Shown: in pieces, positions 1 through 64,000 of the stretch
Layout: the number at the start of each line of letters is the position of its first letter
How positions within the stretch are numbered: the first letter of the stretch is position 1
Origin: Nitrosopumilales archaeon
GTDB lineage: Archaea > Thermoproteota > Nitrososphaeria > Nitrososphaerales > Nitrosopumilaceae
Direction: 5' to 3'
Assembly (NCBI GenBank): GCA_016838825.1
Contig: JAEHKU010000003.1
Coordinates: 1,707 to 65,706 of the forward strand
DNA: 64,000 nt
Made by a program: the position numbers and the translations under genes
Notes under the pieces: model-generated
The model's input: only the letters and a program-made list of their open reading frames with translations
The model's database searches: none
What the model was told of the DNA's origin: nothing

Positions 1-814
1 CCTTTGACGAAAATACTGTTACATCTTTTCCGTTAATGGTTATATCACTAACAAGATCTATCTTTCTTATTCTTGAGAGTAGTTCTTCCTTTTTCGAGTC
101 AGCATCAACGGAGAATACCACTCTTTCATTTCCTAAAGCTTGTTTAAGTGAGATGGGTGAATTTGTGACTTTGATTTTTCCATAATCTACGATAGAAATG
201 GTCTCACACAGCCTATCTGCTTCTTCCATGTAATGGGTGGTCAGAAAAATAGACATTCCAAATTCTTGATGTATTTTTTTGATATAATCCCAGATCTTGA
301 ATCTTGTTTGAATATCAAGTCCAAGTGTTGGCTCGTCCAAGAAAAGAACTTTGGGTCTGTGTAATAGTCCCCCTGCAATGTCTAGTCTTTTGCGCATTCC
401 ACCAGAATATGTTATGACTGCATCATTTTGTCTATCTGATAGCTCGACTAAATCTAATACTTCATCTATCCGCTTTTGCGTTAATTCCTTAGGCATATGG
501 TAAAGCCGAGCTTGAAGTTGAAGATTCTCTCTAGCTGAAAGGTATTCATCAGCCGTTATCTCTTGTTGTACGTAACCAATATTCTGTCTAACTTTCTTTG
601 CTTGTGATGCTACGTTATATCCAGAAACATATGCACTTCCAGAAGTCAGTTTGAGAAGTGTTGTGAGAATCATAATTGTAGTACTTTTACCTGCTCCATT
701 TGGTCCAAGAAAACCAAATATTTCTCCTTCTTCCACTTTTATTGAAACTTTATCGATTGCCTTTAGGCCTGAATTGTAAATTTTTGAGAGCGATTTTGTT
801 TCTATTGCATACAA
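1..814 (-). CDS. ABC transporter ATP-binding protein (DrrA/CcmA-like), C-terminus cut by window
   Basis: ATPase subunit of an export-type ABC transporter; it should power a membrane permease that lies beyond the window edge. About 271 residues are visible. Walker A GPNGAGKST at residues 37-45, signature YSGGMRKR near 134, Walker B VLFLDEPTLGLD near 155-166 and the switch-His region TTHYMEEAD near 190 are all intact, so the protein should be active. The order of motifs and the C-terminal segment fit the DrrA/NatA class, usually paired with an ABC-2 permease. The start is a TTG at 814; the ATG two codons downstream is in another frame and stops at once. The substrate cannot be told from sequence. 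Confidence 0.93.
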   Translation of the reverse strand, partial: MYAIETKSLSKIYNSGLKAIDKVSIKVEEGEIFGFLGPNGAGKSTTIMILTTLLKLTSGSAYVSGYNVASQAKKVRQNIGYVQQEITADEYLSARENLQLQARLYHMPKELTQKRIDEVLDLVELSDRQNDAVITYSGGMRKRLDIAGGLLHRPKVLFLDEPTLGLDIQTRFKIWDYIKKIHQEFGMSIFLTTHYMEEADRLCETISIVDYGKIKVTNSPISLKQALGNERVVFSVDADSKKEELLSRIRKIDLVSDITINGKDVTVFSSK

Positions 815-899
815 CGATCAAAAAGTGTTCTGTGTATTATAAAATGCTAACATGAAGGGTGCCTATTTGATAATACAAAATGAAAAAAAGTGTTATGAC

Positions 900-1358
900 T
901 TATTCAGATTTTTTGAATTCTGCCTTTGTTATCTTCAGGATAACTTTTTCACCGATTCCAGAGATTTCTGATTTGGATATTATCTTGGAATGCATAACGC
1001 GGTCCGAAATCTCTATTGATTCGATTATGTTTGTATCGGGAACCCGGTGAATTCTTTTTATTTTTCCAATTTTGTGTCCATCAATGTCAACTACCTCAAT
1101 ACCTTTCCTTACAGGTGCAGTGCTTAGCAAGAGGGTCTCATCAGTAAATCTGTCGATATAATCACGTGGTACAAAAAAATCATTGCGAAATCCATGATGA
1201 GCTGTTACACCAGAAACTTCTAATGTTTGTGGGTTGATATGAATATGCTTAACTTTCCCAAATTCTATACCTTCTCTATCAACAATTTTTTTTCCTGTAA
1301 ACATATCTGCCGTCATGTGGTTAGATTTTACTTCCTCTAATTGTGTTGCCACGAACAA
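900..1358 (-). CDS. PRC-barrel domain protein (two barrels)
   Basis: Soluble protein of 152 residues made of two tandem PRC-barrel units, about residues 20-80 (beginning GKKIVDREGIEFGKVKHI) and 82-148 (GIEVVDIDGHKIGKIKRI). PRC barrels occur in RimM, in photosynthetic reaction-centre H subunits and in many archaeal single-domain proteins, where they act as small binding modules. The first 17 residues look non-conserved, so the in-frame ATG at residue 15 (MTADMFTGKK) may be the true start. It lies just upstream of the ABC ATPase on the same strand, but no functional link is evident. The specific role is unknown. Confidence 0.85.
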   Translation of the reverse strand: MFVATQLEEVKSNHMTADMFTGKKIVDREGIEFGKVKHIHINPQTLEVSGVTAHHGFRNDFFVPRDYIDRFTDETLLLSTAPVRKGIEVVDIDGHKIGKIKRIHRVPDTNIIESIEISDRVMHSKIISKSEISGIGEKVILKITKAEFKKSE

Positions 1359-1465
1359 ACCTTCTAGATTTGGTTTATTGAATATGGTATCAGAGTTTTC
1401 AATCCATGTGGTTAAATTCTTTCATTCAGATATTATAGCACATTATAGACAGGTATCACTAGAAG

Positions 1466-2131
1466 CTACACTATGTGAACAATCGTGGTAACTCCTCGTT
1501 TATCAGTTTCTTGACCATCTTTAGTCTCTGATACTATAACGGTAAATGAAATGATGGTACGTGGTTTGCATTCTTGTGCATTTAGCTTCAGATGAATATC
1601 CATCAAATCATATTCATCTTCAGGAATAACAGTTTCATCAAAGAATGCATTACCAGTAGTTTCTATACGGAATCTTTGATCTTTTTGATGCCTTCCAAGT
1701 TTTGTTTTGCGTCCTTCTCTTCCAGCTGCTTTTATGTTAATGTCAATAATTCCAGCCTTTGCCATAGTATATCCTGACATTTTATTCACGAAAACACCAA
1801 TCTGAAAAGGCTGACCAGCAGTACTTTCTGCCATCTTTTGAATACCATCGTTCATGACAACATCTATTCCTTTGATCGTAGTAGCGACTTTGGCAATCCA
1901 TTCATTTGTCTTTTCTATTGTTGCAGCAATTTGGCTTCGTCTCTTTTTGTCCTCATCTGACGGTAGTTTGTAGTAATCAACCCAAGCAAGGTAGTCACTG
2001 CTTATGTCTTTGATAAAATTTATGCAAGTAACTTTGTAATCATCTTCGCTTTCTGCCATCTCTGAGCCTGAGTCAGTCGAAGAATCACCAGTATCAAGTG
2101 GAAGTGCCATGACTTTGTATGATACAGACAT
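1466..2131 (-). CDS. conserved hypothetical protein, 221 aa
   Basis: I do not recognise a known domain. The N-terminus is acidic and Ser-rich (about residues 12-30). A helical middle (about 40-100) is followed by a Lys/Arg-rich stretch (GREGRKTKLGRHQKDQRF, about 138-155) and a beta-rich C-terminus. There is no signal peptide or membrane segment, so it is probably cytosolic. An in-frame ATG at residue 8 is an alternative start. It is a single gene transcribed away from the 156-residue unknown that starts at 2183. The codon use looks like that of its neighbours. Confidence 0.7.
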   Translation of the reverse strand: MSVSYKVMALPLDTGDSSTDSGSEMAESEDDYKVTCINFIKDISSDYLAWVDYYKLPSDEDKKRRSQIAATIEKTNEWIAKVATTIKGIDVVMNDGIQKMAESTAGQPFQIGVFVNKMSGYTMAKAGIIDINIKAAGREGRKTKLGRHQKDQRFRIETTGNAFFDETVIPEDEYDLMDIHLKLNAQECKPRTIISFTVIVSETKDGQETDKRGVTTIVHIV

Positions 2132-2182
2132 GTAAAAAACATAATCTGAATGAATATAACTTAAAATCTATTACTTCATTTT

Positions 2183-2653
2183 ATGATCTTCAGTACTATA
2201 ACACAAGAGCTTCAAAAAGAATTAAAAACTAATATGCCACAGATTCGATTTCTTCTTAAAAAAAATCCAGCAATGGGATACACCAAAATTACAGAAATTG
2301 GAAATAATGTAGGGAGAAAGTATAACATAAAATTATTAGTTAATTTCCCAGAAAAAGAAAAAATCAATGATTTTGATTCGTATGGAACACAAGATCTAAG
2401 TATGATAATTGACCAGCAAAAAAAGAATTTTCCTATTGAACGAATTCTCATAAAAGAAAAAGCAAAGGAGTTATTCAATGATGCAAAAGTTGAAGATGCT
2501 TACATGTATGAAGGAAAGGAAGGTGTCAAGGTGTTTTTTGAAAAAGGTAGAATAGACATACTTCCACATTCTCTTCACATATGGTGTAAATTCACTGATA
2601 AAGTAACTGAGTTTTGTGATTGGCTTTTAGTTGAAGTTTATCAGTTGAGATAA
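2183..2653 (+). CDS. hypothetical protein, 156 aa
   Basis: Unrecognised soluble protein. It is rich in Lys, Glu and Ile, alternates predicted helices and strands, and has no signal peptide, membrane segment or Cys motif. A short aromatic C-terminal helix (CDWLLVEVY) ends the protein. It is divergent from the 221-residue gene at 1466-2131, with about 50 bases between the two starts, so they may share a bidirectional promoter. The start ATG at 2183 is the first in the frame. The overlapping minus-strand frame is a shadow. Confidence 0.65.
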   Translation: MIFSTITQELQKELKTNMPQIRFLLKKNPAMGYTKITEIGNNVGRKYNIKLLVNFPEKEKINDFDSYGTQDLSMIIDQQKKNFPIERILIKEKAKELFNDAKVEDAYMYEGKEGVKVFFEKGRIDILPHSLHIWCKFTDKVTEFCDWLLVEVYQLR

Positions 2654-2715
2654 GGCCATCTTCAGCATCAAGTTTCACAGATGAGTCCAAGAGAAAACTT
2701 GTTTAGAAACAGTTA

Positions 2716-3072
2716 CTAATCTTCTAATTCATTTAATATTTCATCGATTGCCTTGTTTTTTGGATCAATTTTGCGAATCTTCTCACAGCAGTCTAGAGCT
2801 TCTTCTTTATTTTTTAAATGAAGATAAACACTTGCTTTCAACAGAAGAGCTTCTATATCATATTCACTAATTTCTAATACCTTATCAAGGTATGACAGAG
2901 TGTTTTCTGCATCTCCATTAATGTAGTAAATAGTTCCGATGATGAAAAACCAGTCAGGGTCATAAGAATATTTTTTTTCCAGACTTTTTCCAAACCTTAG
3001 TGCTTCTGCGTATTCTCCTTCTTGTATAAGTTTTCTAAGTCGGCGTTTTGGATTACTGAATAAACCAACCAA
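2716..3072 (-). CDS. small TPR-repeat protein, 118 aa
   Basis: Tetratricopeptide-repeat protein likely to act as a protein-protein interaction scaffold. Two clear helical-hairpin repeats are visible: roughly residues 37-70 (DWFFIIGTIYYINGDAENTL, then SYLDKVLEIS) and 71-105 (AEALLLKASVYLHLKNKEEA-like). A degenerate one precedes them, with the W/L-G-Y-A-F-A-P pattern of TPRs. The start is a TTG at 3072, in MVGLFSNPKRR; no ATG lies nearby. It sits 30 bases downstream of the secreted repeat protein at 3103-4578 on the same strand and may be co-transcribed. The partner is unknown. Confidence 0.8.
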   Translation of the reverse strand: MVGLFSNPKRRLRKLIQEGEYAEALRFGKSLEKKYSYDPDWFFIIGTIYYINGDAENTLSYLDKVLEISEYDIEALLLKASVYLHLKNKEEALDCCEKIRKIDPKNKAIDEILNELED

Positions 3073-3102
3073 ATCTTACACCAACAATATGTATGTCAGA
3101 TT

Positions 3103-4578
3103 TTATAATGTAATCTTGATAATGTTATTTGTAATCAAATATTGTATTCCTGAAACAAAGTCCTGGTCAGAGATTAGACCATTGGACCACCATCCAGCGT
3201 TATTTTTAATCCAAGCAGGTATCTCGTTAGAGGCAGGACCTGAGCCTGGAGTAGTTGGTGGTATCTTCATAATTCCTTTATTGATTAGATATTGTATTCC
3301 TGAAACAAAGTCTGTGTCTCCAATCTGTCCGTTAGACCACCATCCAGCGTTATTTTTAACCCAATTTGGAATATCAAGACCGCCTTCGGTGGGGGCTGTA
3401 ACCTCACCAGAAATCACAATGTCGACTTGGAGTAAACCCGAAAATTCTGGAGATGGCACTATTTGCTTTGGTCCTACACCATAAACGAGGATTACATAAT
3501 GAGCTGTTCCTGGGGGTTCTTTTACTTCAATGAATCTATGTAATTGGCCGAATCCATTGAAGAGTGCATTTCTCCCTTCTTCCTGCGCCATCGATCTTAT
3601 TGTAAAACCCGCGTCATCAATTACTTGGATGTCATAATGAACTTCGTTTACCCATTCCACTTGGTTATATCTATTTTTGAAACTAATTTTCCACTCTATA
3701 TCACAGCCAGGCATTGGATGTTCTGGTCCGTAACGGTATTCTACAATCATTGAAAAAGAGTCCGTGGATTTTATACCGTTGACAGAGTCATAAGAACTGG
3801 GACACCCAGGTTTCGTTTTTTCAACGATGGGCGTGGGAACAACATCTGTGAAGGGGCTAGAATTTACATTTTCTTTATAGTCCAGCAATTCAAATTGAAA
3901 CTGTATTGGTGGGGTCCCCGTAGTTACCCATACATAGACTAGCGCCTTTATGGGAAAGGGAAAATCATCTACTACCCATATTAGGTTGCCTTGACCGTAA
4001 CCGCTATACCAACCAATCAGTACAGTATCAAACGTACCAGCGCCAACTGTGACGTCAGGTTCTACTCCCCATGGAATAAGTTGCGAGCCCCCAATTGCTG
4101 CTACCTTACCCCATGCAACTTTTCGGAAGGCTTGTGGACCGTGTATAAGATCATCTGGGTCTGATGTCGCAAAGGCAGACAACCAAACTATTGATGATTT
4201 AAACGCAATGCTATAATCAAATAGGTCACCACTGATACCAATTGGTTCTGGTGCTACTTTACCAAGTTCCATTTCTCCTTTTACAATTTTATTGCCATCA
4301 AGTACTACAGTCTCAACGAGCCATAGAGTTTCAGTTCCTTTCTGTGTTTCTCCTTTAAACCAGAGCTTCATATCAAAATCTGCACAATCATTAAGACTAA
4401 GTTCACAAAGTCTATAGTGGAAGTAATCTCCTTGTTTTAGGCCTTCTCCAACGTACCAAGTTCCATCAACATCAACACCACCAGCAGTTTTTACTCCTTG
4501 ACCAAATGCTTGCTGCGTAAAACTAAATCCACTAATCAAAAGAACAGAAATTAATACAACGACAAAATAGGTATTCAA
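3103..4578 (-). CDS. secreted protein with two C-terminal WWSNGQI-type repeats
   Basis: Exported protein of 491 residues. Residues 1-27 are a signal peptide with a hydrophobic core (VVVLISVLLISGF) and a cleavage-like AFGQ. The bulk (about 30-390) is beta-rich and Trp-rich with a Cys pair near the start (LCELSLNDC); I do not recognise a catalytic motif. The end holds two copies of a roughly 40-residue unit with core NNAGWWSNGQI/L followed by D.DFVSGIQYLI. This repeat is common at the C-termini of secreted thaumarchaeal proteins and may serve cell-surface attachment; that role is inference. It is probably displayed outside the membrane. Confidence 0.85.
   Translation of the reverse strand: MNTYFVVVLISVLLISGFSFTQQAFGQGVKTAGGVDVDGTWYVGEGLKQGDYFHYRLCELSLNDCADFDMKLWFKGETQKGTETLWLVETVVLDGNKIVKGEMELGKVAPEPIGISGDLFDYSIAFKSSIVWLSAFATSDPDDLIHGPQAFRKVAWGKVAAIGGSQLIPWGVEPDVTVGAGTFDTVLIGWYSGYGQGNLIWVVDDFPFPIKALVYVWVTTGTPPIQFQFELLDYKENVNSSPFTDVVPTPIVEKTKPGCPSSYDSVNGIKSTDSFSMIVEYRYGPEHPMPGCDIEWKISFKNRYNQVEWVNEVHYDIQVIDDAGFTIRSMAQEEGRNALFNGFGQLHRFIEVKEPPGTAHYVILVYGVGPKQIVPSPEFSGLLQVDIVISGEVTAPTEGGLDIPNWVKNNAGWWSNGQIGDTDFVSGIQYLINKGIMKIPPTTPGSGPASNEIPAWIKNNAGWWSNGLISDQDFVSGIQYLITNNIIKITL
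3140..3213. repeat. copy 1 of 150-bp-spaced coding repeat (WWSNG unit)
   Basis: Encodes the last WWSNG unit of the secreted protein at 3103-4578. It shares long identical blocks with the copy at 3290-3363, for example the 18 bases from 3203 leftwards containing CCACCATCCAGCG and the block ATTGTATTCCTGAAACAAAG. The nucleotide identity is higher than protein conservation would need, which suggests recent duplication or gene conversion. Confidence 0.8.
3290..3363. repeat. copy 2 of the WWSNG coding repeat
   Basis: Second copy, encoding the penultimate WWSNG unit, exactly 150 bases from the first. It shares the blocks ATTGTATTCCTGAAACAAAG and GACCACCATCCAGCGTTATT with copy 1. Confidence 0.8.
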
Positions 4579-4655
4579 GTAAATTACATTTGCAAATTTC
4601 CATAGTTAAATCTTTCAAATAGGCAAATATACTGGAACATTGAGAAATACTACAA

Positions 4656-4829
4656 ATGTGTGAGTGCTCCAAGGTTCACTTTTTTGAAGTTGAATTCAAG
4701 CTAGATGGAATGGTTGTTGTTCCAACTCACAAGAACTGTGGTGATCCATTAAATGAAAAGCAGGGAGACAAATTTCAAAAAGAACTAGTAAAACATTGGG
4801 GTATAAAAGAAGAAGATAGCTTCTTTTAA
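4656..4829 (+). CDS. small hypothetical protein, 57 aa
   Basis: Unrecognised short protein beginning MCECSKVHFFEVEF. It has a CxC near the N-terminus and a third Cys in THKNCGDPLNEKQGDKF, and ends with a helical acidic tail (HWGIKEEDSFF). The open frame is uninterrupted for 58 codons, and a possible box A (GTTAAATC near 4603-4611) lies upstream, though somewhat far. It is convergent with the Cys-rich gene at 4856-4999. The composition looks protein-like, with mixed polar and aromatic residues and a clear amphipathic C-terminus, but coding is not proven. Confidence 0.5.
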   Translation: MCECSKVHFFEVEFKLDGMVVVPTHKNCGDPLNEKQGDKFQKELVKHWGIKEEDSFF

Positions 4830-4855
4830 AAAAGAAAAGAAAATTAGAATATTTT

Positions 4856-4999
4856 TTATAGTGCGCTAACTGCTTCTTTGCAAACTTTTGATGCGCAGGT
4901 ACAATCTGCACTACAAATGCATGCAGCCTGCATTTCACAATCACATTTGTAAGTAGGATCGCCACTATCAGCTTCACAACCACAAGCTTGGTCTACCAT
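4856..4999 (-). CDS. Cys-rich metallothionein-like protein, 47 aa
   Basis: Nine cysteines in 47 residues, arranged as CxC pairs: C6/C8, C19/C21, C27/C29, C33/C35 and a single C40, with no aromatic residue apart from one Tyr. This spacing is what metallothioneins and other metal-thiolate proteins use to bind Zn or Cu clusters. It starts with ATG (MVDQACGCEADSG) and ends at a TAA. Assignment as a metal-binding protein follows from composition; the metal and role are inference. It is downstream of the 293-residue unknown at 5071-5952 on the same strand, about 70 bases apart. Confidence 0.72.
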   Translation of the reverse strand: MVDQACGCEADSGDPTYKCDCEMQAACICSADCTCASKVCKEAVSAL

Positions 5000-5070
5000 G
5001 TCAGGATGATCTTTTGCTTTGTTTTAAATCTTTGTAGGAAATTATATAATTTCAATAAAAACAACGCCGT

Positions 5071-5952
5071 TTACTTTTTCACCATTGAAACTAGTTCGTT
5101 GGCAGTCCTTAAAACAACTGAAGCCTGTCGTTCAACTTCTAACTGGTCGCTCTCAATATCAAATGCAATTTTCAAAATGTGGATAAGCTCTGGCTTTCGG
5201 TGTATTTTGTCTTTGATCTTGATGAAGTTATTACGATTAGTATATCCTAAATAAAAATAACAATCCGTGAGAAGAGAATTACGTATTAGATAATCATATT
5301 TTAGTTGTATGATACGTGAATGACCATTAGCTTCAACCATGTCAGAAAATCCTACTGTTGACTTGGACATTCTTTGCAAAAGTGAGGTTGTAGCTCGTTC
5401 AATGCCAATACATTGATTGACAACACCAAAAGCTTCATTAATTCTATTTTTTTTAAATCCTCGTACATGTTCCAAGATGTGAGTAGGACTAGGTCTTTTT
5501 GCATTTACTAACAAAATTGCATCAGCAATAAAAAATGCAGCACATTTTAACCAGCAAGATGAAAAAGGATCTGATGACTTGATTCCTTCCATTGCCTTAG
5601 TTGCATAGATAGATGCATCAACTAGACAGCTTTTTAAATAAGAATTAGAAATCTTTTTGCTTTTTTCGCTTATCTTTGATAAAAAAATGCGTAGATTCCA
5701 TTCATCATCAGATAATATTTTCATGCCTTGGTATTGTGTTAATATTGCTGAATCAGTCTCAGAAAGTGTACCATGATGTAATTTAACAAATTCTCCGTCT
5801 AATTGAATTATAGAGTCTTCTTCTACTTTGTCATCAAAGATAGTAATATTGTATTCGCAACAATCAAAAGTTGTACCGGCATTTTTGCATCCACCAAGTC
5901 CTACAGGAAAATTTACTGGTGAGAGTTTTTCTAATAAGATTTTTAGATCCAC
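5071..5952 (-). CDS. conserved hypothetical protein, 293 aa
   Basis: No domain recognised. The N-terminal part (residues 1-75) has a Gly/Cys patch (VGLGGCKNAGTTFDCCEY) followed by beta-strand-like sequence. The rest (about 80-293) is helical and looks like a compact helical bundle, with a conserved-looking centre DASIYATKAMEGIKSSDPF and CWLKCAAFFIADAIL. There is no signal peptide. It starts 32 bases downstream of the glutamine synthetase stop on the same strand, so the two may form an operon. A nucleotide-handling role is conceivable but not supported by a motif. Confidence 0.7.
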   Translation of the reverse strand: MDLKILLEKLSPVNFPVGLGGCKNAGTTFDCCEYNITIFDDKVEEDSIIQLDGEFVKLHHGTLSETDSAILTQYQGMKILSDDEWNLRIFLSKISEKSKKISNSYLKSCLVDASIYATKAMEGIKSSDPFSSCWLKCAAFFIADAILLVNAKRPSPTHILEHVRGFKKNRINEAFGVVNQCIGIERATTSLLQRMSKSTVGFSDMVEANGHSRIIQLKYDYLIRNSLLTDCYFYLGYTNRNNFIKIKDKIHRKPELIHILKIAFDIESDQLEVERQASVVLRTANELVSMVKK

Positions 5953-5984
5953 GTCAGAACGTACACACAGTCAGAATTATCTCC

Positions 5985-7433
5985 TTAAGCATCGGCATAC
6001 ATTGAAACTTCCCAAGGAGTTGGAGTTTGGGCAAAAGCTGAAAATTCTGAATATTTCATTAATAGATATGCATCAATGAGATCCTTTGTGAAAACTGGTT
6101 CCAAGAATTTGCTATCGTTTGAGAGCGCATCTAAAGCATCCTTTAGTGATGAAGGTAGCGAAGTAATATTACGCTCTCTTTTTTGCTCCGGAGTCAATTT
6201 GTAGACGTTTTCCTGTACTGGATCTCCAGGATCCAGTTTTCTTCGTATGCCATCTAGTCCAGCAAGGAGAAGGGCTGATTCCAAAAGGTAAATGTTTGCA
6301 GTGGGATCTGGAACTCTGTATTCGATTCTCTTAGTCTTTTCCTGGTTCCTATAATACATTGGCACTCTAATTGCAGTTGATCTATTTCCAATACCCCAAC
6401 ATTTGTTTACAGGAGCTTCAAAGTTTGGAACTAGCCTCTTGTAAGAATTTGTTGTTGGATTAGAAATTGCGCAAATTGCTGGTGCATGATCTAAAAGTCC
6501 GCCTATATAATATCGGCCCATTTGACTTAGTTCCGCTGCTTGATCATTAGGATCGTACATTGCATTTGTACTATTTTTCCACAAACTTTGATGAATGTGC
6601 ATGGCAGATGCATTATCGCCATAGATTGGTTTTGGCATGAATGTTGCAATTTTGCCATTTCTCTTCGCTTTAACTTGGACTAGATTTTTTATAGTAACAA
6701 CAGAATCGGCAATTTTTGTAGTTTCACTGTAACGTAAGTTTATTTCACATTGACCAGATGTAGCGACTTCATGATGTTCGGCTTCTACTTCAATTCCAAA
6801 ATATTTGTACAAATCATCACAAATGTCTTTTCTCAAAGGATCAAGAGTGTCTTTAGGTTGTGAGGGGTAGTAACCCTCTTTCAGATCAATTGATGTACCT
6901 ACATTTCCTCTTGTCCATGGTGCCTCTTTTGATTCAATAGAATATCCAGAACCACCAAAAGAATGAGTGGCACCGTAAGCAGATGGATAGAGGTTTATCT
7001 TATCGAATATAAAAAATTCTATTTCTGGACCCCAGTTAGCATGACTTAGTCCGAAACCCTCAAGCTCCTTTGCTGCTTTTTCTGTTATACTACGTGAGTC
7101 TCGATTGTATCTCTTAGGTGAAGAATCGCTTAATTCGTATATATCAACAAACATACGAGCATTCTTTCGTCTTCCTTGATCATAATCTGGAGGAAGAATT
7201 CTAAATGTAGATGTATCTGGAAATAGTAACATATCTGATTGATTAATCGATTTGAAGCCACGAATTGAACTGGCATCTAGCTTATCAAGGCCATTTTTGA
7301 AGTCTTCTTCCTCCAATGAGTATGCAGGCATTCCCATTCTGTGTAACTCGCCAAAAATGTCTACAAACCAAAAATCAATGAAAGAAACTTTTTCATCCTT
7401 GATCTTTTGTATAATGTTCTCGTTGCTCAACAA
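5985..7433 (-). CDS. glnA: glutamine synthetase, type I
   Basis: Joins ammonia to glutamate with ATP, the main ammonia assimilation step; it forms cytosolic dodecamers. At 482 residues it has the GS-I length. Recognisable blocks are VDIFGELHRMGMP near the N-terminus, GPEIEFFIFD (metal-binding Glu), AEHHEVATSGQCEI, the His-loop region GDNASAMHIHQSLW, NRSTAIRVP and IEYRVPDPTANIYL. The usual NGSGMH loop reads NASAMH here, with two Gly-to-Ala changes beside the catalytic His. The Tyr near NVYKLTPE aligns roughly with the bacterial adenylylation site, but archaeal enzymes are not known to use it. It is the first gene of a possible pair with 5071-5952. Confidence 0.97.
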   Translation of the reverse strand: MLSNENIIQKIKDEKVSFIDFWFVDIFGELHRMGMPAYSLEEEDFKNGLDKLDASSIRGFKSINQSDMLLFPDTSTFRILPPDYDQGRRKNARMFVDIYELSDSSPKRYNRDSRSITEKAAKELEGFGLSHANWGPEIEFFIFDKINLYPSAYGATHSFGGSGYSIESKEAPWTRGNVGTSIDLKEGYYPSQPKDTLDPLRKDICDDLYKYFGIEVEAEHHEVATSGQCEINLRYSETTKIADSVVTIKNLVQVKAKRNGKIATFMPKPIYGDNASAMHIHQSLWKNSTNAMYDPNDQAAELSQMGRYYIGGLLDHAPAICAISNPTTNSYKRLVPNFEAPVNKCWGIGNRSTAIRVPMYYRNQEKTKRIEYRVPDPTANIYLLESALLLAGLDGIRRKLDPGDPVQENVYKLTPEQKRERNITSLPSSLKDALDALSNDSKFLEPVFTKDLIDAYLLMKYSEFSAFAQTPTPWEVSMYADA

Positions 7434-7563
7434 TGAAGAGCATCGATTTTCAAATATACTTCTTTTGGTAACAATGTTTTAGCTGTATTGTAGACTGAGT
7501 AAATTTCCAGCCTATTCCAGAAATTCCAGTTCATGCAATAGATTGAACTTGATTGGTTATTGC

Positions 7564-7570
7564 TTTAAAT
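7564..7570 (+). promoter_or_regulatory. box A (TATA) of tRNA-Glu
   Basis: TTTAAAT centred about 29 bases upstream of the mature 5' end of tRNA-Glu, in the position expected for an archaeal TATA box. Confidence 0.55.
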
Positions 7571-7595
7571 TGCGATTCTTTATGCTTTGATACGA

Positions 7596-7674
7596 GCTCC
7601 TGTGGTGTAGTCCGGTTAAGCATACTGCCCTCTCAAGGCAGTGATCCCGGGTTCAAATCCCGGCGGGAGCACCA
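7596..7674 (+). tRNA. tRNA-Glu (anticodon CTC), CCA encoded
   Basis: Cloverleaf can be drawn by hand. The acceptor stem GCTCCTG pairs with CGGGAGC (one G-T wobble). The anticodon stem CTGCC/GGCAG holds loop CTCTCAA, giving anticodon CTC for GAG codons. The T arm CCGGG/CCCGG has loop TTCAAAT. The discriminator A at 7671 is followed by a genomic CCA. No intron. Confidence 0.95.
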
Positions 7675-7725
7675 TCTTTTTCAATTCTGCAAGTAATTTC
7701 TAACTAAAAAATTGAATAGTGGAAG

Positions 7726-8505
7726 CTACTGACTTCCAATAAGGAATATTACATTCGCTGTGGTTCTAACGTCTTGTTCAGATGCAAATACTGGTGTAGC
7801 AGATTGGACCATAGCACTCTCAGCCATATCAAATGATTTGAATATGGGAGTTGGAGGCGGCATGCCAAACTCTGACAACGAAATTGCTTTTACGCCAATG
7901 ATTTGGTGTCCAAGTGGTGTCAATGCTTTTTCTGCTTTGTACTTTGCATTCAGAACTGCTTCTTCAATAAGAGAATCTTTCACTTGAATTAGTTTTTCTG
8001 GCGACAGAGTGAAAGATACACTGTCTACCCTGTTTGCTCCTGCTACAACTGCTGCATCTATAATATCAGCAGCCATATCCAGATTAGTAGTTTCAACAGT
8101 TAGGATGTTTGATACTCTATATCCCTTTAGTTCAGATTTGTATTGTCCTGTTATTGGATCTCTTATGCTATCATAGATAGGAAAGATATTCAGAGAAGAT
8201 GTGCTTAACTCATCTTCTGTTATTCCTAGATTTTTGATTTCGTCTACAACTGCATTCATTATAACAGAATTCTGGGTTAGTGCTTCTGAAGCAGTTTTAG
8301 CTTCAGTTTCTACGCCAAATCTTACCACTAAGAGATTAGGGTCAACTGAAGTAGTTGCTTCTCCGGTAACAGAGATTACTTTTTCCCTTGATGGAAATGG
8401 TGTTATTTCAGCAGAGGCTTGATTTTGTGTTTGGGTCAGCTCAAAAGTCAGCACAGTTACGAGTACCAAACTTGTCAGCACAGCTAATCCAATTTTTTTG
8501 TTCAT
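7726..8505 (-). CDS. SIMPL-domain (DUF541) secreted protein
   Basis: Exported protein of 259 residues with a signal peptide (residues 1-32, core LAVLTSLVLVTVLTF, cleavage near ASAE). The remainder matches the SIMPL/DUF541 family: ISVTGEATTSVDPNLLVVRFGVET at its start, a central block ELKGYRVSNILTVETTNLD, and AAVVAGANRVDSVSFTLS. Bacterial relatives such as E. coli YggE are periplasmic and linked to oxidative-stress defence, though the biochemistry is unclear. It appears monocistronic. The family call is firm; the function is not. Confidence 0.9.
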   Translation of the reverse strand: MNKKIGLAVLTSLVLVTVLTFELTQTQNQASAEITPFPSREKVISVTGEATTSVDPNLLVVRFGVETEAKTASEALTQNSVIMNAVVDEIKNLGITEDELSTSSLNIFPIYDSIRDPITGQYKSELKGYRVSNILTVETTNLDMAADIIDAAVVAGANRVDSVSFTLSPEKLIQVKDSLIEEAVLNAKYKAEKALTPLGHQIIGVKAISLSEFGMPPPTPIFKSFDMAESAMVQSATPVFASEQDVRTTANVIFLIGSQ

Positions 8506-8593
8506 AGATTTGAGGCAATAGAGTTACTATTTATGATTGTGTATAATTCGTCCAGAAACATAGTTAACAAGAGTTTTGCTGGAATTTTGTTTC

Positions 8594-8602
8594 TTTAAAT
8601 AA
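8594..8602 (+). promoter_or_regulatory. box A upstream of the PLD-like gene
   Basis: TTTAAATAA centred about 25 bases before the ATG at 8623, implying a leaderless or nearly leaderless transcript. Confidence 0.5.
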
Positions 8603-8622
8603 TAAAATACACATTCATAGTT

Positions 8623-9279
8623 ATGGGATTACGAGAGGTTGAACTAAAACAAGAATACAGATCTGATAGAGATGATCTTGTAACAGAATTCTTCATCCCT
8701 TGCCTGAGTAATTCTAATAGATATGACAGAGCAATTGGGTCCATCTCGTTGCATAGTATAACTACGCTTTCTCTTGGCTTTGAAAATCTTGTTGCAAATG
8801 ATGGAAAGATAAGAATTATTTCAGGTCACAGGTTCAAAACTTCTGACCTTAACATTCTGTCCAAAATATACAGTGGAAATGGAAAATTACCATCTCTTGG
8901 TTCTTTGATGAAAAATGGAAAGATTGATGTTGTAAAAAAAATGCTCGAAGAAAAAAAATTAGAGATTAAAATCGCAATACCTAACTCAGAAGATGTAGCT
9001 GGTGTCTTTGCAGAAAAAATAGGAATTTTTCAAGATCACAATAATGATGTAGTAGCATTTACCGGTACATCTAATGAAACTTTTAGTACTATGACAAAAA
9101 ATTTTGAATGCATTGATGTCTATACTTCATGGAATGATAAATTAAGAATTGATTTGAAGATTCAAGATTTTGAAAACTTATGGAATGACAATACAAAGTA
9201 TGTAGAGGTGTACGATTTTGAGTATGCCGATAAAAATAATCTTTTGAAATATACCGTGGAAGGAATGTTCAACTTTTAA
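8623..9279 (+). CDS. stand-alone PLD-like (HKD-type) domain protein
   Basis: A 218-residue protein resembling the phospholipase-D-like domain found at the N-terminus of some defence and repair helicases. Visible matches are the early block VTEFFIPCLSNSNRYDRAIGS, the strand IRIISGHR, and the core GVFAEKIGIFQD followed by VVAFTGTSNET and a W-rich acidic stretch. In active members the core reads HxK with a downstream GS.N; here the His position is Ala130 while K132, S150 and N151 remain. No helicase follows: the next gene is EndA on the other strand. Family assignment is from memory of these motifs. Whether it is a degraded remnant or a binding module is open. Confidence 0.7.
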   Translation: MGLREVELKQEYRSDRDDLVTEFFIPCLSNSNRYDRAIGSISLHSITTLSLGFENLVANDGKIRIISGHRFKTSDLNILSKIYSGNGKLPSLGSLMKNGKIDVVKKMLEEKKLEIKIAIPNSEDVAGVFAEKIGIFQDHNNDVVAFTGTSNETFSTMTKNFECIDVYTSWNDKLRIDLKIQDFENLWNDNTKYVEVYDFEYADKNNLLKYTVEGMFNF

Positions 9280-9297
9280 GCTAAAAATTATAAAAAT

Positions 9298-9894
9298 TCA
9301 CAATTCAATAGGTGTAATGGGAGGGTTTGCTTCATTTTTAAGAAATTTTATTTTTGAGATTTTATAATAAATTACTTCTCCCCTTCTCTCGATTACTGCA
9401 AGAACCGGTTCTTTTCCCATCTGAGTTATCTGTCCTACCTTTTTTTGTAATTGACCTAACTTCTCTTGTTTTCCTTCAGACAAACCAAATACTAGATACT
9501 TTGCACCTTTTTCACCGAAATGGCCTCTTTCATAAACCCTAAAATCTGAACCAAACCCAAATCCATCTTTTACGACGTATCCTTTGCTCTTCAAATCACG
9601 ATATATCAGGAATTTTGTTAGAATGTTATTATCATATTTTAGACATTTCTGCATAAGAGTATCAAAGTTAATTTTCTTTTTTCCTTCTTTCAATTCAAGG
9701 TAGTTAGTATAAAGAAGATAAAGTGATTCAAATGGTTTCAAGATAAATTTTTTTTTGCTAATTTCTCCACATCCTTTTTGTTCTAAGATGTTCTGCATTT
9801 TTTTATTAGACACTATTGTTTGGTTTCTAACTAATACCCCCTCAATTTTCACTTCGACATCTGACATTTCATCACAATAGCTAATTTTGACCAT
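9298..9894 (-). CDS. endA: tRNA-splicing endonuclease subunit
   Basis: Cuts introns from archaeal pre-tRNA at bulge-helix-bulge sites. The 198-residue protein has the EndA layout: a variable N-terminal domain (1-85) and the catalytic fold (about 90-185) with SDFRVYERG, AKYLVFGLSEG and PVLAVIERRGEVIYYKI. Of the usual Tyr/His/Lys triad, Tyr121 and Lys161 are present. The His normally three residues before the YLV strand is replaced by Gly130 or Ala131; the nearest His is H125. It may therefore be a structural partner subunit of a heterotetramer, or may use a shifted His. The intron in tRNA-Ser (40472-40485) shows this activity is needed. Confidence 0.88.
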   Translation of the reverse strand: MVKISYCDEMSDVEVKIEGVLVRNQTIVSNKKMQNILEQKGCGEISKKKFILKPFESLYLLYTNYLELKEGKKKINFDTLMQKCLKYDNNILTKFLIYRDLKSKGYVVKDGFGFGSDFRVYERGHFGEKGAKYLVFGLSEGKQEKLGQLQKKVGQITQMGKEPVLAVIERRGEVIYYKISKIKFLKNEANPPITPIEL

Positions 9895-10007
9895 ATAAGC
9901 TTGCTTTAAAATTTGAGGTTTACCTAAATCATCTTTTCAGTTTATCCAATAAGCTAAACTCTACGGTTAAAATATGGGCGTTTAATTTTATGGTTCACGG
10001 AGATTTT

Positions 10008-10502
10008 ATGCACGGTGCAAATTATAGAACTGGAAATGGTCAGCCTTACACGCGGAAAGAATACATCAAAGGTAAGCCACAAATAAAAATAGCTAAATTT
10101 GCAAGCGGAAAAAGAGGAGATTATGATTATTGTGTTCAGTTATTAGTTAATGAGAAAGTCCAGATCAGACACATGGCAATTGAATCAACAAGACTTGCTG
10201 CTAACAAGCCTGTCGAAAAAGTAGCCGGAGAAACTGGTTTTTTTTCTTTCTTACGCGTTTATCCGCATGTTTTACTCAGAGAAAATAAAATGATTGCAAC
10301 TGCAGGTGCTGATAGGCTTCAGGAGGGAATGCGTAGAGCATTTGGCAAAGCAGTAAGTCTAGCTGTACGTGTGAGAGCTGGTCAGTGTATCATGGAAATT
10401 CATGTGAAAAAAGAACACCTTGACATTGCAAAGAAGTCGTTACGTGAGGCCTGTATTAAACTACCAGCTACACCAAAAATTAAAGTAATTTCATTAAAGT
10501 AA
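10008..10502 (+). CDS. rpl10e: 50S ribosomal protein L10e (uL16)
   Basis: Large-subunit protein at the P-site/5S region, archaeal counterpart of bacterial L16. Diagnostic blocks are YRTGNGQPYTRKEYIKGKP, RHMAIESTRLAANK, YPHVLLRENKMIATAGADR and LQEGMRRAFGKAV. I chose the ATG at 10008 (MHGANYRTG) because a TTTAATTTTA box at 9981-9990 lies about 25 bases upstream, as expected for a leaderless mRNA. An in-frame ATG at 9990, adding MVHGDF, is served by another box (GTTAAAATAT, 9966-9975) and cannot be excluded. It is monocistronic, divergent from EndA. Confidence 0.96.
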   Translation: MHGANYRTGNGQPYTRKEYIKGKPQIKIAKFASGKRGDYDYCVQLLVNEKVQIRHMAIESTRLAANKPVEKVAGETGFFSFLRVYPHVLLRENKMIATAGADRLQEGMRRAFGKAVSLAVRVRAGQCIMEIHVKKEHLDIAKKSLREACIKLPATPKIKVISLK

Positions 10503-10503
10503 A

Positions 10504-10779
10504 TTAGCTCAACTTGAATACTTCGAGAATTTCGTTCTGTCTTTTACTAAGGATTTCTAAAAACTCTGAGAATTCCTCCTTCGTTGGATTCCGCTTTAAA
10601 ATTCTTCTACATTGATAATGGAACGAATTGTAAAGTCTACCAATAGCTATACCGTACCCAAATGAATTATATTTTTTAGAGAAATTATCAAGATATTTTA
10701 CAATCTGAGAAATTTCATCTGAGTTTTCTATGACTTCAGTAATTTTTTGCTCCGTTTTTTCTTTAAGTTCAGAATCCAC
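10504..10779 (-). CDS. hypothetical protein, 91 aa
   Basis: Small, wholly alpha-helical, charged protein (Lys, Glu) with a central aromatic patch (SFGYGIAIGRLYNSFHYQCRR) and a C-terminal helix ending EVFKLS. No domain recognised; no membrane segment. It is convergent with L10e, with one base between the two stops. The arrangement of amphipathic helices suggests a small helical bundle. Confidence 0.6.
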   Translation of the reverse strand: MDSELKEKTEQKITEVIENSDEISQIVKYLDNFSKKYNSFGYGIAIGRLYNSFHYQCRRILKRNPTKEEFSEFLEILSKRQNEILEVFKLS

Positions 10780-10831
10780 GTTTTAATTAAATTGTAATTG
10801 AATAAAAATTGTATCACAAAAATCAGTACCC

Positions 10832-10838
10832 TTTAATA
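10832..10838 (+). promoter_or_regulatory. box A (TATA) of tRNA-Gly
   Basis: TTTAATA centred about 29 bases upstream of the mature tRNA-Gly 5' end. Confidence 0.55.
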
Positions 10839-10863
10839 GAATAGATTTTGTTTGATCGTTTGA

Positions 10864-10937
10864 GCGGTTGTAGTACAGCTTGGCTAATATTCGGGATTGC
10901 CAATTCCGTGACCCGGGTTCGAATCCCGGCAACCGCA
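10864..10937 (+). tRNA. tRNA-Gly (anticodon GCC)
   Basis: Acceptor stem GCGGTTG pairs perfectly with CAACCGC. The anticodon stem CGGGA/TTCCG (one G-T pair) closes loop TTGCCAA, giving anticodon GCC for GGC/GGT codons. The T arm CCGGG/CCCGG has loop TTCGAAT. Discriminator A at 10937; CCA is not encoded. No intron. Confidence 0.95.
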
Positions 10938-10991
10938 AACAAAATGTTACTTTGCGAAATATTTACTAAGAAAAATTGCTTAATACAAAAA

Positions 10992-11426
10992 TCAGGCGCA
11001 AGTTAATCCTTTTTTAATTATTTCAAGCGCATTTATGGCTTTTTCAGGTTTAGGAAGTTGTATCATAAAGACATTGGAGCTAGTTATGTGAGAATTTGGT
11101 GCTGAAAGTGCTAACATGGAGGTAGTTGCAAGGGATTCAAAGAAATCTATGGATTCATTAGCGTTGAGAAGAAATTTTTCGGATATTCCACCTTGTGAAA
11201 AGTTTAGCAAAATTTCTACAAACACGTGTCCTAAACCATCTTGAAGAATGTTTAAATTAGTTTCTACAGAAAGCGGTCTTCCTGCAACCTCTATCATAAT
11301 TTTATCAAATCGCTTTTGTTCTATGATTAGACATGGAATTTTGGAGTCATTGTAATCAAAAAAAGTAATTTCTTGGTGAACTTGAGTTGACAGTCTATTT
11401 AGCTCATCACTTGACATTTTTTTCAC
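10992..11426 (-). CDS. hypothetical protein, 144 aa
   Basis: Unrecognised soluble protein of mixed helix and strand, without Cys motifs (two isolated Cys) or membrane segment. Its start overlaps the end of the antiporter gene (11407-12735) by 20 bases on the same strand, which suggests translational coupling and a role beside the antiporter, perhaps as a regulatory or stabilising partner. That link is inference from context only. Confidence 0.65.
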   Translation of the reverse strand: MKKMSSDELNRLSTQVHQEITFFDYNDSKIPCLIIEQKRFDKIMIEVAGRPLSVETNLNILQDGLGHVFVEILLNFSQGGISEKFLLNANESIDFFESLATTSMLALSAPNSHITSSNVFMIQLPKPEKAINALEIIKKGLTCA

Positions 11427-12735
11427 TACGTGTTACTCTTGGAATTATCCTGTCCCCTACTTTTATCAAAAATGGAGAAATGAATGCGGTTATTATGGAT
11501 ATAACTCCAATTAAGGGGAACAAAAATGAGCTCACTACTCCAAAGTCAACACCAACCTTTACTATAATAATAGAAAACTCTCCTCTTGGTGCTGACAATG
11601 CAAATGCAGAACGTAGGGATTTTCCTCTTCCCTGTCTGAATATATAACAGCCTAACAGATTTCCTCCAAATTTGACGCCTATCGCTACGGCAATTAGCAT
11701 TATAGCTATGAAGATGTAGTTTTGAAGTTGGCTCACATCCATTAGTGCTCCAACTGAAACAAAGAATATTGCAACAAACATGTCTTTTATTGGACTTGAC
11801 AATACCTTCGAAACTTCAGCAGATTTTGACTCTGCTACTAACACGCCTGCCAGAAATGCTCCAATAGCCACAGAAAGTCCAACTATGCTAGATAAAAGTG
11901 CGTATCCAAAGCAAACTCCTAGAATTGAGAGCAACAAAATTTCTCGGTTTTCTGTACTAGCTACACGATCTATTAGTTTAGGAATCGTTCTTGCTCCTAT
12001 TGTAAAAGTCCCAATTATTAGTCCTACAGCAACTAGAGCTATCACTATTACCATTTCATAAGAAATGGCTCCAAGGAGTGCAACAGATTGCAATGATGCA
12101 ATGAGAATGACAGCTATAACATCTTCAACAATTAAAACTCCTAAAATGAGTATTGAGGATTCTTTTTTTATTTTACCAGTGTCTTCAAGTATTTTTACAA
12201 TTATAGCAGTACTGCTAATTGATAGTGCAGCAGACAGAAACAATGCATCCATAAATCCAAGTCCCAATGCAGTTGAAGCTGCAAACACTAAACCCAAAGT
12301 GAGAAGTAGTCCAAGTGTTCCTATACCAATAGCCGCTCGCCCTATCGATTTTATTTTAGCAATTGGAAATTCAATTCCAATTACAAAGAGAAGTAAGATT
12401 ACACCAATCTCTGCAAAAATATTGAGAAATGTTATATCAGAAAGAATTCCAATTGATTGAGTTGGAACCGGTGGCAAAAAGGAAGCCCACAACGGAGATA
12501 GTGGACCCATAAGCATGCCTGCAAACAGATAACCAATGATTAATGGCTGTTTAATTTTGAAAAAGGCTAGCGTGACAATTGAAGCTAGAATCATAATAAT
12601 TGCCAAGTCAGTTATGAAAGGACTGTGTGGTAGATCAAAAGGTCTTATCTTATCTATTATATCCACTATACCTTGGCTAATCTCGCTTCCGGGCAAGGTT
12701 GGAGGTTCAATTTGAAGAAAAATATTTTCCATCAA
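11407..12735 (-). CDS. cation:proton antiporter (CPA2/Kef type)
   Basis: Membrane antiporter of 442 residues with about 12-13 hydrophobic segments from residue 40 to 425, exchanging Na+ or K+ for H+. Family hallmarks are QPLIIGYLFAGMLMGP, GVILLLFVIGIEF, the discontinuous-helix stretch LSAALSISSTAIIVKILED and GVLIVEDVIAVILI with the conserved Asp of CPA2 exchangers, and AIGAFLAGVLVAES. No C-terminal RCK/TrkA-N domain is present, unlike full-length KefB/KefC. The first two codons are both ATG. Ion specificity cannot be read from the sequence. The downstream 144-residue gene overlaps by 20 bases. Confidence 0.93.
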   Translation of the reverse strand: MMENIFLQIEPPTLPGSEISQGIVDIIDKIRPFDLPHSPFITDLAIIMILASIVTLAFFKIKQPLIIGYLFAGMLMGPLSPLWASFLPPVPTQSIGILSDITFLNIFAEIGVILLLFVIGIEFPIAKIKSIGRAAIGIGTLGLLLTLGLVFAASTALGLGFMDALFLSAALSISSTAIIVKILEDTGKIKKESSILILGVLIVEDVIAVILIASLQSVALLGAISYEMVIVIALVAVGLIIGTFTIGARTIPKLIDRVASTENREILLLSILGVCFGYALLSSIVGLSVAIGAFLAGVLVAESKSAEVSKVLSSPIKDMFVAIFFVSVGALMDVSQLQNYIFIAIMLIAVAIGVKFGGNLLGCYIFRQGRGKSLRSAFALSAPRGEFSIIIVKVGVDFGVVSSFLFPLIGVISIITAFISPFLIKVGDRIIPRVTRSEKNVK

Positions 12736-12838
12736 TTAGGAAAGGTGTTTTTTATTTAAAAGTGGACCCGTCACAGATTGAAATTAAGATGAAAAAATGT
12801 GATTTTGAGAAAATGACCAATGTCTGATTCAATAAGTG

Positions 12839-12890
12839 GTAACTACGGAATTACCTTTCAGTTAATAGTACCGTATTATACCGTAATTAC
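12839..12890 (+). promoter_or_regulatory. inverted-repeat pair and core promoter upstream of the small zinc-finger gene
   Basis: Two inverted copies of a 16-base element: GTAACTACGGAATTAC on the plus strand at 12839-12854 and GTAATTACGGTATAAT on the minus strand at 12890-12875. They match at 12 of 16 bases, with a 20-base spacer. The spacer carries a box-A-like GTTAATAG (12861-12868), about 26 bases before the ATG at 12891. A third TACCGTA sits at 12869-12875. The symmetry around a core promoter suggests a repressor site; the regulator is unknown. Confidence 0.5.
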
Positions 12891-12998
12891 ATGATTGACT
12901 GCCAATATTGTGCAAAGCAATTCATTGACACGTTAAATGGTTTAATCCAAAAAACCTTTCATGAGATCCTTCATGAACCTGAATTAGTAAATCAGTAA
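12891..12998 (+). CDS. 35-aa C2H2-type zinc-finger-like protein
   Basis: Tiny protein MIDCQYCAKQF... with C4-x2-C7 and H24-x3-H28, ending HEPELVNQ. The Cys/His pattern and the amphipathic stretch between them fit a single zinc-binding module, although the 16-residue gap is longer than in classical C2H2 fingers. It has its own promoter-like region and a proper stop. I believe similar very short CxYC proteins occur in other Thaumarchaeota, but I cannot check. It could be a DNA- or protein-binding regulator; no partner is evident. The next gene, the coiled-coil protein, begins 70 bases later. Confidence 0.6.
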   Translation: MIDCQYCAKQFIDTLNGLIQKTFHEILHEPELVNQ

Positions 12999-13035
12999 AT
13001 TCTTTAACCTTTTTTCTTATAATTTCAAAACTAAC

Positions 13036-13044
13036 TATTTTTAT
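13036..13044 (+). promoter_or_regulatory. box A upstream of the coiled-coil gene
   Basis: TATTTTTAT centred about 29 bases before the ATG at 13069. Confidence 0.4.
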
Positions 13045-13068
13045 CATCTTTCTTTACTTTAATGTCAA

Positions 13069-14265
13069 ATGGTTAAGAAAAAAACCAACAAAGTCAAAAG
13101 ATCTAAAACACAAAGCCAGCCAAACAGTATGTTACTAAAGAAAATAAGTTCTATCTCAGATTCAACAAAACTTCTTTCTAAAGAAGTAAAAGGTATGACC
13201 AAAATTTTTACCGAAAACCAAAAGATTCTGATTTCATTGAAAAATATGATAGACGGCCTCGGTACTGCATTAAGTGAAATTCAAAAACAATCAAAACAGA
13301 TCAGAATTATTGAAGAAGATACACAAAAGTTATTTGTTGGTTTTAGACAAGCGAAAAAACAATCAAATTTAATTGAAAAAATTAATGAACAAACAAATCG
13401 TCTACAGGAACGGGTAAACAAAGTTGATCAAAAACAAGAATCTCTTCTAGACTCGAACCAGCTTATGCAAAGTGTGCGCGGTAGTTTAGATTCTATTCGG
13501 AACAATACCAAAATGATAATGCGCGTTTCTGATAGAATAGATAGTGTTCAAAACGAAGTGACGAAAGTAACTTCAACAAAAGATGAATCATTTGCTAAGA
13601 TGACTTCTGAAATAAGAAATGTTGGGACTGAACTTGATTCTCTTGGTAAAAAAACAGATTCATTTACAGCTGCAACTAATAATATTAGAAATATTCAGGA
13701 AGAATTTACTAATTTCAAGGAAAACGTAGTTGGAAAAACTATCAAGTTAGACGAAAAAATCTCAGATTTGACTGAACTACTGAATAGAAATACACAATCT
13801 GTAGCCGAATCTAATAAAAAGACTCATGAAATTCACCAAGGTTTACAAGAATTGACGAACATCACTCACAAAACTTCAGAAAATACATCTAGAGAGGTGT
13901 TAGGACTGTTACGTCTCTCAGAACATCAATCCAACATACGTATGCATTCAGAGTCAGAATATGGTAACACTGATGATTTGGAAAAGATGGTTTCACTGAC
14001 AGTAGAAATGGTTAATCTTTTTGATAAACTTTCAATAGAGACTGAGAAAAAGATGCCTCTTCCACAAGAAGTAAAGCGTTGGGCAGTAAGCAAGACGTTG
14101 GATGCAGCTGACAAATGGGAAATTAGATTTTCTGATGTCTTCAGAATATTAGTGAATGAACTTGGTCGTGACTTGCTAAAAGAATCGTTAAGGGTTCAAC
14201 AAGTCAAAGACCTCTTTGGCATTCGAGCTGTTGACGAGATCAGACAAGAACTTGATATATCCTAG
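13069..14265 (+). CDS. long coiled-coil protein, 398 aa
   Basis: After a basic N-terminal tail (MVKKKTNKVKRSKTQ), residues 20-290 form an almost continuous heptad-like, Ser/Thr/Asn/Gln-rich helix resembling the rods of chemoreceptors or SMC-like proteins, without a transmembrane segment. Residues about 300-398 form a separate globular helical domain (DLEKMVSLTVEMVNLFDKLS, then LPQEVKRWAVSKTLDAADKW and FRILVNELGRDLL). No methylation helix or ATPase motif is seen. A structural or nucleoid/cytoskeleton-like role is possible. It overlaps the glycosyltransferase stop by 4 bases, convergently. Confidence 0.75.
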   Translation: MVKKKTNKVKRSKTQSQPNSMLLKKISSISDSTKLLSKEVKGMTKIFTENQKILISLKNMIDGLGTALSEIQKQSKQIRIIEEDTQKLFVGFRQAKKQSNLIEKINEQTNRLQERVNKVDQKQESLLDSNQLMQSVRGSLDSIRNNTKMIMRVSDRIDSVQNEVTKVTSTKDESFAKMTSEIRNVGTELDSLGKKTDSFTAATNNIRNIQEEFTNFKENVVGKTIKLDEKISDLTELLNRNTQSVAESNKKTHEIHQGLQELTNITHKTSENTSREVLGLLRLSEHQSNIRMHSESEYGNTDDLEKMVSLTVEMVNLFDKLSIETEKKMPLPQEVKRWAVSKTLDAADKWEIRFSDVFRILVNELGRDLLKESLRVQQVKDLFGIRAVDEIRQELDIS

Positions 14266-16283
14266 ACCTCGTCAGACATCTCATAAGATTTGAGGTGTTC
14301 TTTTTTACGTTTTAGTAATGCAAAGATTCCCATTAGAGCAGCAATCCAAATGGAACTAAATATAATGTTTGAAAAGCTAGCATACATGTAAGGCGTAGCA
14401 TCTTCGATATTTTGGTGTAATACAAAGGCCTGTTCCTGTACAACTCTTAGCCCAGTATTGAATGAAGAACTATCTCGAGGTACAGTTGACATCTTTTCTA
14501 GACTAACTATCATAGTATCTATGTCCATCTGAATGCGTGAAAAGTTTGTTGTCTGAGTAGGAAATATCCATACTGGATTTCCCTCTTCTGGGAGTAGCTC
14601 CTTGATAGTATTCAGATCCACAATTAACGATTTTGGATCTGAACTTGTTTGGATTCTATCTAGAAGTCCTCTAGAACGATCTAAGGGATAAACGTCATTT
14701 TGGTAGCCGGTGTAAGCCATGTACGTTCCAAAAATTATAATCGCAACTATTCCAACTAAAGCAAGTTTGTAGTAATTGTTAGCCATCTTTTCAGCCTTTG
14801 ATATAACATGATTCGGATTAGAATTGTTCTTTTTAAATCTTGTATGTGAAAGGCTTAGTGAAGCTACGTAGAAAAATCCAATTGTTTGGATTCCAATTAT
14901 TGGTGCGAATATGGGATTGAAGGAATAAACCGCAATTAATATTCCTAAGAAGCCGTATACGCCAAAGAACAATTCAAGCAATGTCGTTTGTGAGAATGGT
15001 AAGGCGTAGGCCTTATCTTTCCAATCATCGGTTTTTTTCACGATTCCAAATTTTGGAGTACGTAAGAATTCATTTTTCCTTCCAAGTAATGCATCAAATA
15101 TGGCTATAGTGTTATTTACAGAAATTCCTATAGAAAAGAGCAAGAGATAAGGTAGTGCATATGCTTTTGTTTTCCATCCTTTCTGCCAAACATTCCGTAT
15201 AACTAACAGATATGCTCCTGGACCCATTGCAAGATAGGCTACAATCGTAATGGCTGGAATAAAGCTTACAACATAAAGATTAACATTTGCCATAAGTAGC
15301 ATCGGCAATATTAAAAATTGAACCAACATGAGTGGGTGTACGATATGGCGTGTAAGCTGTACAAAGGCTTGAATCTTCGTGTCAAAGGGAATTCCACGTT
15401 TTGTTATTATTTCACCAAGAAGTTTTATCGCACATTGTATTGATCCCTTTGCCCATCTAAACTGCTGTCGTTTAGAAGAATTCATTTGAACTGGAAGCTC
15501 AGCATTCACAACAATGTCAGGTACGAAAAGACATTTCCAACCCTTCATTTGAGCACGATAGCTCAGATCCAAATCTTCAACTAGTGTAGCACTATGCCAA
15601 CCTCCTGCATCCTCTATGCATTCCCTTCTCCATATTCCAGCAGTACCATTAAAGTTCATAAACAGGTGTGAATTACTCTTTGCTCTTTGCTCTATTAGAA
15701 AATGAAAGTCAAGGCTAAGCGCCTGTGCTTGTGTAAGTCCAGAATAATTTTCATTTACATGCCCCCACCTGCATTGAACTAGCCCAATTTTCTCGTTCGC
15801 AAAGTATGAAATTGCTTTTTTTAGAAACCAAGTTGGTAGTATGAAATCAGCATCAAATATCGCAACGAAATCGCCTTTTGCAAACTTCATCGCATGCCGA
15901 AGGGCTCCTGCTTTGTATCCTTTTCTGCTTCCTCGTCTTATGTGGTGTATATCAAATCCTTCTTTCTTGTATTTTTGAACTAATTCTTCTAACTTGAGAG
16001 ATGTATCATCATCCGAGTCGTCCAATATTTGGATGCACATCCTATTTTTTGGATAGTCCATTTTGCACACAGAATCAACAAGTCTAGTTGCAACATATTT
16101 TTCGTTATAAATTGGAAGTTGAATGGTAATTAGAGGATCATCTAAAACGCCCACTTTATTAGATTTCCGTTGTCGTCTTGAAAGCCAAACAAGATAGTAA
16201 AAGTTGCAAGTGTAAAGAGTGATTAAAACAGCAGAAAATATGAATATGTCAAAAAGAAGTTGATTGAGAGGACTGATAGCCAT
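14262..16283 (-). CDS. processive family-2 glycosyltransferase, membrane-bound
   Basis: Cellulose-synthase-like GT2 enzyme of 673 residues that polymerises or transfers sugars at the membrane. An N-terminal membrane helix (about 9-33) precedes the catalytic domain with the D,D,D,QxxRW set: LDDSDDD at 88-93, DAD at 144-146, the ED of TLVEDLDLS at 236-237 and QQFRW at 273-277. At least five more membrane helices follow (about 305-480), then two near 515-530 and 640-660 flanking an extracytoplasmic stretch. It probably makes a surface or extracellular polysaccharide; no other polysaccharide genes flank it. Substrate unknown. Confidence 0.93.
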   Translation of the reverse strand: MAISPLNQLLFDIFIFSAVLITLYTCNFYYLVWLSRRQRKSNKVGVLDDPLITIQLPIYNEKYVATRLVDSVCKMDYPKNRMCIQILDDSDDDTSLKLEELVQKYKKEGFDIHHIRRGSRKGYKAGALRHAMKFAKGDFVAIFDADFILPTWFLKKAISYFANEKIGLVQCRWGHVNENYSGLTQAQALSLDFHFLIEQRAKSNSHLFMNFNGTAGIWRRECIEDAGGWHSATLVEDLDLSYRAQMKGWKCLFVPDIVVNAELPVQMNSSKRQQFRWAKGSIQCAIKLLGEIITKRGIPFDTKIQAFVQLTRHIVHPLMLVQFLILPMLLMANVNLYVVSFIPAITIVAYLAMGPGAYLLVIRNVWQKGWKTKAYALPYLLLFSIGISVNNTIAIFDALLGRKNEFLRTPKFGIVKKTDDWKDKAYALPFSQTTLLELFFGVYGFLGILIAVYSFNPIFAPIIGIQTIGFFYVASLSLSHTRFKKNNSNPNHVISKAEKMANNYYKLALVGIVAIIIFGTYMAYTGYQNDVYPLDRSRGLLDRIQTSSDPKSLIVDLNTIKELLPEEGNPVWIFPTQTTNFSRIQMDIDTMIVSLEKMSTVPRDSSSFNTGLRVVQEQAFVLHQNIEDATPYMYASFSNIIFSSIWIAALMGIFALLKRKKEHLKSYEMSDEV

Positions 16284-16340
16284 ACTTTATTCCCATAGAC
16301 GAGTCTCTATTAAATTTGTGAGTATATCGATTTGAATTAC

Positions 16341-17297
16341 TTAACTCATTGGAAATATTTTAATTGCAACAGGAGGACAAACTCCTTCGCAGGCAAGACA
16401 AAATATACAATCAGGTTCTCTTATCTGTAAGGGCTTTTTCGTTGAAGCAGGATTTCCAGGAAAATCACGAAATTCAAAAACATCCACAGGACATGAATCA
16501 ATACACGCACCGTCTGCAATACAGATATCAAAATCGACTGATACAAACTCGCCCCAAACACCCATAATTTTATTGTCAGCTCCTGCTCTTCCCCAAGTCT
16601 TCAGTGTGACGTCTGTATCAGCTACCACATGTTCTGCCGTCGCATCCATTTTAGATTTAAACTCAACATCAATTGGTCCTGGTTTAGGTCCACCTCCCTT
16701 CCATTTTTGGCCAAGTTTTTTAACTTGAGATTTTGGTAGTTCAGGTTCTCTAGGTTTCGGTTTTGCATCTGGTACAATTTGTGCAAGAGGAGTAAGATCT
16801 TCTAATTTGTTTAGTGCTTCCACTTCAGACAATTTCTCTTTCTTAATATATTGTTCAAGGAGTTTATCTGCAAGAACAGTATTTCTAAGAATTGTATCAA
16901 TAATCATTTTTGCATTGTAATCTGCTTTCTTTCTATAGTCTTTGACCCACGCTGGATCTCCAAATTTTTCAATTGGAAAAATTTGATAAATTAAATCTAC
17001 AACTTCTCCCGTTACAACTTCTACAGTGATATTAAGTTCGACTGATTGGTAACCTTTTGCATCTCGATCCGACATATTTTCTTCCTTCCAAGTATATGTC
17101 GCATAAACTCTGTCAGCATAGCTATCCATAGTAAACGTTTTTTCTAGTCCCTTTACAATAGACTCAATCTCATATGGGTCGTCTAACTTTACGGGAAGTC
17201 TGTATAAACCAAGTTTGTAACTATGTAACGGATATACTCCTCTTTTTGCCGTAGAAGATTCCATTACCCAAACTCGATCTTTTAAAAGAAGAGACAT
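16341..17297 (-). CDS. seven-iron ferredoxin domain fused to a 220-aa N-terminal domain
   Basis: Electron-transfer protein of 318 residues. The C-terminus (about 225-318) matches the Sulfolobus zinc-type ferredoxin: CIADGACIDSCP at 259-270, where Asp262 replaces a cluster Cys as in [3Fe-4S] sites, and CIFCLACEGVCPP at 297-309 for a [4Fe-4S] cluster. Residues 1-220 are a domain I do not recognise, beta-rich then helical and Pro/Lys-rich (PKPREPELPKSQVKK). It is the last gene of a minus-strand trio with the rhodanese and a 101-residue protein (gaps 39 and 3 bases), pointing to sulfur or redox chemistry. Confidence 0.88.
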   Translation of the reverse strand: MSLLLKDRVWVMESSTAKRGVYPLHSYKLGLYRLPVKLDDPYEIESIVKGLEKTFTMDSYADRVYATYTWKEENMSDRDAKGYQSVELNITVEVVTGEVVDLIYQIFPIEKFGDPAWVKDYRKKADYNAKMIIDTILRNTVLADKLLEQYIKKEKLSEVEALNKLEDLTPLAQIVPDAKPKPREPELPKSQVKKLGQKWKGGGPKPGPIDVEFKSKMDATAEHVVADTDVTLKTWGRAGADNKIMGVWGEFVSVDFDICIADGACIDSCPVDVFEFRDFPGNPASTKKPLQIREPDCIFCLACEGVCPPVAIKIFPMS

Positions 17298-17336
17298 TTC
17301 GTGTAAAAACCGCTTATATTATTTTTAAACCCTTCT

Positions 17337-17642
17337 TTAATCGTCTGGACAAGTCAAATCGCGTATTTCTTTATACTTTTTTTCCATATCCTCGGCAAAA
17401 ACTAAGACTTTGTTCAATTCATACTCATTTTTGGGAAAAAACCAACGTATGCCAACCCTATGGCCAATTCCGTCCATATCGTAAATCATGCCTTTTTCAG
17501 CTTCAACATTGTATTTTTCATCAATTGAGCGTTCCTTTACAGTGAGGCCACGCTTTGTCTTATCCTCCATAATAAGTTCAGTAGGGGCATCTTTTATGAA
17601 GAAAAAATTGCCTTTCTTTAAGATGGGATAATTCTGGCTCAA
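17337..17642 (-). CDS. hypothetical protein, 101 aa, in the rhodanese/ferredoxin operon
   Basis: Unrecognised protein with basic and acidic residues, central sequence AEKGMIYDMDGIGHRVGIRWFFPK, and a C-terminal helix ending in DLTCPDD with a single Cys. It starts 3 bases after the rhodanese stop and precedes the ferredoxin by 39 bases, so it is very likely co-transcribed. The tight packing suggests a shared pathway or complex, but no catalytic motif is visible. Confidence 0.75.
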   Translation of the reverse strand: MSQNYPILKKGNFFFIKDAPTELIMEDKTKRGLTVKERSIDEKYNVEAEKGMIYDMDGIGHRVGIRWFFPKNEYELNKVLVFAEDMEKKYKEIRDLTCPDD

Positions 17643-17645
17643 TTC

Positions 17646-18509
17646 TTATTTTGCAATTGGATTGCCAATCATATTACCCCATTCTGTCCAAGAACCATCA
17701 TAGTTTCTAACTTTGGGATAACCTAACAAATACTTGAGAACAAACCAGGTGTGTGAAGAACGTTCTCCAATTCTACAGTAGCATATCACGTCCTTGTCTG
17801 GAGTAACTCCTTTTGGCTGGTAAATTTTTTGAAGTTCATCTAATGCCTTGAATGTTCCATCTGCATCATTTACTGCTGTTGCCCAAGGAATATTAAAAGC
17901 CCCAGGAATATGACCGCCTCTTTGAGCATGCTCCATTGGATATTCTGGTGGAGCAGTAATTTCTCCTGTGAATTCTTTCGGAGATCTAACATCTACCATT
18001 ACCGTGTCTTTTTTATCAAGTGCTCTTCTAGCATCAGCAAAATAAGCACGTAGACCTTCATCAGGTGGTTGTGAAACATAATTTGTTTTTGTAACTTGTG
18101 GTTCTTCTTTAGTGTATTCCCTTTTTTCTAATTCCCATTTCTTTCGTCCACCATTCATAATTTTAATATTATTGTGTCCATAATATTTGAAAACCCAAAA
18201 TACAAACGCAGCGAACCAATTGTTAAAGTCGCCGTACAAAATAACTTCCGAGTCAGGTTTTATTCCATTCCTATTCATTAGTTCTTCAAATTGTTTTTTG
18301 TCTATAATGTCCCTTGTTACCGGATCATTTATGTCACGTTTCCACCAAATTAGAGTAGCACCTTTCAGATGACCTTGTCTGTATGCATTCTCAGGATCAT
18401 AGTCAACCTCAACAAGCCTAATAGAATCACTTGGAGGATTCTTTGCTGCCCATTCAGTGTCTACCAGCACTTCAGGATGTGCATAACTCATACCTACAAT
18501 TTCGTACAT
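17646..18509 (-). CDS. thiosulfate sulfurtransferase (two-domain rhodanese)
   Basis: Moves sulfane sulfur from a donor such as thiosulfate to an acceptor thiol or cyanide. The 287 residues form two rhodanese domains. The N-terminal one (about 10-130) is inactive-looking: its loop reads LYGDFNNWFA with no Cys. The C-terminal one (about 150-285) has the catalytic loop YCRIGERSSH with Cys245, plus VMVDVRSPKEF and GHIPGAFNIPWA. It leads an operon with a 101-residue unknown and a ferredoxin. A link to Fe-S or cofactor sulfur supply is inference from that context. Confidence 0.94.
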   Translation of the reverse strand: MYEIVGMSYAHPEVLVDTEWAAKNPPSDSIRLVEVDYDPENAYRQGHLKGATLIWWKRDINDPVTRDIIDKKQFEELMNRNGIKPDSEVILYGDFNNWFAAFVFWVFKYYGHNNIKIMNGGRKKWELEKREYTKEEPQVTKTNYVSQPPDEGLRAYFADARRALDKKDTVMVDVRSPKEFTGEITAPPEYPMEHAQRGGHIPGAFNIPWATAVNDADGTFKALDELQKIYQPKGVTPDKDVICYCRIGERSSHTWFVLKYLLGYPKVRNYDGSWTEWGNMIGNPIAK

Positions 18510-18591
18510 TGCATAAATAAAACGTATCTGTTTTCCCGTTCTAAAATAAGAAAACTATGATTTTTAAGTTAATTCGTAGTCTGATTTCTGT

Positions 18592-19407
18592 TTGAATCTT
18601 AAAAAAGTTGCGATAGTAAGTAAATTTGGTTCAAAGGAATCAGAGTATGCTGCCCAAAAAGTTGCAAGAAAAATTCTAGCAAAACAGTCTGAGGTATTTA
18701 CAGTTTCCCCCATAATGGTTGAAGGGGCTAAGAAAATTGAATCTCTCGAAGAAATTCAAAATGAAAAAATGGATCTGGTTATAACTATGGGGGGTGACGG
18801 TACTACACTCCGTACTTTCAGAAATTTAAAAAATGAAGTTCCAATTTTAACAATCAATGTAGGTGGAAATAGAGGAGTGCTTTCAGAAATTACTTTAGAC
18901 GAAGTGGATACAGCTCTAGAACAAATTATTTTAGATAAAATATTTTTTGACAAACGGACAAGAGTCATTGCCTCATGCAACGGAGTTGAATTTCCACCTG
19001 CTCTTAATGAAATTTTCATAAATAGACAAAATCTTACAAGAACTGCTCTTTATGAGATTAAATTTCAAAATGACATGGTTAAGCAAAGAATGGATGGTGT
19101 AATAGTCTCTACTCCAAGTGGTTCAACAGGACATTCTTACTCATTAGGTGGTCCCATCTTACATGAAAGCCTCGATGTTTTAATAATAACTCCTGTAGCA
19201 TCAGTGAATAGACTTCCTTCAATTGTTGTTCCTGACGAAAAAATAGAAGTGACTTCTTCTCATGATTCTAATATAATTATGGATGGACAAGTCATAAAAT
19301 CAGCAAATAATGCAGAACCTATCATTATCAGAAAATACAAAAAACAAGCAGTTTTTGTGAGACTCAAAAAGAAGGGATTGAGACAGATGAACAAGCTTGG
19401 CTTCTAG
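18592..19407 (+). CDS. nadK: NAD kinase (ATP- or polyphosphate-dependent)
   Basis: Phosphorylates NAD to NADP, the only route to NADP. The 271-residue protein has the GGDG motif at 67-70 (TMGGDGTTLRTFR), the NE/N motif in ALNEIFINRQN, and the Gly-rich loop TPSGSTGHSYSLGGPI that binds substrate. The start is TTG at 18592 (MNLKKVAIVSK); no suitable ATG is upstream. The end overlaps Nob1 by 11 bases, so the two are co-transcribed and probably translationally coupled. Confidence 0.95.
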   Translation: MNLKKVAIVSKFGSKESEYAAQKVARKILAKQSEVFTVSPIMVEGAKKIESLEEIQNEKMDLVITMGGDGTTLRTFRNLKNEVPILTINVGGNRGVLSEITLDEVDTALEQIILDKIFFDKRTRVIASCNGVEFPPALNEIFINRQNLTRTALYEIKFQNDMVKQRMDGVIVSTPSGSTGHSYSLGGPILHESLDVLIITPVASVNRLPSIVVPDEKIEVTSSHDSNIIMDGQVIKSANNAEPIIIRKYKKQAVFVRLKKKGLRQMNKLGF

Positions 19408-19903
19408 AGTATTAGATGCTAGTGCGTTTTATGCTGGTATTCCATTTGGCTCTCCAGAAAAAAATTATACTACATCACTTATTTTCCAAGAAATAAAACA
19501 TATCAAGAAAAATTATGAGGCTGTTTCAGTATTACTAAACACTCGTAGACTTGTTATAACTGATCCAGAACCTGAGTATGTAAATATAGTTTCATCAAAA
19601 GCAGAAGAAACAGGGGATTTTCAAGAAATTTCTAAAGAAGACATTTCAGCCATAGCATTATCCTTACAACTAAAAGCTGACTTAATAACGGATGACTTTG
19701 CTGTTTCAAATGTTTCTAAACATCTAGGAATCGTGGTTATGCCTGTAATGACTAAAGGAATTAGCCGAATCATCAACTGGGATTATTTCTGTCCTGGATG
19801 TAAGAAGACTTATTCGAAAATATCCGAGTGTCCTTTATGTGGTAACAAGCTTAAACGAAAATTACGTGACTGGGAGTCGTCTTCCAACCCAGTCATAAAA
19901 TGA
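19397..19903 (+). CDS. nob1: rRNA maturation endonuclease Nob1 (PIN plus zinc ribbon)
   Basis: Cuts the 3' end of pre-16S rRNA during small-subunit maturation. A PIN domain (about 1-125) shows the acidic residues D7 (VLDASAF), E32, D82 (KEDISAIAL) and D99/D100 (LITDDFAVSN). It is followed by a zinc ribbon with C132/C135 and C145/C148 (FCPGCKK, ECPLCGN). That domain pair defines Nob1 rather than a VapC toxin. The TTG start at 19397 lies inside the end of nadK. At 168 residues it is a normal archaeal length. Confidence 0.93.
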   Translation: MASRVLDASAFYAGIPFGSPEKNYTTSLIFQEIKHIKKNYEAVSVLLNTRRLVITDPEPEYVNIVSSKAEETGDFQEISKEDISAIALSLQLKADLITDDFAVSNVSKHLGIVVMPVMTKGISRIINWDYFCPGCKKTYSKISECPLCGNKLKRKLRDWESSSNPVIK

Positions 19904-20016
19904 GACATCATAAAGTTTTACATTATCATATCCTGCTATCTTTAATTGCAAGAATAGATTTGCGCCTCTGTTCATACTATCATGATAATCACTAGTTCAA
20001 AAGATGTTTGAACCTC

Positions 20017-20703
20017 TCAAATGTCATGGAGTGTTTTTTGATTTTGTTTTTTCAAATGTTTGCTTTTGGAATCTAATAACTTTCGTATTTTCAATGCACG
20101 AGATTTTCCTAACCCAGTAATCTTTGCAAGTTCTGTGTAAGATGCGTTTAAGGTTTTAGTTGGTGAACCAAATCTTTGTAGCATTCGGATGGCTAGTTTT
20201 TCCCCTACTCCAGGAAGACTAGAGAGAACTATTAGTTGTTGCCGCTGAAGATCTACTGATTTTCGTATTTTTTTTAGAAATGGTCCTTTTACCACATTTT
20301 GCCGTGACGACATAGATATCAGGAGTTTTGCTGTGTCAGATGCAGTAGGAGTAGGAATAATAGGAATTTTAAAGTCTGTTACGATAGTTGATAAAGCACC
20401 GTAAAACACTAGTGGATTTTCCGCAAATTCATCTATTTCATCGAGATTTCCCTCCATCAAGATAACGGGATGTTCAAAGTGAGCTTTTAACCGATTACAT
20501 TGATCAAAAAGCCTACCATCGAAAATAGATGAAATTAGATCTCTTATGGTTTTTCTTTCAATAACAGTTTCAGGGGCAACTATATAATCACCTATAGGGA
20601 GGTTTTTCAGCTCTACCTTTACACCCACTTTTCTTAACAGATCGGGAATACCACTCTTCATTTCCCTTTTATCTATGATAATACGAAGGTTAGTAATTTT
20701 CAA
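20017..20703 (-). CDS. xpf: XPF-family structure-specific nuclease (short form)
   Basis: Cleaves branched or 3'-flap DNA in repair and fork processing. The ERCC4 nuclease domain (about 5-135) carries IDKRE, GDY at 38-40 and the catalytic ERK at 49-51 (VIERKTIRDLISS). Tandem helix-hairpin-helix motifs (about 165-212, LSSLPGVGEKLAIRML and AKITGLGKSRALKI) bind DNA. There is no N-terminal helicase, as in crenarchaeal XPF, which acts as a dimer with PCNA. The C-terminus is Lys-rich; a PCNA-binding motif is not obvious. It ends the prefoldin/exosome gene string. Confidence 0.93.
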   Translation of the reverse strand: MKITNLRIIIDKREMKSGIPDLLRKVGVKVELKNLPIGDYIVAPETVIERKTIRDLISSIFDGRLFDQCNRLKAHFEHPVILMEGNLDEIDEFAENPLVFYGALSTIVTDFKIPIIPTPTASDTAKLLISMSSRQNVVKGPFLKKIRKSVDLQRQQLIVLSSLPGVGEKLAIRMLQRFGSPTKTLNASYTELAKITGLGKSRALKIRKLLDSKSKHLKKQNQKTLHDI

Positions 20704-20733
20704 TACAAAAGAATTCCATAGTTTGTTAATATT

Positions 20734-21129
20734 TTATTGGGGCAGTTTAGTATCCGTAGTTTTTTGGCCAGTAGCGGCTCCACGAACCATTTCATTAATC
20801 TTAGTTTCTAATTCCTTTAGGTTCTCTTTTACCCGAACTTCTTGTTTAGACAAGACACTTGAACGAGTTTTGGATAGCTCCTTTTTCTCTTCTAATTCCG
20901 CAATAAGGTTTTCTTTTGTTGATTTTATTAGAATTGAACCAGCATGCTTAAAGACGGCATCATCATCAGATGCTTTTTTTAGTTCTTCTAGAGCTTTTTC
21001 AGTTTCTAGTTGTTCCATTTCTAGATGTTGCTTTTGAGCTAGTAGTGATTGGAGACTTTGTTGAGCTTGTTGTAGTCTTCCTAATTGTTCTTGCAACCAA
21101 GGAGGAATTTGCTGTTCGCCTGTAGACAT
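20734..21129 (-). CDS. pfdB: prefoldin beta subunit
   Basis: Subunit of the hexameric prefoldin chaperone that hands unfolded proteins to the thermosome. The 131 residues give two long coiled-coil helices (about 10-58 and 80-122) around a short beta hairpin (AVFKHAGSILIKSTKE), the beta-class prefoldin pattern. The N-terminus PPWLQEQLGRLQQ is typical. The alpha subunit is at 49595-50017. It lies downstream of Pcc1 and upstream of XPF. Confidence 0.93.
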   Translation of the reverse strand: MSTGEQQIPPWLQEQLGRLQQAQQSLQSLLAQKQHLEMEQLETEKALEELKKASDDDAVFKHAGSILIKSTKENLIAELEEKKELSKTRSSVLSKQEVRVKENLKELETKINEMVRGAATGQKTTDTKLPQ

Positions 21130-21154
21130 GTAACGCTACTCCAAGTCGTTTTGT

Positions 21155-21400
21155 TTATATTTTTACCGATTCAATAGAATCATTGCTAGCTTGTACAAGC
21201 CGCAAAATTGAATTTAGATTTGCACGTAAATGCGTTACTTCATTAGCTTCAATCGAAATTATTATTTTTTTGTCATAAGAAATTTTTGTATTTGTTGGAT
21301 TATCAGGATAATACATGTTATCTACTTTCAATGACTGGAATATTGATTTTGTTTTTTTATCTGCTGAGATTTCTATTTTTGAACTAAACGGCAACATCAT
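21155..21400 (-). CDS. pcc1: KEOPS complex subunit Pcc1-like
   Basis: Small subunit (81 residues) of the KEOPS complex that makes t6A37 on tRNA. The C-terminal helix with conserved pattern ANEVTHLRANLNSILRLVQ is the Pcc1 signature: THLRAxLNSxLR. Its start overlaps the end of L37Ae by 17 bases. In archaea a Pcc1 gene typically sits in the exosome/prefoldin gene string, as here. The family is short, so confidence is moderate to good. Confidence 0.82.
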   Translation of the reverse strand: MMLPFSSKIEISADKKTKSIFQSLKVDNMYYPDNPTNTKISYDKKIIISIEANEVTHLRANLNSILRLVQASNDSIESVKI

Positions 21401-21599
21401 ATGCCAATCCTGCTATTTTAAATTCACACTTTTTGCAAAACCATATACCTACTGTCTGTCTTGCAAATTTTATGGAGCCACATTCGGGACACTTCCTTCT
21501 TTTTTTTAAGAGATGATGAATCTTTGTGAATTTTTTTCGTGGTTTAAGACCGTATCTAGCGCCAAGTCCCTTCAATGACGATTTTTTTCGTCTGGCCAT
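21384..21599 (-). CDS. rpl37ae: 50S ribosomal protein L37Ae (eL43)
   Basis: Zinc-ribbon ribosomal protein of 71 residues. A basic N-terminus (ARRKKSSLKGLGARYGLKPRK) is followed by the C4 zinc ribbon CPECGSIKFARQTVGIWFC with KKC. It lies between Rrp42 (3 bases away) and Pcc1 (overlap of 17 bases) in the archaeal exosome superoperon. Confidence 0.95.
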   Translation of the reverse strand: MARRKKSSLKGLGARYGLKPRKKFTKIHHLLKKRRKCPECGSIKFARQTVGIWFCKKCEFKIAGLAYDVAV

Positions 21600-21602
21600 A
21601 TC

Positions 21603-22409
21603 TTAAGCCACAGCTTCTAGCTGTTTCCTTATTTTTGAACCTGTAGAAATAGCAAGCTCTGAGCACTTGATGAGTTGCTCAAATGTAAAACCATCAGAAC
21701 CGCCTTTTTGTAGAGCACAAATATTCTCATCAGAGTTAGTTGTAATCGTAATTCTAGCATTCATACACGCCCATTCGTCTGAATTAGGATCAACAATTAT
21801 GTGTTCACCTATTCTAGCCATTGTTACAGAAACGGGAATAGTGTTTACCGGGGGTTTTGATTTTTCACCTTCAATTTGTACCGGCTGATCGTCTTGGAGT
21901 TCATACTTTGGAATCATACACGTCAGTAACGCTGCAACAGAAGCATAGGAGCATGCATCAAAAAGATTTCCATCTACATTTATGACACTATTATCAACAA
22001 ACAATCCTACAACTGATTTGTTCTCTTTAATCACAAGCTTTGTTAAATCAATCATTCCAGTCTCTCTGATCCCTCTGTCTACCACTCTTGCCAATTCTAT
22101 AACATTTTCATTTGGTGGTCCAAGTTCAGCAGTGGGATCAGCTATTGGTAAAATTTCTGCTGTGCAAATAAAAATTCCTTTGTCTCCTACATCAGGAAAA
22201 GGTTTGTCAGGGTGTATCTTTACTCCTGTTACAACCTCAGTATCACCTAACTTAACTCTAGCAGAACCTTCTGCATTTGATATTATGCCGGTTTCAATAG
22301 ATATTGATCTAGGTTCATCTAATGCGCGACCGTCAATTCTTTTCCCTTCTTGTAAAAGATCCAATATCTGTTCTCTTTTCAGCTGTTCTATGATAGTTTT
22401 ATTTGCCAA
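21603..22409 (-). CDS. rrp42: exosome subunit Rrp42 (non-catalytic RNase PH-like)
   Basis: Pairs with Rrp41 to form the hexameric ring of the archaeal exosome, which degrades or tails RNA from the 3' end. The 268 residues hold one RNase PH fold: RIDGRALDEPRSISIETG at the start, GSARVKLGDTEVVTGVK, a central VVDRGIRETGMIDLTKL and C-terminal VSVTMARIGEHIIVDPN. Rrp42 lacks the catalytic Asp but helps bind RNA. It is 5 bases downstream of Rrp41. Confidence 0.95.
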   Translation of the reverse strand: MANKTIIEQLKREQILDLLQEGKRIDGRALDEPRSISIETGIISNAEGSARVKLGDTEVVTGVKIHPDKPFPDVGDKGIFICTAEILPIADPTAELGPPNENVIELARVVDRGIRETGMIDLTKLVIKENKSVVGLFVDNSVINVDGNLFDACSYASVAALLTCMIPKYELQDDQPVQIEGEKSKPPVNTIPVSVTMARIGEHIIVDPNSDEWACMNARITITTNSDENICALQKGGSDGFTFEQLIKCSELAISTGSKIRKQLEAVA

Positions 22410-22414
22410 AAAAT

Positions 22415-23140
22415 TTAACCGCCGTTTTCATATTTTGCCTTAAGTGCACTTCTTTGAATTTCATAAACTTGTTTACACCCTATAATAGCTGTTTCAAGAC
22501 ATTTTTTGTACTCATCAGGAGTTAACATTCCATCAAGTTGAACTAGAGTGATTTTTTCAAGATGCGGCATTAACGCTACTGGCATATCTGCTTGTCCAGC
22601 TTGATCTTCCTCATTGTTCACATCTAAGACTATTGTATTTTCAACCTTCCCTGCAGCGCAAGCCGACACCATGTCTCGCATGGGTATACCTGCATCAGCT
22701 AGTGCAACTGATGCAGCATCTATTGCAGCACATCTTGAACCGCCATCGGCTTGAAGTACTTCAAGATACAAATCTATTGCCGTTCTAGGAAAATCGTCTA
22801 GTATTACAGCAGGTTGTAAAGATTCCTTGATCACTTTTGAAATTTCAATTTCTCTCCTAGACGGAGCAGGATTTTTTCTTTCTGGAACAGAAAATGGTTG
22901 CATGTGATATCTACATCGAAGGACTCCAGTATCGCTATCAGCAAGATGTTTTGGGTGAATGTCTCTTGGGCCATAAACGCCAGCAATAATTTTATTTCCT
23001 CCAAATTCAATGTAGGCTGAACCATCTGCGTTTTTTAAAATTCCAGCTTTTATAGTGATATTACGTGTCTGGTCAATTTTACGACCATCACATCTTATTC
23101 CTTTCTCATCAAGTAATGTAATGTCAGTTTTTCTTCCCAA
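22415..23140 (-). CDS. rrp41: exosome subunit Rrp41 (catalytic)
   Basis: Catalytic RNase PH-like subunit that phosphorolyses RNA. The 241 residues include RCDGRKIDQTRNITIKAG, the phosphate-site region ADGGSRCAAIDAAS, and AGQADMPVAL with Asp185, equivalent to the catalytic Asp182 of Sulfolobus Rrp41. It is 2 bases downstream of Rrp4 and 5 bases upstream of Rrp42. This order, Rrp4-Rrp41-Rrp42, is the classical archaeal arrangement. Confidence 0.96.
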   Translation of the reverse strand: MGRKTDITLLDEKGIRCDGRKIDQTRNITIKAGILKNADGSAYIEFGGNKIIAGVYGPRDIHPKHLADSDTGVLRCRYHMQPFSVPERKNPAPSRREIEISKVIKESLQPAVILDDFPRTAIDLYLEVLQADGGSRCAAIDAASVALADAGIPMRDMVSACAAGKVENTIVLDVNNEEDQAGQADMPVALMPHLEKITLVQLDGMLTPDEYKKCLETAIIGCKQVYEIQRSALKAKYENGG

Positions 23141-23142
23141 TG

Positions 23143-23826
23143 TTATTCACCTTCAGATTCAAGCAATGACTTAACTCTCTCCATTAAATCTGGAACATGC
23201 GATTGAGAGTCAATCATTTTAATCACTTTTATCGCCTTTAATAACCCAGACGAATCTTCACATGAGACAACAACCCAACCATTCTGTCCAATCTTTATTC
23301 TCGCATTAGTATTGGATTCGATGGTTTGTATGGTAGCGCCTTGTCTTCCTATTAATCTGGGGATAGTCATAGGAGAAATCTTGATTAGTTCTCCAGATTC
23401 AATTTTTCCTAGTCCTCTACTCTTTATTGTAAGCAATGGATCACGAGATCTGTCAAAATTAGCAATTCGAGCCAAGATTAAGTCACCCTTTCGTAATTTC
23501 GAACTCAGATCATTGCTCGATGCAGAATAATCACGACCAAACACTTCATCGGCGCGTAAAATTCCAACATAGCATGAGTTGATATCAAGTTCCCAAAACA
23601 TCAGAGATGTTGATTGTACTTTTCCAATAACGGCATCATCTATTCTAGGCATATAAATTCCAGAAAGAGCCATAACGCGCACGCTATTTTCAAAAATTTC
23701 AGATATGCCTACGCAGGTTGAAATAATTTTGTCGCCATCTCGATATACATTATTCTCTGTTCTCAATGGACCCGTAGCTATAACTTCGCCCGGCGTCACA
23801 AACTTTCTTTTTGTAATTTCCATCAT
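23143..23826 (-). CDS. rrp4: exosome cap subunit Rrp4 (S1 and KH)
   Basis: RNA-binding cap protein of the exosome. Three parts are visible in 227 residues: an N-terminal domain (about 1-60, FVTPGEVIATGP), an S1 domain (about 60-140, DDAVIGKVQSTSLMFWELDI to LILARIANFDRSRDPLLTI) and a KH domain (about 148-210, IPRLIGRQGATIQTIE). It overlaps SBDS by 4 bases and is followed by Rrp41 after 2 bases. Confidence 0.96.
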   Translation of the reverse strand: MMEITKRKFVTPGEVIATGPLRTENNVYRDGDKIISTCVGISEIFENSVRVMALSGIYMPRIDDAVIGKVQSTSLMFWELDINSCYVGILRADEVFGRDYSASSNDLSSKLRKGDLILARIANFDRSRDPLLTIKSRGLGKIESGELIKISPMTIPRLIGRQGATIQTIESNTNARIKIGQNGWVVVSCEDSSGLLKAIKVIKMIDSQSHVPDLMERVKSLLESEGE

Positions 23827-24512
23827 TTAGCAACCTCTACAGAGGCAGAACCTTTAGTAACTGAACCTAATCTGTCTATCACACCCCCCCTTGCGGCAGC
23901 GGATATTTCTAGTATTACTTTGAGCGATCCATTTGCTTGCCATTCTTCTTTTTTTAAAGTCCCTGATGATTTTAGAACCGAATATGACTGTGCAGCAAAT
24001 TGAGCGGGTATCAAAATATCAAGCAACAAATTTTCAGACTTTAGTGGGATTATGGAACGTAATTTTTCAACTACATCTTTAACTTGTTCATCCGAATTTT
24101 TAAAAGCATCAATCGAGATTCTTGCATCAGCCATGGCTTGCTCAACTCTAACCGGGGGATGTGGAAGATGTGAACGGGGATCAACATAATTTTTTGAAAT
24201 AAACTCAACTATCTGCTTGCGCTTTTCTGTTACCATCCTACGTCTCTGGTCAGTTGTAAGGTTTAGTTCACCTTTCTGAAGGATTTTTTCGGCTATGATA
24301 GTTTGATCATTAGTTTTGAAAGCTTTTGTTAATTTTTCTAATGATACACGTGTTCCTTTGCTAGAATCAGAATAGATTTCTTCTGAAACAAGAACAGACG
24401 AGATATCCTTTCTTTTTCCTAATTTATACTCGAGGGCAGGATCTGGTTTTACCAATATTTCGAATTTCTCTCCTTCTATTGAAAATCGTACGACTGTTAC
24501 TTTATCGGTCAT
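23823..24512 (-). CDS. sbds: SBDS/Sdo1 ribosome maturation protein
   Basis: Orthologue of the Shwachman-Bodian-Diamond protein, which helps release the anti-association factor aIF6 from 50S subunits. The 229 residues have the FYSH domain (about 1-85, FEILVKPDPALEYKLGKRKD), the central helical domain (LTTDQRRRMVTEKRKQIVEF and DPRSHLPHPPVRVEQAM), and the C-terminal ferredoxin-like domain. It is first in the exosome string and divergent from Rpo3. Confidence 0.96.
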   Translation of the reverse strand: MTDKVTVVRFSIEGEKFEILVKPDPALEYKLGKRKDISSVLVSEEIYSDSSKGTRVSLEKLTKAFKTNDQTIIAEKILQKGELNLTTDQRRRMVTEKRKQIVEFISKNYVDPRSHLPHPPVRVEQAMADARISIDAFKNSDEQVKDVVEKLRSIIPLKSENLLLDILIPAQFAAQSYSVLKSSGTLKKEEWQANGSLKVILEISAAARGGVIDRLGSVTKGSASVEVAK

Positions 24513-24595
24513 GAATAAGGTATTTGATTTTGGTATTTATCTATGTACAAGAACTCGCTAGATTTTTATTTGGACTAAAATGTTTCCACTTCGAT

Positions 24596-25228
24596 TTGGC
24601 ATCTATAGCAATTATCGAGGAAGACGAACAAAAAATTGTTGTGAAACTTAAAGGCATACAACTCGAATATGCAAATGCTTTACGACGAATGTGTCTTAAT
24701 GGTATTCCCGTTTTTGCAGTAGATGATGTTGTGATTATTGAAAATTCATCTGTTTTCGCAGATGAAGCACTAGCTCATAGGCTTAGCATGATACCACTAA
24801 AAACAGACCTTTCAAGATTTGTCGAACCAAGCAAATGCGATTGCCACAGCGATACTGGATGTTCAAATTGCAGAGTTTTACTAATGATTGATTCAGGACC
24901 ACCTGATACTACTAGATTAGTGACATCAGCAGAGCTAACTTCTGAAGATGAGATTGTCAAACCAGTAAGTGATAAAATTCCTATTATAGAACTTGCGCCA
25001 GGACAGAAACTCAAATTGGAGGCTTACGCGAGACTTGGTCGAGGAACAGAACATGCAAAATGGAATGCTTCAAATGTTTCAGTTCTAACAGAAACTGACA
25101 AAGAAGACGAACACATCTTAACCATTGAATCCAGTGGATGTTTAGAACCATCCCAGATTGTATTATCGGGTATTAATGAACTTGCAAATAGAATTGATGA
25201 CTTTAAGCAAATAATAGCTGCATTGTAA
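24596..25228 (+). CDS. rpo3: DNA-directed RNA polymerase subunit Rpo3 (D)
   Basis: Assembly-platform subunit of RNA polymerase, counterpart of Rpb3 and bacterial alpha. Alpha-motif YANALRRMCLNGIPVFAVD, DEALAHRLSMIPLKTD and the C-terminal dimerisation helix are present. A CxCx5CxxC loop (C81, C83, C89, C92 from this start) matches the Rpb3 zinc loop; there is no ferredoxin-like insert. The frame is open upstream to an ATG at 24524, but those 24 residues are hydrophobic and unlike Rpo3. The TTG at 24596 is preferred, with TTTTTATTT about 30 bases upstream. Followed by L18e, L13 and S9. Confidence 0.95.
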   Translation: MASIAIIEEDEQKIVVKLKGIQLEYANALRRMCLNGIPVFAVDDVVIIENSSVFADEALAHRLSMIPLKTDLSRFVEPSKCDCHSDTGCSNCRVLLMIDSGPPDTTRLVTSAELTSEDEIVKPVSDKIPIIELAPGQKLKLEAYARLGRGTEHAKWNASNVSVLTETDKEDEHILTIESSGCLEPSQIVLSGINELANRIDDFKQIIAAL

Positions 25229-25247
25229 TTTCCCCCATGCATTATAT

Positions 25248-25619
25248 TTGGGTAAAAAAGCCATTATTAAAATGAAAAATCAACTGGTGCTAAAATTAGT
25301 AGGAGAACTTAAAAAATCATCCAAAAAAAACAAGGCACCAATATGGGCTAAATTAGCTGAACTTGCAGTAAAACCATCATCAGTAAAAAGAGTTGTAAAC
25401 ATTACTAGAATAAGTCGACTAACTAAAGAAAATGATGTGATAATAGTACCAGGAAAGGTTCTGGGCACAGGTATTCTTTTGCATAAAATTACACTTTGCT
25501 CATTTTCTATTTCAAATTCTGCAGCTAAAAAAATTCTTGGTGCTGGAGGCAAAATCTTAAGTTTTAAGGAAATGGTTGAAAAATTTCCAACTGGAAAGGA
25601 TGTAGTAATAATTGGTTAA
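25248..25619 (+). CDS. rpl18e: 50S ribosomal protein L18e (eL18)
   Basis: Large-subunit protein of 123 residues related to L15. Matches include WAKLAELAVKPSSVKRVVNI, ENDVIIVPGKVLGTG and the C-terminal GAGGKILSFKEMVEKFPTGK. The start is TTG at 25248; an ATG nine codons in (MKNQLVLKL) is possible. It lies between Rpo3 and L13, overlapping L13 by 8 bases, the standard archaeal order. Confidence 0.95.
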   Translation: MGKKAIIKMKNQLVLKLVGELKKSSKKNKAPIWAKLAELAVKPSSVKRVVNITRISRLTKENDVIIVPGKVLGTGILLHKITLCSFSISNSAAKKILGAGGKILSFKEMVEKFPTGKDVVIIG

Positions 25620-26130
25620 ACAGAAAGTGGTATCAACTGTCAGTAAACAGAAAGTGGTATCAACTGTCAGTAAACAGAAAGTGGTATCAACTGTCAGTAA
25701 ACAAATTGTTGTAGATGGTACAAATCTTATTGCAGGTAGGTTATGCTCACATGTTGCAAAGTTATTGCTTCAAGGCAACATTGTTACTATTGTAAACTCG
25801 GAAAAAATCATGATGAGTGGAAATAGACTAAGTATTATTGGAGAATATAGAAAGTTTTTAGAAGTTTCTAGCATAATTAATCCTAAGCACGGACCTTTTC
25901 ATCCACGAAGGCCTGATAGGATTATTAGCAGAATGGTAAGGGGTATGTTACCAAAAAAGAAGCCTTCGGGAAAAGTTGCATTAAAGCATTTAAGAGCATA
26001 CCTCGGAGTTCCAAAACAATTCAAGCCTATTAAAAAAACCCAGTTTGATGACGCGAAGATTACAAGGTCCTCAGCTTACTATACAAGTATGGGCGAAATT
26101 GGACAATTAACTGGGTGGACAGGGCAATGA
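25612..26130 (+). CDS. rpl13: 50S ribosomal protein L13 (uL13) with N-terminal triplicated 9-mer
   Basis: Early-assembly large-subunit protein of 172 residues. The conserved part begins near residue 31 (IVVDGTNLIAGRLCSHVAKL) and includes HGPFHPRRPDRIISRMVRGMLP and ALKHLRAYLGVPKQF. Residues about 3-29 are three exact copies of KQKVVSTVS, encoded by a perfect 27-base tandem repeat; this is not part of L13 in other species that I know. The start is TTG at 25612, inside L18e; no later Met fits before the conserved region, so the repeat is probably translated. S9 follows with an ATGA overlap. Confidence 0.93.
   Translation: MVKQKVVSTVSKQKVVSTVSKQKVVSTVSKQIVVDGTNLIAGRLCSHVAKLLLQGNIVTIVNSEKIMMSGNRLSIIGEYRKFLEVSSIINPKHGPFHPRRPDRIISRMVRGMLPKKKPSGKVALKHLRAYLGVPKQFKPIKKTQFDDAKITRSSAYYTSMGEIGQLTGWTGQ
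25618..25698 (+). repeat. perfect 27-bp tandem repeat x3 inside rpl13
   Basis: Three identical copies of a 27-base unit starting AAACAGAAAGTGGTATCAAC, at 25618-25644, 25645-25671 and 25672-25698. A fourth, diverged start (AAACAAATTG) follows. The length is a multiple of three, so copy-number changes keep the frame. Identity down to the base suggests recent expansion by slippage or recombination, or an assembly artefact. Confidence 0.97.
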
Positions 26131-26567
26131 GACCAGAAATTTATTTTGCTTCTAGAAAAACTGCTAAAGCTCATGTTATGATATCAAAAGGTGTTGGTAA
26201 GGTAAGAATCAATAATGTTCCAGCGGAAATGATTCCTCAAGAAGTTGCACGAGAGATTATACTTGCGCCCCTTGAAATCTCAGGTGAATTAAGAAAAAAA
26301 GTAGATCTTTCCGTTAGAGTAAAAGGTGGTGGATATGTAGGACAAGCCTATGCCACAGCAATTGCAATTTCAAGATCGTTAACTGGTTGGACTAAATCAA
26401 GGAAGGACCCTAAAGATCATCCATTTTCAAAATTAGTTCGTGAAGACTTGAAGAAGAGAATAAACGAATTTGACAAGCACCTGCTTAGTGGGGATGCTAG
26501 AAGGAAAGAGCCAAAGAAGTTTGGTGGGCCTGGTGCCAGAAGAAAAAAACAAAAATCATATCGTTAG
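26127..26567 (+). CDS. rps9: 30S ribosomal protein S9 (uS9)
   Basis: Small-subunit protein contacting the P-site tRNA through its C-terminal tail (RRKKQKSYR). Matches include FASRKTAKAHVMISKG, VRVKGGGYVGQAYATAIAIS and a basic C-terminus. The ATG at 26127 (MRPEIYFASRK) overlaps the L13 stop as ATGA; the in-frame GTG at 26115 adds four residues but is less likely. Rpo10 and RpoK, which often follow S9 in archaea, are not found here. Confidence 0.96.
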   Translation: MRPEIYFASRKTAKAHVMISKGVGKVRINNVPAEMIPQEVAREIILAPLEISGELRKKVDLSVRVKGGGYVGQAYATAIAISRSLTGWTKSRKDPKDHPFSKLVREDLKKRINEFDKHLLSGDARRKEPKKFGGPGARRKKQKSYR

Positions 26568-26570
26568 CAT

Positions 26571-27305
26571 TTGAAAGCTGTAATTTTATCTGGCGGTGAA
26601 GGAACCAGAGGAAAGCCGTTTACAAATTATTTCCCAAAAGCGATGATTCCCATAAATGGAAAGCCACTCATAGATTACATCGTAAACTATCTGTCTGGAT
26701 TTGATCTAATTGATGAGATAATCATACTTGCGGATTATAAGAAACTTGGAGGTCAGATAAAAAATTACTTTGAAGGTAGGAAAATTACCAAGAATCTAAC
26801 ATTTATTCAAGATTCACAAAGTGGTACTGGTGGAGATCTGATTCATGTTTCTAGAAAACTGAAAGGTGATTCTGACTTCATTTTGTGGTTCGTCGACAAC
26901 TTTTGTGCAATTGATCTACAAAGAATGTATAGCTTCTACAGGAAAAAGAATAGTCTAGGATGTATAGCTGTACGAAGATTTTCAAAATCAGAGACTGGAT
27001 TTGCAGTAATAAAAAATGGCTTCATAACCGAGTTCCAGGAGAAGCCGATGATTAAGATGCACATTCCAGAATGTCTAGGAGTTTATATCTTGGCAACAGA
27101 AATCTTGTCCAAAATAAGATCTAAATTGAAAAAAAAGAAAAGAAATCTTAATCTTTCCTTTGACATACTTGAAGAATTATCTCTGAAAAACAAGTTAAGT
27201 GGATTTGATATAGGAAAGACTTCATGGATGGATATAGAATCACCAATTACTTTACAACGAAATAGAAAACTGATAAGAAAGATAATTAGAGAGATGAATA
27301 TTTAG
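26571..27305 (+). CDS. sugar-phosphate nucleotidyltransferase-like protein
   Basis: Member of the NTP-transferase family that activates sugar 1-phosphates. It begins MKAVILSGGEGTRGKPFTNY and continues FPKAMIPINGKPLIDYIV. The usual GGxGTRLxPLT loop reads GGEGTRGKPFT, so the position after TR is Gly rather than Leu. An inner core SGTGGDLIHVS, the metal-binding WFVDNF (in place of LVVNGD-like) and FQEKP follow. There is no C-terminal left-handed beta-helix; 244 residues is a core-domain size. The start is TTG. It follows S9 by 3 bases and overlaps the convergent leuD stop by 20 bases. Substrate unknown. Confidence 0.85.
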   Translation: MKAVILSGGEGTRGKPFTNYFPKAMIPINGKPLIDYIVNYLSGFDLIDEIIILADYKKLGGQIKNYFEGRKITKNLTFIQDSQSGTGGDLIHVSRKLKGDSDFILWFVDNFCAIDLQRMYSFYRKKNSLGCIAVRRFSKSETGFAVIKNGFITEFQEKPMIKMHIPECLGVYILATEILSKIRSKLKKKKRNLNLSFDILEELSLKNKLSGFDIGKTSWMDIESPITLQRNRKLIRKIIREMNI

Positions 27306-27867
27306 AATTTCGCTCATGCTCTAAAATTTTTTTTTCATGTTGGAGGGCTAGAGAAATATCATCATAACCGTTGAGCAGGCTTTTCTTTCTATGGTTTTCA
27401 ATGTCAAAATGAATAGTATGAGATTTGGTTTTGATAGTCTGCTCTTCTAAATTTACTTCTATCTCTGAATCAGTTTGAAAAAATTCATCCACATCTTTTC
27501 GCTCAAGTTTAATCGGTAATATCCCATTTTTGAAACAATTGTTATAAAAAATGTCTGCAAAAGAGGAAGATATGATTACTCTGAAGCCATAATCTAGTAA
27601 TGCCCATGCTGCATGCTCTCTACTTGAACCACATCCAAAGTTTTCTCTTGTCAACAATATTTTAGAACCACGGTATTGTGGGTTGTTTAAAATAAAATCA
27701 GATCTTGGCTTTTCATTTTTATCATATCTCCAATCAAAAAAAAGATGTTTTCCAAATCCAGTTTTTTGAACCAGTTTTAGGAATTGTTTAGGAACAATTT
27801 GATCAGTATCTACATTTACTTTATCGAGTGGTGTTGGAATACTTTTGACTGGTTTGAATGGTTCCAT
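27286..27867 (-). CDS. leuD: 3-isopropylmalate dehydratase small subunit, bacterial type
   Basis: Swivelling-domain subunit that works with LeuC to isomerise 2- and 3-isopropylmalate in leucine synthesis. The 193-residue length and sequence, TPLDKVNVDTDQIVPKQFLK, ENFGCGSSREHAAWAL and FADIFYNNCFKNGILPI, match bacterial LeuD rather than the shorter archaeal form. It directly abuts LeuC (stop and start touching). A second, archaeal-type pair lies at 29335-31148. Confidence 0.95.
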   Translation of the reverse strand: MEPFKPVKSIPTPLDKVNVDTDQIVPKQFLKLVQKTGFGKHLFFDWRYDKNEKPRSDFILNNPQYRGSKILLTRENFGCGSSREHAAWALLDYGFRVIISSSFADIFYNNCFKNGILPIKLERKDVDEFFQTDSEIEVNLEEQTIKTKSHTIHFDIENHRKKSLLNGYDDISLALQHEKKILEHERNSKYSSL

Positions 27868-29283
27868 TTAGTTCAAGTCCACTTCTCTTACATCTACAAT
27901 ATGTCCAGCAATTGCTGCAGCTGCTGCCATCACTGGGCTCATTAGATGAGTCCTACCTCCAAATCCTTGTCTTCCTTCAAAATTTCTATTTGAAGTACTT
28001 GCACATCGTTCACCAGGTGCAAGAATATCTGGGTTCATGCCTAAACACATACTACAGCCAGATTCACGCCATTCGAAGTTAGCATCCTTAAAAATTACAT
28101 CCAGTCCTAATTTTTCTGCCTGCCTTTTCACTAGTTGAGAGCCAGGTACCACTAATGCTCTAACTTTCGATGAAACTTTTTTTCCCTTCACTACTCTTGA
28201 TGCTTCAATAAGATCTTCCAGCCTAGAATTAGTACACGAACCAATAAAGACTCGGTCAAGAGTGATGCCAGTAATTGGAGTACCAGACTTGAGAGCCATA
28301 TACTCTAAAGAGCGTTCTGCTGCTTTTTCTTCGTCAGGATTTCCCCTTGCATAATCGCTAGGAAATGGGACAATGTCTGTTACGTCAGTTGTCATAGCTG
28401 GATTTGTGCCCCAACTCACCTGCGGAGCAATTTCCTCTGCTTTGATTGTAATAGTTTTATCAAATGATGCTCCTGGATCACTTTTTAGATTTTCACGCCA
28501 ATCGTCAACACACTGATCATAATTATTTGGAACAAATCTTCTACCTTGAAGATACTGGAATGTTTTTTCATCAGGAGCCACCAAACCTGCTCTAGCACCA
28601 CCTTCTATAGACATGTTGCAGATGGTCATTCTTTGTTCAATGGTTAGTTCAGTTATAGTTTCACCGCGGTATTCAATTACGCTACCAACACCCCCTCCAG
28701 TTCCTATTTTTCTAATGATGTAAAGGATGATGTCTTTTGCAGTGATTGTATGAGGATTCTTTCTCTTACCCTCCACTCTAATTTCAAAGGTTTTTAGTTT
28801 ATCCATCCAAAGACACTGAGTAGCTAAGACATGTTCTACATCACTTGTTCCAATTCCAAAAGCAAGAGCTCCAAATGCGCCATGCGTTGAAGTATGGCTA
28901 TCGCCACAAACTATTGTACTACCAGGTAAAGTGAGACCTAATTCAGGACCTATCACGTGTACAATTCCTTGATTTGGACTATGAAGATCGAACAATTGAA
29001 TACCAAAATCTTTACAATTTTTTTCCAGTACTTGCATTTGCGTTGCTGACATTTCATCTACTATGGGAAGAGACCTATTGGTGGTCGGCACATTATGATC
29101 CATTGTTGCAATAGTAAGATCTGGTCTTCGTACCTTTCTTTCATTAGTTCGTAATCCATCAAACGCTTGAGGAGAAGTAACTTCATGAATTAGGTGTCTG
29201 TCGATATAAAGTAAAGAACGTTCATCCTGCTTATTTACTAAATGAGAATCCCAGATTTTTTCAAAAAGTGTCTTTGGCATCAA
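27868..29283 (-). CDS. leuC: 3-isopropylmalate dehydratase large subunit, bacterial type
   Basis: Aconitase-superfamily subunit with a [4Fe-4S] cluster. Its 471 residues fit bacterial LeuC. Cluster cysteines lie in [13 protein letters not shown] and [26 protein letters not shown] and [19 protein letters not shown] are further signatures. Together with LeuD (27286-27867) it should form a complete enzyme of leucine biosynthesis. The first two codons are ATG ATG. Confidence 0.96.
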
Positions 29284-29334
29284 ATTAACTTCCTTGAATA
29301 TGGAATATAATCATATAATGATGCACTAAAGCAG

Positions 29335-29817
29335 TTAAGGTTTATAGTTGAAAAGTCCGCCTGCATCAATTATTTTTTTGATTAGTTCCGGAAACGGTTT
29401 CATTGAATAAACCTGTTCTTTTGTTAGATTATTTATCTTGTTTTTTTCTGTGTTTATCTCCAACTCATCTTTATCTGATATGTTCTTGTATGCATTTTCA
29501 TCGATTTCTATTGGTAACAAAAAAGCACCATCTACTGCATTCCGATAAAATATTCTTGCAAATGAGACTGCAAGTACTGCCTTTATTCCACTTTGAGATA
29601 AGGCAATTGTAGCATGCTCTCTTGATGAACCACATCCAAAGTTTTTACCTGCAACTATGAATTCTGCATTCTTAACTTTGGAATGAAAGTTCTTATCAAT
29701 TCCTTCCATTGCGTGTTTTGCAATCTCAGCGTAATCATGAAGTTTCAGGTATTGGCCTGGTAGTATAACATCCGTGTCTATGTTATCTTTATCATATTTT
29801 ATCACAGAACTTTTCAT
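29335..29817 (-). CDS. archaeal-type isopropylmalate/homoaconitate dehydratase small subunit
   Basis: 160-residue small subunit of the archaeal LeuD/HacB class. Matches are DNIDTDVILPGQYLK, GKNFGCGSSREHATIAL and FARIFYRNAVDGAFLLPIE. Substrate choice in this family depends on the loop after PGQ/PGK; here it reads YLKLHDYAE, which does not let me decide between isopropylmalate and homoaconitate. It overlaps the large subunit by 4 bases. Because a bacterial LeuCD lies alongside, a role in the lysine aminoadipate route is an attractive inference. Confidence 0.88.
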   Translation of the reverse strand: MKSSVIKYDKDNIDTDVILPGQYLKLHDYAEIAKHAMEGIDKNFHSKVKNAEFIVAGKNFGCGSSREHATIALSQSGIKAVLAVSFARIFYRNAVDGAFLLPIEIDENAYKNISDKDELEINTEKNKINNLTKEQVYSMKPFPELIKKIIDAGGLFNYKP

Positions 29818-31091
29818 TTCAAATCCCTTGGATCCGTTATTTTTCCCCTTATTGCAGATGCGGCTACTACAAGAGGTGAAGCAAGGTATGTTTTAGATTC
29901 TACATGACCCATTCTTCCGGGAAAATTACGATTAGTGGTACTGATACATACTTCGTCTTTTGCCAAAACACCCATGTGTGCGCCACAACACGCTCCACAC
30001 GTAGGAGGTCCTATTGTTACACCAGCATCCAAGAAAATTTCTGCTAGACCTTCTTTCATTGCTTTTTTGTAAATTGATATTGCTGCTGGAAGTATTTCTG
30101 TACGAATTTTAACTTTCTGACCTTTGAGAATTTTTGCAACAGCTCTAAGATCTTCTAGTTTCGCTCCAGTGCATGAACCAATGTATGCCTTGTCTAGTTC
30201 CACATTTGAAAGATCTCGTGCAGGTGAAATGTTTTGAGGGGAATATGGTTTTGCGACTGTAGGTTCCAATTGTTCAGCTTCATATTCATAGATTTTAGAA
30301 TACGCAGCGTCAGAATCTCCCTTGACTTCGTTGTAATTAGTAGCACCTCTAGATGCTAGGTAGTCTCTTGTTTCCTGATCTGGTTCAATAATACCACTTT
30401 TTGCACCTGCTTCAGTAGTCATATTAGTCAAAGTAAGGCGTTCTTCCATTACCATCTCAGAAATACCACTGCCTCCAAACTGCATTGTTTTGTAAGATGC
30501 TCCATCTACTCCTATATCACCAATTATCTTTAAGATGAAATCTTTGGCCATAACATGTTCTGGAAGTTTTCCGTTTAGCTTAAAGTATAATGTTTCAGGA
30601 ACTTTGAACCAGATCTTTCCATTCAAAAGTACGTATGCTATATCAGTGTGTCCCAAACCAGCTGCAAACGCCCCTAATGCTCCAGTTGTGTTTGTGTGTG
30701 AATCTCCACCAACGTAAACTTCGCCAGGTAAGACTAGAGCTTCTTCATGTGACAAAGTATGACAAATTCCATACTGTCCCATCCCATACTTGAAATGCTT
30801 CTCAATTCCATATTTTTTTGTGAAATTAGAAAGTAAGACAATATTTTGTGCAGAGATCATATCAGCAGATGGAACGAAATGATCTTCGGCTACCCAAACT
30901 TTGGAAGGATCCCATAACTTGTCTGTATTGATACCCTTTTGTTCTAGCTTTTCAAAGACTTTGATTACTCCTGGTCCTGAAACATCATGAATCATCGCCT
31001 TGTCTACGTTAACAAAGATAACATCTTCTGGAGATACAGTAGCTTTTCCAGAAGCTCGCGAAAGTATTTTTTCAGTAACATTCATACCCAT
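29814..31091 (-). CDS. archaeal-type isopropylmalate/homoaconitate dehydratase large subunit
   Basis: Large [4Fe-4S] subunit of the archaeal LeuC/HacA class, about 425 residues. Matches are MIHDVSGPGVIKVFEKL, AEDHFVPSADMISAQN, GGDSHTNTTGALGAFAAGLG, IGSCTGAKLEDLRA and PTCGACCGAHMGVLAKDE with the cluster cysteines. The frame is open to 31148, but the added residues (YYLVFCKRFNLKNK) are atypical; ATG at 31091 (MGMNVTEKIL), or 31085, is preferred. It overlaps the small subunit by 4 bases and is divergent from cofE. Confidence 0.92.
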   Translation of the reverse strand: MGMNVTEKILSRASGKATVSPEDVIFVNVDKAMIHDVSGPGVIKVFEKLEQKGINTDKLWDPSKVWVAEDHFVPSADMISAQNIVLLSNFTKKYGIEKHFKYGMGQYGICHTLSHEEALVLPGEVYVGGDSHTNTTGALGAFAAGLGHTDIAYVLLNGKIWFKVPETLYFKLNGKLPEHVMAKDFILKIIGDIGVDGASYKTMQFGGSGISEMVMEERLTLTNMTTEAGAKSGIIEPDQETRDYLASRGATNYNEVKGDSDAAYSKIYEYEAEQLEPTVAKPYSPQNISPARDLSNVELDKAYIGSCTGAKLEDLRAVAKILKGQKVKIRTEILPAAISIYKKAMKEGLAEIFLDAGVTIGPPTCGACCGAHMGVLAKDEVCISTTNRNFPGRMGHVESKTYLASPLVVAASAIRGKITDPRDLK

Positions 31092-31166
31092 TTGTAAAAA
31101 TATCTTGTTTTTGAGATTAAAACGTTTGCAGAAGACTAAATAGTACAAAGTAAGTTTTCTTTTTTT

Positions 31167-31940
31167 ATGTCTCTTACAGTAGTTGCTGTCAAGTCAAAAT
31201 TGAAAGATAGTAAATTTGATCTGTTTAACGCAATACTCGAATCTCTCAAATCAAAAATAAAATTGAATAACGGTGATATTCTTGTAGTTTCGAGTAAGTA
31301 TGTTTCAAATGCGCAGGGTAGAGTTTTAGACTATAAGGATGTGATTCCTACTACAAAAGCTAAAAAGATTGCAACCCAATATGAAATGGATCCTATTGTT
31401 ACTGAAGTTATAGTCAGAGAATCAGACGTCATATTTGGCGGAGTTCCAGGATTTATTATAACTTCATCCGATTCTGTCTTAGCACCTAATGCAGGAATTG
31501 ATAAATCAAACGCAAAAAAAGGCAAATTGATTTTGTATCCTAATGATCCACAATCAGTTGCTGAGGAGATCAAGCGAAAATTTTTTCTCAAATTTTCCAT
31601 CCATATAGGAGTGATAATAACAGATAGCCGATTGATGCCAACAAGAATTGGGACTATAGGAGTTGCACTAGCTTGTGTTGGTATTGAGCCAACTTCTGAC
31701 TTGAGAGCAAAAAAGGATCTTTATAAAAAACCATTAAAGGTTACATTTCAAGCTGTAGCGGATAATCTTGCATCTGTTGCAAATTTCAAAATGGGTGAAG
31801 GATCAGAGGCTACGCCTATTGTAGTAATAAAAAACGCTGGCGTCAAGCTCACTGACAGAAAAATAAGTGTGCAGGAAATGGCAATATCCCATGAACAGTG
31901 TGTATATGTTAGAGGACTAAGTTCTCGTCAACGTTCGTAA
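31167..31940 (+). CDS. cofE: coenzyme F420:L-glutamate ligase
   Basis: Adds gamma-linked glutamates to F420-0, the last stage of F420 synthesis. The 257-residue stand-alone CofE fold is recognised from NGDILVVSSKYVSNAQGRVLD, DVIFGGVPGFIITSSDSVLAPNAGIDKSN, ITDSRLMPTRIGTIGVALAC and GEGSEATPIVVIKNAG. Thaumarchaeota make F420, which fits. It has no bacterial-style nitroreductase fusion. It is divergent from the archaeal isopropylmalate isomerase genes. Confidence 0.96.
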   Translation: MSLTVVAVKSKLKDSKFDLFNAILESLKSKIKLNNGDILVVSSKYVSNAQGRVLDYKDVIPTTKAKKIATQYEMDPIVTEVIVRESDVIFGGVPGFIITSSDSVLAPNAGIDKSNAKKGKLILYPNDPQSVAEEIKRKFFLKFSIHIGVIITDSRLMPTRIGTIGVALACVGIEPTSDLRAKKDLYKKPLKVTFQAVADNLASVANFKMGEGSEATPIVVIKNAGVKLTDRKISVQEMAISHEQCVYVRGLSSRQRS

Positions 31941-31989
31941 TTATTATTTAAAAATTATTAACCTGAACTTTTGGAATCTACGCTACTCA

Positions 31990-31999
31990 TTTAAATATA
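31990..31999 (+). promoter_or_regulatory. box A upstream of the 184-aa tail-anchored gene
   Basis: TTTAAATATA centred about 24 bases before the ATG at 32019, suggesting a leaderless transcript. Confidence 0.55.
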
Positions 32000-32018
32000 G
32001 TAGATTTAAGGCCAAATT

Positions 32019-32573
32019 ATGGTTGAATTCCTGACAAGTTACCCTAGAACTATTTCTTTCTTTGATGGATTAAAAGGAAAAGTGAGAATTAACAACAAAG
32101 GAGGATTAGAACAGCTTAGTTTGGTAGTCAAAAAGAATGTAGATGAATTATTAAAGATCTTTTCAAAGGAGGGTTTCACTAAAGTAAAATTTGAACATAA
32201 AGTACCGACTCAGATAGGAAATGGTCTCTCACTTAAACTAAAGAAACCATGGGAAATGCATGTAAGACTATATGATATGAAAAAAGGTTTGGTTGCAATT
32301 CAAGCAGAAGTTGAGGTATCGAGAGATTATTTGCAGCATCTCTTTTGTCAAAGAACTCCAGTCCTTTATGAAATGGAATCTCTCTTACAAAAACATAAGA
32401 TAGAATACAAAATTTGGAATGATAGAATAAACAAGTATATTCATTCTGTTTTTGACAGTTACAAAGTAAAATTAGCAACTCCTAACTTGCCAGTATTTGC
32501 ATGGAAACCCATGATATTCGTAATTGCTACGGTGAGTTCACTTTATCTGTGGAAATATTTAATCACAATTTAG
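32019..32573 (+). CDS. hypothetical tail-anchored membrane protein, 184 aa
   Basis: No domain recognised in the soluble part (about 1-155), which mixes strands and charged helices. The C-terminal 20 or so residues (PMIFVIATVSSLYLWKYLI) form a single membrane segment, so the protein is likely anchored by its tail with the bulk in the cytosol. It has its own box A and is followed by another unknown 34 bases later, perhaps co-transcribed. Confidence 0.7.
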   Translation: MVEFLTSYPRTISFFDGLKGKVRINNKGGLEQLSLVVKKNVDELLKIFSKEGFTKVKFEHKVPTQIGNGLSLKLKKPWEMHVRLYDMKKGLVAIQAEVEVSRDYLQHLFCQRTPVLYEMESLLQKHKIEYKIWNDRINKYIHSVFDSYKVKLATPNLPVFAWKPMIFVIATVSSLYLWKYLITI

Positions 32574-32607
32574 AATCTATTAATTACAATTCTCAATAAT
32601 TCTATCT

Positions 32608-33144
32608 GTGAGTCAATCTGCCCTAAACCTTGATCTCAAGTATTACGGAATTTCACCTTGGGAAATAGAAGTAATATATGGCCTTTTTAATGAAATGTTC
32701 CAAGTTAAAGAAACTGAATTAGAAGAAATTGATTCTGATTTTGTAAGTCTAATTGAATTATCAATCCCTCTTCAATTTAATGAAGAATTCTTTCAATGGT
32801 TTGGATATAAAAGATGGGACAAGGTCAAAGCATTCTTTAAAGAACTAAAAAGAAGGAGAGGTAAAGGCAAGGCAATTAAAATTGATCTCAATTTTGCTGG
32901 CGCACCAAACATAAAGTTCGTTGTGAACACAGATGAAAGATTATGGTTTAACAACGCAATAGAAAAAATTGATTTCATCTTAGAGCTTTTGCCATACCAT
33001 CTTGCCCCTGAAAAAATTCCACATAATACAAATGAAGTAATTTATGAATTTGATCCCCAAGTGGCAAGATGGCGTCTGCAAACTGCAATTTCTAATCACC
33101 AAAAATATGTAATCTCTAATGAAGGATGGAAGCCTGTCAGCTGA
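32608..33144 (+). CDS. conserved hypothetical protein, 178 aa
   Basis: Soluble, acidic and aromatic-rich protein with no family I recognise. Notable stretches are QWFGYKRWDKVKAFFKELKRRRG (basic helix), IKIDLNFAGAPNIKFVV and EVIYEFDPQVARWRLQTAI. The start is GTG at 32608 (MSQSALNLDLKYYG). It overlaps the convergent gene at 33137 by 8 bases. The strong aromatic and charged character suggests a conserved lineage-specific fold, perhaps binding nucleic acid, but this is not shown. Confidence 0.7.
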   Translation: MSQSALNLDLKYYGISPWEIEVIYGLFNEMFQVKETELEEIDSDFVSLIELSIPLQFNEEFFQWFGYKRWDKVKAFFKELKRRRGKGKAIKIDLNFAGAPNIKFVVNTDERLWFNNAIEKIDFILELLPYHLAPEKIPHNTNEVIYEFDPQVARWRLQTAISNHQKYVISNEGWKPVS

Positions 33145-33571
33145 CTTCTTTTTCTAGTGGTTTTAAAAGTGAATAAAGTTCCTTATACTTTGTTTCTAAA
33201 AATGCAAGTGACTCAGTTAGTTTTTTTGCTTTTCCATATTTGTATCGTAGAATCTCCCTGTGATGCCAAAAGTTTTTTCCTTCTTCAACAGAAAGAGTCG
33301 TAAAGTAATCTGGTCCCTTAAGATTATCAGGGATCTTTATAGAATATGGAAATAAAAATTCTGCCATAAACCATTCATCTCCATCCGGATAATCTGAACC
33401 AGTATCAATATCAAAGAAAAGATGTAGAATATTTGATTGCATGAGCCCATCACCATGAATTTTTGGGTGTTTTACATTAGACTTTTTAAAATCCAGTTTC
33501 ATTAGATTTGGTTCAAAGTATCCTTTGATTATGCATTTGCGAAATATCTTGTTTACTTCAATAATATTCAA
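33137..33571 (-). CDS. hypothetical protein, 144 aa
   Basis: Soluble protein with no recognised domain. Sequence features: HGDGLMQSNILHLFFDID, the acidic DYPDGDEWFMAEFLFPY and a helical Lys-rich C-terminus. Its 3' end overlaps the convergent 178-residue gene by 8 bases. It stands between that gene and the 2-oxoacid oxidoreductase, on the same strand as the latter but upstream gaps suggest a separate unit. Confidence 0.62.
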   Translation of the reverse strand: MNIIEVNKIFRKCIIKGYFEPNLMKLDFKKSNVKHPKIHGDGLMQSNILHLFFDIDTGSDYPDGDEWFMAEFLFPYSIKIPDNLKGPDYFTTLSVEEGKNFWHHREILRYKYGKAKKLTESLAFLETKYKELYSLLKPLEKEVS

Positions 33572-33633
33572 TGATAATGTATTCTAAACTTAAACTTGCT
33601 AATATTTCATATTATATTTGTAAAAAGAATGTT

Positions 33634-34599
33634 TTAGACTCGAAGTGTGTCCAAGATTTCCGAAATATTAGTAATTGATTTACCATCTTTTGCAATTGGT
33701 TGAGCAGCAGGCGAGTTCTCAACATAATTTGGGATATGATCCATAATTCTTGTGTGATAAGAACTAATGATTTCGTTTTGATAAAACACACCTATTGGAA
33801 TTTTATTATCCCACTCAATAGATTTTATCATAGCCTGAGTTACTTTCTCATTAAGCTCAACTTCTTCATTGTAGTGTACTATAGGATCATAACCAGTATC
33901 TTCTAGTTTGTATATTCGTGGTTTTGGTGTTCTTGTAGATTGATCCATTTGATCTATGCCTGCATACCAGTCCTTAGTATTGATATCATTGTAGGTTGGA
34001 CATGGTTGTAATACGTCAAGAAACGCTAGCCCATCATGCTTGACAGCTCTTTTGATTAAATCTTTAAGGTGTCTTACATCATAAGCATACCCTCGTGCAA
34101 CAAACGTAAATCCACTTGCAATTGCTAATGCTATTGGATTTACATCATAGTTAATGTTAGAAGTTGGTAAAGATTTTGTCTTCAGTCCTAGCTTTAGAGT
34201 GGGAGATGCTTGACCTTTCGTTAAACCATACACACCGTTATCGAAAATAATGTATGTCATGTTTACATCTCTTCGTCCAGCTGCCACAAAATGTCCAGCA
34301 CCTATCCCTAGACCGTCTCCATCTCCTCCAACAGCAATCACAGTTAAATCTGGATTGGCAATTTTTGCACCTTGAGCAAATGTCAAAACTCGTCCGTGTA
34401 GTGTATGAATCCCACTAACATTAATGAAATGAGATGTTTTTCCCGAACATCCTATGCCCGAAAATATTGCAGTTTTATGTCTTGGTATCTGCAGATCAGC
34501 TAGAGCCATTTGTATTGAATTCATAATTCCAAAGTCGCCACATCCTGGGCACCAATCATTGTGTACGTCAGTCTTAAAGTCAGATAACTTAAGCGCCAT
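33634..34599 (-). CDS. 2-oxoacid:ferredoxin oxidoreductase, beta subunit
   Basis: Thiamine-diphosphate-binding half of a CoA-acylating 2-oxoacid oxidoreductase that passes electrons to ferredoxin. The 321 residues include [18 protein letters not shown] and the ThDP/Mg motif [14 protein letters not shown] ... [10 protein letters not shown]. Only the cluster-binding Cys of the beta class (CPGC, later C in LQPCPTYND) are seen; no ferredoxin-like delta domain. It overlaps the alpha subunit by 11 bases. Pyruvate versus 2-oxoglutarate cannot be decided here. Confidence 0.95.
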
Positions 34600-36508
34600 A
34601 TGTCAAAACCTGCCTTTTTTCCGCTTTATTTTCGAGAATTTTTTTAAGAGAATCGTAGATTTCAGTACTAGTCATTGGTCTTCCCGTATATTTTAAGACA
34701 TAATAGTCGATTTTTCTGTCCAAGTATGTGTTCAGTAACATACCCAACTGACCAGTTTGATTTGCTTCAATATCAATAATGGTTTTAACGTCCTTCAACA
34801 TGGAGTTAATGTAATCTGTAGGAAATGGATGCAATAGTTTTAACTGTATGAAACCGACCTTATGACCTTCGTTTTTTAGCATATCAAGAGCATCCAGAAT
34901 AGGTCCTTTAGGAGAACCCCAACTCACTATACAGAAATCTGCTAGTCCAAAATTAGTTGCTTTGTCAGAATCAGGAACGGTTTTTAGAATTAATTCCAAC
35001 TTTGACGCACGTTTATCCATCATTTCTATTCTATTCACGGGATCTTCAGAAACATGTCCTTGCTCATCGCTCTCGTCTCCAGTATTCCAAAAGATTCCAT
35101 TTTCTAGACCTAGCTTTGATCTTGGTGAAACACCATCTTTGGTTAGTTCAAATCTTTTGTAGTCTTTTTTGTCAATCTTTTCTAGCAGCTTTCCCCTGTC
35201 AATAGTAATTTGATTGGGATCGAATTTCACACATGTAGCTACTGTGCTTCCGATAAATTTATCCATCATATGAATAACTGGCATTTGAAAAATATCTGCA
35301 AAATTGAAACATTTTGCTGTATCATAAAAACTCTCTTCTATATCTCCAGAAGCGTAAACAATTTTTTGAAACTCCCCGTGGCCAGCATGAATTGCAAACA
35401 TCAGATCATCTTGACCGTGTCTTGTAGGCAAACCAGTTGATGGTCCACTTCTTTGATAGAGTGTAATTACAACTGGTACTTCATTAATTCCTGCCCATCC
35501 AAGAGCTTCTGCCATAAGAGAAAAACCTGGACCTGATGTTGACGTTGAAGCTCTTGTTCCAGTAAGAGCTGCACCAATCATCATACCCATAGCAGAAATT
35601 TCATCTTCAGTCTGTACAACAATGGTAGAACCTGGCCTGTTATCTTTAACTTCAAAAATATCATTTGATTCTAAAAAGACACTTTCGTCAGAAGCAGGTG
35701 TTATTGGATAATACGATTGGAACCTACAGCCAGAAGCCATCTTACCAAGAGCAGTACCCTGATGACCCTGCACCAAGATGGTATTTGGTTCCTTGGAAAC
35801 TGTCGGAAGAGGATTGCCAAATTTGGCAAATTTAGCCGTAGCGTAATTATACGCATAGTTTGCAGCCTTTTTGTTTAATTCTGCAATTTTTGGTTTTTTT
35901 GCAAAGATGGATTCTATCGACTCTAAAAGAGTTTGAGGAAGCATCCCTAGTAATCCAAAGGATACAGAGACCGATAGAACGTTCATCATTCTAAACATGT
36001 TTTTCAGTTTTGGATTATTAGTTTCTTCAGCCAGTTTCGATAACAGTTCCTTGAATGATACAGAGTAAAGTTTGACTCCTTTATCTTTACATATATCAAG
36101 AACACTTTGAATGGTAAATTCCTTATTTTGTGAGGAAAGAAAATCGTGCAATCGATTTTTAAATTGTTCATCCAAGGTTGGGACTTCATTTGTTGAAACG
36201 GAAGCAAGGTCAGAGTCGTATATTATAGCACCATCTGTTATCACTTCATCAGCATGACGAAAGATCGTTTCGGCATCAAATGCTACCATCAAAGTTACCC
36301 CACTGATATTTGATCTAATCGTCTTATCAGAAATTCTTACAGCAAAATAACTATGTTCGCCTTTTATATTGGAATAATATTCTCTTTTCCCAAAGATTTG
36401 GTAACCCATACTAGCACAAGCACGAGAAAAAATGTTTGCAGCTGTTTCTACACCACTACCTTGTGGCCCACCAATCATCCACGTTATCTCATTTGATTTC
36501 ATGAACAA
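34589..36508 (-). CDS. 2-oxoacid:ferredoxin oxidoreductase, gamma-alpha fusion subunit
   Basis: Large subunit of 639 residues in which the gamma domain (about 1-195, [20 protein letters not shown] and [19 protein letters not shown]) is fused in front of the alpha domain (about 240-630, [33 protein letters not shown]). This domain order is usual for the two-subunit archaeal enzyme. Together with the beta subunit it links 2-oxoacid and acyl-CoA pools to reduced ferredoxin in central metabolism. Confidence 0.95.
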
Positions 36509-36555
36509 ATTGATTCAATGATTAAATATTAACAATGCGATGATAACAAAAGATC

Positions 36556-36690
36556 CTAACCGCCAGTGGCAGCATCACCAATTGCGCACTCACACTTGTC
36601 TCTTTCACCGCAATAGGGGCATACACACACACACTTCTCTAATGAATTTCCACATAGCACACAAATGGCGAATTCATCTTCATCTTCCAA
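36556..36690 (-). CDS. 44-aa double zinc-ribbon-like Cys-rich protein
   Basis: Very small protein with eight cysteines in the pattern CxxC...CxCxCxxC...CxC: C10/C13, C20/C22/C24/C27, C33/C35. It starts with TTG in MEDEDEFAICVLCGNS and ends at TAG after AATGG. The spacing fits one or two zinc sites, like small zinc ribbons associated with RNA polymerase or ribosomes. It lies just upstream of the 2-oxoacid oxidoreductase on the same strand (48 bases between) and could share its transcript. No specific family is recognised. Confidence 0.65.
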   Translation of the reverse strand: MEDEDEFAICVLCGNSLEKCVCVCPYCGERDKCECAIGDAATGG

Positions 36691-36740
36691 GTTAAAGCTA
36701 TTACATTATTTTGTTATAAATGCTTTAAATTATTGTAACA

Positions 36741-36748
36741 ATTTAAAG
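36741..36748 (+). promoter_or_regulatory. box A upstream of the hydroxyacid dehydrogenase
   Basis: ATTTAAAG, 20-27 bases before the ATG at 36768. Confidence 0.5.
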
Positions 36749-36767
36749 AATCATTTCACTGATTACT

Positions 36768-37730
36768 ATGAAATTCAAAGTTTTACTAACTAGGAAACTA
36801 CATGATTTTGCAATTAACGAATTAAGAAAACGATGTCAAGTCCATATCCACATGGGCAAAATTCCTATGCCAAAAAAAAAATTGATTGCAAAAATAAAAG
36901 GCAAAGATGGTTTAATCTGTTTTCCATATGACATTATAGATTCTGAAGTAATTGATGCTGCCAGAAATCTCAAGGCTATCAGCACCTTTAGTGTAGGTTA
37001 TGATCAAATAGACGTTAAGTATGCCAGAAAAAAAGGAATTATTGTAAGCTATACTCCTGAAGTTTTGACAAAAACCACAGCAGATCTTACTTTTGCACTA
37101 ATTCTTGCGTTAGTTCGAAGGATAGTAGATGGCGATAGAATAGTACGCCAGAACAATTGGAAGGTAATTTTTGGAGCATATGACTTTCTTTCTACTGACC
37201 TCAATAAGAAAACTCTTGGAATTTTGGGCATGGGAAGGATTGGAAAAGAAGTTGTCAAGAGAGGTCTAGCGTTTGATATGAAAATATTGTATCACAATAG
37301 AAAAAAATTACCAAAAAAAGAAGAAAAAGTATTGAACGTGAAATATGAAACTCTTAATAATTTATTTGGTAAAAGTGACATCCTTAGCATTCATGTACCA
37401 TATTCAAAAGAAACACATGGACTTGTCAATACTAGATTGATAAAAAAAATGAAAAAGACTGCATACATAATAAACACAGCTCGTGGTATGATTATTAATG
37501 AAAAAGATCTTGTGTTAGCTCTCAAAAGAAAAATTATTGCAGGTGCTGCACTAGATGTTTATAGTCATGAACCTATTGGAAAAACTCATCCTCTCACAAA
37601 GATGTCAAATGTTGTATTAAGTCCACATATTGGAAGCTCTACGACTGAAACGAGAAATGAAATGGCCAAACTTACGATAAAAAATTTGATTCTATCCCTC
37701 AATGGTAAAAATCCAATTTACAGAGTATAG
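36768..37730 (+). CDS. D-isomer-specific 2-hydroxyacid dehydrogenase (glyoxylate reductase-like)
   Basis: NAD(P)-dependent reductase of 2-oxoacids such as glyoxylate or hydroxypyruvate. The 320 residues show the dinucleotide motif GMGRIG at 154-159 and catalytic Arg239 (NTARG), Glu268 (DVYSHEP) and His287 (SPHIGS). The substrate-binding N-terminal domain carries FSVGYDQIDVKYA. It lacks the C-terminal ACT region of serine-pathway PGDH. An Asp or Ala after the NAD fold is not clear enough to tell NADH from NADPH. Monocistronic. Confidence 0.93.
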   Translation: MKFKVLLTRKLHDFAINELRKRCQVHIHMGKIPMPKKKLIAKIKGKDGLICFPYDIIDSEVIDAARNLKAISTFSVGYDQIDVKYARKKGIIVSYTPEVLTKTTADLTFALILALVRRIVDGDRIVRQNNWKVIFGAYDFLSTDLNKKTLGILGMGRIGKEVVKRGLAFDMKILYHNRKKLPKKEEKVLNVKYETLNNLFGKSDILSIHVPYSKETHGLVNTRLIKKMKKTAYIINTARGMIINEKDLVLALKRKIIAGAALDVYSHEPIGKTHPLTKMSNVVLSPHIGSSTTETRNEMAKLTIKNLILSLNGKNPIYRV

Positions 37731-37731
37731 T

Positions 37732-38130
37732 TTAGTTTTTGTTGAAAACAAGAGTTTCTGTGGAACCGTATTTTTTGAAAAGATCATCATAAAGTTTTTT
37801 TCGTTCATGTTTTAGATTCATTTTCTCATCATACATTTTAGTAAATGCTGCAGACAGTGTTCTTTCTCCTTCTTTATTGTAGAATCTTACTCTGTAACTA
37901 GTCCTTTCAGGCTTTTTCTCCTGTTCAAACTGCGCTTTTACTATGGTTTCAGAGTCCACATGCATGTGACACGGACCATCGTTATCTCCAATAGTAATCC
38001 ACTTATCTTTCTGTCTAATGCCAAGTGAGTTACTTCTCATTTCAATAATTGAGCCTCCACTTCTAACTACAAACAAAATATCATCAATTTTCAACAGATC
38101 TGATAATATTTCTTTTAGCATATTTGACAA
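37732..38130 (-). CDS. conserved hypothetical protein (possible ChuX/HutX-like fold), 132 aa
   Basis: Soluble protein of 132 residues. A stretch CHMHVDSETIVKAQF followed by YRVRFYNKEGERTLSAAFTKM resembles the strands of heme-utilisation ChuX/HutX proteins, but no other heme genes are near and the match is only impressionistic. Residues 100-132 form a Lys-rich helix. It ends 2 bases from the convergent hydroxyacid dehydrogenase stop. Function not assigned. Confidence 0.65.
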   Translation of the reverse strand: MSNMLKEILSDLLKIDDILFVVRSGGSIIEMRSNSLGIRQKDKWITIGDNDGPCHMHVDSETIVKAQFEQEKKPERTSYRVRFYNKEGERTLSAAFTKMYDEKMNLKHERKKLYDDLFKKYGSTETLVFNKN

Positions 38131-38168
38131 GTCATTTTATAATAAATAAACTATGAAAAATGTTTTGA

Positions 38169-38429
38169 CTAAAGATTAATGAGATCATCAGCGTCCATTC
38201 TAATACAATCAGTTCCAACTGGCTTCAATCCAGAGAAATTTACTACTCCTTTCGGAACTTTGCCTTGTTTTTGCAGTAAATGTAATTTTTCATTAAAGAT
38301 ATTCTTGTGTTTTAAACATGAGACTCCTATCATGTATTCCTGTTTGTCCACTGTGATAGAGATTACTAATTCAGGAGGATTGACACAATCTTTTCCCTTT
38401 TCTCTTATTGAACATCTATCTGGAAGCAA
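38169..38429 (-). CDS. hypothetical protein, 86 aa
   Basis: Small protein with three Cys (PDRCSIREKGKDCVNPPE and SCLKHKN) that could form a metal site with His, followed by a helical Leu/Lys-rich part and an acidic C-terminus (RMDADDLINL). It is on the same strand as the 132-residue gene (39-base gap) and the FAD oxidoreductase upstream (27-base gap), suggesting co-transcription. No family recognised. Confidence 0.62.
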   Translation of the reverse strand: MLPDRCSIREKGKDCVNPPELVISITVDKQEYMIGVSCLKHKNIFNEKLHLLQKQGKVPKGVVNFSGLKPVGTDCIRMDADDLINL

Positions 38430-38456
38430 CTAGATTCATTTTACTAGTTTGTGATA

Positions 38457-39779
38457 TTAAGTTTGGTCTATTACTTTTTCAAAATTCCATATAGATGGTT
38501 TTGTTTTTACAGGATAATCTAGCAATCCTTTTTCTTGTAATTTTTTCACAACAAACGCTGAATACGCTGGAACTCCTGTAGCCCCAGGAGAATTATAGTT
38601 TAAAACATGATATGAGTTTGGGCCTTCCAGCTCCATAACGTCTGGTAAAAAGTCACCTTGAGGCGTGATGATAGGAGTTCTTATGCCTGCAGTTCCACGT
38701 TTTGAAAAATAGCTAGAACGTATACTAGGTATGAACTTCTTTACTCGTTCAATCATAACTGTTTTTGAAATCGAACTTAACCATTCTTTAGATATTAGAG
38801 ATAGAAAATCGGGTTTCATAAACAATTTTTTTGCATTTCCTGTAGCTATCTCAGATATTTTTGCTATTGAAGTAGCTAGATCACCTAAATATCCTGAATA
38901 AGTTTCTGGGCTTAGAACTGGGATGGCATTCGGACCTATTTCGGTTTCTCCATTTGACCTTTTAATCCAATGTGGATCAAGAAAGGGATATCCCTGAAAT
39001 TTCGCGACGGAATAAACATTTGTCTTAACTAAATCACCATATTTACCATCAGCAATCCAATATTCCCCTCGGAAATTAAGATCTGAATATTCTTCAACAA
39101 GTCCAAATTTTTTTGCGATTGGAAGTGAGTTTCCGCCTGCACAATTAATTATTAGTTTTGATGTGATGTTCGTGTTATCATCAAAATTTACTATTGTATC
39201 ATTAGTAGTTATTTTGACAGAATTAACCTTGTGATAAAGCAAAAAAATTGTTCCATTCTTTTCTGATTCTTTTTTAATTTCATGAGTAAAGACGCCATAG
39301 TCTGTAGATGTATCTCGCTTGGAATTCAATGCTGAATAGCAACGTACATTTGGTTCTTTTTTTAATACTTCATTTCCAACTAGAAGCTCAAGATCTTCTT
39401 GAGGAATCTCATTTTGAACTCCCCATTTCATGTATTTTTCTAAGGTTTTGTGTTGTCCTTCATCTAGGGCAACCATAAGTTTTCCAACATTTTTCCATGG
39501 TAGATTTCTTTCTTTTGCAAGTTCTTTCCACATTCTGTAAGATATAATAGATGCTTTTGCTAGAATTTTCTTTTTTTGTGGATCCAAATAAAAAGGAGAG
39601 TGTATCACAGCTGTATTTCTGCTACTTGCATGCATTGCAACGTCGGACTCTTTTTCAATCACGCAAGTTTTGATGTCATAAAGATTTGAAATCCAATATG
39701 AAATTGTGGTGCCAAGTATTCCACCGCCAATTATTGCAACATCATATTTTGTCACTATGAAATGTTCTGTTATAGACAA
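38457..39779 (-). CDS. FAD-dependent oxidoreductase (L-2-hydroxyglutarate oxidase LhgO-like)
   Basis: DAO-superfamily flavoenzyme of 440 residues. The FAD-binding motif GGGILG is at 18-23, followed by CVIEKESDVAMHASSRNTAVIHSPFYLDP, which resembles LhgO (ASGRNSGVIHAGIYY-like). The C-terminal block NYNSPGATGVPAYSA is the family's Gly-rich end. It may oxidise L-2-hydroxyglutarate or a related 2-hydroxyacid and pass electrons to quinone. It lies near a 2-oxoacid oxidoreductase and a hydroxyacid dehydrogenase, but on separate transcripts. Confidence 0.85.
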   Translation of the reverse strand: MSITEHFIVTKYDVAIIGGGILGTTISYWISNLYDIKTCVIEKESDVAMHASSRNTAVIHSPFYLDPQKKKILAKASIISYRMWKELAKERNLPWKNVGKLMVALDEGQHKTLEKYMKWGVQNEIPQEDLELLVGNEVLKKEPNVRCYSALNSKRDTSTDYGVFTHEIKKESEKNGTIFLLYHKVNSVKITTNDTIVNFDDNTNITSKLIINCAGGNSLPIAKKFGLVEEYSDLNFRGEYWIADGKYGDLVKTNVYSVAKFQGYPFLDPHWIKRSNGETEIGPNAIPVLSPETYSGYLGDLATSIAKISEIATGNAKKLFMKPDFLSLISKEWLSSISKTVMIERVKKFIPSIRSSYFSKRGTAGIRTPIITPQGDFLPDVMELEGPNSYHVLNYNSPGATGVPAYSAFVVKKLQEKGLLDYPVKTKPSIWNFEKVIDQT

Positions 39780-39798
39780 TTAATTGATTATGTAAATG

Positions 39799-39813
39799 GC
39801 GCCGGGAGAGAGA
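39799..39813 (+). repeat. 15-bp partial copy of the tRNA-Ser 3' end (putative distal att site)
   Basis: GCGCCGGGAGAGAGA, identical to 40425-40439, which covers the acceptor 3' strand and part of the T arm of tRNA-Ser. The two copies are in the same orientation, 626 bases apart, and the copy lies on the 3' side of the tRNA, which is the geometry left by site-specific integration into a tRNA gene. Confidence 0.65.
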
Positions 39814-39865
39814 GTAGCTAAATTAGTTTAAAACACTCTCACCAATTTCACGCCTAAAACATTCG

Positions 39866-40357
39866 TTAACAGTTAGTCACGCAGACTATGCCAATATCCA
39901 ATGAAGATTGCGGTTTTGTTGGCGATATCCTAATTTTATACTGTGCATTTTCATCGAAAGGAACATCAAATTGCGTTGTCCGGCTAACTGGTTTGTTTGG
40001 GTATAGAGAATCACCAAACAAGTCCTCATTTGAAAATTTTCCAAATACCGCTTCGTGTTTTTCATCATTCTCATCTATAAAATAAAACTGTCCTCCAACC
40101 ATTCTAGTAGTTTCAGTACCCACGTTTTCAGCAATTATTCTGATTTGAAAGAAAGTATGTTCTGGTCTAGTATCTTTATTTCCATTATGCTCACCTATAT
40201 GCTCTATGATGTATTGAACTGGGCCTACCTGAATGGGTTCCCCACCCTTTGCATAGACAAGAACTGGTTCATAAATAATAGTAAGATACCAAGAAATACT
40301 AATTGAGATTACAACTATTGACACCAGTATTATTACACCACCAGAAACCATTATCAA
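39866..40357 (-). CDS. membrane-anchored secreted protein (DUF4352-like beta fold), 163 aa
   Basis: N-terminal hydrophobic segment (about 5-27, GGVIILVSIVVISISISWYL) followed by an extracytoplasmic beta-sandwich-like domain with FFQIRIIAENVGTETTRMVGGQFYFIDEND, resembling DUF4352/telomeric-repeat-factor-like domains of surface proteins. Two cysteines near the end (IVCVTNC) may form a disulfide. It is the only gene between the two 15-base repeats at the tRNA-Ser. No integrase motif. Start alternatives: the Met at residue 3. Confidence 0.75.
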   Translation of the reverse strand: MIMVSGGVIILVSIVVISISISWYLTIIYEPVLVYAKGGEPIQVGPVQYIIEHIGEHNGNKDTRPEHTFFQIRIIAENVGTETTRMVGGQFYFIDENDEKHEAVFGKFSNEDLFGDSLYPNKPVSRTTQFDVPFDENAQYKIRISPTKPQSSLDIGIVCVTNC

Positions 40358-40424
40358 TAAAAAAATCTGAAACGTCCTTTAAAATTCTTTGATTAACAAT
40401 TCGTATCAAATGCAAATGAAAAAT

Positions 40425-40439
40425 GCGCCGGGAGAGAGA
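40425..40439 (+). repeat. tRNA-Ser proximal copy of the 15-bp direct repeat
   Basis: Proximal copy of GCGCCGGGAGAGAGA, lying within the 3' end of tRNA-Ser (acceptor and T-arm strand). It pairs with the copy at 39799-39813. Confidence 0.65.
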
Positions 40440-40523
40440 TTTGAACTCTCGTACCCTTGCGAGTACGCGCTTTATGGTAAACAATTTCCAGGCGCGCGCC
40501 CTACCAGGCTAGGCGACCCCGGC
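40426..40523 (-). tRNA. tRNA-Ser (anticodon GGA) with a 14-nt intron
   Basis: Read on the minus strand. Acceptor GCCGGGG pairs with TCCCGGC; D arm GCCT/GGGC; anticodon stem CGCGC/GCGCG; variable arm TACTC/GGGTA closed by a GCAA loop, a class II (Ser) arm; T arm GAGAG/CTCTC. Between the anticodon-stem halves lie 21 nucleotides; a normal 7-base loop leaves a 14-base intron (40472-40485) between positions 37 and 38, giving anticodon GGA. The mature length is 84. CCA is not encoded. Confidence 0.9.
40472..40485 (-). other. tRNA-Ser intron (14 nt, position 37/38)
   Basis: ATTGTTTACCATAA on the minus strand. The intron CCA can pair with TGG of the anticodon loop, and AAA with TTT, forming a small helix consistent with the bulge-helix-bulge type recognised by archaeal splicing endonuclease. 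The exact cut points are inferred from the need for a 7-base loop. Confidence 0.75.
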
Positions 40524-40556
40524 ATAGTTTGATAGACTAGATACCCAATTTCCGGG

Positions 40557-40565
40557 TATTTAATA
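40557..40565 (-). promoter_or_regulatory. box A of tRNA-Ser
   Basis: TATTAAATA on the minus strand, about 34-42 bases upstream of the mature 5' end. It overlaps a perfect 6-bp inverted repeat, ATACCC/GGGTAT at 40541-40546 and 40554-40559. Confidence 0.4.
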
Positions 40566-40610
40566 CGTTATTTAGAAAGTTGATCGTTTTTGTAATCCAC
40601 TTGTAACTAA

Positions 40611-41054
40611 CTATTTGAAAATGTTAATTATTACTGAATCTTTCAGTACATCTTCACCCATCGTACTTGAAATTATTTTGTATCTTCCTGCTATTACATT
40701 ATCACCATTAGTTTTTGTCTGATCCCAGACAAATGTTGCCTCTCCTCTGGGTTTTAATACTGAAATTACTTGCGCTGCTAGTGGAGAATACAAAACAGTT
40801 CCATCTAGACCAACTATCTTGAACCCATGTGATGAGTCTGAAAACGTGAGTGGTTCTGTTCCAGAATTTACTATTCTGATATGTATAGGCTGTCCAAGCT
40901 CAAAATCAGTCTTTTCAATAATTATTGAGAGTGATGGCCCTTCGATGAATTCAAGGGATGTGCTCTTATCAACTAAACTACCAAAGAATAATCCTAATAC
41001 AGCAGCGGCAACAGCTCCTGAACCAAATCCAATCGCTACACCTTTTGAAATCAT
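40611..41054 (-). CDS. membrane-anchored beta-sandwich protein, 147 aa
   Basis: An N-terminal hydrophobic stretch (about 6-28, VAIGFGSGAVAAAVLGLFFGSL) serves as an anchor or signal. The remainder is Ig-like, with DFELGQPIHIRIVNSGTEPLTF and GEATFVWDQTKTNGDNVIAGRYKII resembling BsuPI/intracellular proteinase-inhibitor folds. No catalytic motif. It sits downstream of Cbf5 by 23 bases on the same strand, possibly the last gene of that transcript. Function unknown. Confidence 0.7.
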   Translation of the reverse strand: MISKGVAIGFGSGAVAAAVLGLFFGSLVDKSTSLEFIEGPSLSIIIEKTDFELGQPIHIRIVNSGTEPLTFSDSSHGFKIVGLDGTVLYSPLAAQVISVLKPRGEATFVWDQTKTNGDNVIAGRYKIISSTMGEDVLKDSVIINIFK

Positions 41055-41077
41055 CTTTAAAACACAAAAATTCCTCT

Positions 41078-42076
41078 TTATTTATTAACGGTAGTCTTCG
41101 ATCTCCAGTTTCTTGGATACGTGTTTGGAGGTAGAACAATTCGTTTTATCTTAAATGCAAATCCTTTTGTATTTTCTATAATTTCTGATTTGGGTATTAT
41201 TGCTTCAGCAAGAGCCACTAACTCTCCTTTTTGTGTGTAAATTCCAACAAAATCACCTTTTATGATTGAAGGCGATATTTCCAAAACTCCTGGAATCGCA
41301 AGCTGTGCACCATGACATAAAGCATCAACTGCAGAATCACGAATTACTACAGATTTTATCTCACTTAATGCATTCTCTATTGGCAGGATTAATTTCAGTA
41401 GTTTGCTATTGTCTTTTTTTTCTTTCCATAATGCATAAGCATCAACAAGATGATGTAGAGTAACCAGTCGGTCATCTTCACTGAATTGATTAACGCGTGT
41501 TCGTCTTAGTTCAATCATTGTGGCCCCGGGTCCCAATATTTCTCCCATATCATAAAATAATTTTCTAATATAGGTACCAGATTCACATAAAACTCGTAAA
41601 AGCAATAGGCGTTCCTTTTGTTCAATTAATTCAAGTTCATAGATCTTTCTTGAACGTATTTTACGTGAAACAGAAGATCTCTGCGGTGGTTTTTGATAAA
41701 TTTCTCCTCTAAATTTTTTCAACACCTCTTCTAATTCTTTACTAGATGGCAATGAATGCAATCTTCCCAGTGCATGATATTCTTTTGGCCCTAAAAGTAA
41801 AACGCCAAGAGCCTTAGTAGCTTCACCTAGACCTAATGGTAAGAGTCCAGATACCATGGGATCTAACGTTCCACTATGTCCAACCTTTGGGATATTGAGA
41901 ATCTTTTTTACCCAAGCTACAGTTTCATGACTAGTTGGACCGTTTGGTTTGTCTAAAAGTATCAAACCATATGTGAGCAACTGATCTATTGTTCTTTTAT
42001 CGTAGTAAGTACCACGTTGTTCGTCAGTGATATCTTGATCTATTATCTGAAGATTTTGAAGTTGTTTCAGTTTCAA
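41078..42076 (-). CDS. cbf5: tRNA/rRNA pseudouridine synthase Cbf5
   Basis: TruB-family catalytic subunit of the H/ACA RNP that isomerises uridines in rRNA and position 55 of tRNA. The 332 residues include LDKPNGPTSHETVAWVKK, the catalytic GTLDP with Asp72, VLCESGTYIRKLFYDMG, and a PUA domain (about 240-310, SAVDALCHGAQLAIPGV and GDFVGIYTQKGELVALAEA). It overlaps Cmk by 4 bases and closes the secY gene string. Confidence 0.96.
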   Translation of the reverse strand: MKLKQLQNLQIIDQDITDEQRGTYYDKRTIDQLLTYGLILLDKPNGPTSHETVAWVKKILNIPKVGHSGTLDPMVSGLLPLGLGEATKALGVLLLGPKEYHALGRLHSLPSSKELEEVLKKFRGEIYQKPPQRSSVSRKIRSRKIYELELIEQKERLLLLRVLCESGTYIRKLFYDMGEILGPGATMIELRRTRVNQFSEDDRLVTLHHLVDAYALWKEKKDNSKLLKLILPIENALSEIKSVVIRDSAVDALCHGAQLAIPGVLEISPSIIKGDFVGIYTQKGELVALAEAIIPKSEIIENTKGFAFKIKRIVLPPNTYPRNWRSKTTVNK

Positions 42077-42633
42077 AAAAGATTCTTCACCGTTTCTTTT
42101 GCAATAGAAAGGACCTGGTCAGCATCAAGTCCATCCGTATTTATGATTTTATCAAATACTGATAAATCAGAACCAAATTCAAAATCATAAAGTTTCTTAT
42201 ACAGAATTTTATTTTCATCATACCTTAGTTTTACTATTGCCAACGATCTTTCTAACGGTAAATTGTCTCTTAAAGTCATTCTTTTTGCACTATTCTCTGG
42301 AGAACCTGCCAACCAGATTCTAACTCCACCATTGACTAGCCACGGTAATGTGTAACTTGTAATAACCACGCTTCCTTTCAAAAAAAGTTCTTCAAGTTTT
42401 TCATCTACTTTTTTGTCAAATTCAGGATTTTTCTTTCGTTGACTTAAAAAATTCATACCATCTTGAGTATCCCACCAGTCATCCCCGCCTATAGGAAAAC
42501 CTCCTTCTTTTGCTAATTCCTTTAAAGCATCACCGCCACTAAGGCACTTTAATCCAAATTCTTTTGCAAGTCTTTTAGCTATAGTAGTTTTTCCAATTGC
42601 TGGGGGACCGCATATTATTACAGATTTTAACAA
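42073..42633 (-). CDS. cmk: cytidylate kinase, archaeal type
   Basis: Phosphorylates CMP and dCMP. The 186 residues start with the P-loop region IICGPPAIGKTTIAKRLAKE at 6-25 and SGGDALKELA. The lid and NMP-binding signature SPENSAKRMTLRDNLP follows. It overlaps Cbf5 by 4 bases and is 1 base from the upstream EMC3-like gene. In many archaea the ribosomal proteins L34e and L14e lie on either side of Cmk; neither is seen here. Confidence 0.92.
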   Translation of the reverse strand: MLKSVIICGPPAIGKTTIAKRLAKEFGLKCLSGGDALKELAKEGGFPIGGDDWWDTQDGMNFLSQRKKNPEFDKKVDEKLEELFLKGSVVITSYTLPWLVNGGVRIWLAGSPENSAKRMTLRDNLPLERSLAIVKLRYDENKILYKKLYDFEFGSDLSVFDKIINTDGLDADQVLSIAKETVKNLF

Positions 42634-42634
42634 C

Positions 42635-43252
42635 TCATATGCCCATAGTAGTTTTAGTGAGTTTCATTATTATTCCACTAAATGCTATGGAAGATAAGAA
42701 ATACCATGCCCATAGATAAAGGTCATTTTCTTGATGACATATTGTACCCTCAGCAACAGTCTCAGCCGTGCAAGTCAGGTTGAAAAAATCACCTGGTATT
42801 ACATTAAGTGGTATTGGTGAAGCTGCTACAGTGTACGAAAAAAGAACAGGCAGTACAAAGTAAAAAACCAGAATTAATGGTATGAAAGTAATCATCATTG
42901 GTCGCATATTCATTCGCATCATTTCTGCATTCATCTTGTTCATGTAAATTGATTTTTTGTTAAGAGATGCAATCTTCTCCTGATCTTTTGCTCTAAATGC
43001 GGCCATTCTTTCTTTTTGAAAAGCTCTAGTCTCTTTCATTATACGTTTTAGCTTAGATTGATCGATTAACTTTTTTCTGACAGTGGAATTGAAGAGATTT
43101 AATAAAATTGCAAAACCAACCATTACAATAGCTGAGGGGAGCATTCCTTTGATTATAGGATCATCGCTGCCAAATCCCCCTTCCCTTAGGCCAAACAAAT
43201 CACCCTGTAAAAATACACTATTTAGAAATTCAAAGACGATATTAATTTCCAT
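42635..43252 (-). CDS. EMC3/TMCO1-family (DUF106) membrane insertase-like protein
   Basis: Member of the Oxa1/YidC superfamily that helps insert membrane proteins. The 205 residues give three membrane segments (about 38-55, 120-140 and 178-198) and, between the first two, the cytosolic basic helical pair rich in Met and Lys (KAKDQEKIASLNKKSIYMN-like, MRMNMRPMM). An extracytoplasmic loop holds two Cys. It sits in the secY cluster, one base from Cmk and 5 from adenylate kinase, a common archaeal arrangement supporting a role with SecY. Confidence 0.9.
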   Translation of the reverse strand: MEINIVFEFLNSVFLQGDLFGLREGGFGSDDPIIKGMLPSAIVMVGFAILLNLFNSTVRKKLIDQSKLKRIMKETRAFQKERMAAFRAKDQEKIASLNKKSIYMNKMNAEMMRMNMRPMMITFIPLILVFYFVLPVLFSYTVAASPIPLNVIPGDFFNLTCTAETVAEGTICHQENDLYLWAWYFLSSIAFSGIIMKLTKTTMGI

Positions 43253-43257
43253 TGCAA

Positions 43258-43833
43258 TTACCCTATTGCGCTTACTATCGCATTTGCGACTTCTTCAACC
43301 TTTCCTTCAGAATTAAGAATCATGTTCATGGGCGAACCACAAAGCACAGAACAGCTAGAAATCATGGCATTTGAAATATCAAGCTCTTTTTTTATTGCCG
43401 CTACAGATATTATATCACGATTTCGAGAATCATCTTTCATACGACGATTGTAAATTTCCTCAGGATTTGCAGAGATCAAAATAAAATTAACGGGTTTTAT
43501 AATTTCTAAAACATTGTAAGGCAATCCTGGATAAAATCCAGCCTTGGTTGAAATGAAAGCATGTGTGTCAATTATTACAATTTCATCATCCATATTGGCA
43601 ATACTTTTTGCTGCTGTGGCCTGAAGATCTTTCTGTTCTGAAACTGAAAGTTTACGTAGCTCATCTCTGTTTTCCACCCCTTTCTTTTTTGCCTCGTCTA
43701 ACATGATACTCCCAAAAGAACAAACATTAACACTTTTGTTTTTAGACCGAAGAATTTCTACAACACTAGATACTACTGATGTTTTTCCAACGCCAGCAAT
43801 TCCAACAATTATAATTTTCTTACTTTCTACCAA
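43258..43833 (-). CDS. adkA: adenylate kinase, archaeal type
   Basis: Interconverts ATP, ADP and AMP. The P-loop GIAGVGKTS begins near residue 11 from the TTG chosen here (MVESKKIIIVGIAG). The frame extends four codons further to 43845, but these only repeat SecY's C-terminal coding. The archaeal trimeric class is recognised from DTHAFISTKAGFYPGLPYNVL and NPEEIYNRRMKDDSRNRD. It overlaps SecY by 14 bases from this start and precedes the EMC3-like gene by 5. Confidence 0.94.
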   Translation of the reverse strand: MVESKKIIIVGIAGVGKTSVVSSVVEILRSKNKSVNVCSFGSIMLDEAKKKGVENRDELRKLSVSEQKDLQATAAKSIANMDDEIVIIDTHAFISTKAGFYPGLPYNVLEIIKPVNFILISANPEEIYNRRMKDDSRNRDIISVAAIKKELDISNAMISSCSVLCGSPMNMILNSEGKVEEVANAIVSAIG

Positions 43834-45250
43834 GTAAAGCACCAAGCCGTGGCATAACTACATCCACCTTTTCTCTTACCAGCTGATTGTAATAGTTTAT
43901 CAAAATATCTACCATTAACAGTATTCCTATGCCAGAACCAAAGACCCCTAAAACATCTGAGACACCAGCAATCAAACCAAGAATTATGGAACCGAGTAAG
44001 GTAACAGAGGGGATGTATTTGTTTAGCAAGTTTTCTATTGGTTGGTTTGAACGTCTAAACCCAGGAATCTGTACATCCGCATCAAGAAGGTTCTTTGCAG
44101 CACTTTTTGGTGAGAGTCCTCCTAATTCCACCCAAAGTTTACCAAACACTACTACAATCACTATCATAAAAATGATATAAAATACGGCTCTAAGGGGATC
44201 TAAAGCTACAATATCCAGTCCACGAGGAGGTATCATGTAGTAAACAAGTCCACCAATTGGGGAAGCAGGACTAGTAGGATCATACTGTGCTAGAAAGTTC
44301 ATAAAGAAATTATCGTTTCTTGGATTGAAGTTTGCCCATAACATTTGTCCCATAAAGAGTGCGTTCGCGGTTAAAGCAGTTGCAAGGATAACAGGAATGT
44401 TAGAAACATACATCAATTTGATAGGATAAACTGCGGAAAATCCTCTATACTTTGTTGAAACGATTGGTATCTCTATTTTCATTCCTTGTGTATAAACTAG
44501 AATCATTATCATTCCTGCAGTCAGAAAGATTCCAAATATGCTTGGCAGCTGATTTGATCTAAAGAATGTATCAGCTAAATTGTTTTGCATTATAGATTGT
44601 CCTATGTATGGTATGATTCCTATTGTCCCACCATCACCTGCAGGTAGTGGACTAAAGAAACTCCAAAGTATTTGCTGTGTTACTCCTGCCATAATGAAAA
44701 GACTGATGCCACTTCCAATACCCCAGCCTTTCTGGAGTAGCTCATCCAAAAACATTATGATTATCGATGCTGCCATTAGCTGTCCAGTCAAAATATACAT
44801 AATTTCAGGAGAGGTAACCCCAGGACCATAAACCGCTATAGCGTAAACTATAGACTCGACTACGATAACAATATACGTAACAAGTTTGGTAGCGGTTTGA
44901 TATATTGCACGCTCTTCTGGTTTTTTAAAGTCAAACTTGAGAATATCTGAACCTCTTAAAAGTTGCATCAAGAGTCCTGCTGTGACTATAGGGCCTATAC
45001 CAAGTTCTACTAGTGTTCCTTGTTGTGATGCGAAAATTACTCTGGCAAATGCTAGAAAGTCAAATTCAGGAGTTGTAGCACCAAACAGTGGTGTCTGTCC
45101 CATTACCATGTAAACGAGGAGGCAAATTGCACACCAAACCAATCGTCTCTGGAGAGTTTGTTTCTTTTTTGGTTTAGGAACCTGAGGAACGTACGGTTCA
45201 GCCTTTGCTACTATCTTGCGAACAAAATTAGTTGCAGTACCTTCATTCAT
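43820..45250 (-). CDS. secY: protein translocase subunit SecY (Sec61 alpha)
   Basis: Channel-forming subunit for protein export and membrane insertion. The 476 residues have the ten expected membrane helices and the archaeal features QTPLFGATTPEFDFLAFARVI (plug region), GSGISLFIMAGVTQQI, and QGMKIEIPIVSTKYRGFSAVYPIKLMYVSNIPVI. It overlaps L15 by 8 bases and adenylate kinase follows. SecE is encoded separately at 56608-56781; SecG (Sec61 beta) was not found. Confidence 0.97.
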   Translation of the reverse strand: MNEGTATNFVRKIVAKAEPYVPQVPKPKKKQTLQRRLVWCAICLLVYMVMGQTPLFGATTPEFDFLAFARVIFASQQGTLVELGIGPIVTAGLLMQLLRGSDILKFDFKKPEERAIYQTATKLVTYIVIVVESIVYAIAVYGPGVTSPEIMYILTGQLMAASIIIMFLDELLQKGWGIGSGISLFIMAGVTQQILWSFFSPLPAGDGGTIGIIPYIGQSIMQNNLADTFFRSNQLPSIFGIFLTAGMIMILVYTQGMKIEIPIVSTKYRGFSAVYPIKLMYVSNIPVILATALTANALFMGQMLWANFNPRNDNFFMNFLAQYDPTSPASPIGGLVYYMIPPRGLDIVALDPLRAVFYIIFMIVIVVVFGKLWVELGGLSPKSAAKNLLDADVQIPGFRRSNQPIENLLNKYIPSVTLLGSIILGLIAGVSDVLGVFGSGIGILLMVDILINYYNQLVREKVDVVMPRLGALLGRK

Positions 45251-45668
45251 TCGGAAGTTTCACCTCGCCTCCAGCCTTTTTAATTTTCTCTTGTGCAGAT
45301 GCCGAGAATCTAGAAACCTTGACAGTGTATCCAGTCTTAACTTCTCCTCCCCCAAGAAGTTTGTCATATCCAAGTTGTTTAAGATCTATAATCTTTTTTC
45401 CATCTTCCTGTTGACCAAATTTGGCAAACATGTCATCAAGGTCTCTAACACTAATCCACTTTTTAATAATGGTTGGATGAGGCGGATGAGTAGAATCATG
45501 ACCAAAATGATTAGGATCTGTTTTTAGCATCCCGCTAAAATGATGTTTGAGCATTCCACTTTTGCCTAATCCCCCTTTATGCCCACTTGCTCTATGCTGA
45601 CCAACCTGACCCCAGCCATGAGTTCTGCTTCCTCTAAGTCTTCTTTTCTTGCGTAACCTAGTTACCAT
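45243..45668 (-). CDS. rpl15: 50S ribosomal protein L15 (uL15)
   Basis: Large-subunit protein of 141 residues, with the Gly/Arg-rich N-terminus LRKKRRLRGSRTHGWGQVGQ and HRASGHKGGLGKSGMLKH. The C-terminal part has GYDKLLGGGEVKTGYTVKVS and AQEKIKKAGGEV. It lies 1 base downstream of L30 and overlaps SecY by 8 bases. Confidence 0.96.
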   Translation of the reverse strand: MVTRLRKKRRLRGSRTHGWGQVGQHRASGHKGGLGKSGMLKHHFSGMLKTDPNHFGHDSTHPPHPTIIKKWISVRDLDDMFAKFGQQEDGKKIIDLKQLGYDKLLGGGEVKTGYTVKVSRFSASAQEKIKKAGGEVKLPNE

Positions 45669-45669
45669 T

Positions 45670-46143
45670 TTAGATCATATTCTTAATGTGAGCAGCAAGA
45701 TCCTTGTTATGTCCCAGCATTCCTCCTTCTCCATACAACTTTTTTGTATTTCGTTTAAAACCATGTCGTGGAGGACTAAGTGCAAACCAAGGTTTGAGTG
45801 GTTTAAGTTTAGATAAGGAAGATTTTCCTTCTACTAACAATTTAGCAAGGTCTTCAATGCTCTTAAAACCAAGTTGAGAAAGATCTTCTGATGTAATACT
45901 TTTGTAACCTTCTTTTCGTCCCTTTTTTTCTAATAGTTCTTTTATGAGAGAAATGTCTGGTTCTTGCCAAGAAACATAGTGTTTTACTTTATCTAACATA
46001 CCTTCAGTATTTTCCTTTACTGGAATTATTGTTGCGCGAAATTTTTTATCTAAGCGTAAGAGCTTAAGCGTAGTTTTTGCCCAATATGGAATGTTTACTT
46101 GACCCTTCATTCTAAGTACTAAGTAAGCCTTAACCATCCTCAT
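45670..46143 (-). CDS. rpl30: 50S ribosomal protein L30 (uL30)
   Basis: 157-residue archaeal L30 with an extended C-terminus, compared with about 60 residues in bacteria. Matches: LVLRMKGQVNIPYWAKTTLKLLRL, KFRATIIPVKENTEGMLDKVKHY and the C-terminal FALSPPRHGFKRNTKKLYGEGG. It abuts S5 and L15. Confidence 0.96.
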   Translation of the reverse strand: MRMVKAYLVLRMKGQVNIPYWAKTTLKLLRLDKKFRATIIPVKENTEGMLDKVKHYVSWQEPDISLIKELLEKKGRKEGYKSITSEDLSQLGFKSIEDLAKLLVEGKSSLSKLKPLKPWFALSPPRHGFKRNTKKLYGEGGMLGHNKDLAAHIKNMI

Positions 46144-46809
46144 TCAACCTTGACTAAATGTTTGTCTTAAGCAGTCTAAAACAGCCTTGGAAGTTGAATT
46201 CATTGTATTTGTAGAGCCTTTAGAAGTTGTCCATGCATCTTTAAGTCCTGCAAGTCTCAAAAGATTTCTTATTCTTCGTCCAGCAACCAACCCTAGTCCA
46301 CGAGGTCCTGGTATGATTTCTATTACCACACTACCACCTTTTCCTCTTACTTTGAATGGAACAGAATGTGATTGTTCACACCTACATTCCCAGCTTCCAC
46401 ATCCAAGTTTTATGGGACTTACATTACGATACGCTGCGTTTGTAGCTTTCTCAATTGCAATTCTCATTTGTTTTGACTTGCCGCTACCAATTCCTAACCA
46501 ACCATTCTCATCTCCCGCAGCAACCATTGCTTTAAATCTAGTTGATTGTCCATTTGGAGTCATCTTCTGAATCATTCCAACATCAATGACTTCAGTTTTT
46601 AGGTCAGGGAGGAGTTTCTTAATTATACCAGCTTCTTGAATTCGATAACCATTTTCATAAATTTCTCTCATAGAATCTATCTCTCCCGAATTTACTAGCA
46701 CTCCTAGCTTAGTTCTTGGTATCCATGGTGCTTCCTCTCGTCTTCGTTGTGGTCTTTGCTGTGGTATTTGCGGTGGTCCTTGCGGTGGTCTTTGCTGTAC
46801 TTGACTCAT
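46144..46809 (-). CDS. rps5: 30S ribosomal protein S5 (uS5), Pro/Gln-rich N-terminus
   Basis: Small-subunit protein with the double-stranded-RNA-binding fold and decoding-fidelity role. Core: AGDENGWLGIGSGKSKQMRIAIEKA, GCGSWECRCEQSHSVPFKVRGKGGSV and LRLAGLKDAWTTSKGSTNTMN. Residues 1-27 are low-complexity, rich in Gln, Pro and Arg (QQRPPQGPPQIPQQRPQRRRE), an extension probably disordered. It abuts L30 and overlaps L18 by 4 bases. Confidence 0.95.
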   Translation of the reverse strand: MSQVQQRPPQGPPQIPQQRPQRRREEAPWIPRTKLGVLVNSGEIDSMREIYENGYRIQEAGIIKKLLPDLKTEVIDVGMIQKMTPNGQSTRFKAMVAAGDENGWLGIGSGKSKQMRIAIEKATNAAYRNVSPIKLGCGSWECRCEQSHSVPFKVRGKGGSVVIEIIPGPRGLGLVAGRRIRNLLRLAGLKDAWTTSKGSTNTMNSTSKAVLDCLRQTFSQG

Positions 46810-47294
46810 GACGATTTAACCTCGATATCAATTGCAGACTTTACCTTGTCAAAATCACTTGTAATCTTGAGATGTTTTCCTTGAATCCTATCTTTGCTTG
46901 GAAAAGTTTTTTCATTTGCTGGAACTTGCAAGCCTGCATCTACAAGTCCCTTTAAGGCAGCTGCCATTCTTTGAGTATATTTTCTTGTACCACTGTATAG
47001 AATAGCACTCTTTGAACCAACTAAAAGTGCCTTTTTCCCAGCTATGTAGCCAGTAAGATATGCTGCAGGTATGTTTTTCCTAGAACCTTTCCAACCTTTA
47101 CCCATGAGTATTCTAGAATGTGCAGATGCAATAACTTTATCTCCTGTTAATTCAGGTTTATGAATTTGAACCGAAGTATTCTCGTTAGAAATATGCACTG
47201 TAACAAAATTCCGTCTACTCATAAGAAGTGCCTTTCTTCTTCGGTAGTTAGTCTTTTTTTCCCGTAATCTTCGCAATATTCTTGAATATGTCAT
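46806..47294 (-). CDS. rpl18: 50S ribosomal protein L18 (uL18)
   Basis: 5S-rRNA-binding protein of 162 residues. Matches: RRLREKKTNYRRRKALLMSRR, FVTVHISNENTSVQIHKPE, GWKGSRKNIPAAYLTGYIAGKKAL, RMAAALKGLVDAG. In many archaea L32e and L19e precede it; here they lie at 54654-55491 on the other strand, and argF is upstream instead. Confidence 0.95.
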   Translation of the reverse strand: MTYSRILRRLREKKTNYRRRKALLMSRRNFVTVHISNENTSVQIHKPELTGDKVIASAHSRILMGKGWKGSRKNIPAAYLTGYIAGKKALLVGSKSAILYSGTRKYTQRMAAALKGLVDAGLQVPANEKTFPSKDRIQGKHLKITSDFDKVKSAIDIEVKSS

Positions 47295-47333
47295 TCTATA
47301 CTTCCAGAAATTTTGATCATACTCTTATAAACC

Positions 47334-48254
47334 TTAAAGGGGAATTAGTGAAATCAATAAAGCTTTTTGCACATGAAGGCGATTTTCTGCTTGATCCCAA
47401 ACAACAGATTGTGATCCATCTATCACGTCGCTCGTTACTTCTTGTTCCCTTTTTGCAGGAAGACAATGCATGAATATGGCATTTTCTTTGGCGTTTTTCA
47501 TTAAAGATGAGTTCACTTGAAAACGTGGAAAAAATTTTTTGAGCCGTTTAGAGTTCTTGTGATGGATTGACACAAATGTATCAGTCATTATTATGTCAGC
47601 ATCTTTTGATGCCGTAATTGGGTTATTTGTTAATTCAATACTAGAGAATTTTTTAGATTGTTTTACAACCCTTGAATCTGGTTCATGTCCTTTTGGTGTT
47701 GCAATTGATATGTTCATTTGTAATTTTGAACATCCATAAATCATGGAGTTACAAACGTTATTGCCATCACCTATCCAGGCTATCTTGAGATTTGAAAATT
47801 TTTTCTTTTTTTCTTTGATGGTCATAATGTCAGCTAAGGTTTGACATGGATGAAAAGTGTCTGAAAGGCCATTAATTACTGGAACATCAGAGTTTTGTGC
47901 AAGAATTTCTATAGTTTCATGATCGTAAACCCGTGCCATTATAGCATCAACGTAACGGGACAGTGTCCTGGCTGTATCTTGAATAGTTTCGCCCCTTGAA
48001 AGTTGTAAGTCACTTACTGAAAGATTTAATGCATAACCACCTAATTGAAATATTCCAGTTTCAAAGCTTACGCGAGTTCTAGTTGATGGTTTTTGGAAGA
48101 TCATGGCCAAAGATTTGTTTTTTAAAAATGGTCGATTGATTCCATTCTTGAGATCTTTTTTTAGTTTTATACCACGTTCTACTAATTCCACAATTTCTTT
48201 TTTATCAAGCTCGCCAAGAGTTAGCAGATCCTTTGTTTTTATTTTCATTTTCAT
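47334..48254 (-). CDS. argF: ornithine carbamoyltransferase
   Basis: Makes citrulline from ornithine and carbamoyl phosphate in arginine synthesis. The 306 residues carry carbamoyl-phosphate motif STRTR at 57-61, LQLSRGETIQDTARTLSRY, NGLSDTFHPCQTLADIMTI and HCLPAKREQEVT with the catalytic Cys. The ornithine-specific HCLPA, not the aspartate loop, separates it from ATCase. It lies 39 bases upstream of the L18 start but probably is a separate unit. Starting ATGs are at residues 1 and 3. Confidence 0.95.
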   Translation of the reverse strand: MKMKIKTKDLLTLGELDKKEIVELVERGIKLKKDLKNGINRPFLKNKSLAMIFQKPSTRTRVSFETGIFQLGGYALNLSVSDLQLSRGETIQDTARTLSRYVDAIMARVYDHETIEILAQNSDVPVINGLSDTFHPCQTLADIMTIKEKKKKFSNLKIAWIGDGNNVCNSMIYGCSKLQMNISIATPKGHEPDSRVVKQSKKFSSIELTNNPITASKDADIIMTDTFVSIHHKNSKRLKKFFPRFQVNSSLMKNAKENAIFMHCLPAKREQEVTSDVIDGSQSVVWDQAENRLHVQKALLISLIPL

Positions 48255-48318
48255 CTCTAACCAACTACCAGTTACTTCTTTTTAGGTTTAGGTTTTTCAT
48301 ATTAACGTACATAGTGAT

Positions 48319-49581
48319 TTATGTTGAAGAAGGTCTTCCATCGCTAATCCATTTCTTTATTTTTGTAGCCATGGCTCTAGCACTTTGGTCATCATCAGGT
48401 GTAGGAACGCCATAGAGTTCTGCATACTTTTCAATATCCTTTGTTTGTATTCCTTCAAAAGGATCAGAGCTACTTTCTGATGGTTCTACACACTCAATCT
48501 TTGGTTTCAATTCTTTTTCAATTTCTACGTGTGTTTTTGATACTTGGGTTGAAGGTTGTAACTTTTGTTCACGTGTGTTATCAACTTGTTGTGTTACTTT
48601 CAAGGGATCTGCATATTCTTTAATTGTAGGTTTTGCAGGTGGTGTTTGTTCTAAGGTTTTAGTTCCTTTAGTCAAATGTTCGCCAAATATGTTTTCAATA
48701 AATGATTCTTTTTCAAATGGTTTCAAATCTTCATAGTTTTGTCCTACTCCGAAATACAAAATAGGCGCTGATGTTACTTTAACAATAGAAATCGCTGATC
48801 CTCCTCTGGCATCAGCATCACTTTTTGTGAGTATTGCCCCATCAAACTTTACATGCTGATAGAATTCTCGTGCCTGGCTAACCATATCATTTCCCGCTAA
48901 CGAATCGCCTACAAAAATTTTCAAATCAGGATTTACAACTTTGCTAATTTTTGAAATTTGATCCATTAGGTTCTTGCTGGTTTGCATCCTTCCAGCACTA
49001 TCAACCAACACACAATCAACTTTATGTGATTTTGCATAAAGTACTGCATCTCGTGCAACGGCAGCAGGATCAGAACCATAGTTTTGTGATATCAATTTTA
49101 TCTTCAGTTTGTTTGTGTGCTCTCGTAATTGTTCAATTGCACCGGCTCTATAAGTGTCCGCTGCTGCAACAACAACAGAAAAATTATTTTGTTGTAACAT
49201 GTAAGCAATCTTTGCTAACGTCGTAGTTTTTCCAGTTCCATTTATACCCACAAATAATATAAGATAAGGTTCGCCACGACTTTTTTTTGATGATACATTC
49301 GATATCAAATCAATTTTATGTGTAGTATCAAACAATTTGGAAATGTAGTTTACAAGACTTTGTTTTACAAAGTCTTCAATTTGTTTTCTTTCTACTTTAT
49401 TCCCCAAAAGATTATCTTTTAATTCAGATTTTAAAGAATCGACAACTTCTACAGCAACATCAGATTCTAATAATGAAATCTCAAGTTCAGATAAAATTTC
49501 ATTAATATCTTTCTCTTTTAGTTCTTTTTCGCTAAAACTCTTTGCAGTATTTGCAAAAGCATTTCTTAATTTTTCAAACAT
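48319..49581 (-). CDS. ftsY: SRP receptor FtsY with 119-aa C-terminal extension
   Basis: GTPase that docks SRP-ribosome complexes at the membrane. The N domain (about 1-100) and G domain are standard: P-loop GINGTGKTTT at 112-121, ADTYRAGA near 141, DSAGR at 194-198, TKSDADARGG at 252-261 and the end PFEKESFIENIFGE near 288-301. Residues 302-420 are extra: a Pro/Thr/Gln/Glu-rich linker and then a compact helical end (KDIEKYAELYGVP, then ARAMATKIKKWISDG). Most FtsY proteins stop near residue 301. The tail may tether or regulate SRP docking. The prefoldin alpha gene precedes it by 13 bases. Confidence 0.95.
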   Translation of the reverse strand: MFEKLRNAFANTAKSFSEKELKEKDINEILSELEISLLESDVAVEVVDSLKSELKDNLLGNKVERKQIEDFVKQSLVNYISKLFDTTHKIDLISNVSSKKSRGEPYLILFVGINGTGKTTTLAKIAYMLQQNNFSVVVAAADTYRAGAIEQLREHTNKLKIKLISQNYGSDPAAVARDAVLYAKSHKVDCVLVDSAGRMQTSKNLMDQISKISKVVNPDLKIFVGDSLAGNDMVSQAREFYQHVKFDGAILTKSDADARGGSAISIVKVTSAPILYFGVGQNYEDLKPFEKESFIENIFGEHLTKGTKTLEQTPPAKPTIKEYADPLKVTQQVDNTREQKLQPSTQVSKTHVEIEKELKPKIECVEPSESSSDPFEGIQTKDIEKYAELYGVPTPDDDQSARAMATKIKKWISDGRPSST

Positions 49582-49594
49582 ATTGTAATTTCCT

Positions 49595-50017
49595 TTACTT
49601 GGATAGTTTACGTGCGTTTTGTAAAAAATTGTTCAGTTCTTGTTTATTTTGTTCGAGTTTTGCAGCAACCTGCTGTTTTTGAGTAGCTGTATCTTGTAAA
49701 GCAACTTGCATTTCTTTAATTCTAGATTCAATATAATTAATCGTAGAATCTTTATCACGTTCTATGGCTGCTCCAGCACCTATATTCAGTATCATTTTCT
49801 CATTTGGAATGATTTTTGCTTTAGCGTATGCACCTAATCCAAGTGGAACAAGTGTTTCAAGGTGTTCATTTTCTGCTATTCCTCCAATAGATTCAATCGA
49901 GGAGGAAGCCTCTTGAATTACCTTTACTATAGTTCGTTCCTTTTGTATTAAATCAACTAGATAAGATTCAAGCATTTGAATCTGATAATAAATTGCTTGA
50001 AGTTGTTCTTCACTCAT
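49595..50017 (-). CDS. pfdA: prefoldin alpha subunit
   Basis: Alpha-class chaperone subunit of 140 residues, with two long coiled-coil helices (about 1-42 and 95-138) around a beta-hairpin core (LVPLGLGAYAKAKIIPNEKMILNIGAGAAIE), the four-strand pattern of prefoldin alpha. It partners the beta subunit at 20734-21129. It lies 13 bases upstream of FtsY, as in several archaeal genomes. Confidence 0.94.
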   Translation of the reverse strand: MSEEQLQAIYYQIQMLESYLVDLIQKERTIVKVIQEASSSIESIGGIAENEHLETLVPLGLGAYAKAKIIPNEKMILNIGAGAAIERDKDSTINYIESRIKEMQVALQDTATQKQQVAAKLEQNKQELNNFLQNARKLSK

Positions 50018-50148
50018 TTAGAAAAAAATGATCTCGATGCCTATAAATGCATTCTCAAACTGATTTTATCATAACAAAAAATCTATCTAAAAAAGTAATA
50101 TGATGAAAAAATTCCTTATTGAATTCATAAATAAAAAATAAAGGGTGG

Positions 50149-50772
50149 TTATCCTTTAACCTTTGAGAATCTGTTATCAACTTCTTCCCAATTTACTGTG
50201 TTCCACCAAGCAGAAACGTAATCAGGACGTTTGTTCTGATATTTCAGATAGTAAGCATGTTCCCAAACATCAAGGCCCAATAGAGGAATCAATCCTTCAG
50301 TTCTTGGACTTGTCTGATTTGGCATTGCTTTGTATTCTACTTTACTGCTTTCTGAATTGTATACTAACCATCCCCATCCACTGCCTTGTATGACTGCAGT
50401 ATTTTTTGAGAATGTATCCTTAAAGCTAGCAAAGCTTCCAAATGATGAATTTATGGCATCTGCTATAGACCCACCTGCTTCTCCACCACCACTGGGTTTC
50501 ATATTGTTCCAGAATAGTTTGTGGTTGTCATATCCACCGCCATTGAAGTTCAGTGCACCCTTCACATCGTCAGGTACCTGACTCAAATTAGAAAGAATCT
50601 CTGTGATGTCCTTATTTTGTAATTCTGAACTCAACTTTTCTAACGCTGCGTTCATTCCGTCTGTGTATTTTTGATGGTGCTTGGTGTGATGAATTTCCAT
50701 CGTTCTCGCATCAATATGTGGTTCTAAAGCATCGTATTTGTAAGGCATTTCAGGAAGTGTGTATTTTCCCAT
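50149..50772 (-). CDS. sodA: superoxide dismutase (Fe/Mn family)
   Basis: Converts superoxide to oxygen and hydrogen peroxide. The 207 residues carry the four metal ligands: His28 (EIHHTKHHQKY), His84 (GYDNHKLFW), Asp168 and His172 (GLDVWEHAYYLKY). The metal cannot be told from sequence alone. It is a cytosolic enzyme, important for an aerobic ammonia oxidiser. It is divergent from the subtilase gene, and a box A lies 21-30 bases upstream. Confidence 0.97.
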   Translation of the reverse strand: MGKYTLPEMPYKYDALEPHIDARTMEIHHTKHHQKYTDGMNAALEKLSSELQNKDITEILSNLSQVPDDVKGALNFNGGGYDNHKLFWNNMKPSGGGEAGGSIADAINSSFGSFASFKDTFSKNTAVIQGSGWGWLVYNSESSKVEYKAMPNQTSPRTEGLIPLLGLDVWEHAYYLKYQNKRPDYVSAWWNTVNWEEVDNRFSKVKG

Positions 50773-50792
50773 AAAATTTCATGTTGTGTAAC

Positions 50793-50802
50793 ATAATTTA
50801 TT
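50793..50802 (-). promoter_or_regulatory. box A of the superoxide dismutase gene
   Basis: AATAAATTAT on the minus strand, 21-30 bases upstream of the SOD start codon at 50772; a leaderless mRNA is likely. The 75-base gap to the subtilase gene also holds a plus-strand box (ATTTTATCC, about 50821-50829), making this a compact divergent promoter. Confidence 0.5.
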
Positions 50803-50847
50803 ACTTTAGTGAAACAATAGATTTTATCCATATACTGTAGACATACC

Positions 50848-52893
50848 ATGATGGAAAAACACAAAATAGTTTTTTTTTCTATTGTCATAATCGTAATAAG
50901 CTTCCTAATTTTTCAAAATTTTGTAAATAAGAATGACATCCAATTGTATTTAGATAAAAGTGGTCCTCTTATAGGTACAGAATATCCACGAAGTTTTGGA
51001 TTTGAAGGCAATGGAATTAAAATTGCAATTATCGATACTGGAATTGATTACAATCATCCAGATCTTTCTGGATATGAAAATGATGCTAAAGTCATAGGAG
51101 GATATGACTACATCGATAATGATGAAGATCCAATGGACACAAATGGACATGGGACTGAAGTTGCTGGAATCATTGCTGCTGATGGAAATTTAAAAGGAAT
51201 AGCACCTAAGGCAAAAATTTTAGCTTATCGAGTTTCTTCTGATGGAGAATCTGTTTCTACTGATTTAATAATCGATGCAATCCGTCAAGCAATCAAAGAT
51301 GACGTTGATATAATTAACATAAGTTTAGGAATAAACAAAACGAACGTAAGGTTAGATAACTCCATCAACGATGCAATAAAAGAAGGAGTAGTAGTTGTTA
51401 CTGCTGCAGGCAATCACGGGCCAGCCTTGGGAACAATAGGAAGTCCAGGAAGAACCATTAATTCTATAACAGTAGGTGCAAGCCTCAACAATAACACATC
51501 AAGTATTGCTTCAACGTTTACTATTGAAAACAAGCAGTACGAGGTCTTTCCTATGGAAGGTACTAAGCCACTGTCTGAATCTATATCAGCAAAAATCCTT
51601 TTTGGGAAATATGGCAGAGAACGAGATTTTAAAGAATTAGATGCACAAGATTCAATTTTACTAGTAGAAAGGGGTAGTGACAGGCTAGGTGAACTTGTAT
51701 ATTTTTCGGAAAAAGAGTATAATGCTGCACAAAATGGAGCTAAAGCTTTAGTTGTTTACAACAATCAACCGGGAAACTTTTTTGCCAAGTTGGAACATGA
51801 AGATGCTCCACCAAACTACAGTCCAAGTATTCCTGCGGTATCACTCTCAAGAGAAGAAGGATTAGAATTAAGAGATATATTGGAAAATGAAATCATTGGA
51901 AAATTAGATATTTTTTACCATCCGGATGTTGTGGCTCTTTTTAGTTCTCGTGGTCCTGTATCTCCTTTTTACATAAAACCTGATTTAGTAGCACCAGGCG
52001 CGTTCATAAATACAACATTGAACGGAGGAAAATACAATTTCACGAGTGGAACAAGTTTTGCCGCACCACATGTATCCGGGGCTGCAGCAATTCTTTTGCA
52101 AAAAGAACCGAATCTTGATCCAATTGAGATTGGTTCTATATTGGCAACTACTGCTGATCCAGTATTAGATCCGTATGGTATTCTAGTTCCGTCAGAATTA
52201 TCAGGTACTGGAAGACTAAATCTGACAAGAGCCTTTGATGCAAAAGTTGTTGTGGTACCTCATAGTCTAATCTTTAACCTTTCAACTAAAAATCCAGATC
52301 AGACTCATGCACTCAAGTTGAAAAGTCTGGATGGAGATTTGCCATCACTAGACATAGCATTCGAATTGCGAGATGATGAGATAGAATTTGATTATTATTT
52401 TGAAAATGAATACCTGAACATTCAAGCTAAATTAGTTAAAGAAAAAATTGGTGACTTTGAAGGAGTTCTTATTATCAGTGATAAAAAAACAAACTATCGT
52501 ATTCCAATCCTTATACACATAACAGAAGGGGGAATGAACATAACGGAAACAAATGGAGAGTTAAGTTTTGAATTAGTCCATCCTGAAAGCTGGTCATATG
52601 CAAAAATATCAATAACAAACAAAGACTCAGGTAAAACGTACAAAATTTCAAAAACTCCAACAAAAGATTCGACTCTTGCAATTTACGAAGCAGGTGAATA
52701 TTGGATTGAGACTCATATGACTACTAAAGGTGGAGTTGAAAGCATGTATGGAGTAATAGTTGTCAATAACCCATCTACCTCGAAAGGATTTGATATTTTT
52801 GATTCAATTGGGATTACACCAAAGCCTCTTCTTATAATTTCAGTAATAATTGGAGTAATGATAGTTATGGGAATAAAACTAGGCAGGACGTAG
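50848..52893 (+). CDS. membrane-anchored subtilisin-like serine protease (S8) with PA insert
   Basis: Cell-surface protease of 681 residues. A signal or anchor helix (about 7-26) is followed by the S8 domain: Asp63 (IIDTGIDYNHPDLSG), His101 (TNGHGTEVAGI), oxyanion Asn189 (TAAGNHGPA) and Ser403 (SGTSFAAPHVSGA). A protease-associated (PA) domain is inserted between about 225 and 345. A C-terminal beta-rich domain and a membrane helix (about 655-677) end the protein. It has no evident propeptide. It probably sits in the membrane with its catalytic domain outside, processing surface or nutrient proteins. The first two codons are ATG. Confidence 0.95.
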   Translation: MMEKHKIVFFSIVIIVISFLIFQNFVNKNDIQLYLDKSGPLIGTEYPRSFGFEGNGIKIAIIDTGIDYNHPDLSGYENDAKVIGGYDYIDNDEDPMDTNGHGTEVAGIIAADGNLKGIAPKAKILAYRVSSDGESVSTDLIIDAIRQAIKDDVDIINISLGINKTNVRLDNSINDAIKEGVVVVTAAGNHGPALGTIGSPGRTINSITVGASLNNNTSSIASTFTIENKQYEVFPMEGTKPLSESISAKILFGKYGRERDFKELDAQDSILLVERGSDRLGELVYFSEKEYNAAQNGAKALVVYNNQPGNFFAKLEHEDAPPNYSPSIPAVSLSREEGLELRDILENEIIGKLDIFYHPDVVALFSSRGPVSPFYIKPDLVAPGAFINTTLNGGKYNFTSGTSFAAPHVSGAAAILLQKEPNLDPIEIGSILATTADPVLDPYGILVPSELSGTGRLNLTRAFDAKVVVVPHSLIFNLSTKNPDQTHALKLKSLDGDLPSLDIAFELRDDEIEFDYYFENEYLNIQAKLVKEKIGDFEGVLIISDKKTNYRIPILIHITEGGMNITETNGELSFELVHPESWSYAKISITNKDSGKTYKISKTPTKDSTLAIYEAGEYWIETHMTTKGGVESMYGVIVVNNPSTSKGFDIFDSIGITPKPLLIISVIIGVMIVMGIKLGRT

Positions 52894-52897
52894 ATTG

Positions 52898-54499
52898 TTA
52901 TGAACCAAATGGTCCTGCTTTTTTGATTTCTTCTGGTACATTGTTAAATCTTCGGAAGTTGTCTACAAACATTTGTGCGAGTTTTCTAGCAGAGAGATCA
53001 TAAGCATCATCATCACTCCAAGTATTTCTAGAATTCAGTATTCCTGCTGGAACGTCTTGGCATGTAGTTGGAACGTCTAAATTGAATATGTTATCGTGTC
53101 TAAATTTTACTATATCAAGTGAACCGATAAGAGTTGCTGTGACCATTGCCCTACTATGTTTTATGCTAATTCTTTTTCCAACACCGTATGGACCTCCTGA
53201 CCAACCCGTATTAATCAAATAAACTTTGGTGTTGTATTTTGCTATCTTGTCACCAAGCATCTTAGCATAAACCGCAGCAGGCCTAGGCATAAATGGTGCT
53301 CCAAAACATTCAGAAAAAGTTGCGATGGGTTCTTTTATTCCACGTTCTGTTCCTGCGAGTTTGCTTGTATATCCCGACATGAAGTGATACATAGCACCTT
53401 CTTTGGTTAGCCTTGAAATGGGAGGTAATACGCCCAGTGCATCTGCTGTAAGAAATATGACCACTTTGGGGTGTGTGCCAACACTAGGAACAATGGCACC
53501 TGGTATGTAGTTTAGTGGATAAGCTGCTCTAGTGTTTTCAGTAAGGCTTGCATCATCAAAGTTAGGCTTTAACGTATCTTTTTGTATGACAACATTTTCT
53601 AGTACAGCGCCTTGTTTGATTGCATTCCATATTTGAGGCTCATTTTCTTTCTCGAGGTTAATACATTTAGCATAACAACCTCCTTCGAAATTAAAAATGC
53701 CTTTATCTGACCATCCATGTTCATCATCTCCAATTAACATTCTGTTAGGATCTGCAGAAAGACTAGTCTTTCCAGTACCTGAAAGGCCAAAGAATAATGC
53801 TGTATCACCATCTCTACCAACATTTGCTGAACAGTGCATTGGAAACACATTATGGGACGGGAGAATGTAATTCATAACTGAAAACATTGCCTTTTTCATT
53901 TCTCCTGCATACGAAGTTGCTCCAATTAGAACAATTTTTTTTAAGAAATTAATTAGAATAAAGGCATTAGAATTTGTATCATCAACTTCTGGAATTGCTT
54001 CAAAATCATTTATCGAAAGTAGAGTAAATTGTGGTTCATGTGAATCTAATTCTGCAGCTGATGGTCTAACAAAAATTTGACGAGCAAAAAGATTCTGCCA
54101 AGCACGGTCATTTATTACACGAATGGAAATTCTGTTTTGGCTTTCTGCTCCAACAAATCCATCAAAAACAAAGATTTCCTTGTTTTCTAAATGCTTTTTC
54201 ATCTTTTGAAAAATTTTCTCAAATTTTTCTTCTGAAAATGGGTGGTTTACGTTTCCCCAATCAACGTTACTATGAGTTTCATCATCATCTATTATGTATC
54301 TATCATGGGGTGATCTTCCGGTATATTTTCCTGTTTTTACGGAAAGTGAACCTGTGGAAGTAACAATCCCTTCATTTTTTTGAGTGGCAATTTCAACTAG
54401 AGTTTGTGGTGGAATATTTCTATGCACCTTAACAGATTTAATACCAAATTCTTCCATTTGTAAAAAAAACTTTGTCATACTGACTTTACCAAAATTCAA
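52898..54499 (-). CDS. pckA: phosphoenolpyruvate carboxykinase (ATP)
   Basis: Converts oxaloacetate and ATP to PEP and CO2, starting gluconeogenesis. The ATP-specific class is shown by FGLSGTGKTSLSADPNRMLIGDDEHGW (kinase-1 P-loop and acidic metal site), TGKYTGRSPHDRYI and AGTERGI with FGAPFMPRPAAVY. Many other archaea use the unrelated GTP form or PPDK. Start: TTG at 54499 gives 533 residues, with in-frame ATGs at 54478 and 54457; a TATATTAT-like box near 54535 favours the longest form. Convergent with the subtilase, 4 bases apart. Confidence 0.96.
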   Translation of the reverse strand: MNFGKVSMTKFFLQMEEFGIKSVKVHRNIPPQTLVEIATQKNEGIVTSTGSLSVKTGKYTGRSPHDRYIIDDDETHSNVDWGNVNHPFSEEKFEKIFQKMKKHLENKEIFVFDGFVGAESQNRISIRVINDRAWQNLFARQIFVRPSAAELDSHEPQFTLLSINDFEAIPEVDDTNSNAFILINFLKKIVLIGATSYAGEMKKAMFSVMNYILPSHNVFPMHCSANVGRDGDTALFFGLSGTGKTSLSADPNRMLIGDDEHGWSDKGIFNFEGGCYAKCINLEKENEPQIWNAIKQGAVLENVVIQKDTLKPNFDDASLTENTRAAYPLNYIPGAIVPSVGTHPKVVIFLTADALGVLPPISRLTKEGAMYHFMSGYTSKLAGTERGIKEPIATFSECFGAPFMPRPAAVYAKMLGDKIAKYNTKVYLINTGWSGGPYGVGKRISIKHSRAMVTATLIGSLDIVKFRHDNIFNLDVPTTCQDVPAGILNSRNTWSDDDAYDLSARKLAQMFVDNFRRFNNVPEEIKKAGPFGS

Positions 54500-54624
54500 T
54501 GGTAAGAATTCACATGGTGTGAGAAAAGCATTTTACATAATATAGGCATCAGACAAAAAAACCCATGCAATTCCTTTTTATCTCTTTCTAGTGGTAAGAT
54601 TCTGAATTTTATTTCTAGGAAACC

Positions 54625-54637
54625 TATTTATTTTAAA
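54625..54637 (+). promoter_or_regulatory. box A of the L32e-L19e operon
   Basis: TATTTATTTTAAA centred about 23 bases before the ATG at 54654, consistent with a leaderless transcript. Confidence 0.55.
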
Positions 54638-54653
54638 GTTCGAGATTCTCCGT

Positions 54654-55058
54654 ATGACTATTAATAAGGAACTTTTGTCTATGCGAGAAAAAGTCTCAAG
54701 TCATAAACCAAATTTTGTGAGACAAGAAAGCTGGCGATATAAGAGGATATCAGAGTCATGGAGAAAGCCAAAAGGAATTGATAATCATCAGAGAAAACAA
54801 AAAAGCCGTGGTCGACCAACCATTGTGAAAATTGGATATGGTGGACCAACTGCTGCAAAAGGATTACATCCATCAGGATATACCGATAATTTAATTCACA
54901 ACATAAAAGATTTAGAGGATCTAAACCCAAAAACTGATGGCCTAAGAATTGCTCATGGTGTGGGTAAGAAAAAACGACTCGAAATTCTGACCAAAGCCAT
55001 AGAGAAAAAATTCAAAGTATTTAATGCAAGGGTGTCAACTAGTGGTAGTAAATCTTAA
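54654..55058 (+). CDS. rpl32e: 50S ribosomal protein L32e (eL32)
   Basis: Large-subunit protein of 134 residues. Matches: FVRQESWRYKRISESWRKPKG and GYGGPTAAKGLHPSGYTDNLIHN, with GVGKKKRLEILTKAIEK at the end. It leads a two-gene unit with L19e, relocated from its common place between L6 and L18 in archaeal spc operons. Confidence 0.95.
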   Translation: MTINKELLSMREKVSSHKPNFVRQESWRYKRISESWRKPKGIDNHQRKQKSRGRPTIVKIGYGGPTAAKGLHPSGYTDNLIHNIKDLEDLNPKTDGLRIAHGVGKKKRLEILTKAIEKKFKVFNARVSTSGSKS

Positions 55059-55491
55059 AACTAAAAAGAGATTAGTCTCTAGAGTTTTAGGTGTAGGTGC
55101 AAATCGGATTAGATTCGATGTAGATCATTTAGATGATGCTGCCGATGCTATCACGCGCGACAACATTCGTAGTCTGATTACGGCAAATATGATATACATT
55201 CTACGAAAGGGAGGAACATCCAAAGGTAGAAAACGTTTTAAAAAATCACAAAAAAGAAAACGAGGTACAAAGCAGGGTTCAAAAAAAGGAGCAATTGGAG
55301 CTCGTGTAGGTAAAAAAGAAGTTTATGTCAAGAAAGTCCGAGCCTTGCGTCGTCAGTTGAAAGTAGTGAAAGATAGAAAAGAAATTACAAACGTGGATTA
55401 CTGGGGTTTATATAAAAAAGTGAGAGGCGGTCAGATTAGAAATCGTGCCCATCTACGAAGTTTAATAGCTGAAATTAGATCAAAAGCATAA
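55042..55491 (+). CDS. rpl19e: 50S ribosomal protein L19e (eL19)
   Basis: Large-subunit protein. The core VVNLKTKKRLVSRVLGVGAN starts at GTG 55042 and includes AITRDNIRSLITANMIYIL, the basic SKGRKRFKKSQKRKRGTKQGS and ITNVDYWGLYKKVRGGQI. The frame is open to an ATG at 55024 (adding MQGCQL), but the GTG start fits the conserved N-terminus better. It overlaps L32e by 17 bases from this start. Confidence 0.95.
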   Translation: MVVNLKTKKRLVSRVLGVGANRIRFDVDHLDDAADAITRDNIRSLITANMIYILRKGGTSKGRKRFKKSQKRKRGTKQGSKKGAIGARVGKKEVYVKKVRALRRQLKVVKDRKEITNVDYWGLYKKVRGGQIRNRAHLRSLIAEIRSKA

Positions 55492-55494
55492 AAA

Positions 55495-55794
55495 CTAAAA
55501 TCTATAGGTTCTTTTTTTTAACTCAAAGATTTTTTTATTTTTGATTTCAATCCCTTCTTTCAAGAGCATGCTAATTTTAACATCTTCACCAAAAGCATAT
55601 CCACCAACTTCCCCATTCGCTTTTACTACTCTATGACAAGGGACTATTACTGGATATGGGTTTTTGTTCATAATTTTCCCAATTATCCTTTGACCATCTT
55701 TAAGTCCCACTGCTTTTGCTAATTCACTATACGTAGTAACTTTCCCCGTTGGTACTTGAAGTAGTTTTTTGTAAACTTTTTCATCGATCTTCAA
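55495..55794 (-). CDS. ogt: methylated-DNA-protein cysteine methyltransferase, catalytic domain only
   Basis: Repairs O6-methylguanine by moving the methyl group to its own Cys. The 99 residues hold only the C-terminal catalytic fold: GKVTTYSELAKAVGLKDGQRI and IVPCHRVVKANGEVGG with active Cys53 in the PCHR motif. The usual N-terminal ribonuclease-like domain (about 60-80 residues) is missing. Because PCHR is intact it is not an Atl protein, which has Trp there. It overlaps DtdA by 4 bases. Confidence 0.92.
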   Translation of the reverse strand: MKIDEKVYKKLLQVPTGKVTTYSELAKAVGLKDGQRIIGKIMNKNPYPVIVPCHRVVKANGEVGGYAFGEDVKISMLLKEGIEIKNKKIFELKKRTYRF

Positions 55795-56567
55795 AGTTTG
55801 ATCATCTCAAGATCAGTATTTTCTATGAAACTTACTACTTTTTCTTTGTGCTTTCCCAAACCATTCCAATCCAATAAAGCAAATTTGGCCTCTCTATTTC
55901 GCTGTAGAATATGGGAAAACAATTCTTCATCAAGAAATTCTAAAGCATGTTTTGGTGCCACAGTTCCTAATGCAAATTCTCCCTCAATCAATTCTTTTGT
56001 AAATTTTTCAGGATAATGTGTACCACCAAAACAAATAGCCACGGGATATTTTTTTCCATTCTTTGAAATTGCTTCTACTGCAATGTTTGCAACAGACTGA
56101 CACAATTTTTTATTCTTCCACTCCTTCTCTGTAGTTCCAATCTCAATGAATAAAGCAGGTTTATTCAGAGCCGTTGGTCCATGATGTGTTGCCTCAATGG
56201 TTATTTGAAATGAAGAAAACTCGTTTCTTTTTTGCCATAAAGATTGAATATAGGTTTTCTGTAAATGTGGGTGTGGAATTGCTATCTGCTTTTTGTTTCC
56301 TCCATAATTAGCGTCAGAAAAATTTCCCGTGCTATGACATGTTAATGCTAAGGTATCACTTTCTGAGGCATGTTTTGAGAGAAAGATAAAACCATCATAG
56401 TCATATTTTTCCTCCAACCAGTCTGCCGAGATTGCAGGGGTTGGAATTTCAACTAAATCAAAATATCTACTCCGAAATATGCCATGTTCTTGTTTCATAT
56501 TTTGCGAAATGATGTAGGCCATATTTGATCCAGCAGGATCCAATTCATATGCGATGACCAATTGCAT
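55791..56567 (-). CDS. dtdA: D-aminoacyl-tRNA deacylase (archaeal DtdA/GEK1 type)
   Basis: Frees tRNA from D-amino acids so they do not enter proteins. The 258 residues fit the DtdA/GEK1 family: IFLSKHASESDTLALTCHSTGNF, TIEATHHGPTALNKPALFIEIGTTE, ICFGGTHYPEKFT. The clustered His residues (H in SKHAS, CHSTG, ATHHG, GGTHY) match its Zn site. It ends 4 bases into ogt and starts just upstream of SecE on the other strand. Confidence 0.93.
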   Translation of the reverse strand: MQLVIAYELDPAGSNMAYIISQNMKQEHGIFRSRYFDLVEIPTPAISADWLEEKYDYDGFIFLSKHASESDTLALTCHSTGNFSDANYGGNKKQIAIPHPHLQKTYIQSLWQKRNEFSSFQITIEATHHGPTALNKPALFIEIGTTEKEWKNKKLCQSVANIAVEAISKNGKKYPVAICFGGTHYPEKFTKELIEGEFALGTVAPKHALEFLDEELFSHILQRNREAKFALLDWNGLGKHKEKVVSFIENTDLEMIKL

Positions 56568-56607
56568 TGAGATAAAAGATATAAGTCCACTTTATTAAGC
56601 TCCACCA

Positions 56608-56781
56608 ATGTTTCATCCAAAACAAACTCTCAAGAATATGGCCAATACGATCAAGATTACGAAAAAATCAGACAAAGAAGATTACATGCAGCATATGAGA
56701 TTAGTTCTTCTGGGTATAGGTGGGGTTGGCTCAATTGGTTTTATAATTCAGTTCGTGTTTTCAGTAATTACATTTGGATAG
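56608..56781 (+). CDS. secE: protein translocase subunit SecE (Sec61 gamma)
   Basis: 57-residue single-pass subunit clamping SecY. The N-terminal amphipathic part TIKITKKSDKEDYMQHMRLV is followed by the membrane helix VLLGIGGVGSIGFIIQFVFS (about 33-52). It lies 6 bases upstream of Spt5, as in most archaea. Confidence 0.93.
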   Translation: MFHPKQTLKNMANTIKITKKSDKEDYMQHMRLVLLGIGGVGSIGFIIQFVFSVITFG

Positions 56782-56787
56782 ATTGAA

Positions 56788-57243
56788 TTGTCAGAGGAAA
56801 TAAAATCGCATTTTTTTGCTATAAGGACCACAGGAGGACAGGAAAAAATTGTTATGGGTTTGCTTGAGAATAGGATCAAATTAAAGAAAATCAACGTTCA
56901 ATCTGTTTTGCTTGTTGATAATCTCAAGGGATATGTGGTAGTTGAAGCAAATGATGCAAACGCAGCATATGATCTTATTCAGGGAATTAGACACGTACGA
57001 GGACAACTAAGAGGAGAATTACAGTTCAAGGATATAGAAGGATACCTGGTTAAGAAGTCAACCGTATCAGAACTCGAAGTTAATAAGACAGTTGAGATAA
57101 TTGGTGGCCCATTCAAGGGAATGAAAGCAACTGTAACAAGAGTTGATAAAGATAAGGAAGAAGTTACTATAATTTTACTTGATGCCCCATACCAATTACC
57201 TGTGACTGTAGATGCTAACTATCTCAAGCCAGTGGCTTCCTAG
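56788..57243 (+). CDS. spt5: transcription elongation factor Spt5 (NusG-like)
   Basis: Clamps RNA polymerase with Spt4 to keep it processive. The 151 residues hold the NGN domain (about 1-90, FFAIRTTGGQEKIVMGLLEN and IRHVRGQLRGELQFKDIEG) and a C-terminal KOW domain (about 98-148, VNKTVEIIGGPFKGMKATVTRVDKD). The start is TTG at 56788. It is in the order SecE-Spt5-L11. Confidence 0.96.
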   Translation: MSEEIKSHFFAIRTTGGQEKIVMGLLENRIKLKKINVQSVLLVDNLKGYVVVEANDANAAYDLIQGIRHVRGQLRGELQFKDIEGYLVKKSTVSELEVNKTVEIIGGPFKGMKATVTRVDKDKEEVTIILLDAPYQLPVTVDANYLKPVAS

Positions 57244-57250
57244 CAAGGAT

Positions 57251-57258
57251 TAAATTTA
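57251..57258 (+). promoter_or_regulatory. box A upstream of L11
   Basis: TAAATTTA, centred about 25 bases before the ATG at 57279, so L11 may have its own promoter in addition to the SecE-Spt5 transcript. Confidence 0.4.
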
Positions 57259-57278
57259 CAGTTTTAATTGCAAAAAAT

Positions 57279-57761
57279 ATGGCAGATGTTCAGGAAGTCT
57301 CAGCACTAGTTACCGGGGGTGCTGCTTCGGCGGGACCACCATTAGGTCCAACTCTTGGTCCACTTGGAGTTAATATTTTAGAGATCGTTAATGCAATAAA
57401 TGAAAAGACCAAGGATTTTGAAGGAATGAAGATTCCTGTAACAGTTTCTGTTGACATGGGTACCAAAAAATGGCAGGTTAAAGTTGGAATTCCATCTGCA
57501 TCATCTCTTCTACTAAAGGAAGCTGGAATACAAAAGGGATCAGGAGCTTCAGGTTCTGATTGGGTAGGGGACATACCAATGGATGCTATAGTTAAAACTG
57601 CTAAGGTAAAGTTGGAGTCTTCTTATGCTAATACATTAAAATCGGTTGCAAAAGAAATTGTTGGTTCGTGCTTACCTCTTGGAGTGAAAATTGAAGGTAA
57701 GAATCCCAAAGACATTACAGCTGAAATTAATGAAGGCAAATGGGACAAAAAATTCAACTAG
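57279..57761 (+). CDS. rpl11: 50S ribosomal protein L11 (uL11)
   Basis: Forms the GTPase-associated region with L10. The 160 residues include VTGGAASAGPPLGPTLGPLG and MKIPVTVSVDMGTKKWQVKVG, then SGSDWVGDIPMDAIVKTAK. Its 3' end overlaps the opposite-strand Lrp gene by 8 bases. Confidence 0.96.
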   Translation: MADVQEVSALVTGGAASAGPPLGPTLGPLGVNILEIVNAINEKTKDFEGMKIPVTVSVDMGTKKWQVKVGIPSASSLLLKEAGIQKGSGASGSDWVGDIPMDAIVKTAKVKLESSYANTLKSVAKEIVGSCLPLGVKIEGKNPKDITAEINEGKWDKKFN

Positions 57762-58221
57762 TCTTTTGGTTCGATAAATAATAGGGATCTTTTTCTGTTC
57801 GTTGCAATTCTACAAAAGTTTCAGTATTTTGTATCCCGTCAATTTTACCAATCTTATCAATTACAATACTATGGAGTTCTTCTAAATTAGTAGCGTGTAC
57901 TCTTATCATAATATCAAATCTTCCAGTTACTTCAGAAATAGTTACTACCTCATGAGTTTTCATAAGCTCTTGATGAATTGAATCTTTAAGCTTAGGATCT
58001 CTGTTAATACCAACCGTGGCCTTTACAGTAATACCCAATAAAGTGTCATCAACTATAATGGTAAACTTTGTAATTAGTTTCTTCCTGACAAGTCTTTTTA
58101 TTCTACTATATAATACTGAAGCATTAATTCCCAGTTTTTTAGAGAGGTTTGGAACCGAAATACTACCATCTTTTGTTAATTCATAAAGTAATTTTTTATC
58201 AAGTTCATCAAATGAGCGCAA
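57754..58221 (-). CDS. Lrp/AsnC-family transcription regulator
   Basis: DNA-binding regulator of 155 residues. The helix-turn-helix region (about 5-50, LLYELTKDGSISVPNLSKKL and SVLYSRIKRLVRKKL) is followed by the RAM effector domain (about 65-140, GITVKATVGINRDPKLKDSI and ITEVTGRFDIMIRVHATNLE). It sits on the minus strand between L11 and L1, interrupting the ribosomal stalk gene string. Its amino-acid ligand and targets are unknown. Confidence 0.94.
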   Translation of the reverse strand: MRSFDELDKKLLYELTKDGSISVPNLSKKLGINASVLYSRIKRLVRKKLITKFTIIVDDTLLGITVKATVGINRDPKLKDSIHQELMKTHEVVTISEVTGRFDIMIRVHATNLEELHSIVIDKIGKIDGIQNTETFVELQRTEKDPYYLSNQKTS

Positions 58222-58356
58222 GACTTTACGAAATAGTTTTTTAGGATTTAATAAATGTAGGTTTTAACTAAATTAATTTCCGTTCTTATAATAGAAATTT
58301 AAAATATGAAATTTTTTGTAGTTTAGATTATTATCGTCTACTAAGTCTGTAAACGA

Positions 58357-58364
58357 TTTTAAAG
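58357..58364 (+). promoter_or_regulatory. box A upstream of L1
   Basis: TTTTAAAG, centred about 27 bases before the TTG start at 58388. Confidence 0.5.
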
Positions 58365-58387
58365 AGGGATTCGAAAGCATTTGCATA

Positions 58388-59044
58388 TTGATTACCGAGT
58401 CTCAACTAATTGAAATGATAAAGGAGGCAAAGAATGGTAAGAAGAAACGCAAATTTAAAGAATCTTTGGAGATGATCATGGTATTCAAAGATATAGACGT
58501 TAAAAAGGGCTTTGCTGTAAATGAAATAGTAGAACTTCCCAAAAAATTAGGCAGTCCAGCTGCAGTATGTGTTATGGCATCAGGTGATTTAGGACTTAAA
58601 GCAAAAAACGCAAAAGCAGACAAAGTAATTGATGAAGGTGGATTAAAACAAATGACTGCCAACAAAAGGGAATCGAGAAAACTCATAAACAATTATGATT
58701 TTTTCCTTGCTGACACGAAACTAATGCCCGTAGTTGGTAAATTGCTTGGCCAATTGTTAGGCCCACGAGGAAAAATGCCAACCCCGGTTCCTTTCAACGC
58801 TCCAATTGAATCAATATTAGAAAGATTTAGATCATCAGTTCGAATTAGGGTAAGAAATTCTCTTTCATTATCATGTAATATTGGTGATGAATCTATGACA
58901 GACCAAGATTTGGCAGCAAACGCAAATACTATTGTAAGTACAATTGAAAAAAAATTACCGAATGGCGAAAAAAATATTAAAAAAATTATGGTAAAAACAA
59001 CGATGGGAAAGATAGTAAGTCCACCAAAGATACAGAGTAAATAA
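58388..59044 (+). CDS. rpl1: 50S ribosomal protein L1 (uL1)
   Basis: Binds 23S rRNA at the L1 stalk and, in archaea, its own mRNA. The 218 residues include FKESLEMIMVFKDIDVKKGFAVN, VGKLLGQLLGPRGKMPTPVPF and RVRNSLSLSCNIGDE. The start is TTG at 58388 (MITESQLIEMIKEAK). L10 follows by 1 base. Confidence 0.95.
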   Translation: MITESQLIEMIKEAKNGKKKRKFKESLEMIMVFKDIDVKKGFAVNEIVELPKKLGSPAAVCVMASGDLGLKAKNAKADKVIDEGGLKQMTANKRESRKLINNYDFFLADTKLMPVVGKLLGQLLGPRGKMPTPVPFNAPIESILERFRSSVRIRVRNSLSLSCNIGDESMTDQDLAANANTIVSTIEKKLPNGEKNIKKIMVKTTMGKIVSPPKIQSK

Positions 59045-59045
59045 T

Positions 59046-59912
59046 ATGCACCAAAACAGAACCAAGTATCCAAAAAAGAAGTCACAGATGTATCAGCAAC
59101 TGCAAGAACTGCCAAAAAAGTACAGTGTAATAGCCCTAATACGAATGGAGAAGGTGAGGGCTTCACAGTTATTACCCTTAAGGAAAAAATTCAAGGGGCA
59201 AGTTGAAATTGTTAGCATAAAAAACAAAGTTGCAAAAAAGGCTTTGGAGAGACTTGAGATTCCTGGAATTAAAAAAATGGCAGAAAATCTCATAGGTCAG
59301 TGTATTTTCATGTTTACAAATATGACTCCTTTCAAGTTGAACATAATTCTTGGAAAAAACAAAATAATGCTTCCAGCTAGAGCAGGAGATCAAGCAAGTC
59401 ATGACGTATTAATTAAAGCAAAAAATACTGGAATTGCTCCAGGCCCAATCCTTACAGATTTCAAAGAAGCCGGAATTCCAACAAAAATCGATCAAGGTAC
59501 TGTTTGGATAATGAGAGACACCGTTCCAGTAAAAAAGGGTGAAGTGATTTCTGAGAAACTTGCTACTTTACTTGGTAAACTTGACATCAAGCCTGTGGAG
59601 GCAAGTATTTCACTTTATTCAGCGTTAGAAGAAGGCCATCTATTTGAAAAAGATGAGCTAGCAATAGACGTAGAAAAATACCGAAATGATTTTGCACAAG
59701 CACACCAGCAAGCAGTTTCTCTGTCAATTGAGTCAGCATATGTTAATTCAGAAAATATTACACAAATTCTAGCTAAGGCAGCACAAAATACAAGATCATT
59801 GTCAATTGAAGTAGGATATCTCACAGATGAAACAAAAGAATTAGTTTTACAGAAGGCAAATACACAAGCATCAACACTTGTAAGAAAGACTAAAGATTAC
59901 AAACCAACATAA
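59046..59912 (+). CDS. rpl10: 50S ribosomal protein L10/P0 (uL10), lacking the acidic C-terminal tail
   Basis: Base of the ribosomal stalk that carries L12 dimers. 288 residues with TKYPKKKSQMYQQLQELPKKY, QVEIVSIKNKVAKKALERL, ARAGDQASHDVLIKAKNTGIAPGP and L12-binding helices near the C-terminus. Archaeal P0 usually ends in a charged tail with GLxxLFG, as L12 does; this one stops at VRKTKDYKPT. Preceded by L1. Confidence 0.95.
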   Translation: MHQNRTKYPKKKSQMYQQLQELPKKYSVIALIRMEKVRASQLLPLRKKFKGQVEIVSIKNKVAKKALERLEIPGIKKMAENLIGQCIFMFTNMTPFKLNIILGKNKIMLPARAGDQASHDVLIKAKNTGIAPGPILTDFKEAGIPTKIDQGTVWIMRDTVPVKKGEVISEKLATLLGKLDIKPVEASISLYSALEEGHLFEKDELAIDVEKYRNDFAQAHQQAVSLSIESAYVNSENITQILAKAAQNTRSLSIEVGYLTDETKELVLQKANTQASTLVRKTKDYKPT

Positions 59913-59943
59913 TTTTAGTTAATTCCGATAGAAATCTATTACT

Positions 59944-60576
59944 TCAAGTTTTCTCTCTTGCCCGTGGTAGGTTCCAATTATATTTCATTGCTACAAGTCT
60001 TAGAATTGTAGTAATGCAAATTCCCATTATAGTAGCAAGATATAACTCAATACCAGCGACTAATAGAAAATAAAAAATGGTAACACCTGCAAAACTCGCT
60101 GAAGCATAAAGCTCTTTTACAAATACTATAGGGACTTGGTTCACAAAAACATCTCGTAATATTCCACCACCTACTGCGGTAAGCATGCCTGCCATAGCTA
60201 TTGCTAAAAAGTTTAGGCCGAACATATGATAAGCAAAAGTAGCACCTATTATTGTGAAGACTCCTAGTCCTATTGCATCAAATTTTAAAAACAAATTCCA
60301 ATGCTTTTGAATTCGTGAATACAAAAGAAATATGACTATTCCAGTAATTACAGTGACCGTGATGTAATAAGGATCGGAGATTGAGTTAGGAGGAAATCTT
60401 CCCAATATTACATCTCGTATGGTTCCTCCAGCTATACCTGTTATTGTTGCCAAAATAACAATACCAACAATATCTGCTTTTTTTTCTATTGCTTTGAAAG
60501 CGCCTGTTACTGCAAATGCCATAGTACCAAAAAGATCCAGAAAGTAAAGTAATGTGTCAGCTGTAAAGTCTACCAA
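59944..60576 (-). CDS. TRIC-type (UPF0126/YadS) membrane channel protein
   Basis: Integral membrane protein of 210 residues with seven hydrophobic segments and the two inverted UPF0126/TRIC repeats: GTMAFAVTGAFKAIEKKADIVG ... GGTIRDVILGRFPP and AGMLTAVGGGILRDVFVNQVP. The duplicated G-GG-x-RDV motif is the family hallmark. TRIC members conduct K+ or other small solutes; the archaeal substrate is unknown. It sits between L10 and L12. Confidence 0.9.
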   Translation of the reverse strand: MVDFTADTLLYFLDLFGTMAFAVTGAFKAIEKKADIVGIVILATITGIAGGTIRDVILGRFPPNSISDPYYITVTVITGIVIFLLYSRIQKHWNLFLKFDAIGLGVFTIIGATFAYHMFGLNFLAIAMAGMLTAVGGGILRDVFVNQVPIVFVKELYASASFAGVTIFYFLLVAGIELYLATIMGICITTILRLVAMKYNWNLPRAREKT

Positions 60577-60655
60577 TCCAAATAATATCAGAATAGGTAG
60601 TAATTAATTTTAAAATATAAAAAAATGGTAACCAGATTAATTTAAGATTAGTTAT

Positions 60656-60973
60656 TTATCCAAACAAAGAAGAAAGACCTTCCATTGCTTGTTCTTCTGA
60701 TTTTCCGCCAGGAGTTTCAATATCCTTTTTGTCTTTCTTTTCCTTACCGCCTTCTGATGCTGATTCTTCTTGTGTAGCAGCAGGAGCGGCAGCTACTATG
60801 GGTGCGGCCTTTATTGCTTCATCAATATTAACATCTTGAAGAGCTGCTACTAGTGCCTTTACTTGTGCATCATTTACTTCAGTACCTGAAGCTTTGATTA
60901 TTTTACTTACATTTTCTTCATTGATCTCTTTCTTTTGTTTATGAAGGATCAGTGCAGCATACACATATTCCAT
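60656..60973 (-). CDS. rpl12: 50S ribosomal protein L12 (P1-type, acidic)
   Basis: Acidic stalk protein of 105 residues: helical dimerisation domain (about 1-58, [21 protein letters not shown] and [17 protein letters not shown]), an Ala-rich hinge and the C-terminal acidic tail [14 protein letters not shown] that recruits GTPase factors. In most archaea it follows L10 on the same strand; here it is on the opposite strand, separated by the TRIC-like gene. Confidence 0.95.
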
Positions 60974-61060
60974 AGTATTCGGTTTTCCCTGAAGCTATAA
61001 TATAAAACTATGGAGAACAATCTCTTGAAAATTAATTCATTTTCGTATTTTAACTCAGAG

Positions 61061-61561
61061 CTACGTAAGGATTTTTAGACCCCTGCAAACGGCATACAAG
61101 TTTCTTTTTAGATTCTTATCAAATAGAGTCTCCATCCTTTGCTTGAGAATTCTCTTTGCTTGATCTCGTTGATCACCTTCTGGTAAGGACAGAACATTGT
61201 TAATGTGATCCGGAATAGATTCACGTATCCAACCATCTATGATTGAATAAGATGCCTTTGGAATTATGTATATAGAATTAACATCTAAGACGTCCGTAAA
61301 GTTTTCGTGCTCAACACGATAAATTAGGGCGAAGACGCAATTATCTGGTGTAAGTTCCTTTAAGATCTGTTCTGACCGTGGACCAGCTTTTCCTTGTGCT
61401 ATTTTATTTTTTAAACCAACGGGATTTATCATTAGACCATTCACACCGATTTTAGATCCGTCAATACCAGTTATTACTCCTATGATTATGTTATTGTATT
61501 CACCATCAGCTTTTGAAGCGAAAATATAATCTCCTTCTTTAATTCTTTTTTTACCAAACAT
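61061..61561 (-). CDS. conserved hypothetical protein, 166 aa
   Basis: Soluble protein of 166 residues. The N-terminal part (about 8-60) is beta-rich and resembles a small barrel (EGDYIFASKADGEYNNIIIG, then VNGLMINPVGLKNKI). A C-terminal helical part follows (about 100-160, DHINNVLSLPEGDQRDQAKR). No Cys motif except one near the end. It is divergent from AlaS, which starts 77 bases away, and upstream of L12 on the same strand. Function not assigned. Confidence 0.68.
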   Translation of the reverse strand: MFGKKRIKEGDYIFASKADGEYNNIIIGVITGIDGSKIGVNGLMINPVGLKNKIAQGKAGPRSEQILKELTPDNCVFALIYRVEHENFTDVLDVNSIYIIPKASYSIIDGWIRESIPDHINNVLSLPEGDQRDQAKRILKQRMETLFDKNLKRNLYAVCRGLKILT

Positions 61562-61637
61562 ATTGAGTTTTTCTCATTACTGTATTAATCTCTTCTTTCC
61601 AGAATGCTTAATATCATTGATCAGGAATCTTTCAAAA

Positions 61638-64000
61638 GTGGATAAGGAACAGATTCTTGCAAGATTTTCTGCTGAACCTGAAAGGTATTTCAAGGTAGCA
61701 TTATTTGAAAAAGAAGGATTCATACGAAAATCATGTAAGACTTGCAAGCAATTTTTTTGGACTCTAGATGATAATCATTCTCATTGTCCTGTTCATGCTG
61801 AGGACACCTATTCATTTATAGGAAATCCTCCTACACAGAAAAGATTTGACTACACTCAAGCATGGAAGGAAGTTGAGTCGTTCTTTGTAAAAAACGGGCA
61901 CACCTCTGTGAATAGATACCCTGTGGTTTGTAGATGGCGTGACGATTTGTATTTTACAATTGCATCCATTGTTGATTTTCAAAGAGTCATGGGTTCCCAA
62001 GTTGTCTTTGAGTTTCCTGCCAATCCATTAGTGGTACCGCAAATATGTCTTAGATTCAAAGATTTGGAAAATGTTGGCGTTACAGGAAGACACTTTTCAA
62101 GTTTTTGTATGATTGGACAACATTCCATTCCAAATTCTGATGGATACTGGAAGGATCAGTGTATTGATTTGGATTTTAGATTACTAACAGAACAATTTGG
62201 AATAAAGAAAGAGGAAGTAATCTTTGTAGAGGACGTTTGGGAAGGAGGAGGTTCATTTGGTTCTTCATTAGAGTTTTTTGTAAAAGGAGTTGAGCTTGGA
62301 AATGCTGTTTTTACGGAATTTCAGGGAGAGATTGGCAAACATACTGAACTTGATCAAAAAATTATCGACATGGGTGCAGGTTTAGAAAGATTTGCCTGGA
62401 TTACGATGGGGACTCCAACTGCATATGATTGCTGTTTTGGTCCTATAACTAATCAGTTGATACAAAAAGTTGGAATTGATGCTGATTCTAATTTGCTGAC
62501 ACAATACTATACAGCAATTGCCAAAAGTACTGGAACCATAGATGACATTTTTGTTGCAAGGAAACATGCGATAGAACAAGCTGGGCTAACAGAGGAACAG
62601 GTTAATCGAATCATCACTCCACTTGAAGGAATTTACTTGATTGCTGATCACATTAGAACACTAATCTTTGCAATATCGGATGGAGCTCTACCTAGTAATG
62701 TTGGTGGAGGATATAACCTTCGTATGATTCTCCGAAGGATTATTGGAACGATGGACAGACTCAATTTGAAATTTGACATGGACGAGATCATTGACACACA
62801 AATTGATTATTTGAAAAACACATACCCTGAACTTGAGGAAACCAGAGAGGATGTGAAAAAAATCATTTCCATAGAATCAGACAGATATCAGAACTCTAAA
62901 TCTAGGATGCAGAAAATTGTTGGTAGAATAAAGGATCCATCCGTCGATGACTTGATTAGATTATACGAGTCTGATGGTGTGACTCCCGATTATCTGAAGG
63001 AAACTAACGTAATATCAGAGATTCCCTCTGAATTTTATTCCAAACTATCCGAATTACACCAATCTGCAAAAAAGAAGGGGCAGGTACAACTCCCCTTGGA
63101 AGGTCTTCCTGAAACTGAATTACTCTATTATGGTGACGACCCGAAAGAGTTTGATGCCAAGGTTCTCAAGTCTTTTGATAAGTATGTGGTTCTAGATAGG
63201 ACCTCATTCTATGCAAGAGGTGGAGGACAGGAACCAGACCATGGAACAATAGCTGGTTTCAATGTAGTTGATGTAAACAAGCATGGCGGAATAGTAGTCC
63301 ATGAGATTAGTGGTGGAATTCCAAAGGAAGGAGAAACTGTTCCCTGTGTTTTGGACTCTAAAAGAAGAGATGGAGTAACAAAACATCACACCAGTACTCA
63401 TATCCTCAACTCTTCATCTAGAATCGTTCTAGGATCATGGGTTTGGCAACACTCTGCATTCAAGGAGGTTGACCACGCAAGACTGGACATTACACATCAT
63501 TCTGCTTTAACTAAGGATGAAGAAAGAAAAATTGAGGATCTTGCAAACGCCAAGGTCAAAGAGAATATTCCGGTAACGATTGAGAACTTTGACAGAGGAA
63601 TTGCAGAACAGAAATATGGATTTAGAATTTATCAGGGAGGAATTGTTCCAGTAAAGTCTGTTAGAATTGTGTCAATAGAGGACTTTGATGTTGAAGCATG
63701 TGGTGGAACACACACCAAAACAACAAAAGAGGTTGAGCTAATCAAAATTGAAAGAACAAAGCGAATTCAAGATGGAGTTGTACGAATTGAGTTTAAAGCT
63801 GGAGATGCAGCTAAAGATTATGTCAAGCAACATGCATCTGATTTGGAGAAACAATCAGCTGAGCTTGCAGCAAAAGAACAAAAAGACAAGCTTAGAGACC
63901 AAAGGAAAGCTGAAGCTAGAGAAAAGATTCAAGCTTTACTTGAACAAATTTTAACGGCTCCAATGGGTACAAGTCAAGTCGATGAAATCCAAGTTCATAC
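61638..64000 (+). CDS. alaS: alanyl-tRNA synthetase (C-terminus beyond window)
   Basis: Charges tRNA-Ala with alanine. About 787 codons are visible. The start is a GTG at 61638 (MDKEQILARFSAEPERYFKV); a TTG at 61617 adds seven residues. The archaeal-type N-terminal insertion has a Cys/His cluster (KSCKTCKQFFWTLDDNHSHC). The catalytic core follows (RWRDDLYFTIASIVDFQRVM and GAGLERFAWITMG). The editing domain has HHTSTHILNSSSR-like and CGGTHTKTT Zn-binding sequence. The dimerisation/C-Ala region is cut off. Confidence 0.96.
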   Translation, partial: MDKEQILARFSAEPERYFKVALFEKEGFIRKSCKTCKQFFWTLDDNHSHCPVHAEDTYSFIGNPPTQKRFDYTQAWKEVESFFVKNGHTSVNRYPVVCRWRDDLYFTIASIVDFQRVMGSQVVFEFPANPLVVPQICLRFKDLENVGVTGRHFSSFCMIGQHSIPNSDGYWKDQCIDLDFRLLTEQFGIKKEEVIFVEDVWEGGGSFGSSLEFFVKGVELGNAVFTEFQGEIGKHTELDQKIIDMGAGLERFAWITMGTPTAYDCCFGPITNQLIQKVGIDADSNLLTQYYTAIAKSTGTIDDIFVARKHAIEQAGLTEEQVNRIITPLEGIYLIADHIRTLIFAISDGALPSNVGGGYNLRMILRRIIGTMDRLNLKFDMDEIIDTQIDYLKNTYPELEETREDVKKIISIESDRYQNSKSRMQKIVGRIKDPSVDDLIRLYESDGVTPDYLKETNVISEIPSEFYSKLSELHQSAKKKGQVQLPLEGLPETELLYYGDDPKEFDAKVLKSFDKYVVLDRTSFYARGGGQEPDHGTIAGFNVVDVNKHGGIVVHEISGGIPKEGETVPCVLDSKRRDGVTKHHTSTHILNSSSRIVLGSWVWQHSAFKEVDHARLDITHHSALTKDEERKIEDLANAKVKENIPVTIENFDRGIAEQKYGFRIYQGGIVPVKSVRIVSIEDFDVEACGGTHTKTTKEVELIKIERTKRIQDGVVRIEFKAGDAAKDYVKQHASDLEKQSAELAAKEQKDKLRDQRKAEAREKIQALLEQILTAPMGTSQVDEIQVH

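Follow-up and report, generated by a model that had tools for sequence, protein, structure and literature searches.

A nine-cysteine metallothionein-like peptide conserved in ammonia-oxidizing archaea, and its membrane-tethered copies

Introduction

Ammonia-oxidizing archaea (AOA) depend on copper enzymes, and a published genome survey found no known copper efflux in the AOA it examined and questioned how these organisms tolerate copper (PMC9723733). A 47-codon open reading frame (ORF) rich in Cys codons, located in a 64,000-nucleotide stretch of DNA from a Nitrosopumilales archaeon (the window, which denotes that whole stretch), raises the question of whether such an organism possesses a dedicated metal-binding peptide, and for which metal. 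A reading made from the sequence alone had described the product as metallothionein-like and suggested copper as its metal. Here we ask whether the ORF is a gene, how widely it is distributed, in what forms it occurs, and which function best explains these features. What is new here is that the nine-Cys domain exists not only as a free peptide, but also as a membrane-tethered copy in many genomes of the same family.

Results

A conserved gene of 47 codons

The gene occupies positions 4856..4999 on the minus strand (the sequence-only reading was silent on strand), and consists of 47 codons and a stop codon at 4856-4858; from its ATG start it translates as MVDQACGCEADSGDPTYKCDCEMQAACICSADCTCASKVCKEAVSAL followed by the stop. 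The earlier description of nine Cys in CxC pairs was right about the number and the 47-residue length, and needs correction as to the pairing: eight Cys form four CxC pairs, and C40 stands alone. Metallothioneins are small, Cys-rich proteins with CxC motifs and few or no aromatic residues. The peptide has this character, with nine Cys among its 47 residues (19%), four CxC motifs, and one Tyr as its sole aromatic residue; no signal peptide is apparent by eye in the free form. In a search of 101 genomes, 58 of the 61 belonging to the same family gave a match, versus none of the 40 others, and the ORF is therefore a real gene and not an accident of translation.

Relatives of the peptide preserve its Cys framework. 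In an alignment of 33 copies that we picked from those found, which also served as search profile A1, the invariant columns are C6, C8, C19, D20, C21, C27, C29, C33, C35 and C40; the most distant members share 35-43% identity with the window copy, and between the Cys there is little conservation from one peptide type to another. (Three fused copies, L040, L041 and L042, were omitted from one alignment; they are present in A1 and keep their Cys.) A search of named records, in which 80 of the 129 loci found were kept, extended the comparison to 72 free copies (the window copy and 71 others, 62 distinct proteins), every one of which has nine Cys, with both TGT and TGC occurring at each of the nine codons. 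Loss of Cys positions in relatives, which the earlier reading had named as grounds for rejecting it, was thus looked for and not seen in the 33 or the 72 copies. Median dN/dS among the free copies is 0.125 over 1684 pairs retained at 0.1<dS<1.5 from at most 2556, the pairs dropped being saturated, undefined, too close, or containing N. Of eight pairs inspected that involve the window copy, two have a usable dS (1.25 and 1.19), with ratios of about 0.13 and 0.14, and the remaining six are saturated or undefined. These comparisons show purifying selection on the gene in its relatives.

Free peptides fall into two kinds. The first has 46-51 residues (VDQACGCEADSGDP...); the second, from other genera, has 44-47 (SDAACGC...). 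No conserved His is present in the 33 copies of A1, and neither the window copy nor the A1 consensus contains a conserved CxxC; an extra Cys creates a single CxxC in four loci (L004, L005, L006 and L016). A ferredoxin-type iron-sulfur protein or a CxxC zinc-knuckle protein can be set aside, as the conserved CxxC ligand motifs are absent.

Curated families offered no name for the peptide. Scans of Pfam and NCBIfam returned no family up to an E-value of 10, a result to be read with the caution that HMMER filters can hide weak matches; with both scans empty, membership in the SmtA type of bacterial metallothionein, as defined by curated profile, was rejected. Searching the PDB with the peptide yielded UBR-box chains only, at E 0.059 or worse, which we judged to be chance matches driven by Cys, and searching it with profile A1 yielded no chain. 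None of the titles listed in our literature search concerns such a gene; subscription papers, including the Nitrosopumilus maritimus copper transcriptome cited by PMC7785015, lay outside its scope.

A promoter of its own

A TATA-type box, TTTAAAA, lies at 5022..5028 on the minus strand, 22 bases upstream of the ATG. Of the 72 free genes, 70 have a T[T/A]AAAA box whose end lies 21-24 bases before the ATG, at exactly 22 bases in 55 of them, whereas control windows farther upstream, which extend into the upstream gene, contain it in 0, 1 and 1 of 72. Across 69 of the 70 box-bearing upstream regions (one was too short), the mean majority-base frequency is 0.83 in the box block, compared with 0.50 upstream and 0.54 downstream of it. 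This conservation shows that the box is the gene's own promoter box, which weakens the idea that the gene is transcribed solely by read-through from its upstream neighbor. Because an archaeal TATA box at this distance places the transcript start at or next to the ATG, the mRNA is probably leaderless.

An extended 22-base form of the box, TACTAACNTTTTAAAANNAGTA, occurs exactly in 34 of the 72 genes, the window gene not being among them. It was sought in 12 genomes of genera g11 and g14, where it is found once per genome in all 12 and always before the nine-Cys gene, with no mismatch in 11 genomes and one in G160; since the sequence was derived from this promoter, the informative points are its conservation and its absence elsewhere, rather than its presence. 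All other matches carry three mismatches, and a backward-read control gives more matches in each genome. A copper regulon sharing this promoter box was accordingly not found in the 12 genomes, the non-self matches being fewer than those of the control. Scanning 4600-5200 for sigma-70 promoters and terminators gave no useful information, the host being an archaeon.

Distribution within one archaeal family

Profile A1 matches 203 of 400 genomes sampled from the class, all of them from the same family. Among the genomes listed for this sample, 203 of 221 same-family members match, so at least 18 do not, including four that are 90-97% complete (G202, G009, G019 and G267); a further 177 non-matching genomes lie beyond those listed. 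In a sample of the phylum, 63 of 398 genomes match, again every one same-family, and no same-family genome appears among the 20 non-matching ones listed, with 315 more non-matching. The named records that bear the gene belong to Nitrosopumilus, Nitrosarchaeum, Nitrosotenuis, Nitrosopelagicus, Cenarchaeum and Marine Group I, and we therefore call the family Nitrosopumilaceae in the GTDB sense, the NCBI Nitrosopumilaceae being narrower. Two matching metagenome-assembled genomes (L103 and L151) are labeled Nitrososphaeraceae, which we take for mislabeling. In the samples searched, the nine-Cys gene is thus shown to be a conserved gene of one ammonia-oxidizing archaeal family of Nitrosopumilaceae type. 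No relative of the peptide was found in viral contigs, phages, plasmids or PHROGs.

The window's genome, which is 93% complete, has two partial amoA matches on two contigs (G000:C49:3-314 and G000:C30:11259-11567), most likely a single gene divided by an assembly break; the host is therefore an ammonia oxidizer. Three other families, f2, f3 and f8, each include one genome in which amoA was found, and profile A1 detected no peptide in any of these families in the 400-genome class sample, from which it follows that the peptide is unnecessary for ammonia oxidation as such.

Two other protein families bear on copper. HMA has 111 matches in 300 genomes, with 34 same-family genomes among them, so that a claim of no other copper handling is not valid for all members, and the published statement about AOA copper may not be true of every same-family genome. 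DUF326 (PF03860), which we take to be the copper storage protein (Csp) family, has 14 matches in 320 genomes, 13 in family f8 and one in f1; this distribution, mainly in f8, is the reverse of that of the nine-Cys peptide. Neither HMA nor DUF326 has a match in the window's genome, though amoA is present there.

Conserved neighbors

Directly upstream on the same strand, 71 bases away, lies the 293-codon gene (5071..5952, minus strand) beside which the earlier reading had correctly placed the ORF. Of 58 genomes with the free gene, 56 have this gene in the same upstream position and orientation, at a spacing, judged by match ends, of 52-141 bases in 51 of 57 pairs; two pairs are separated by 855 and 1260 bases. 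A structural model of the protein (pLDDT 93.4, from 59 sequences) resembles aminoglycoside and kanamycin nucleotidyltransferases, suggesting an ANT/KNTase-like fold: its comparison with 6p06_A gives a Z of 11.7 and an rmsd of 4.4 over 209 residues, where a Z under about 13 can reflect an arrangement common in helical proteins, the top rows being nucleotidyltransferases nonetheless, and the best Foldseek E-value is 1.5e-4. The family is spread across the order (93 of 121 genomes), and the gene therefore probably predates the nine-Cys peptide. Where the family consensus has CDYD, the window copy has CEYN; catalysis by this copy is therefore doubtful, and it may be dead as an enzyme.

Convergent with the nine-Cys gene is a conserved ORF of 57 residues beginning MCECSKVH (4656..4829, plus strand), without a match in Pfam and NCBIfam scans, and farther downstream is a gene for a secreted-type protein of 491 residues (3103-4578, minus strand), without a Pfam match, that carries two C-terminal repeats like IPxWIKNNAGWWSNGxIxDxDFVSGIQYLI. 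Homologues of the former occur in 54 and of the latter in 70 of the 80 loci, counts in which nine loci are of the fused form described below and some contigs end early. As far as the conserved neighbors can be read, no copper genes were seen among them.

A membrane-protein form of the nine-Cys domain

In 36 of the 63 same-family genomes of the phylum sample (rows counted by eye), the profile also matches within a frame of more than 400 codons; one further long-frame match, in G014, contains an internal stop. The free gene is present in 62 of the 63, the exception being G182. The fused frames span about 455-530 codons, and the proteins that were read begin with a signal peptide and an ectodomain of about 290 residues; a single hydrophobic segment and a linker ('NRGEAQL') then lead to the C-terminal nine-Cys domain. 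Both hydrophobic segments were seen in 18 of 19 fused proteins examined, the second falling below threshold in L110; because L013 and L096 are identical in protein sequence, the 19 rows represent 18 or fewer distinct proteins. Net charge in 18 of the proteins is -3 to +1 before the last segment and +1 to +4 after it, and by the positive-inside rule the nine-Cys domain is predicted, where examined, to be the cytosolic tail of a single-pass membrane protein. No Cys precedes the last hydrophobic segment in 15 of 18 fused proteins; the exceptions, L092 with one and L036 and L037 with two, are possibly reads that extend too far at the N-terminus.

The tails are of two kinds, one of the 'EEAACGCAAS' type and the other a near-copy of the free peptide, mostly retaining its start Met ('TPTMIDQACGCEADSGDP'). 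The second kind looks as if a copy of the free gene had replaced the original tail. Concerted evolution or ongoing gene conversion between free and fused copies found no support as a rule, since a fused copy ranked its own genome's free gene first in only two of eight same-genome pairs (permutation p 0.24); over 114 bases these two pairs reach 96.5 and 98.2% identity.

The membrane protein itself was matched in 84 of 121 genomes, or 80 after removal of four (G037, G044, G045 and G104) apparently matched through the Cys domain alone; 11 of the 80 belong to families f2, f3 and f8. In the window's genome it is present without a Cys tail (G000:C7:21613-22842; L163:4587-5849). G045, a 99% complete genome, possesses the free peptide, and its membrane-protein match is apparently at the level of the Cys domain only, so that the free peptide and the membrane protein are not always paired. 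In all nine named fused loci, the fused gene adjoins cofC and cofD, both named by eye from their sequences. A model of the fused protein, built from nine related sequences, reached a pLDDT of 33.9 and was set aside.

One genome, G106, combines several of these elements. A membrane-protein paralogue there (L172:4521-5819, minus strand) ends in a zinc-ribbon-like tail (CFKCGYYT...HCSNCGAARPT), for which Pfam gives a weak RanBP-type match (E 0.0042, below Pfam's cut-off). The cytosolic tail of the membrane protein thus appears to be modular: a nine-Cys domain, a zinc-ribbon-like domain, or none. The paralogue is flanked by a 155-base inverted repeat (L172:2508-2662 and 7105-7259), inside which lie two extra nine-Cys copies, one of them about 425 bases downstream of amoA. 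This proximity is a single case that could be due to chance; copies beside amoA were seen in G106 only, and do not constitute a general rule.

Discussion

We consider the probable identity of the nine-Cys peptide to be a small cytosolic metallothionein of Nitrosopumilaceae type, occurring in soluble and membrane-tethered forms and buffering a thiophilic metal, with Cu(I) likelier than Zn(II). The earlier designation as metallothionein-like is borne out at the level of sequence by size, Cys density, invariant Cys, CxC spacing and the lack of an apparent signal peptide; its proposal of copper is best retained as a plausible assignment. We envisage that the nine invariant thiolates would wrap a single multinuclear cluster of thiophilic metal, most likely Cu(I) and next most likely Zn(II), and that the peptide, expressed from its own promoter and probably from a leaderless mRNA, would buffer, store or detoxify that metal. 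The tethered unit would keep some of this metal at the inner side of the membrane, the outer side of which carries the copper enzymes. Metal binding, the identity of the metal, a buffering or storage role, and delivery or capture at the membrane are all inferred, and should be understood as a proposal.

Four indirect pointers favor Cu(I) over Zn(II): the Cys spacing, the absence of conserved His, the distributions of DUF326 and HMA, and the G106 copy near amoA. Several observations count against a copper role, among them the nature of the conserved neighbors (nucleotidyltransferase-like, secreted-type, and the 57-residue ORF) and of the genes read as cofC and cofD beside the fused gene, the lack of the peptide in families f2, f3 and f8 despite an amoA-bearing genome in each, and the four same-family genomes that are 90-97% complete and have no match. 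We also count against it N. sinensis, whose genus GTDB places in the family bearing the nine-Cys gene. This species is reported to be low in copper and very sensitive to it (PMC13003922).

Zinc is the principal competitor. CxC-rich peptides can also bind Zn(II), copper and zinc thiolates are indistinguishable by sequence, and the same cluster could belong to a zinc or general d10-metal metallothionein with Zn(II) as its physiological metal, as in SmtA, copper being irrelevant. The occurrence of the peptide in HMA-bearing genomes (for example G016, G033 and G057), where a copper route may already exist, and its absence from the other families with an amoA-bearing genome would suit such a protein; the lack of conserved His, unlike the SmtA type, and a Cys spacing near that of a fungal copper thionein speak for copper instead, and we regard the zinc protein as unlikely, if well worth keeping in mind.

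The variable tail of the membrane protein (nine-Cys domain, the RanBP-type zinc-ribbon-like domain of L172, or none), together with the invariance of D20, invites a different interpretation, in which the nine-Cys unit is a docking or regulatory module: its free and tail forms would both bind one common partner in the cytosol, and the Cys would hold structural zinc and not a metal store. Nine Cys within 35 residues are more than one or two structural zinc sites call for, and the stretches between them vary greatly from type to type; such a module seems improbable to us. Still more remote is a purely antioxidant function, with the Cys as a sacrificial thiol pool against reactive oxygen and nitrogen species arising from ammonia oxidation and no role for metal: a thiol pool would not require nine Cys that are all invariant and strictly spaced, and no match is seen in the other families with an amoA-bearing genome, even if AOA genomes lack catalase according to the survey (PMC9723733).

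Taking the metallothionein interpretation as the preferred one, a dedicated metal-thiolate peptide with a tethered form is a concrete candidate for the missing part of copper tolerance in these archaea, and is small enough to be tested as a synthetic peptide. A bolder extension, which we offer tentatively as a possibility with the balance against it, is a transmembrane metallothionein: a complete metallothionein unit serving as the cytosolic tail of a conserved single-pass protein in more than half of the sampled family genomes, interchangeable with the free peptide, that would form a two-compartment relay or store of metal, probably copper. If true, this would place a transmembrane metallothionein in the archaea that dominate ocean nitrification.

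Among known systems, the metallothionein of Neurospora crassa (1T2Y), which binds copper, is likewise small and Cys-rich, with the core spacing CxC-x5-CxC-x3-CxC. From C19 to C40 the peptide reads CxC-x5-CxC-x3-CxC-x4-C, and 1T2Y reads CxC-x5-CxC-x3-CxC-x2-C; the fungal protein has 25 residues, seven Cys and a last spacer of 2, versus 47 residues, nine Cys and a last spacer of 4. With this longer spacer and two further Cys, the peptide is not a member of the ascomycete copper metallothioneins, and the resemblance may lie in the way of working only, profile A1 having matched no PDB chain. SmtA-type bacterial zinc metallothioneins, which use His, are also small prokaryotic metal-thiolate proteins; the nine-Cys peptide differs in having neither a conserved His nor a Pfam match. 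A zinc-finger fold is ascribed to the SmtA type in one account (PMC7558416). The same account describes MymT of Mycobacterium tuberculosis, likewise a very small Cys-rich peptide whose ORF had at first gone unannotated, with a reported role in copper resistance (PMC7558416); homology to MymT was addressed only through the empty Pfam and NCBIfam scans. Csp is, like the proposed peptide, a cytosolic Cys-rich copper store, described in that account as a four-helix bundle (PMC7558416), and another study reports that one such protein is upregulated in the AOA Nitrososphaera viennensis when copper is limiting (PMC7785015). The DUF326 frames of the class are mostly 106-137 codons long, versus 47 residues here, and with this length and no Pfam match the peptide is not a Csp. 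The tethered form, finally, recalls CupA, the membrane-anchored copper chaperone of Streptococcus, as a copper-binding unit attached to the membrane (PMC7558416); CupA is a different protein, whereas the fused form described here would hold its metal in a nine-Cys tail that follows an ectodomain of about 290 residues.
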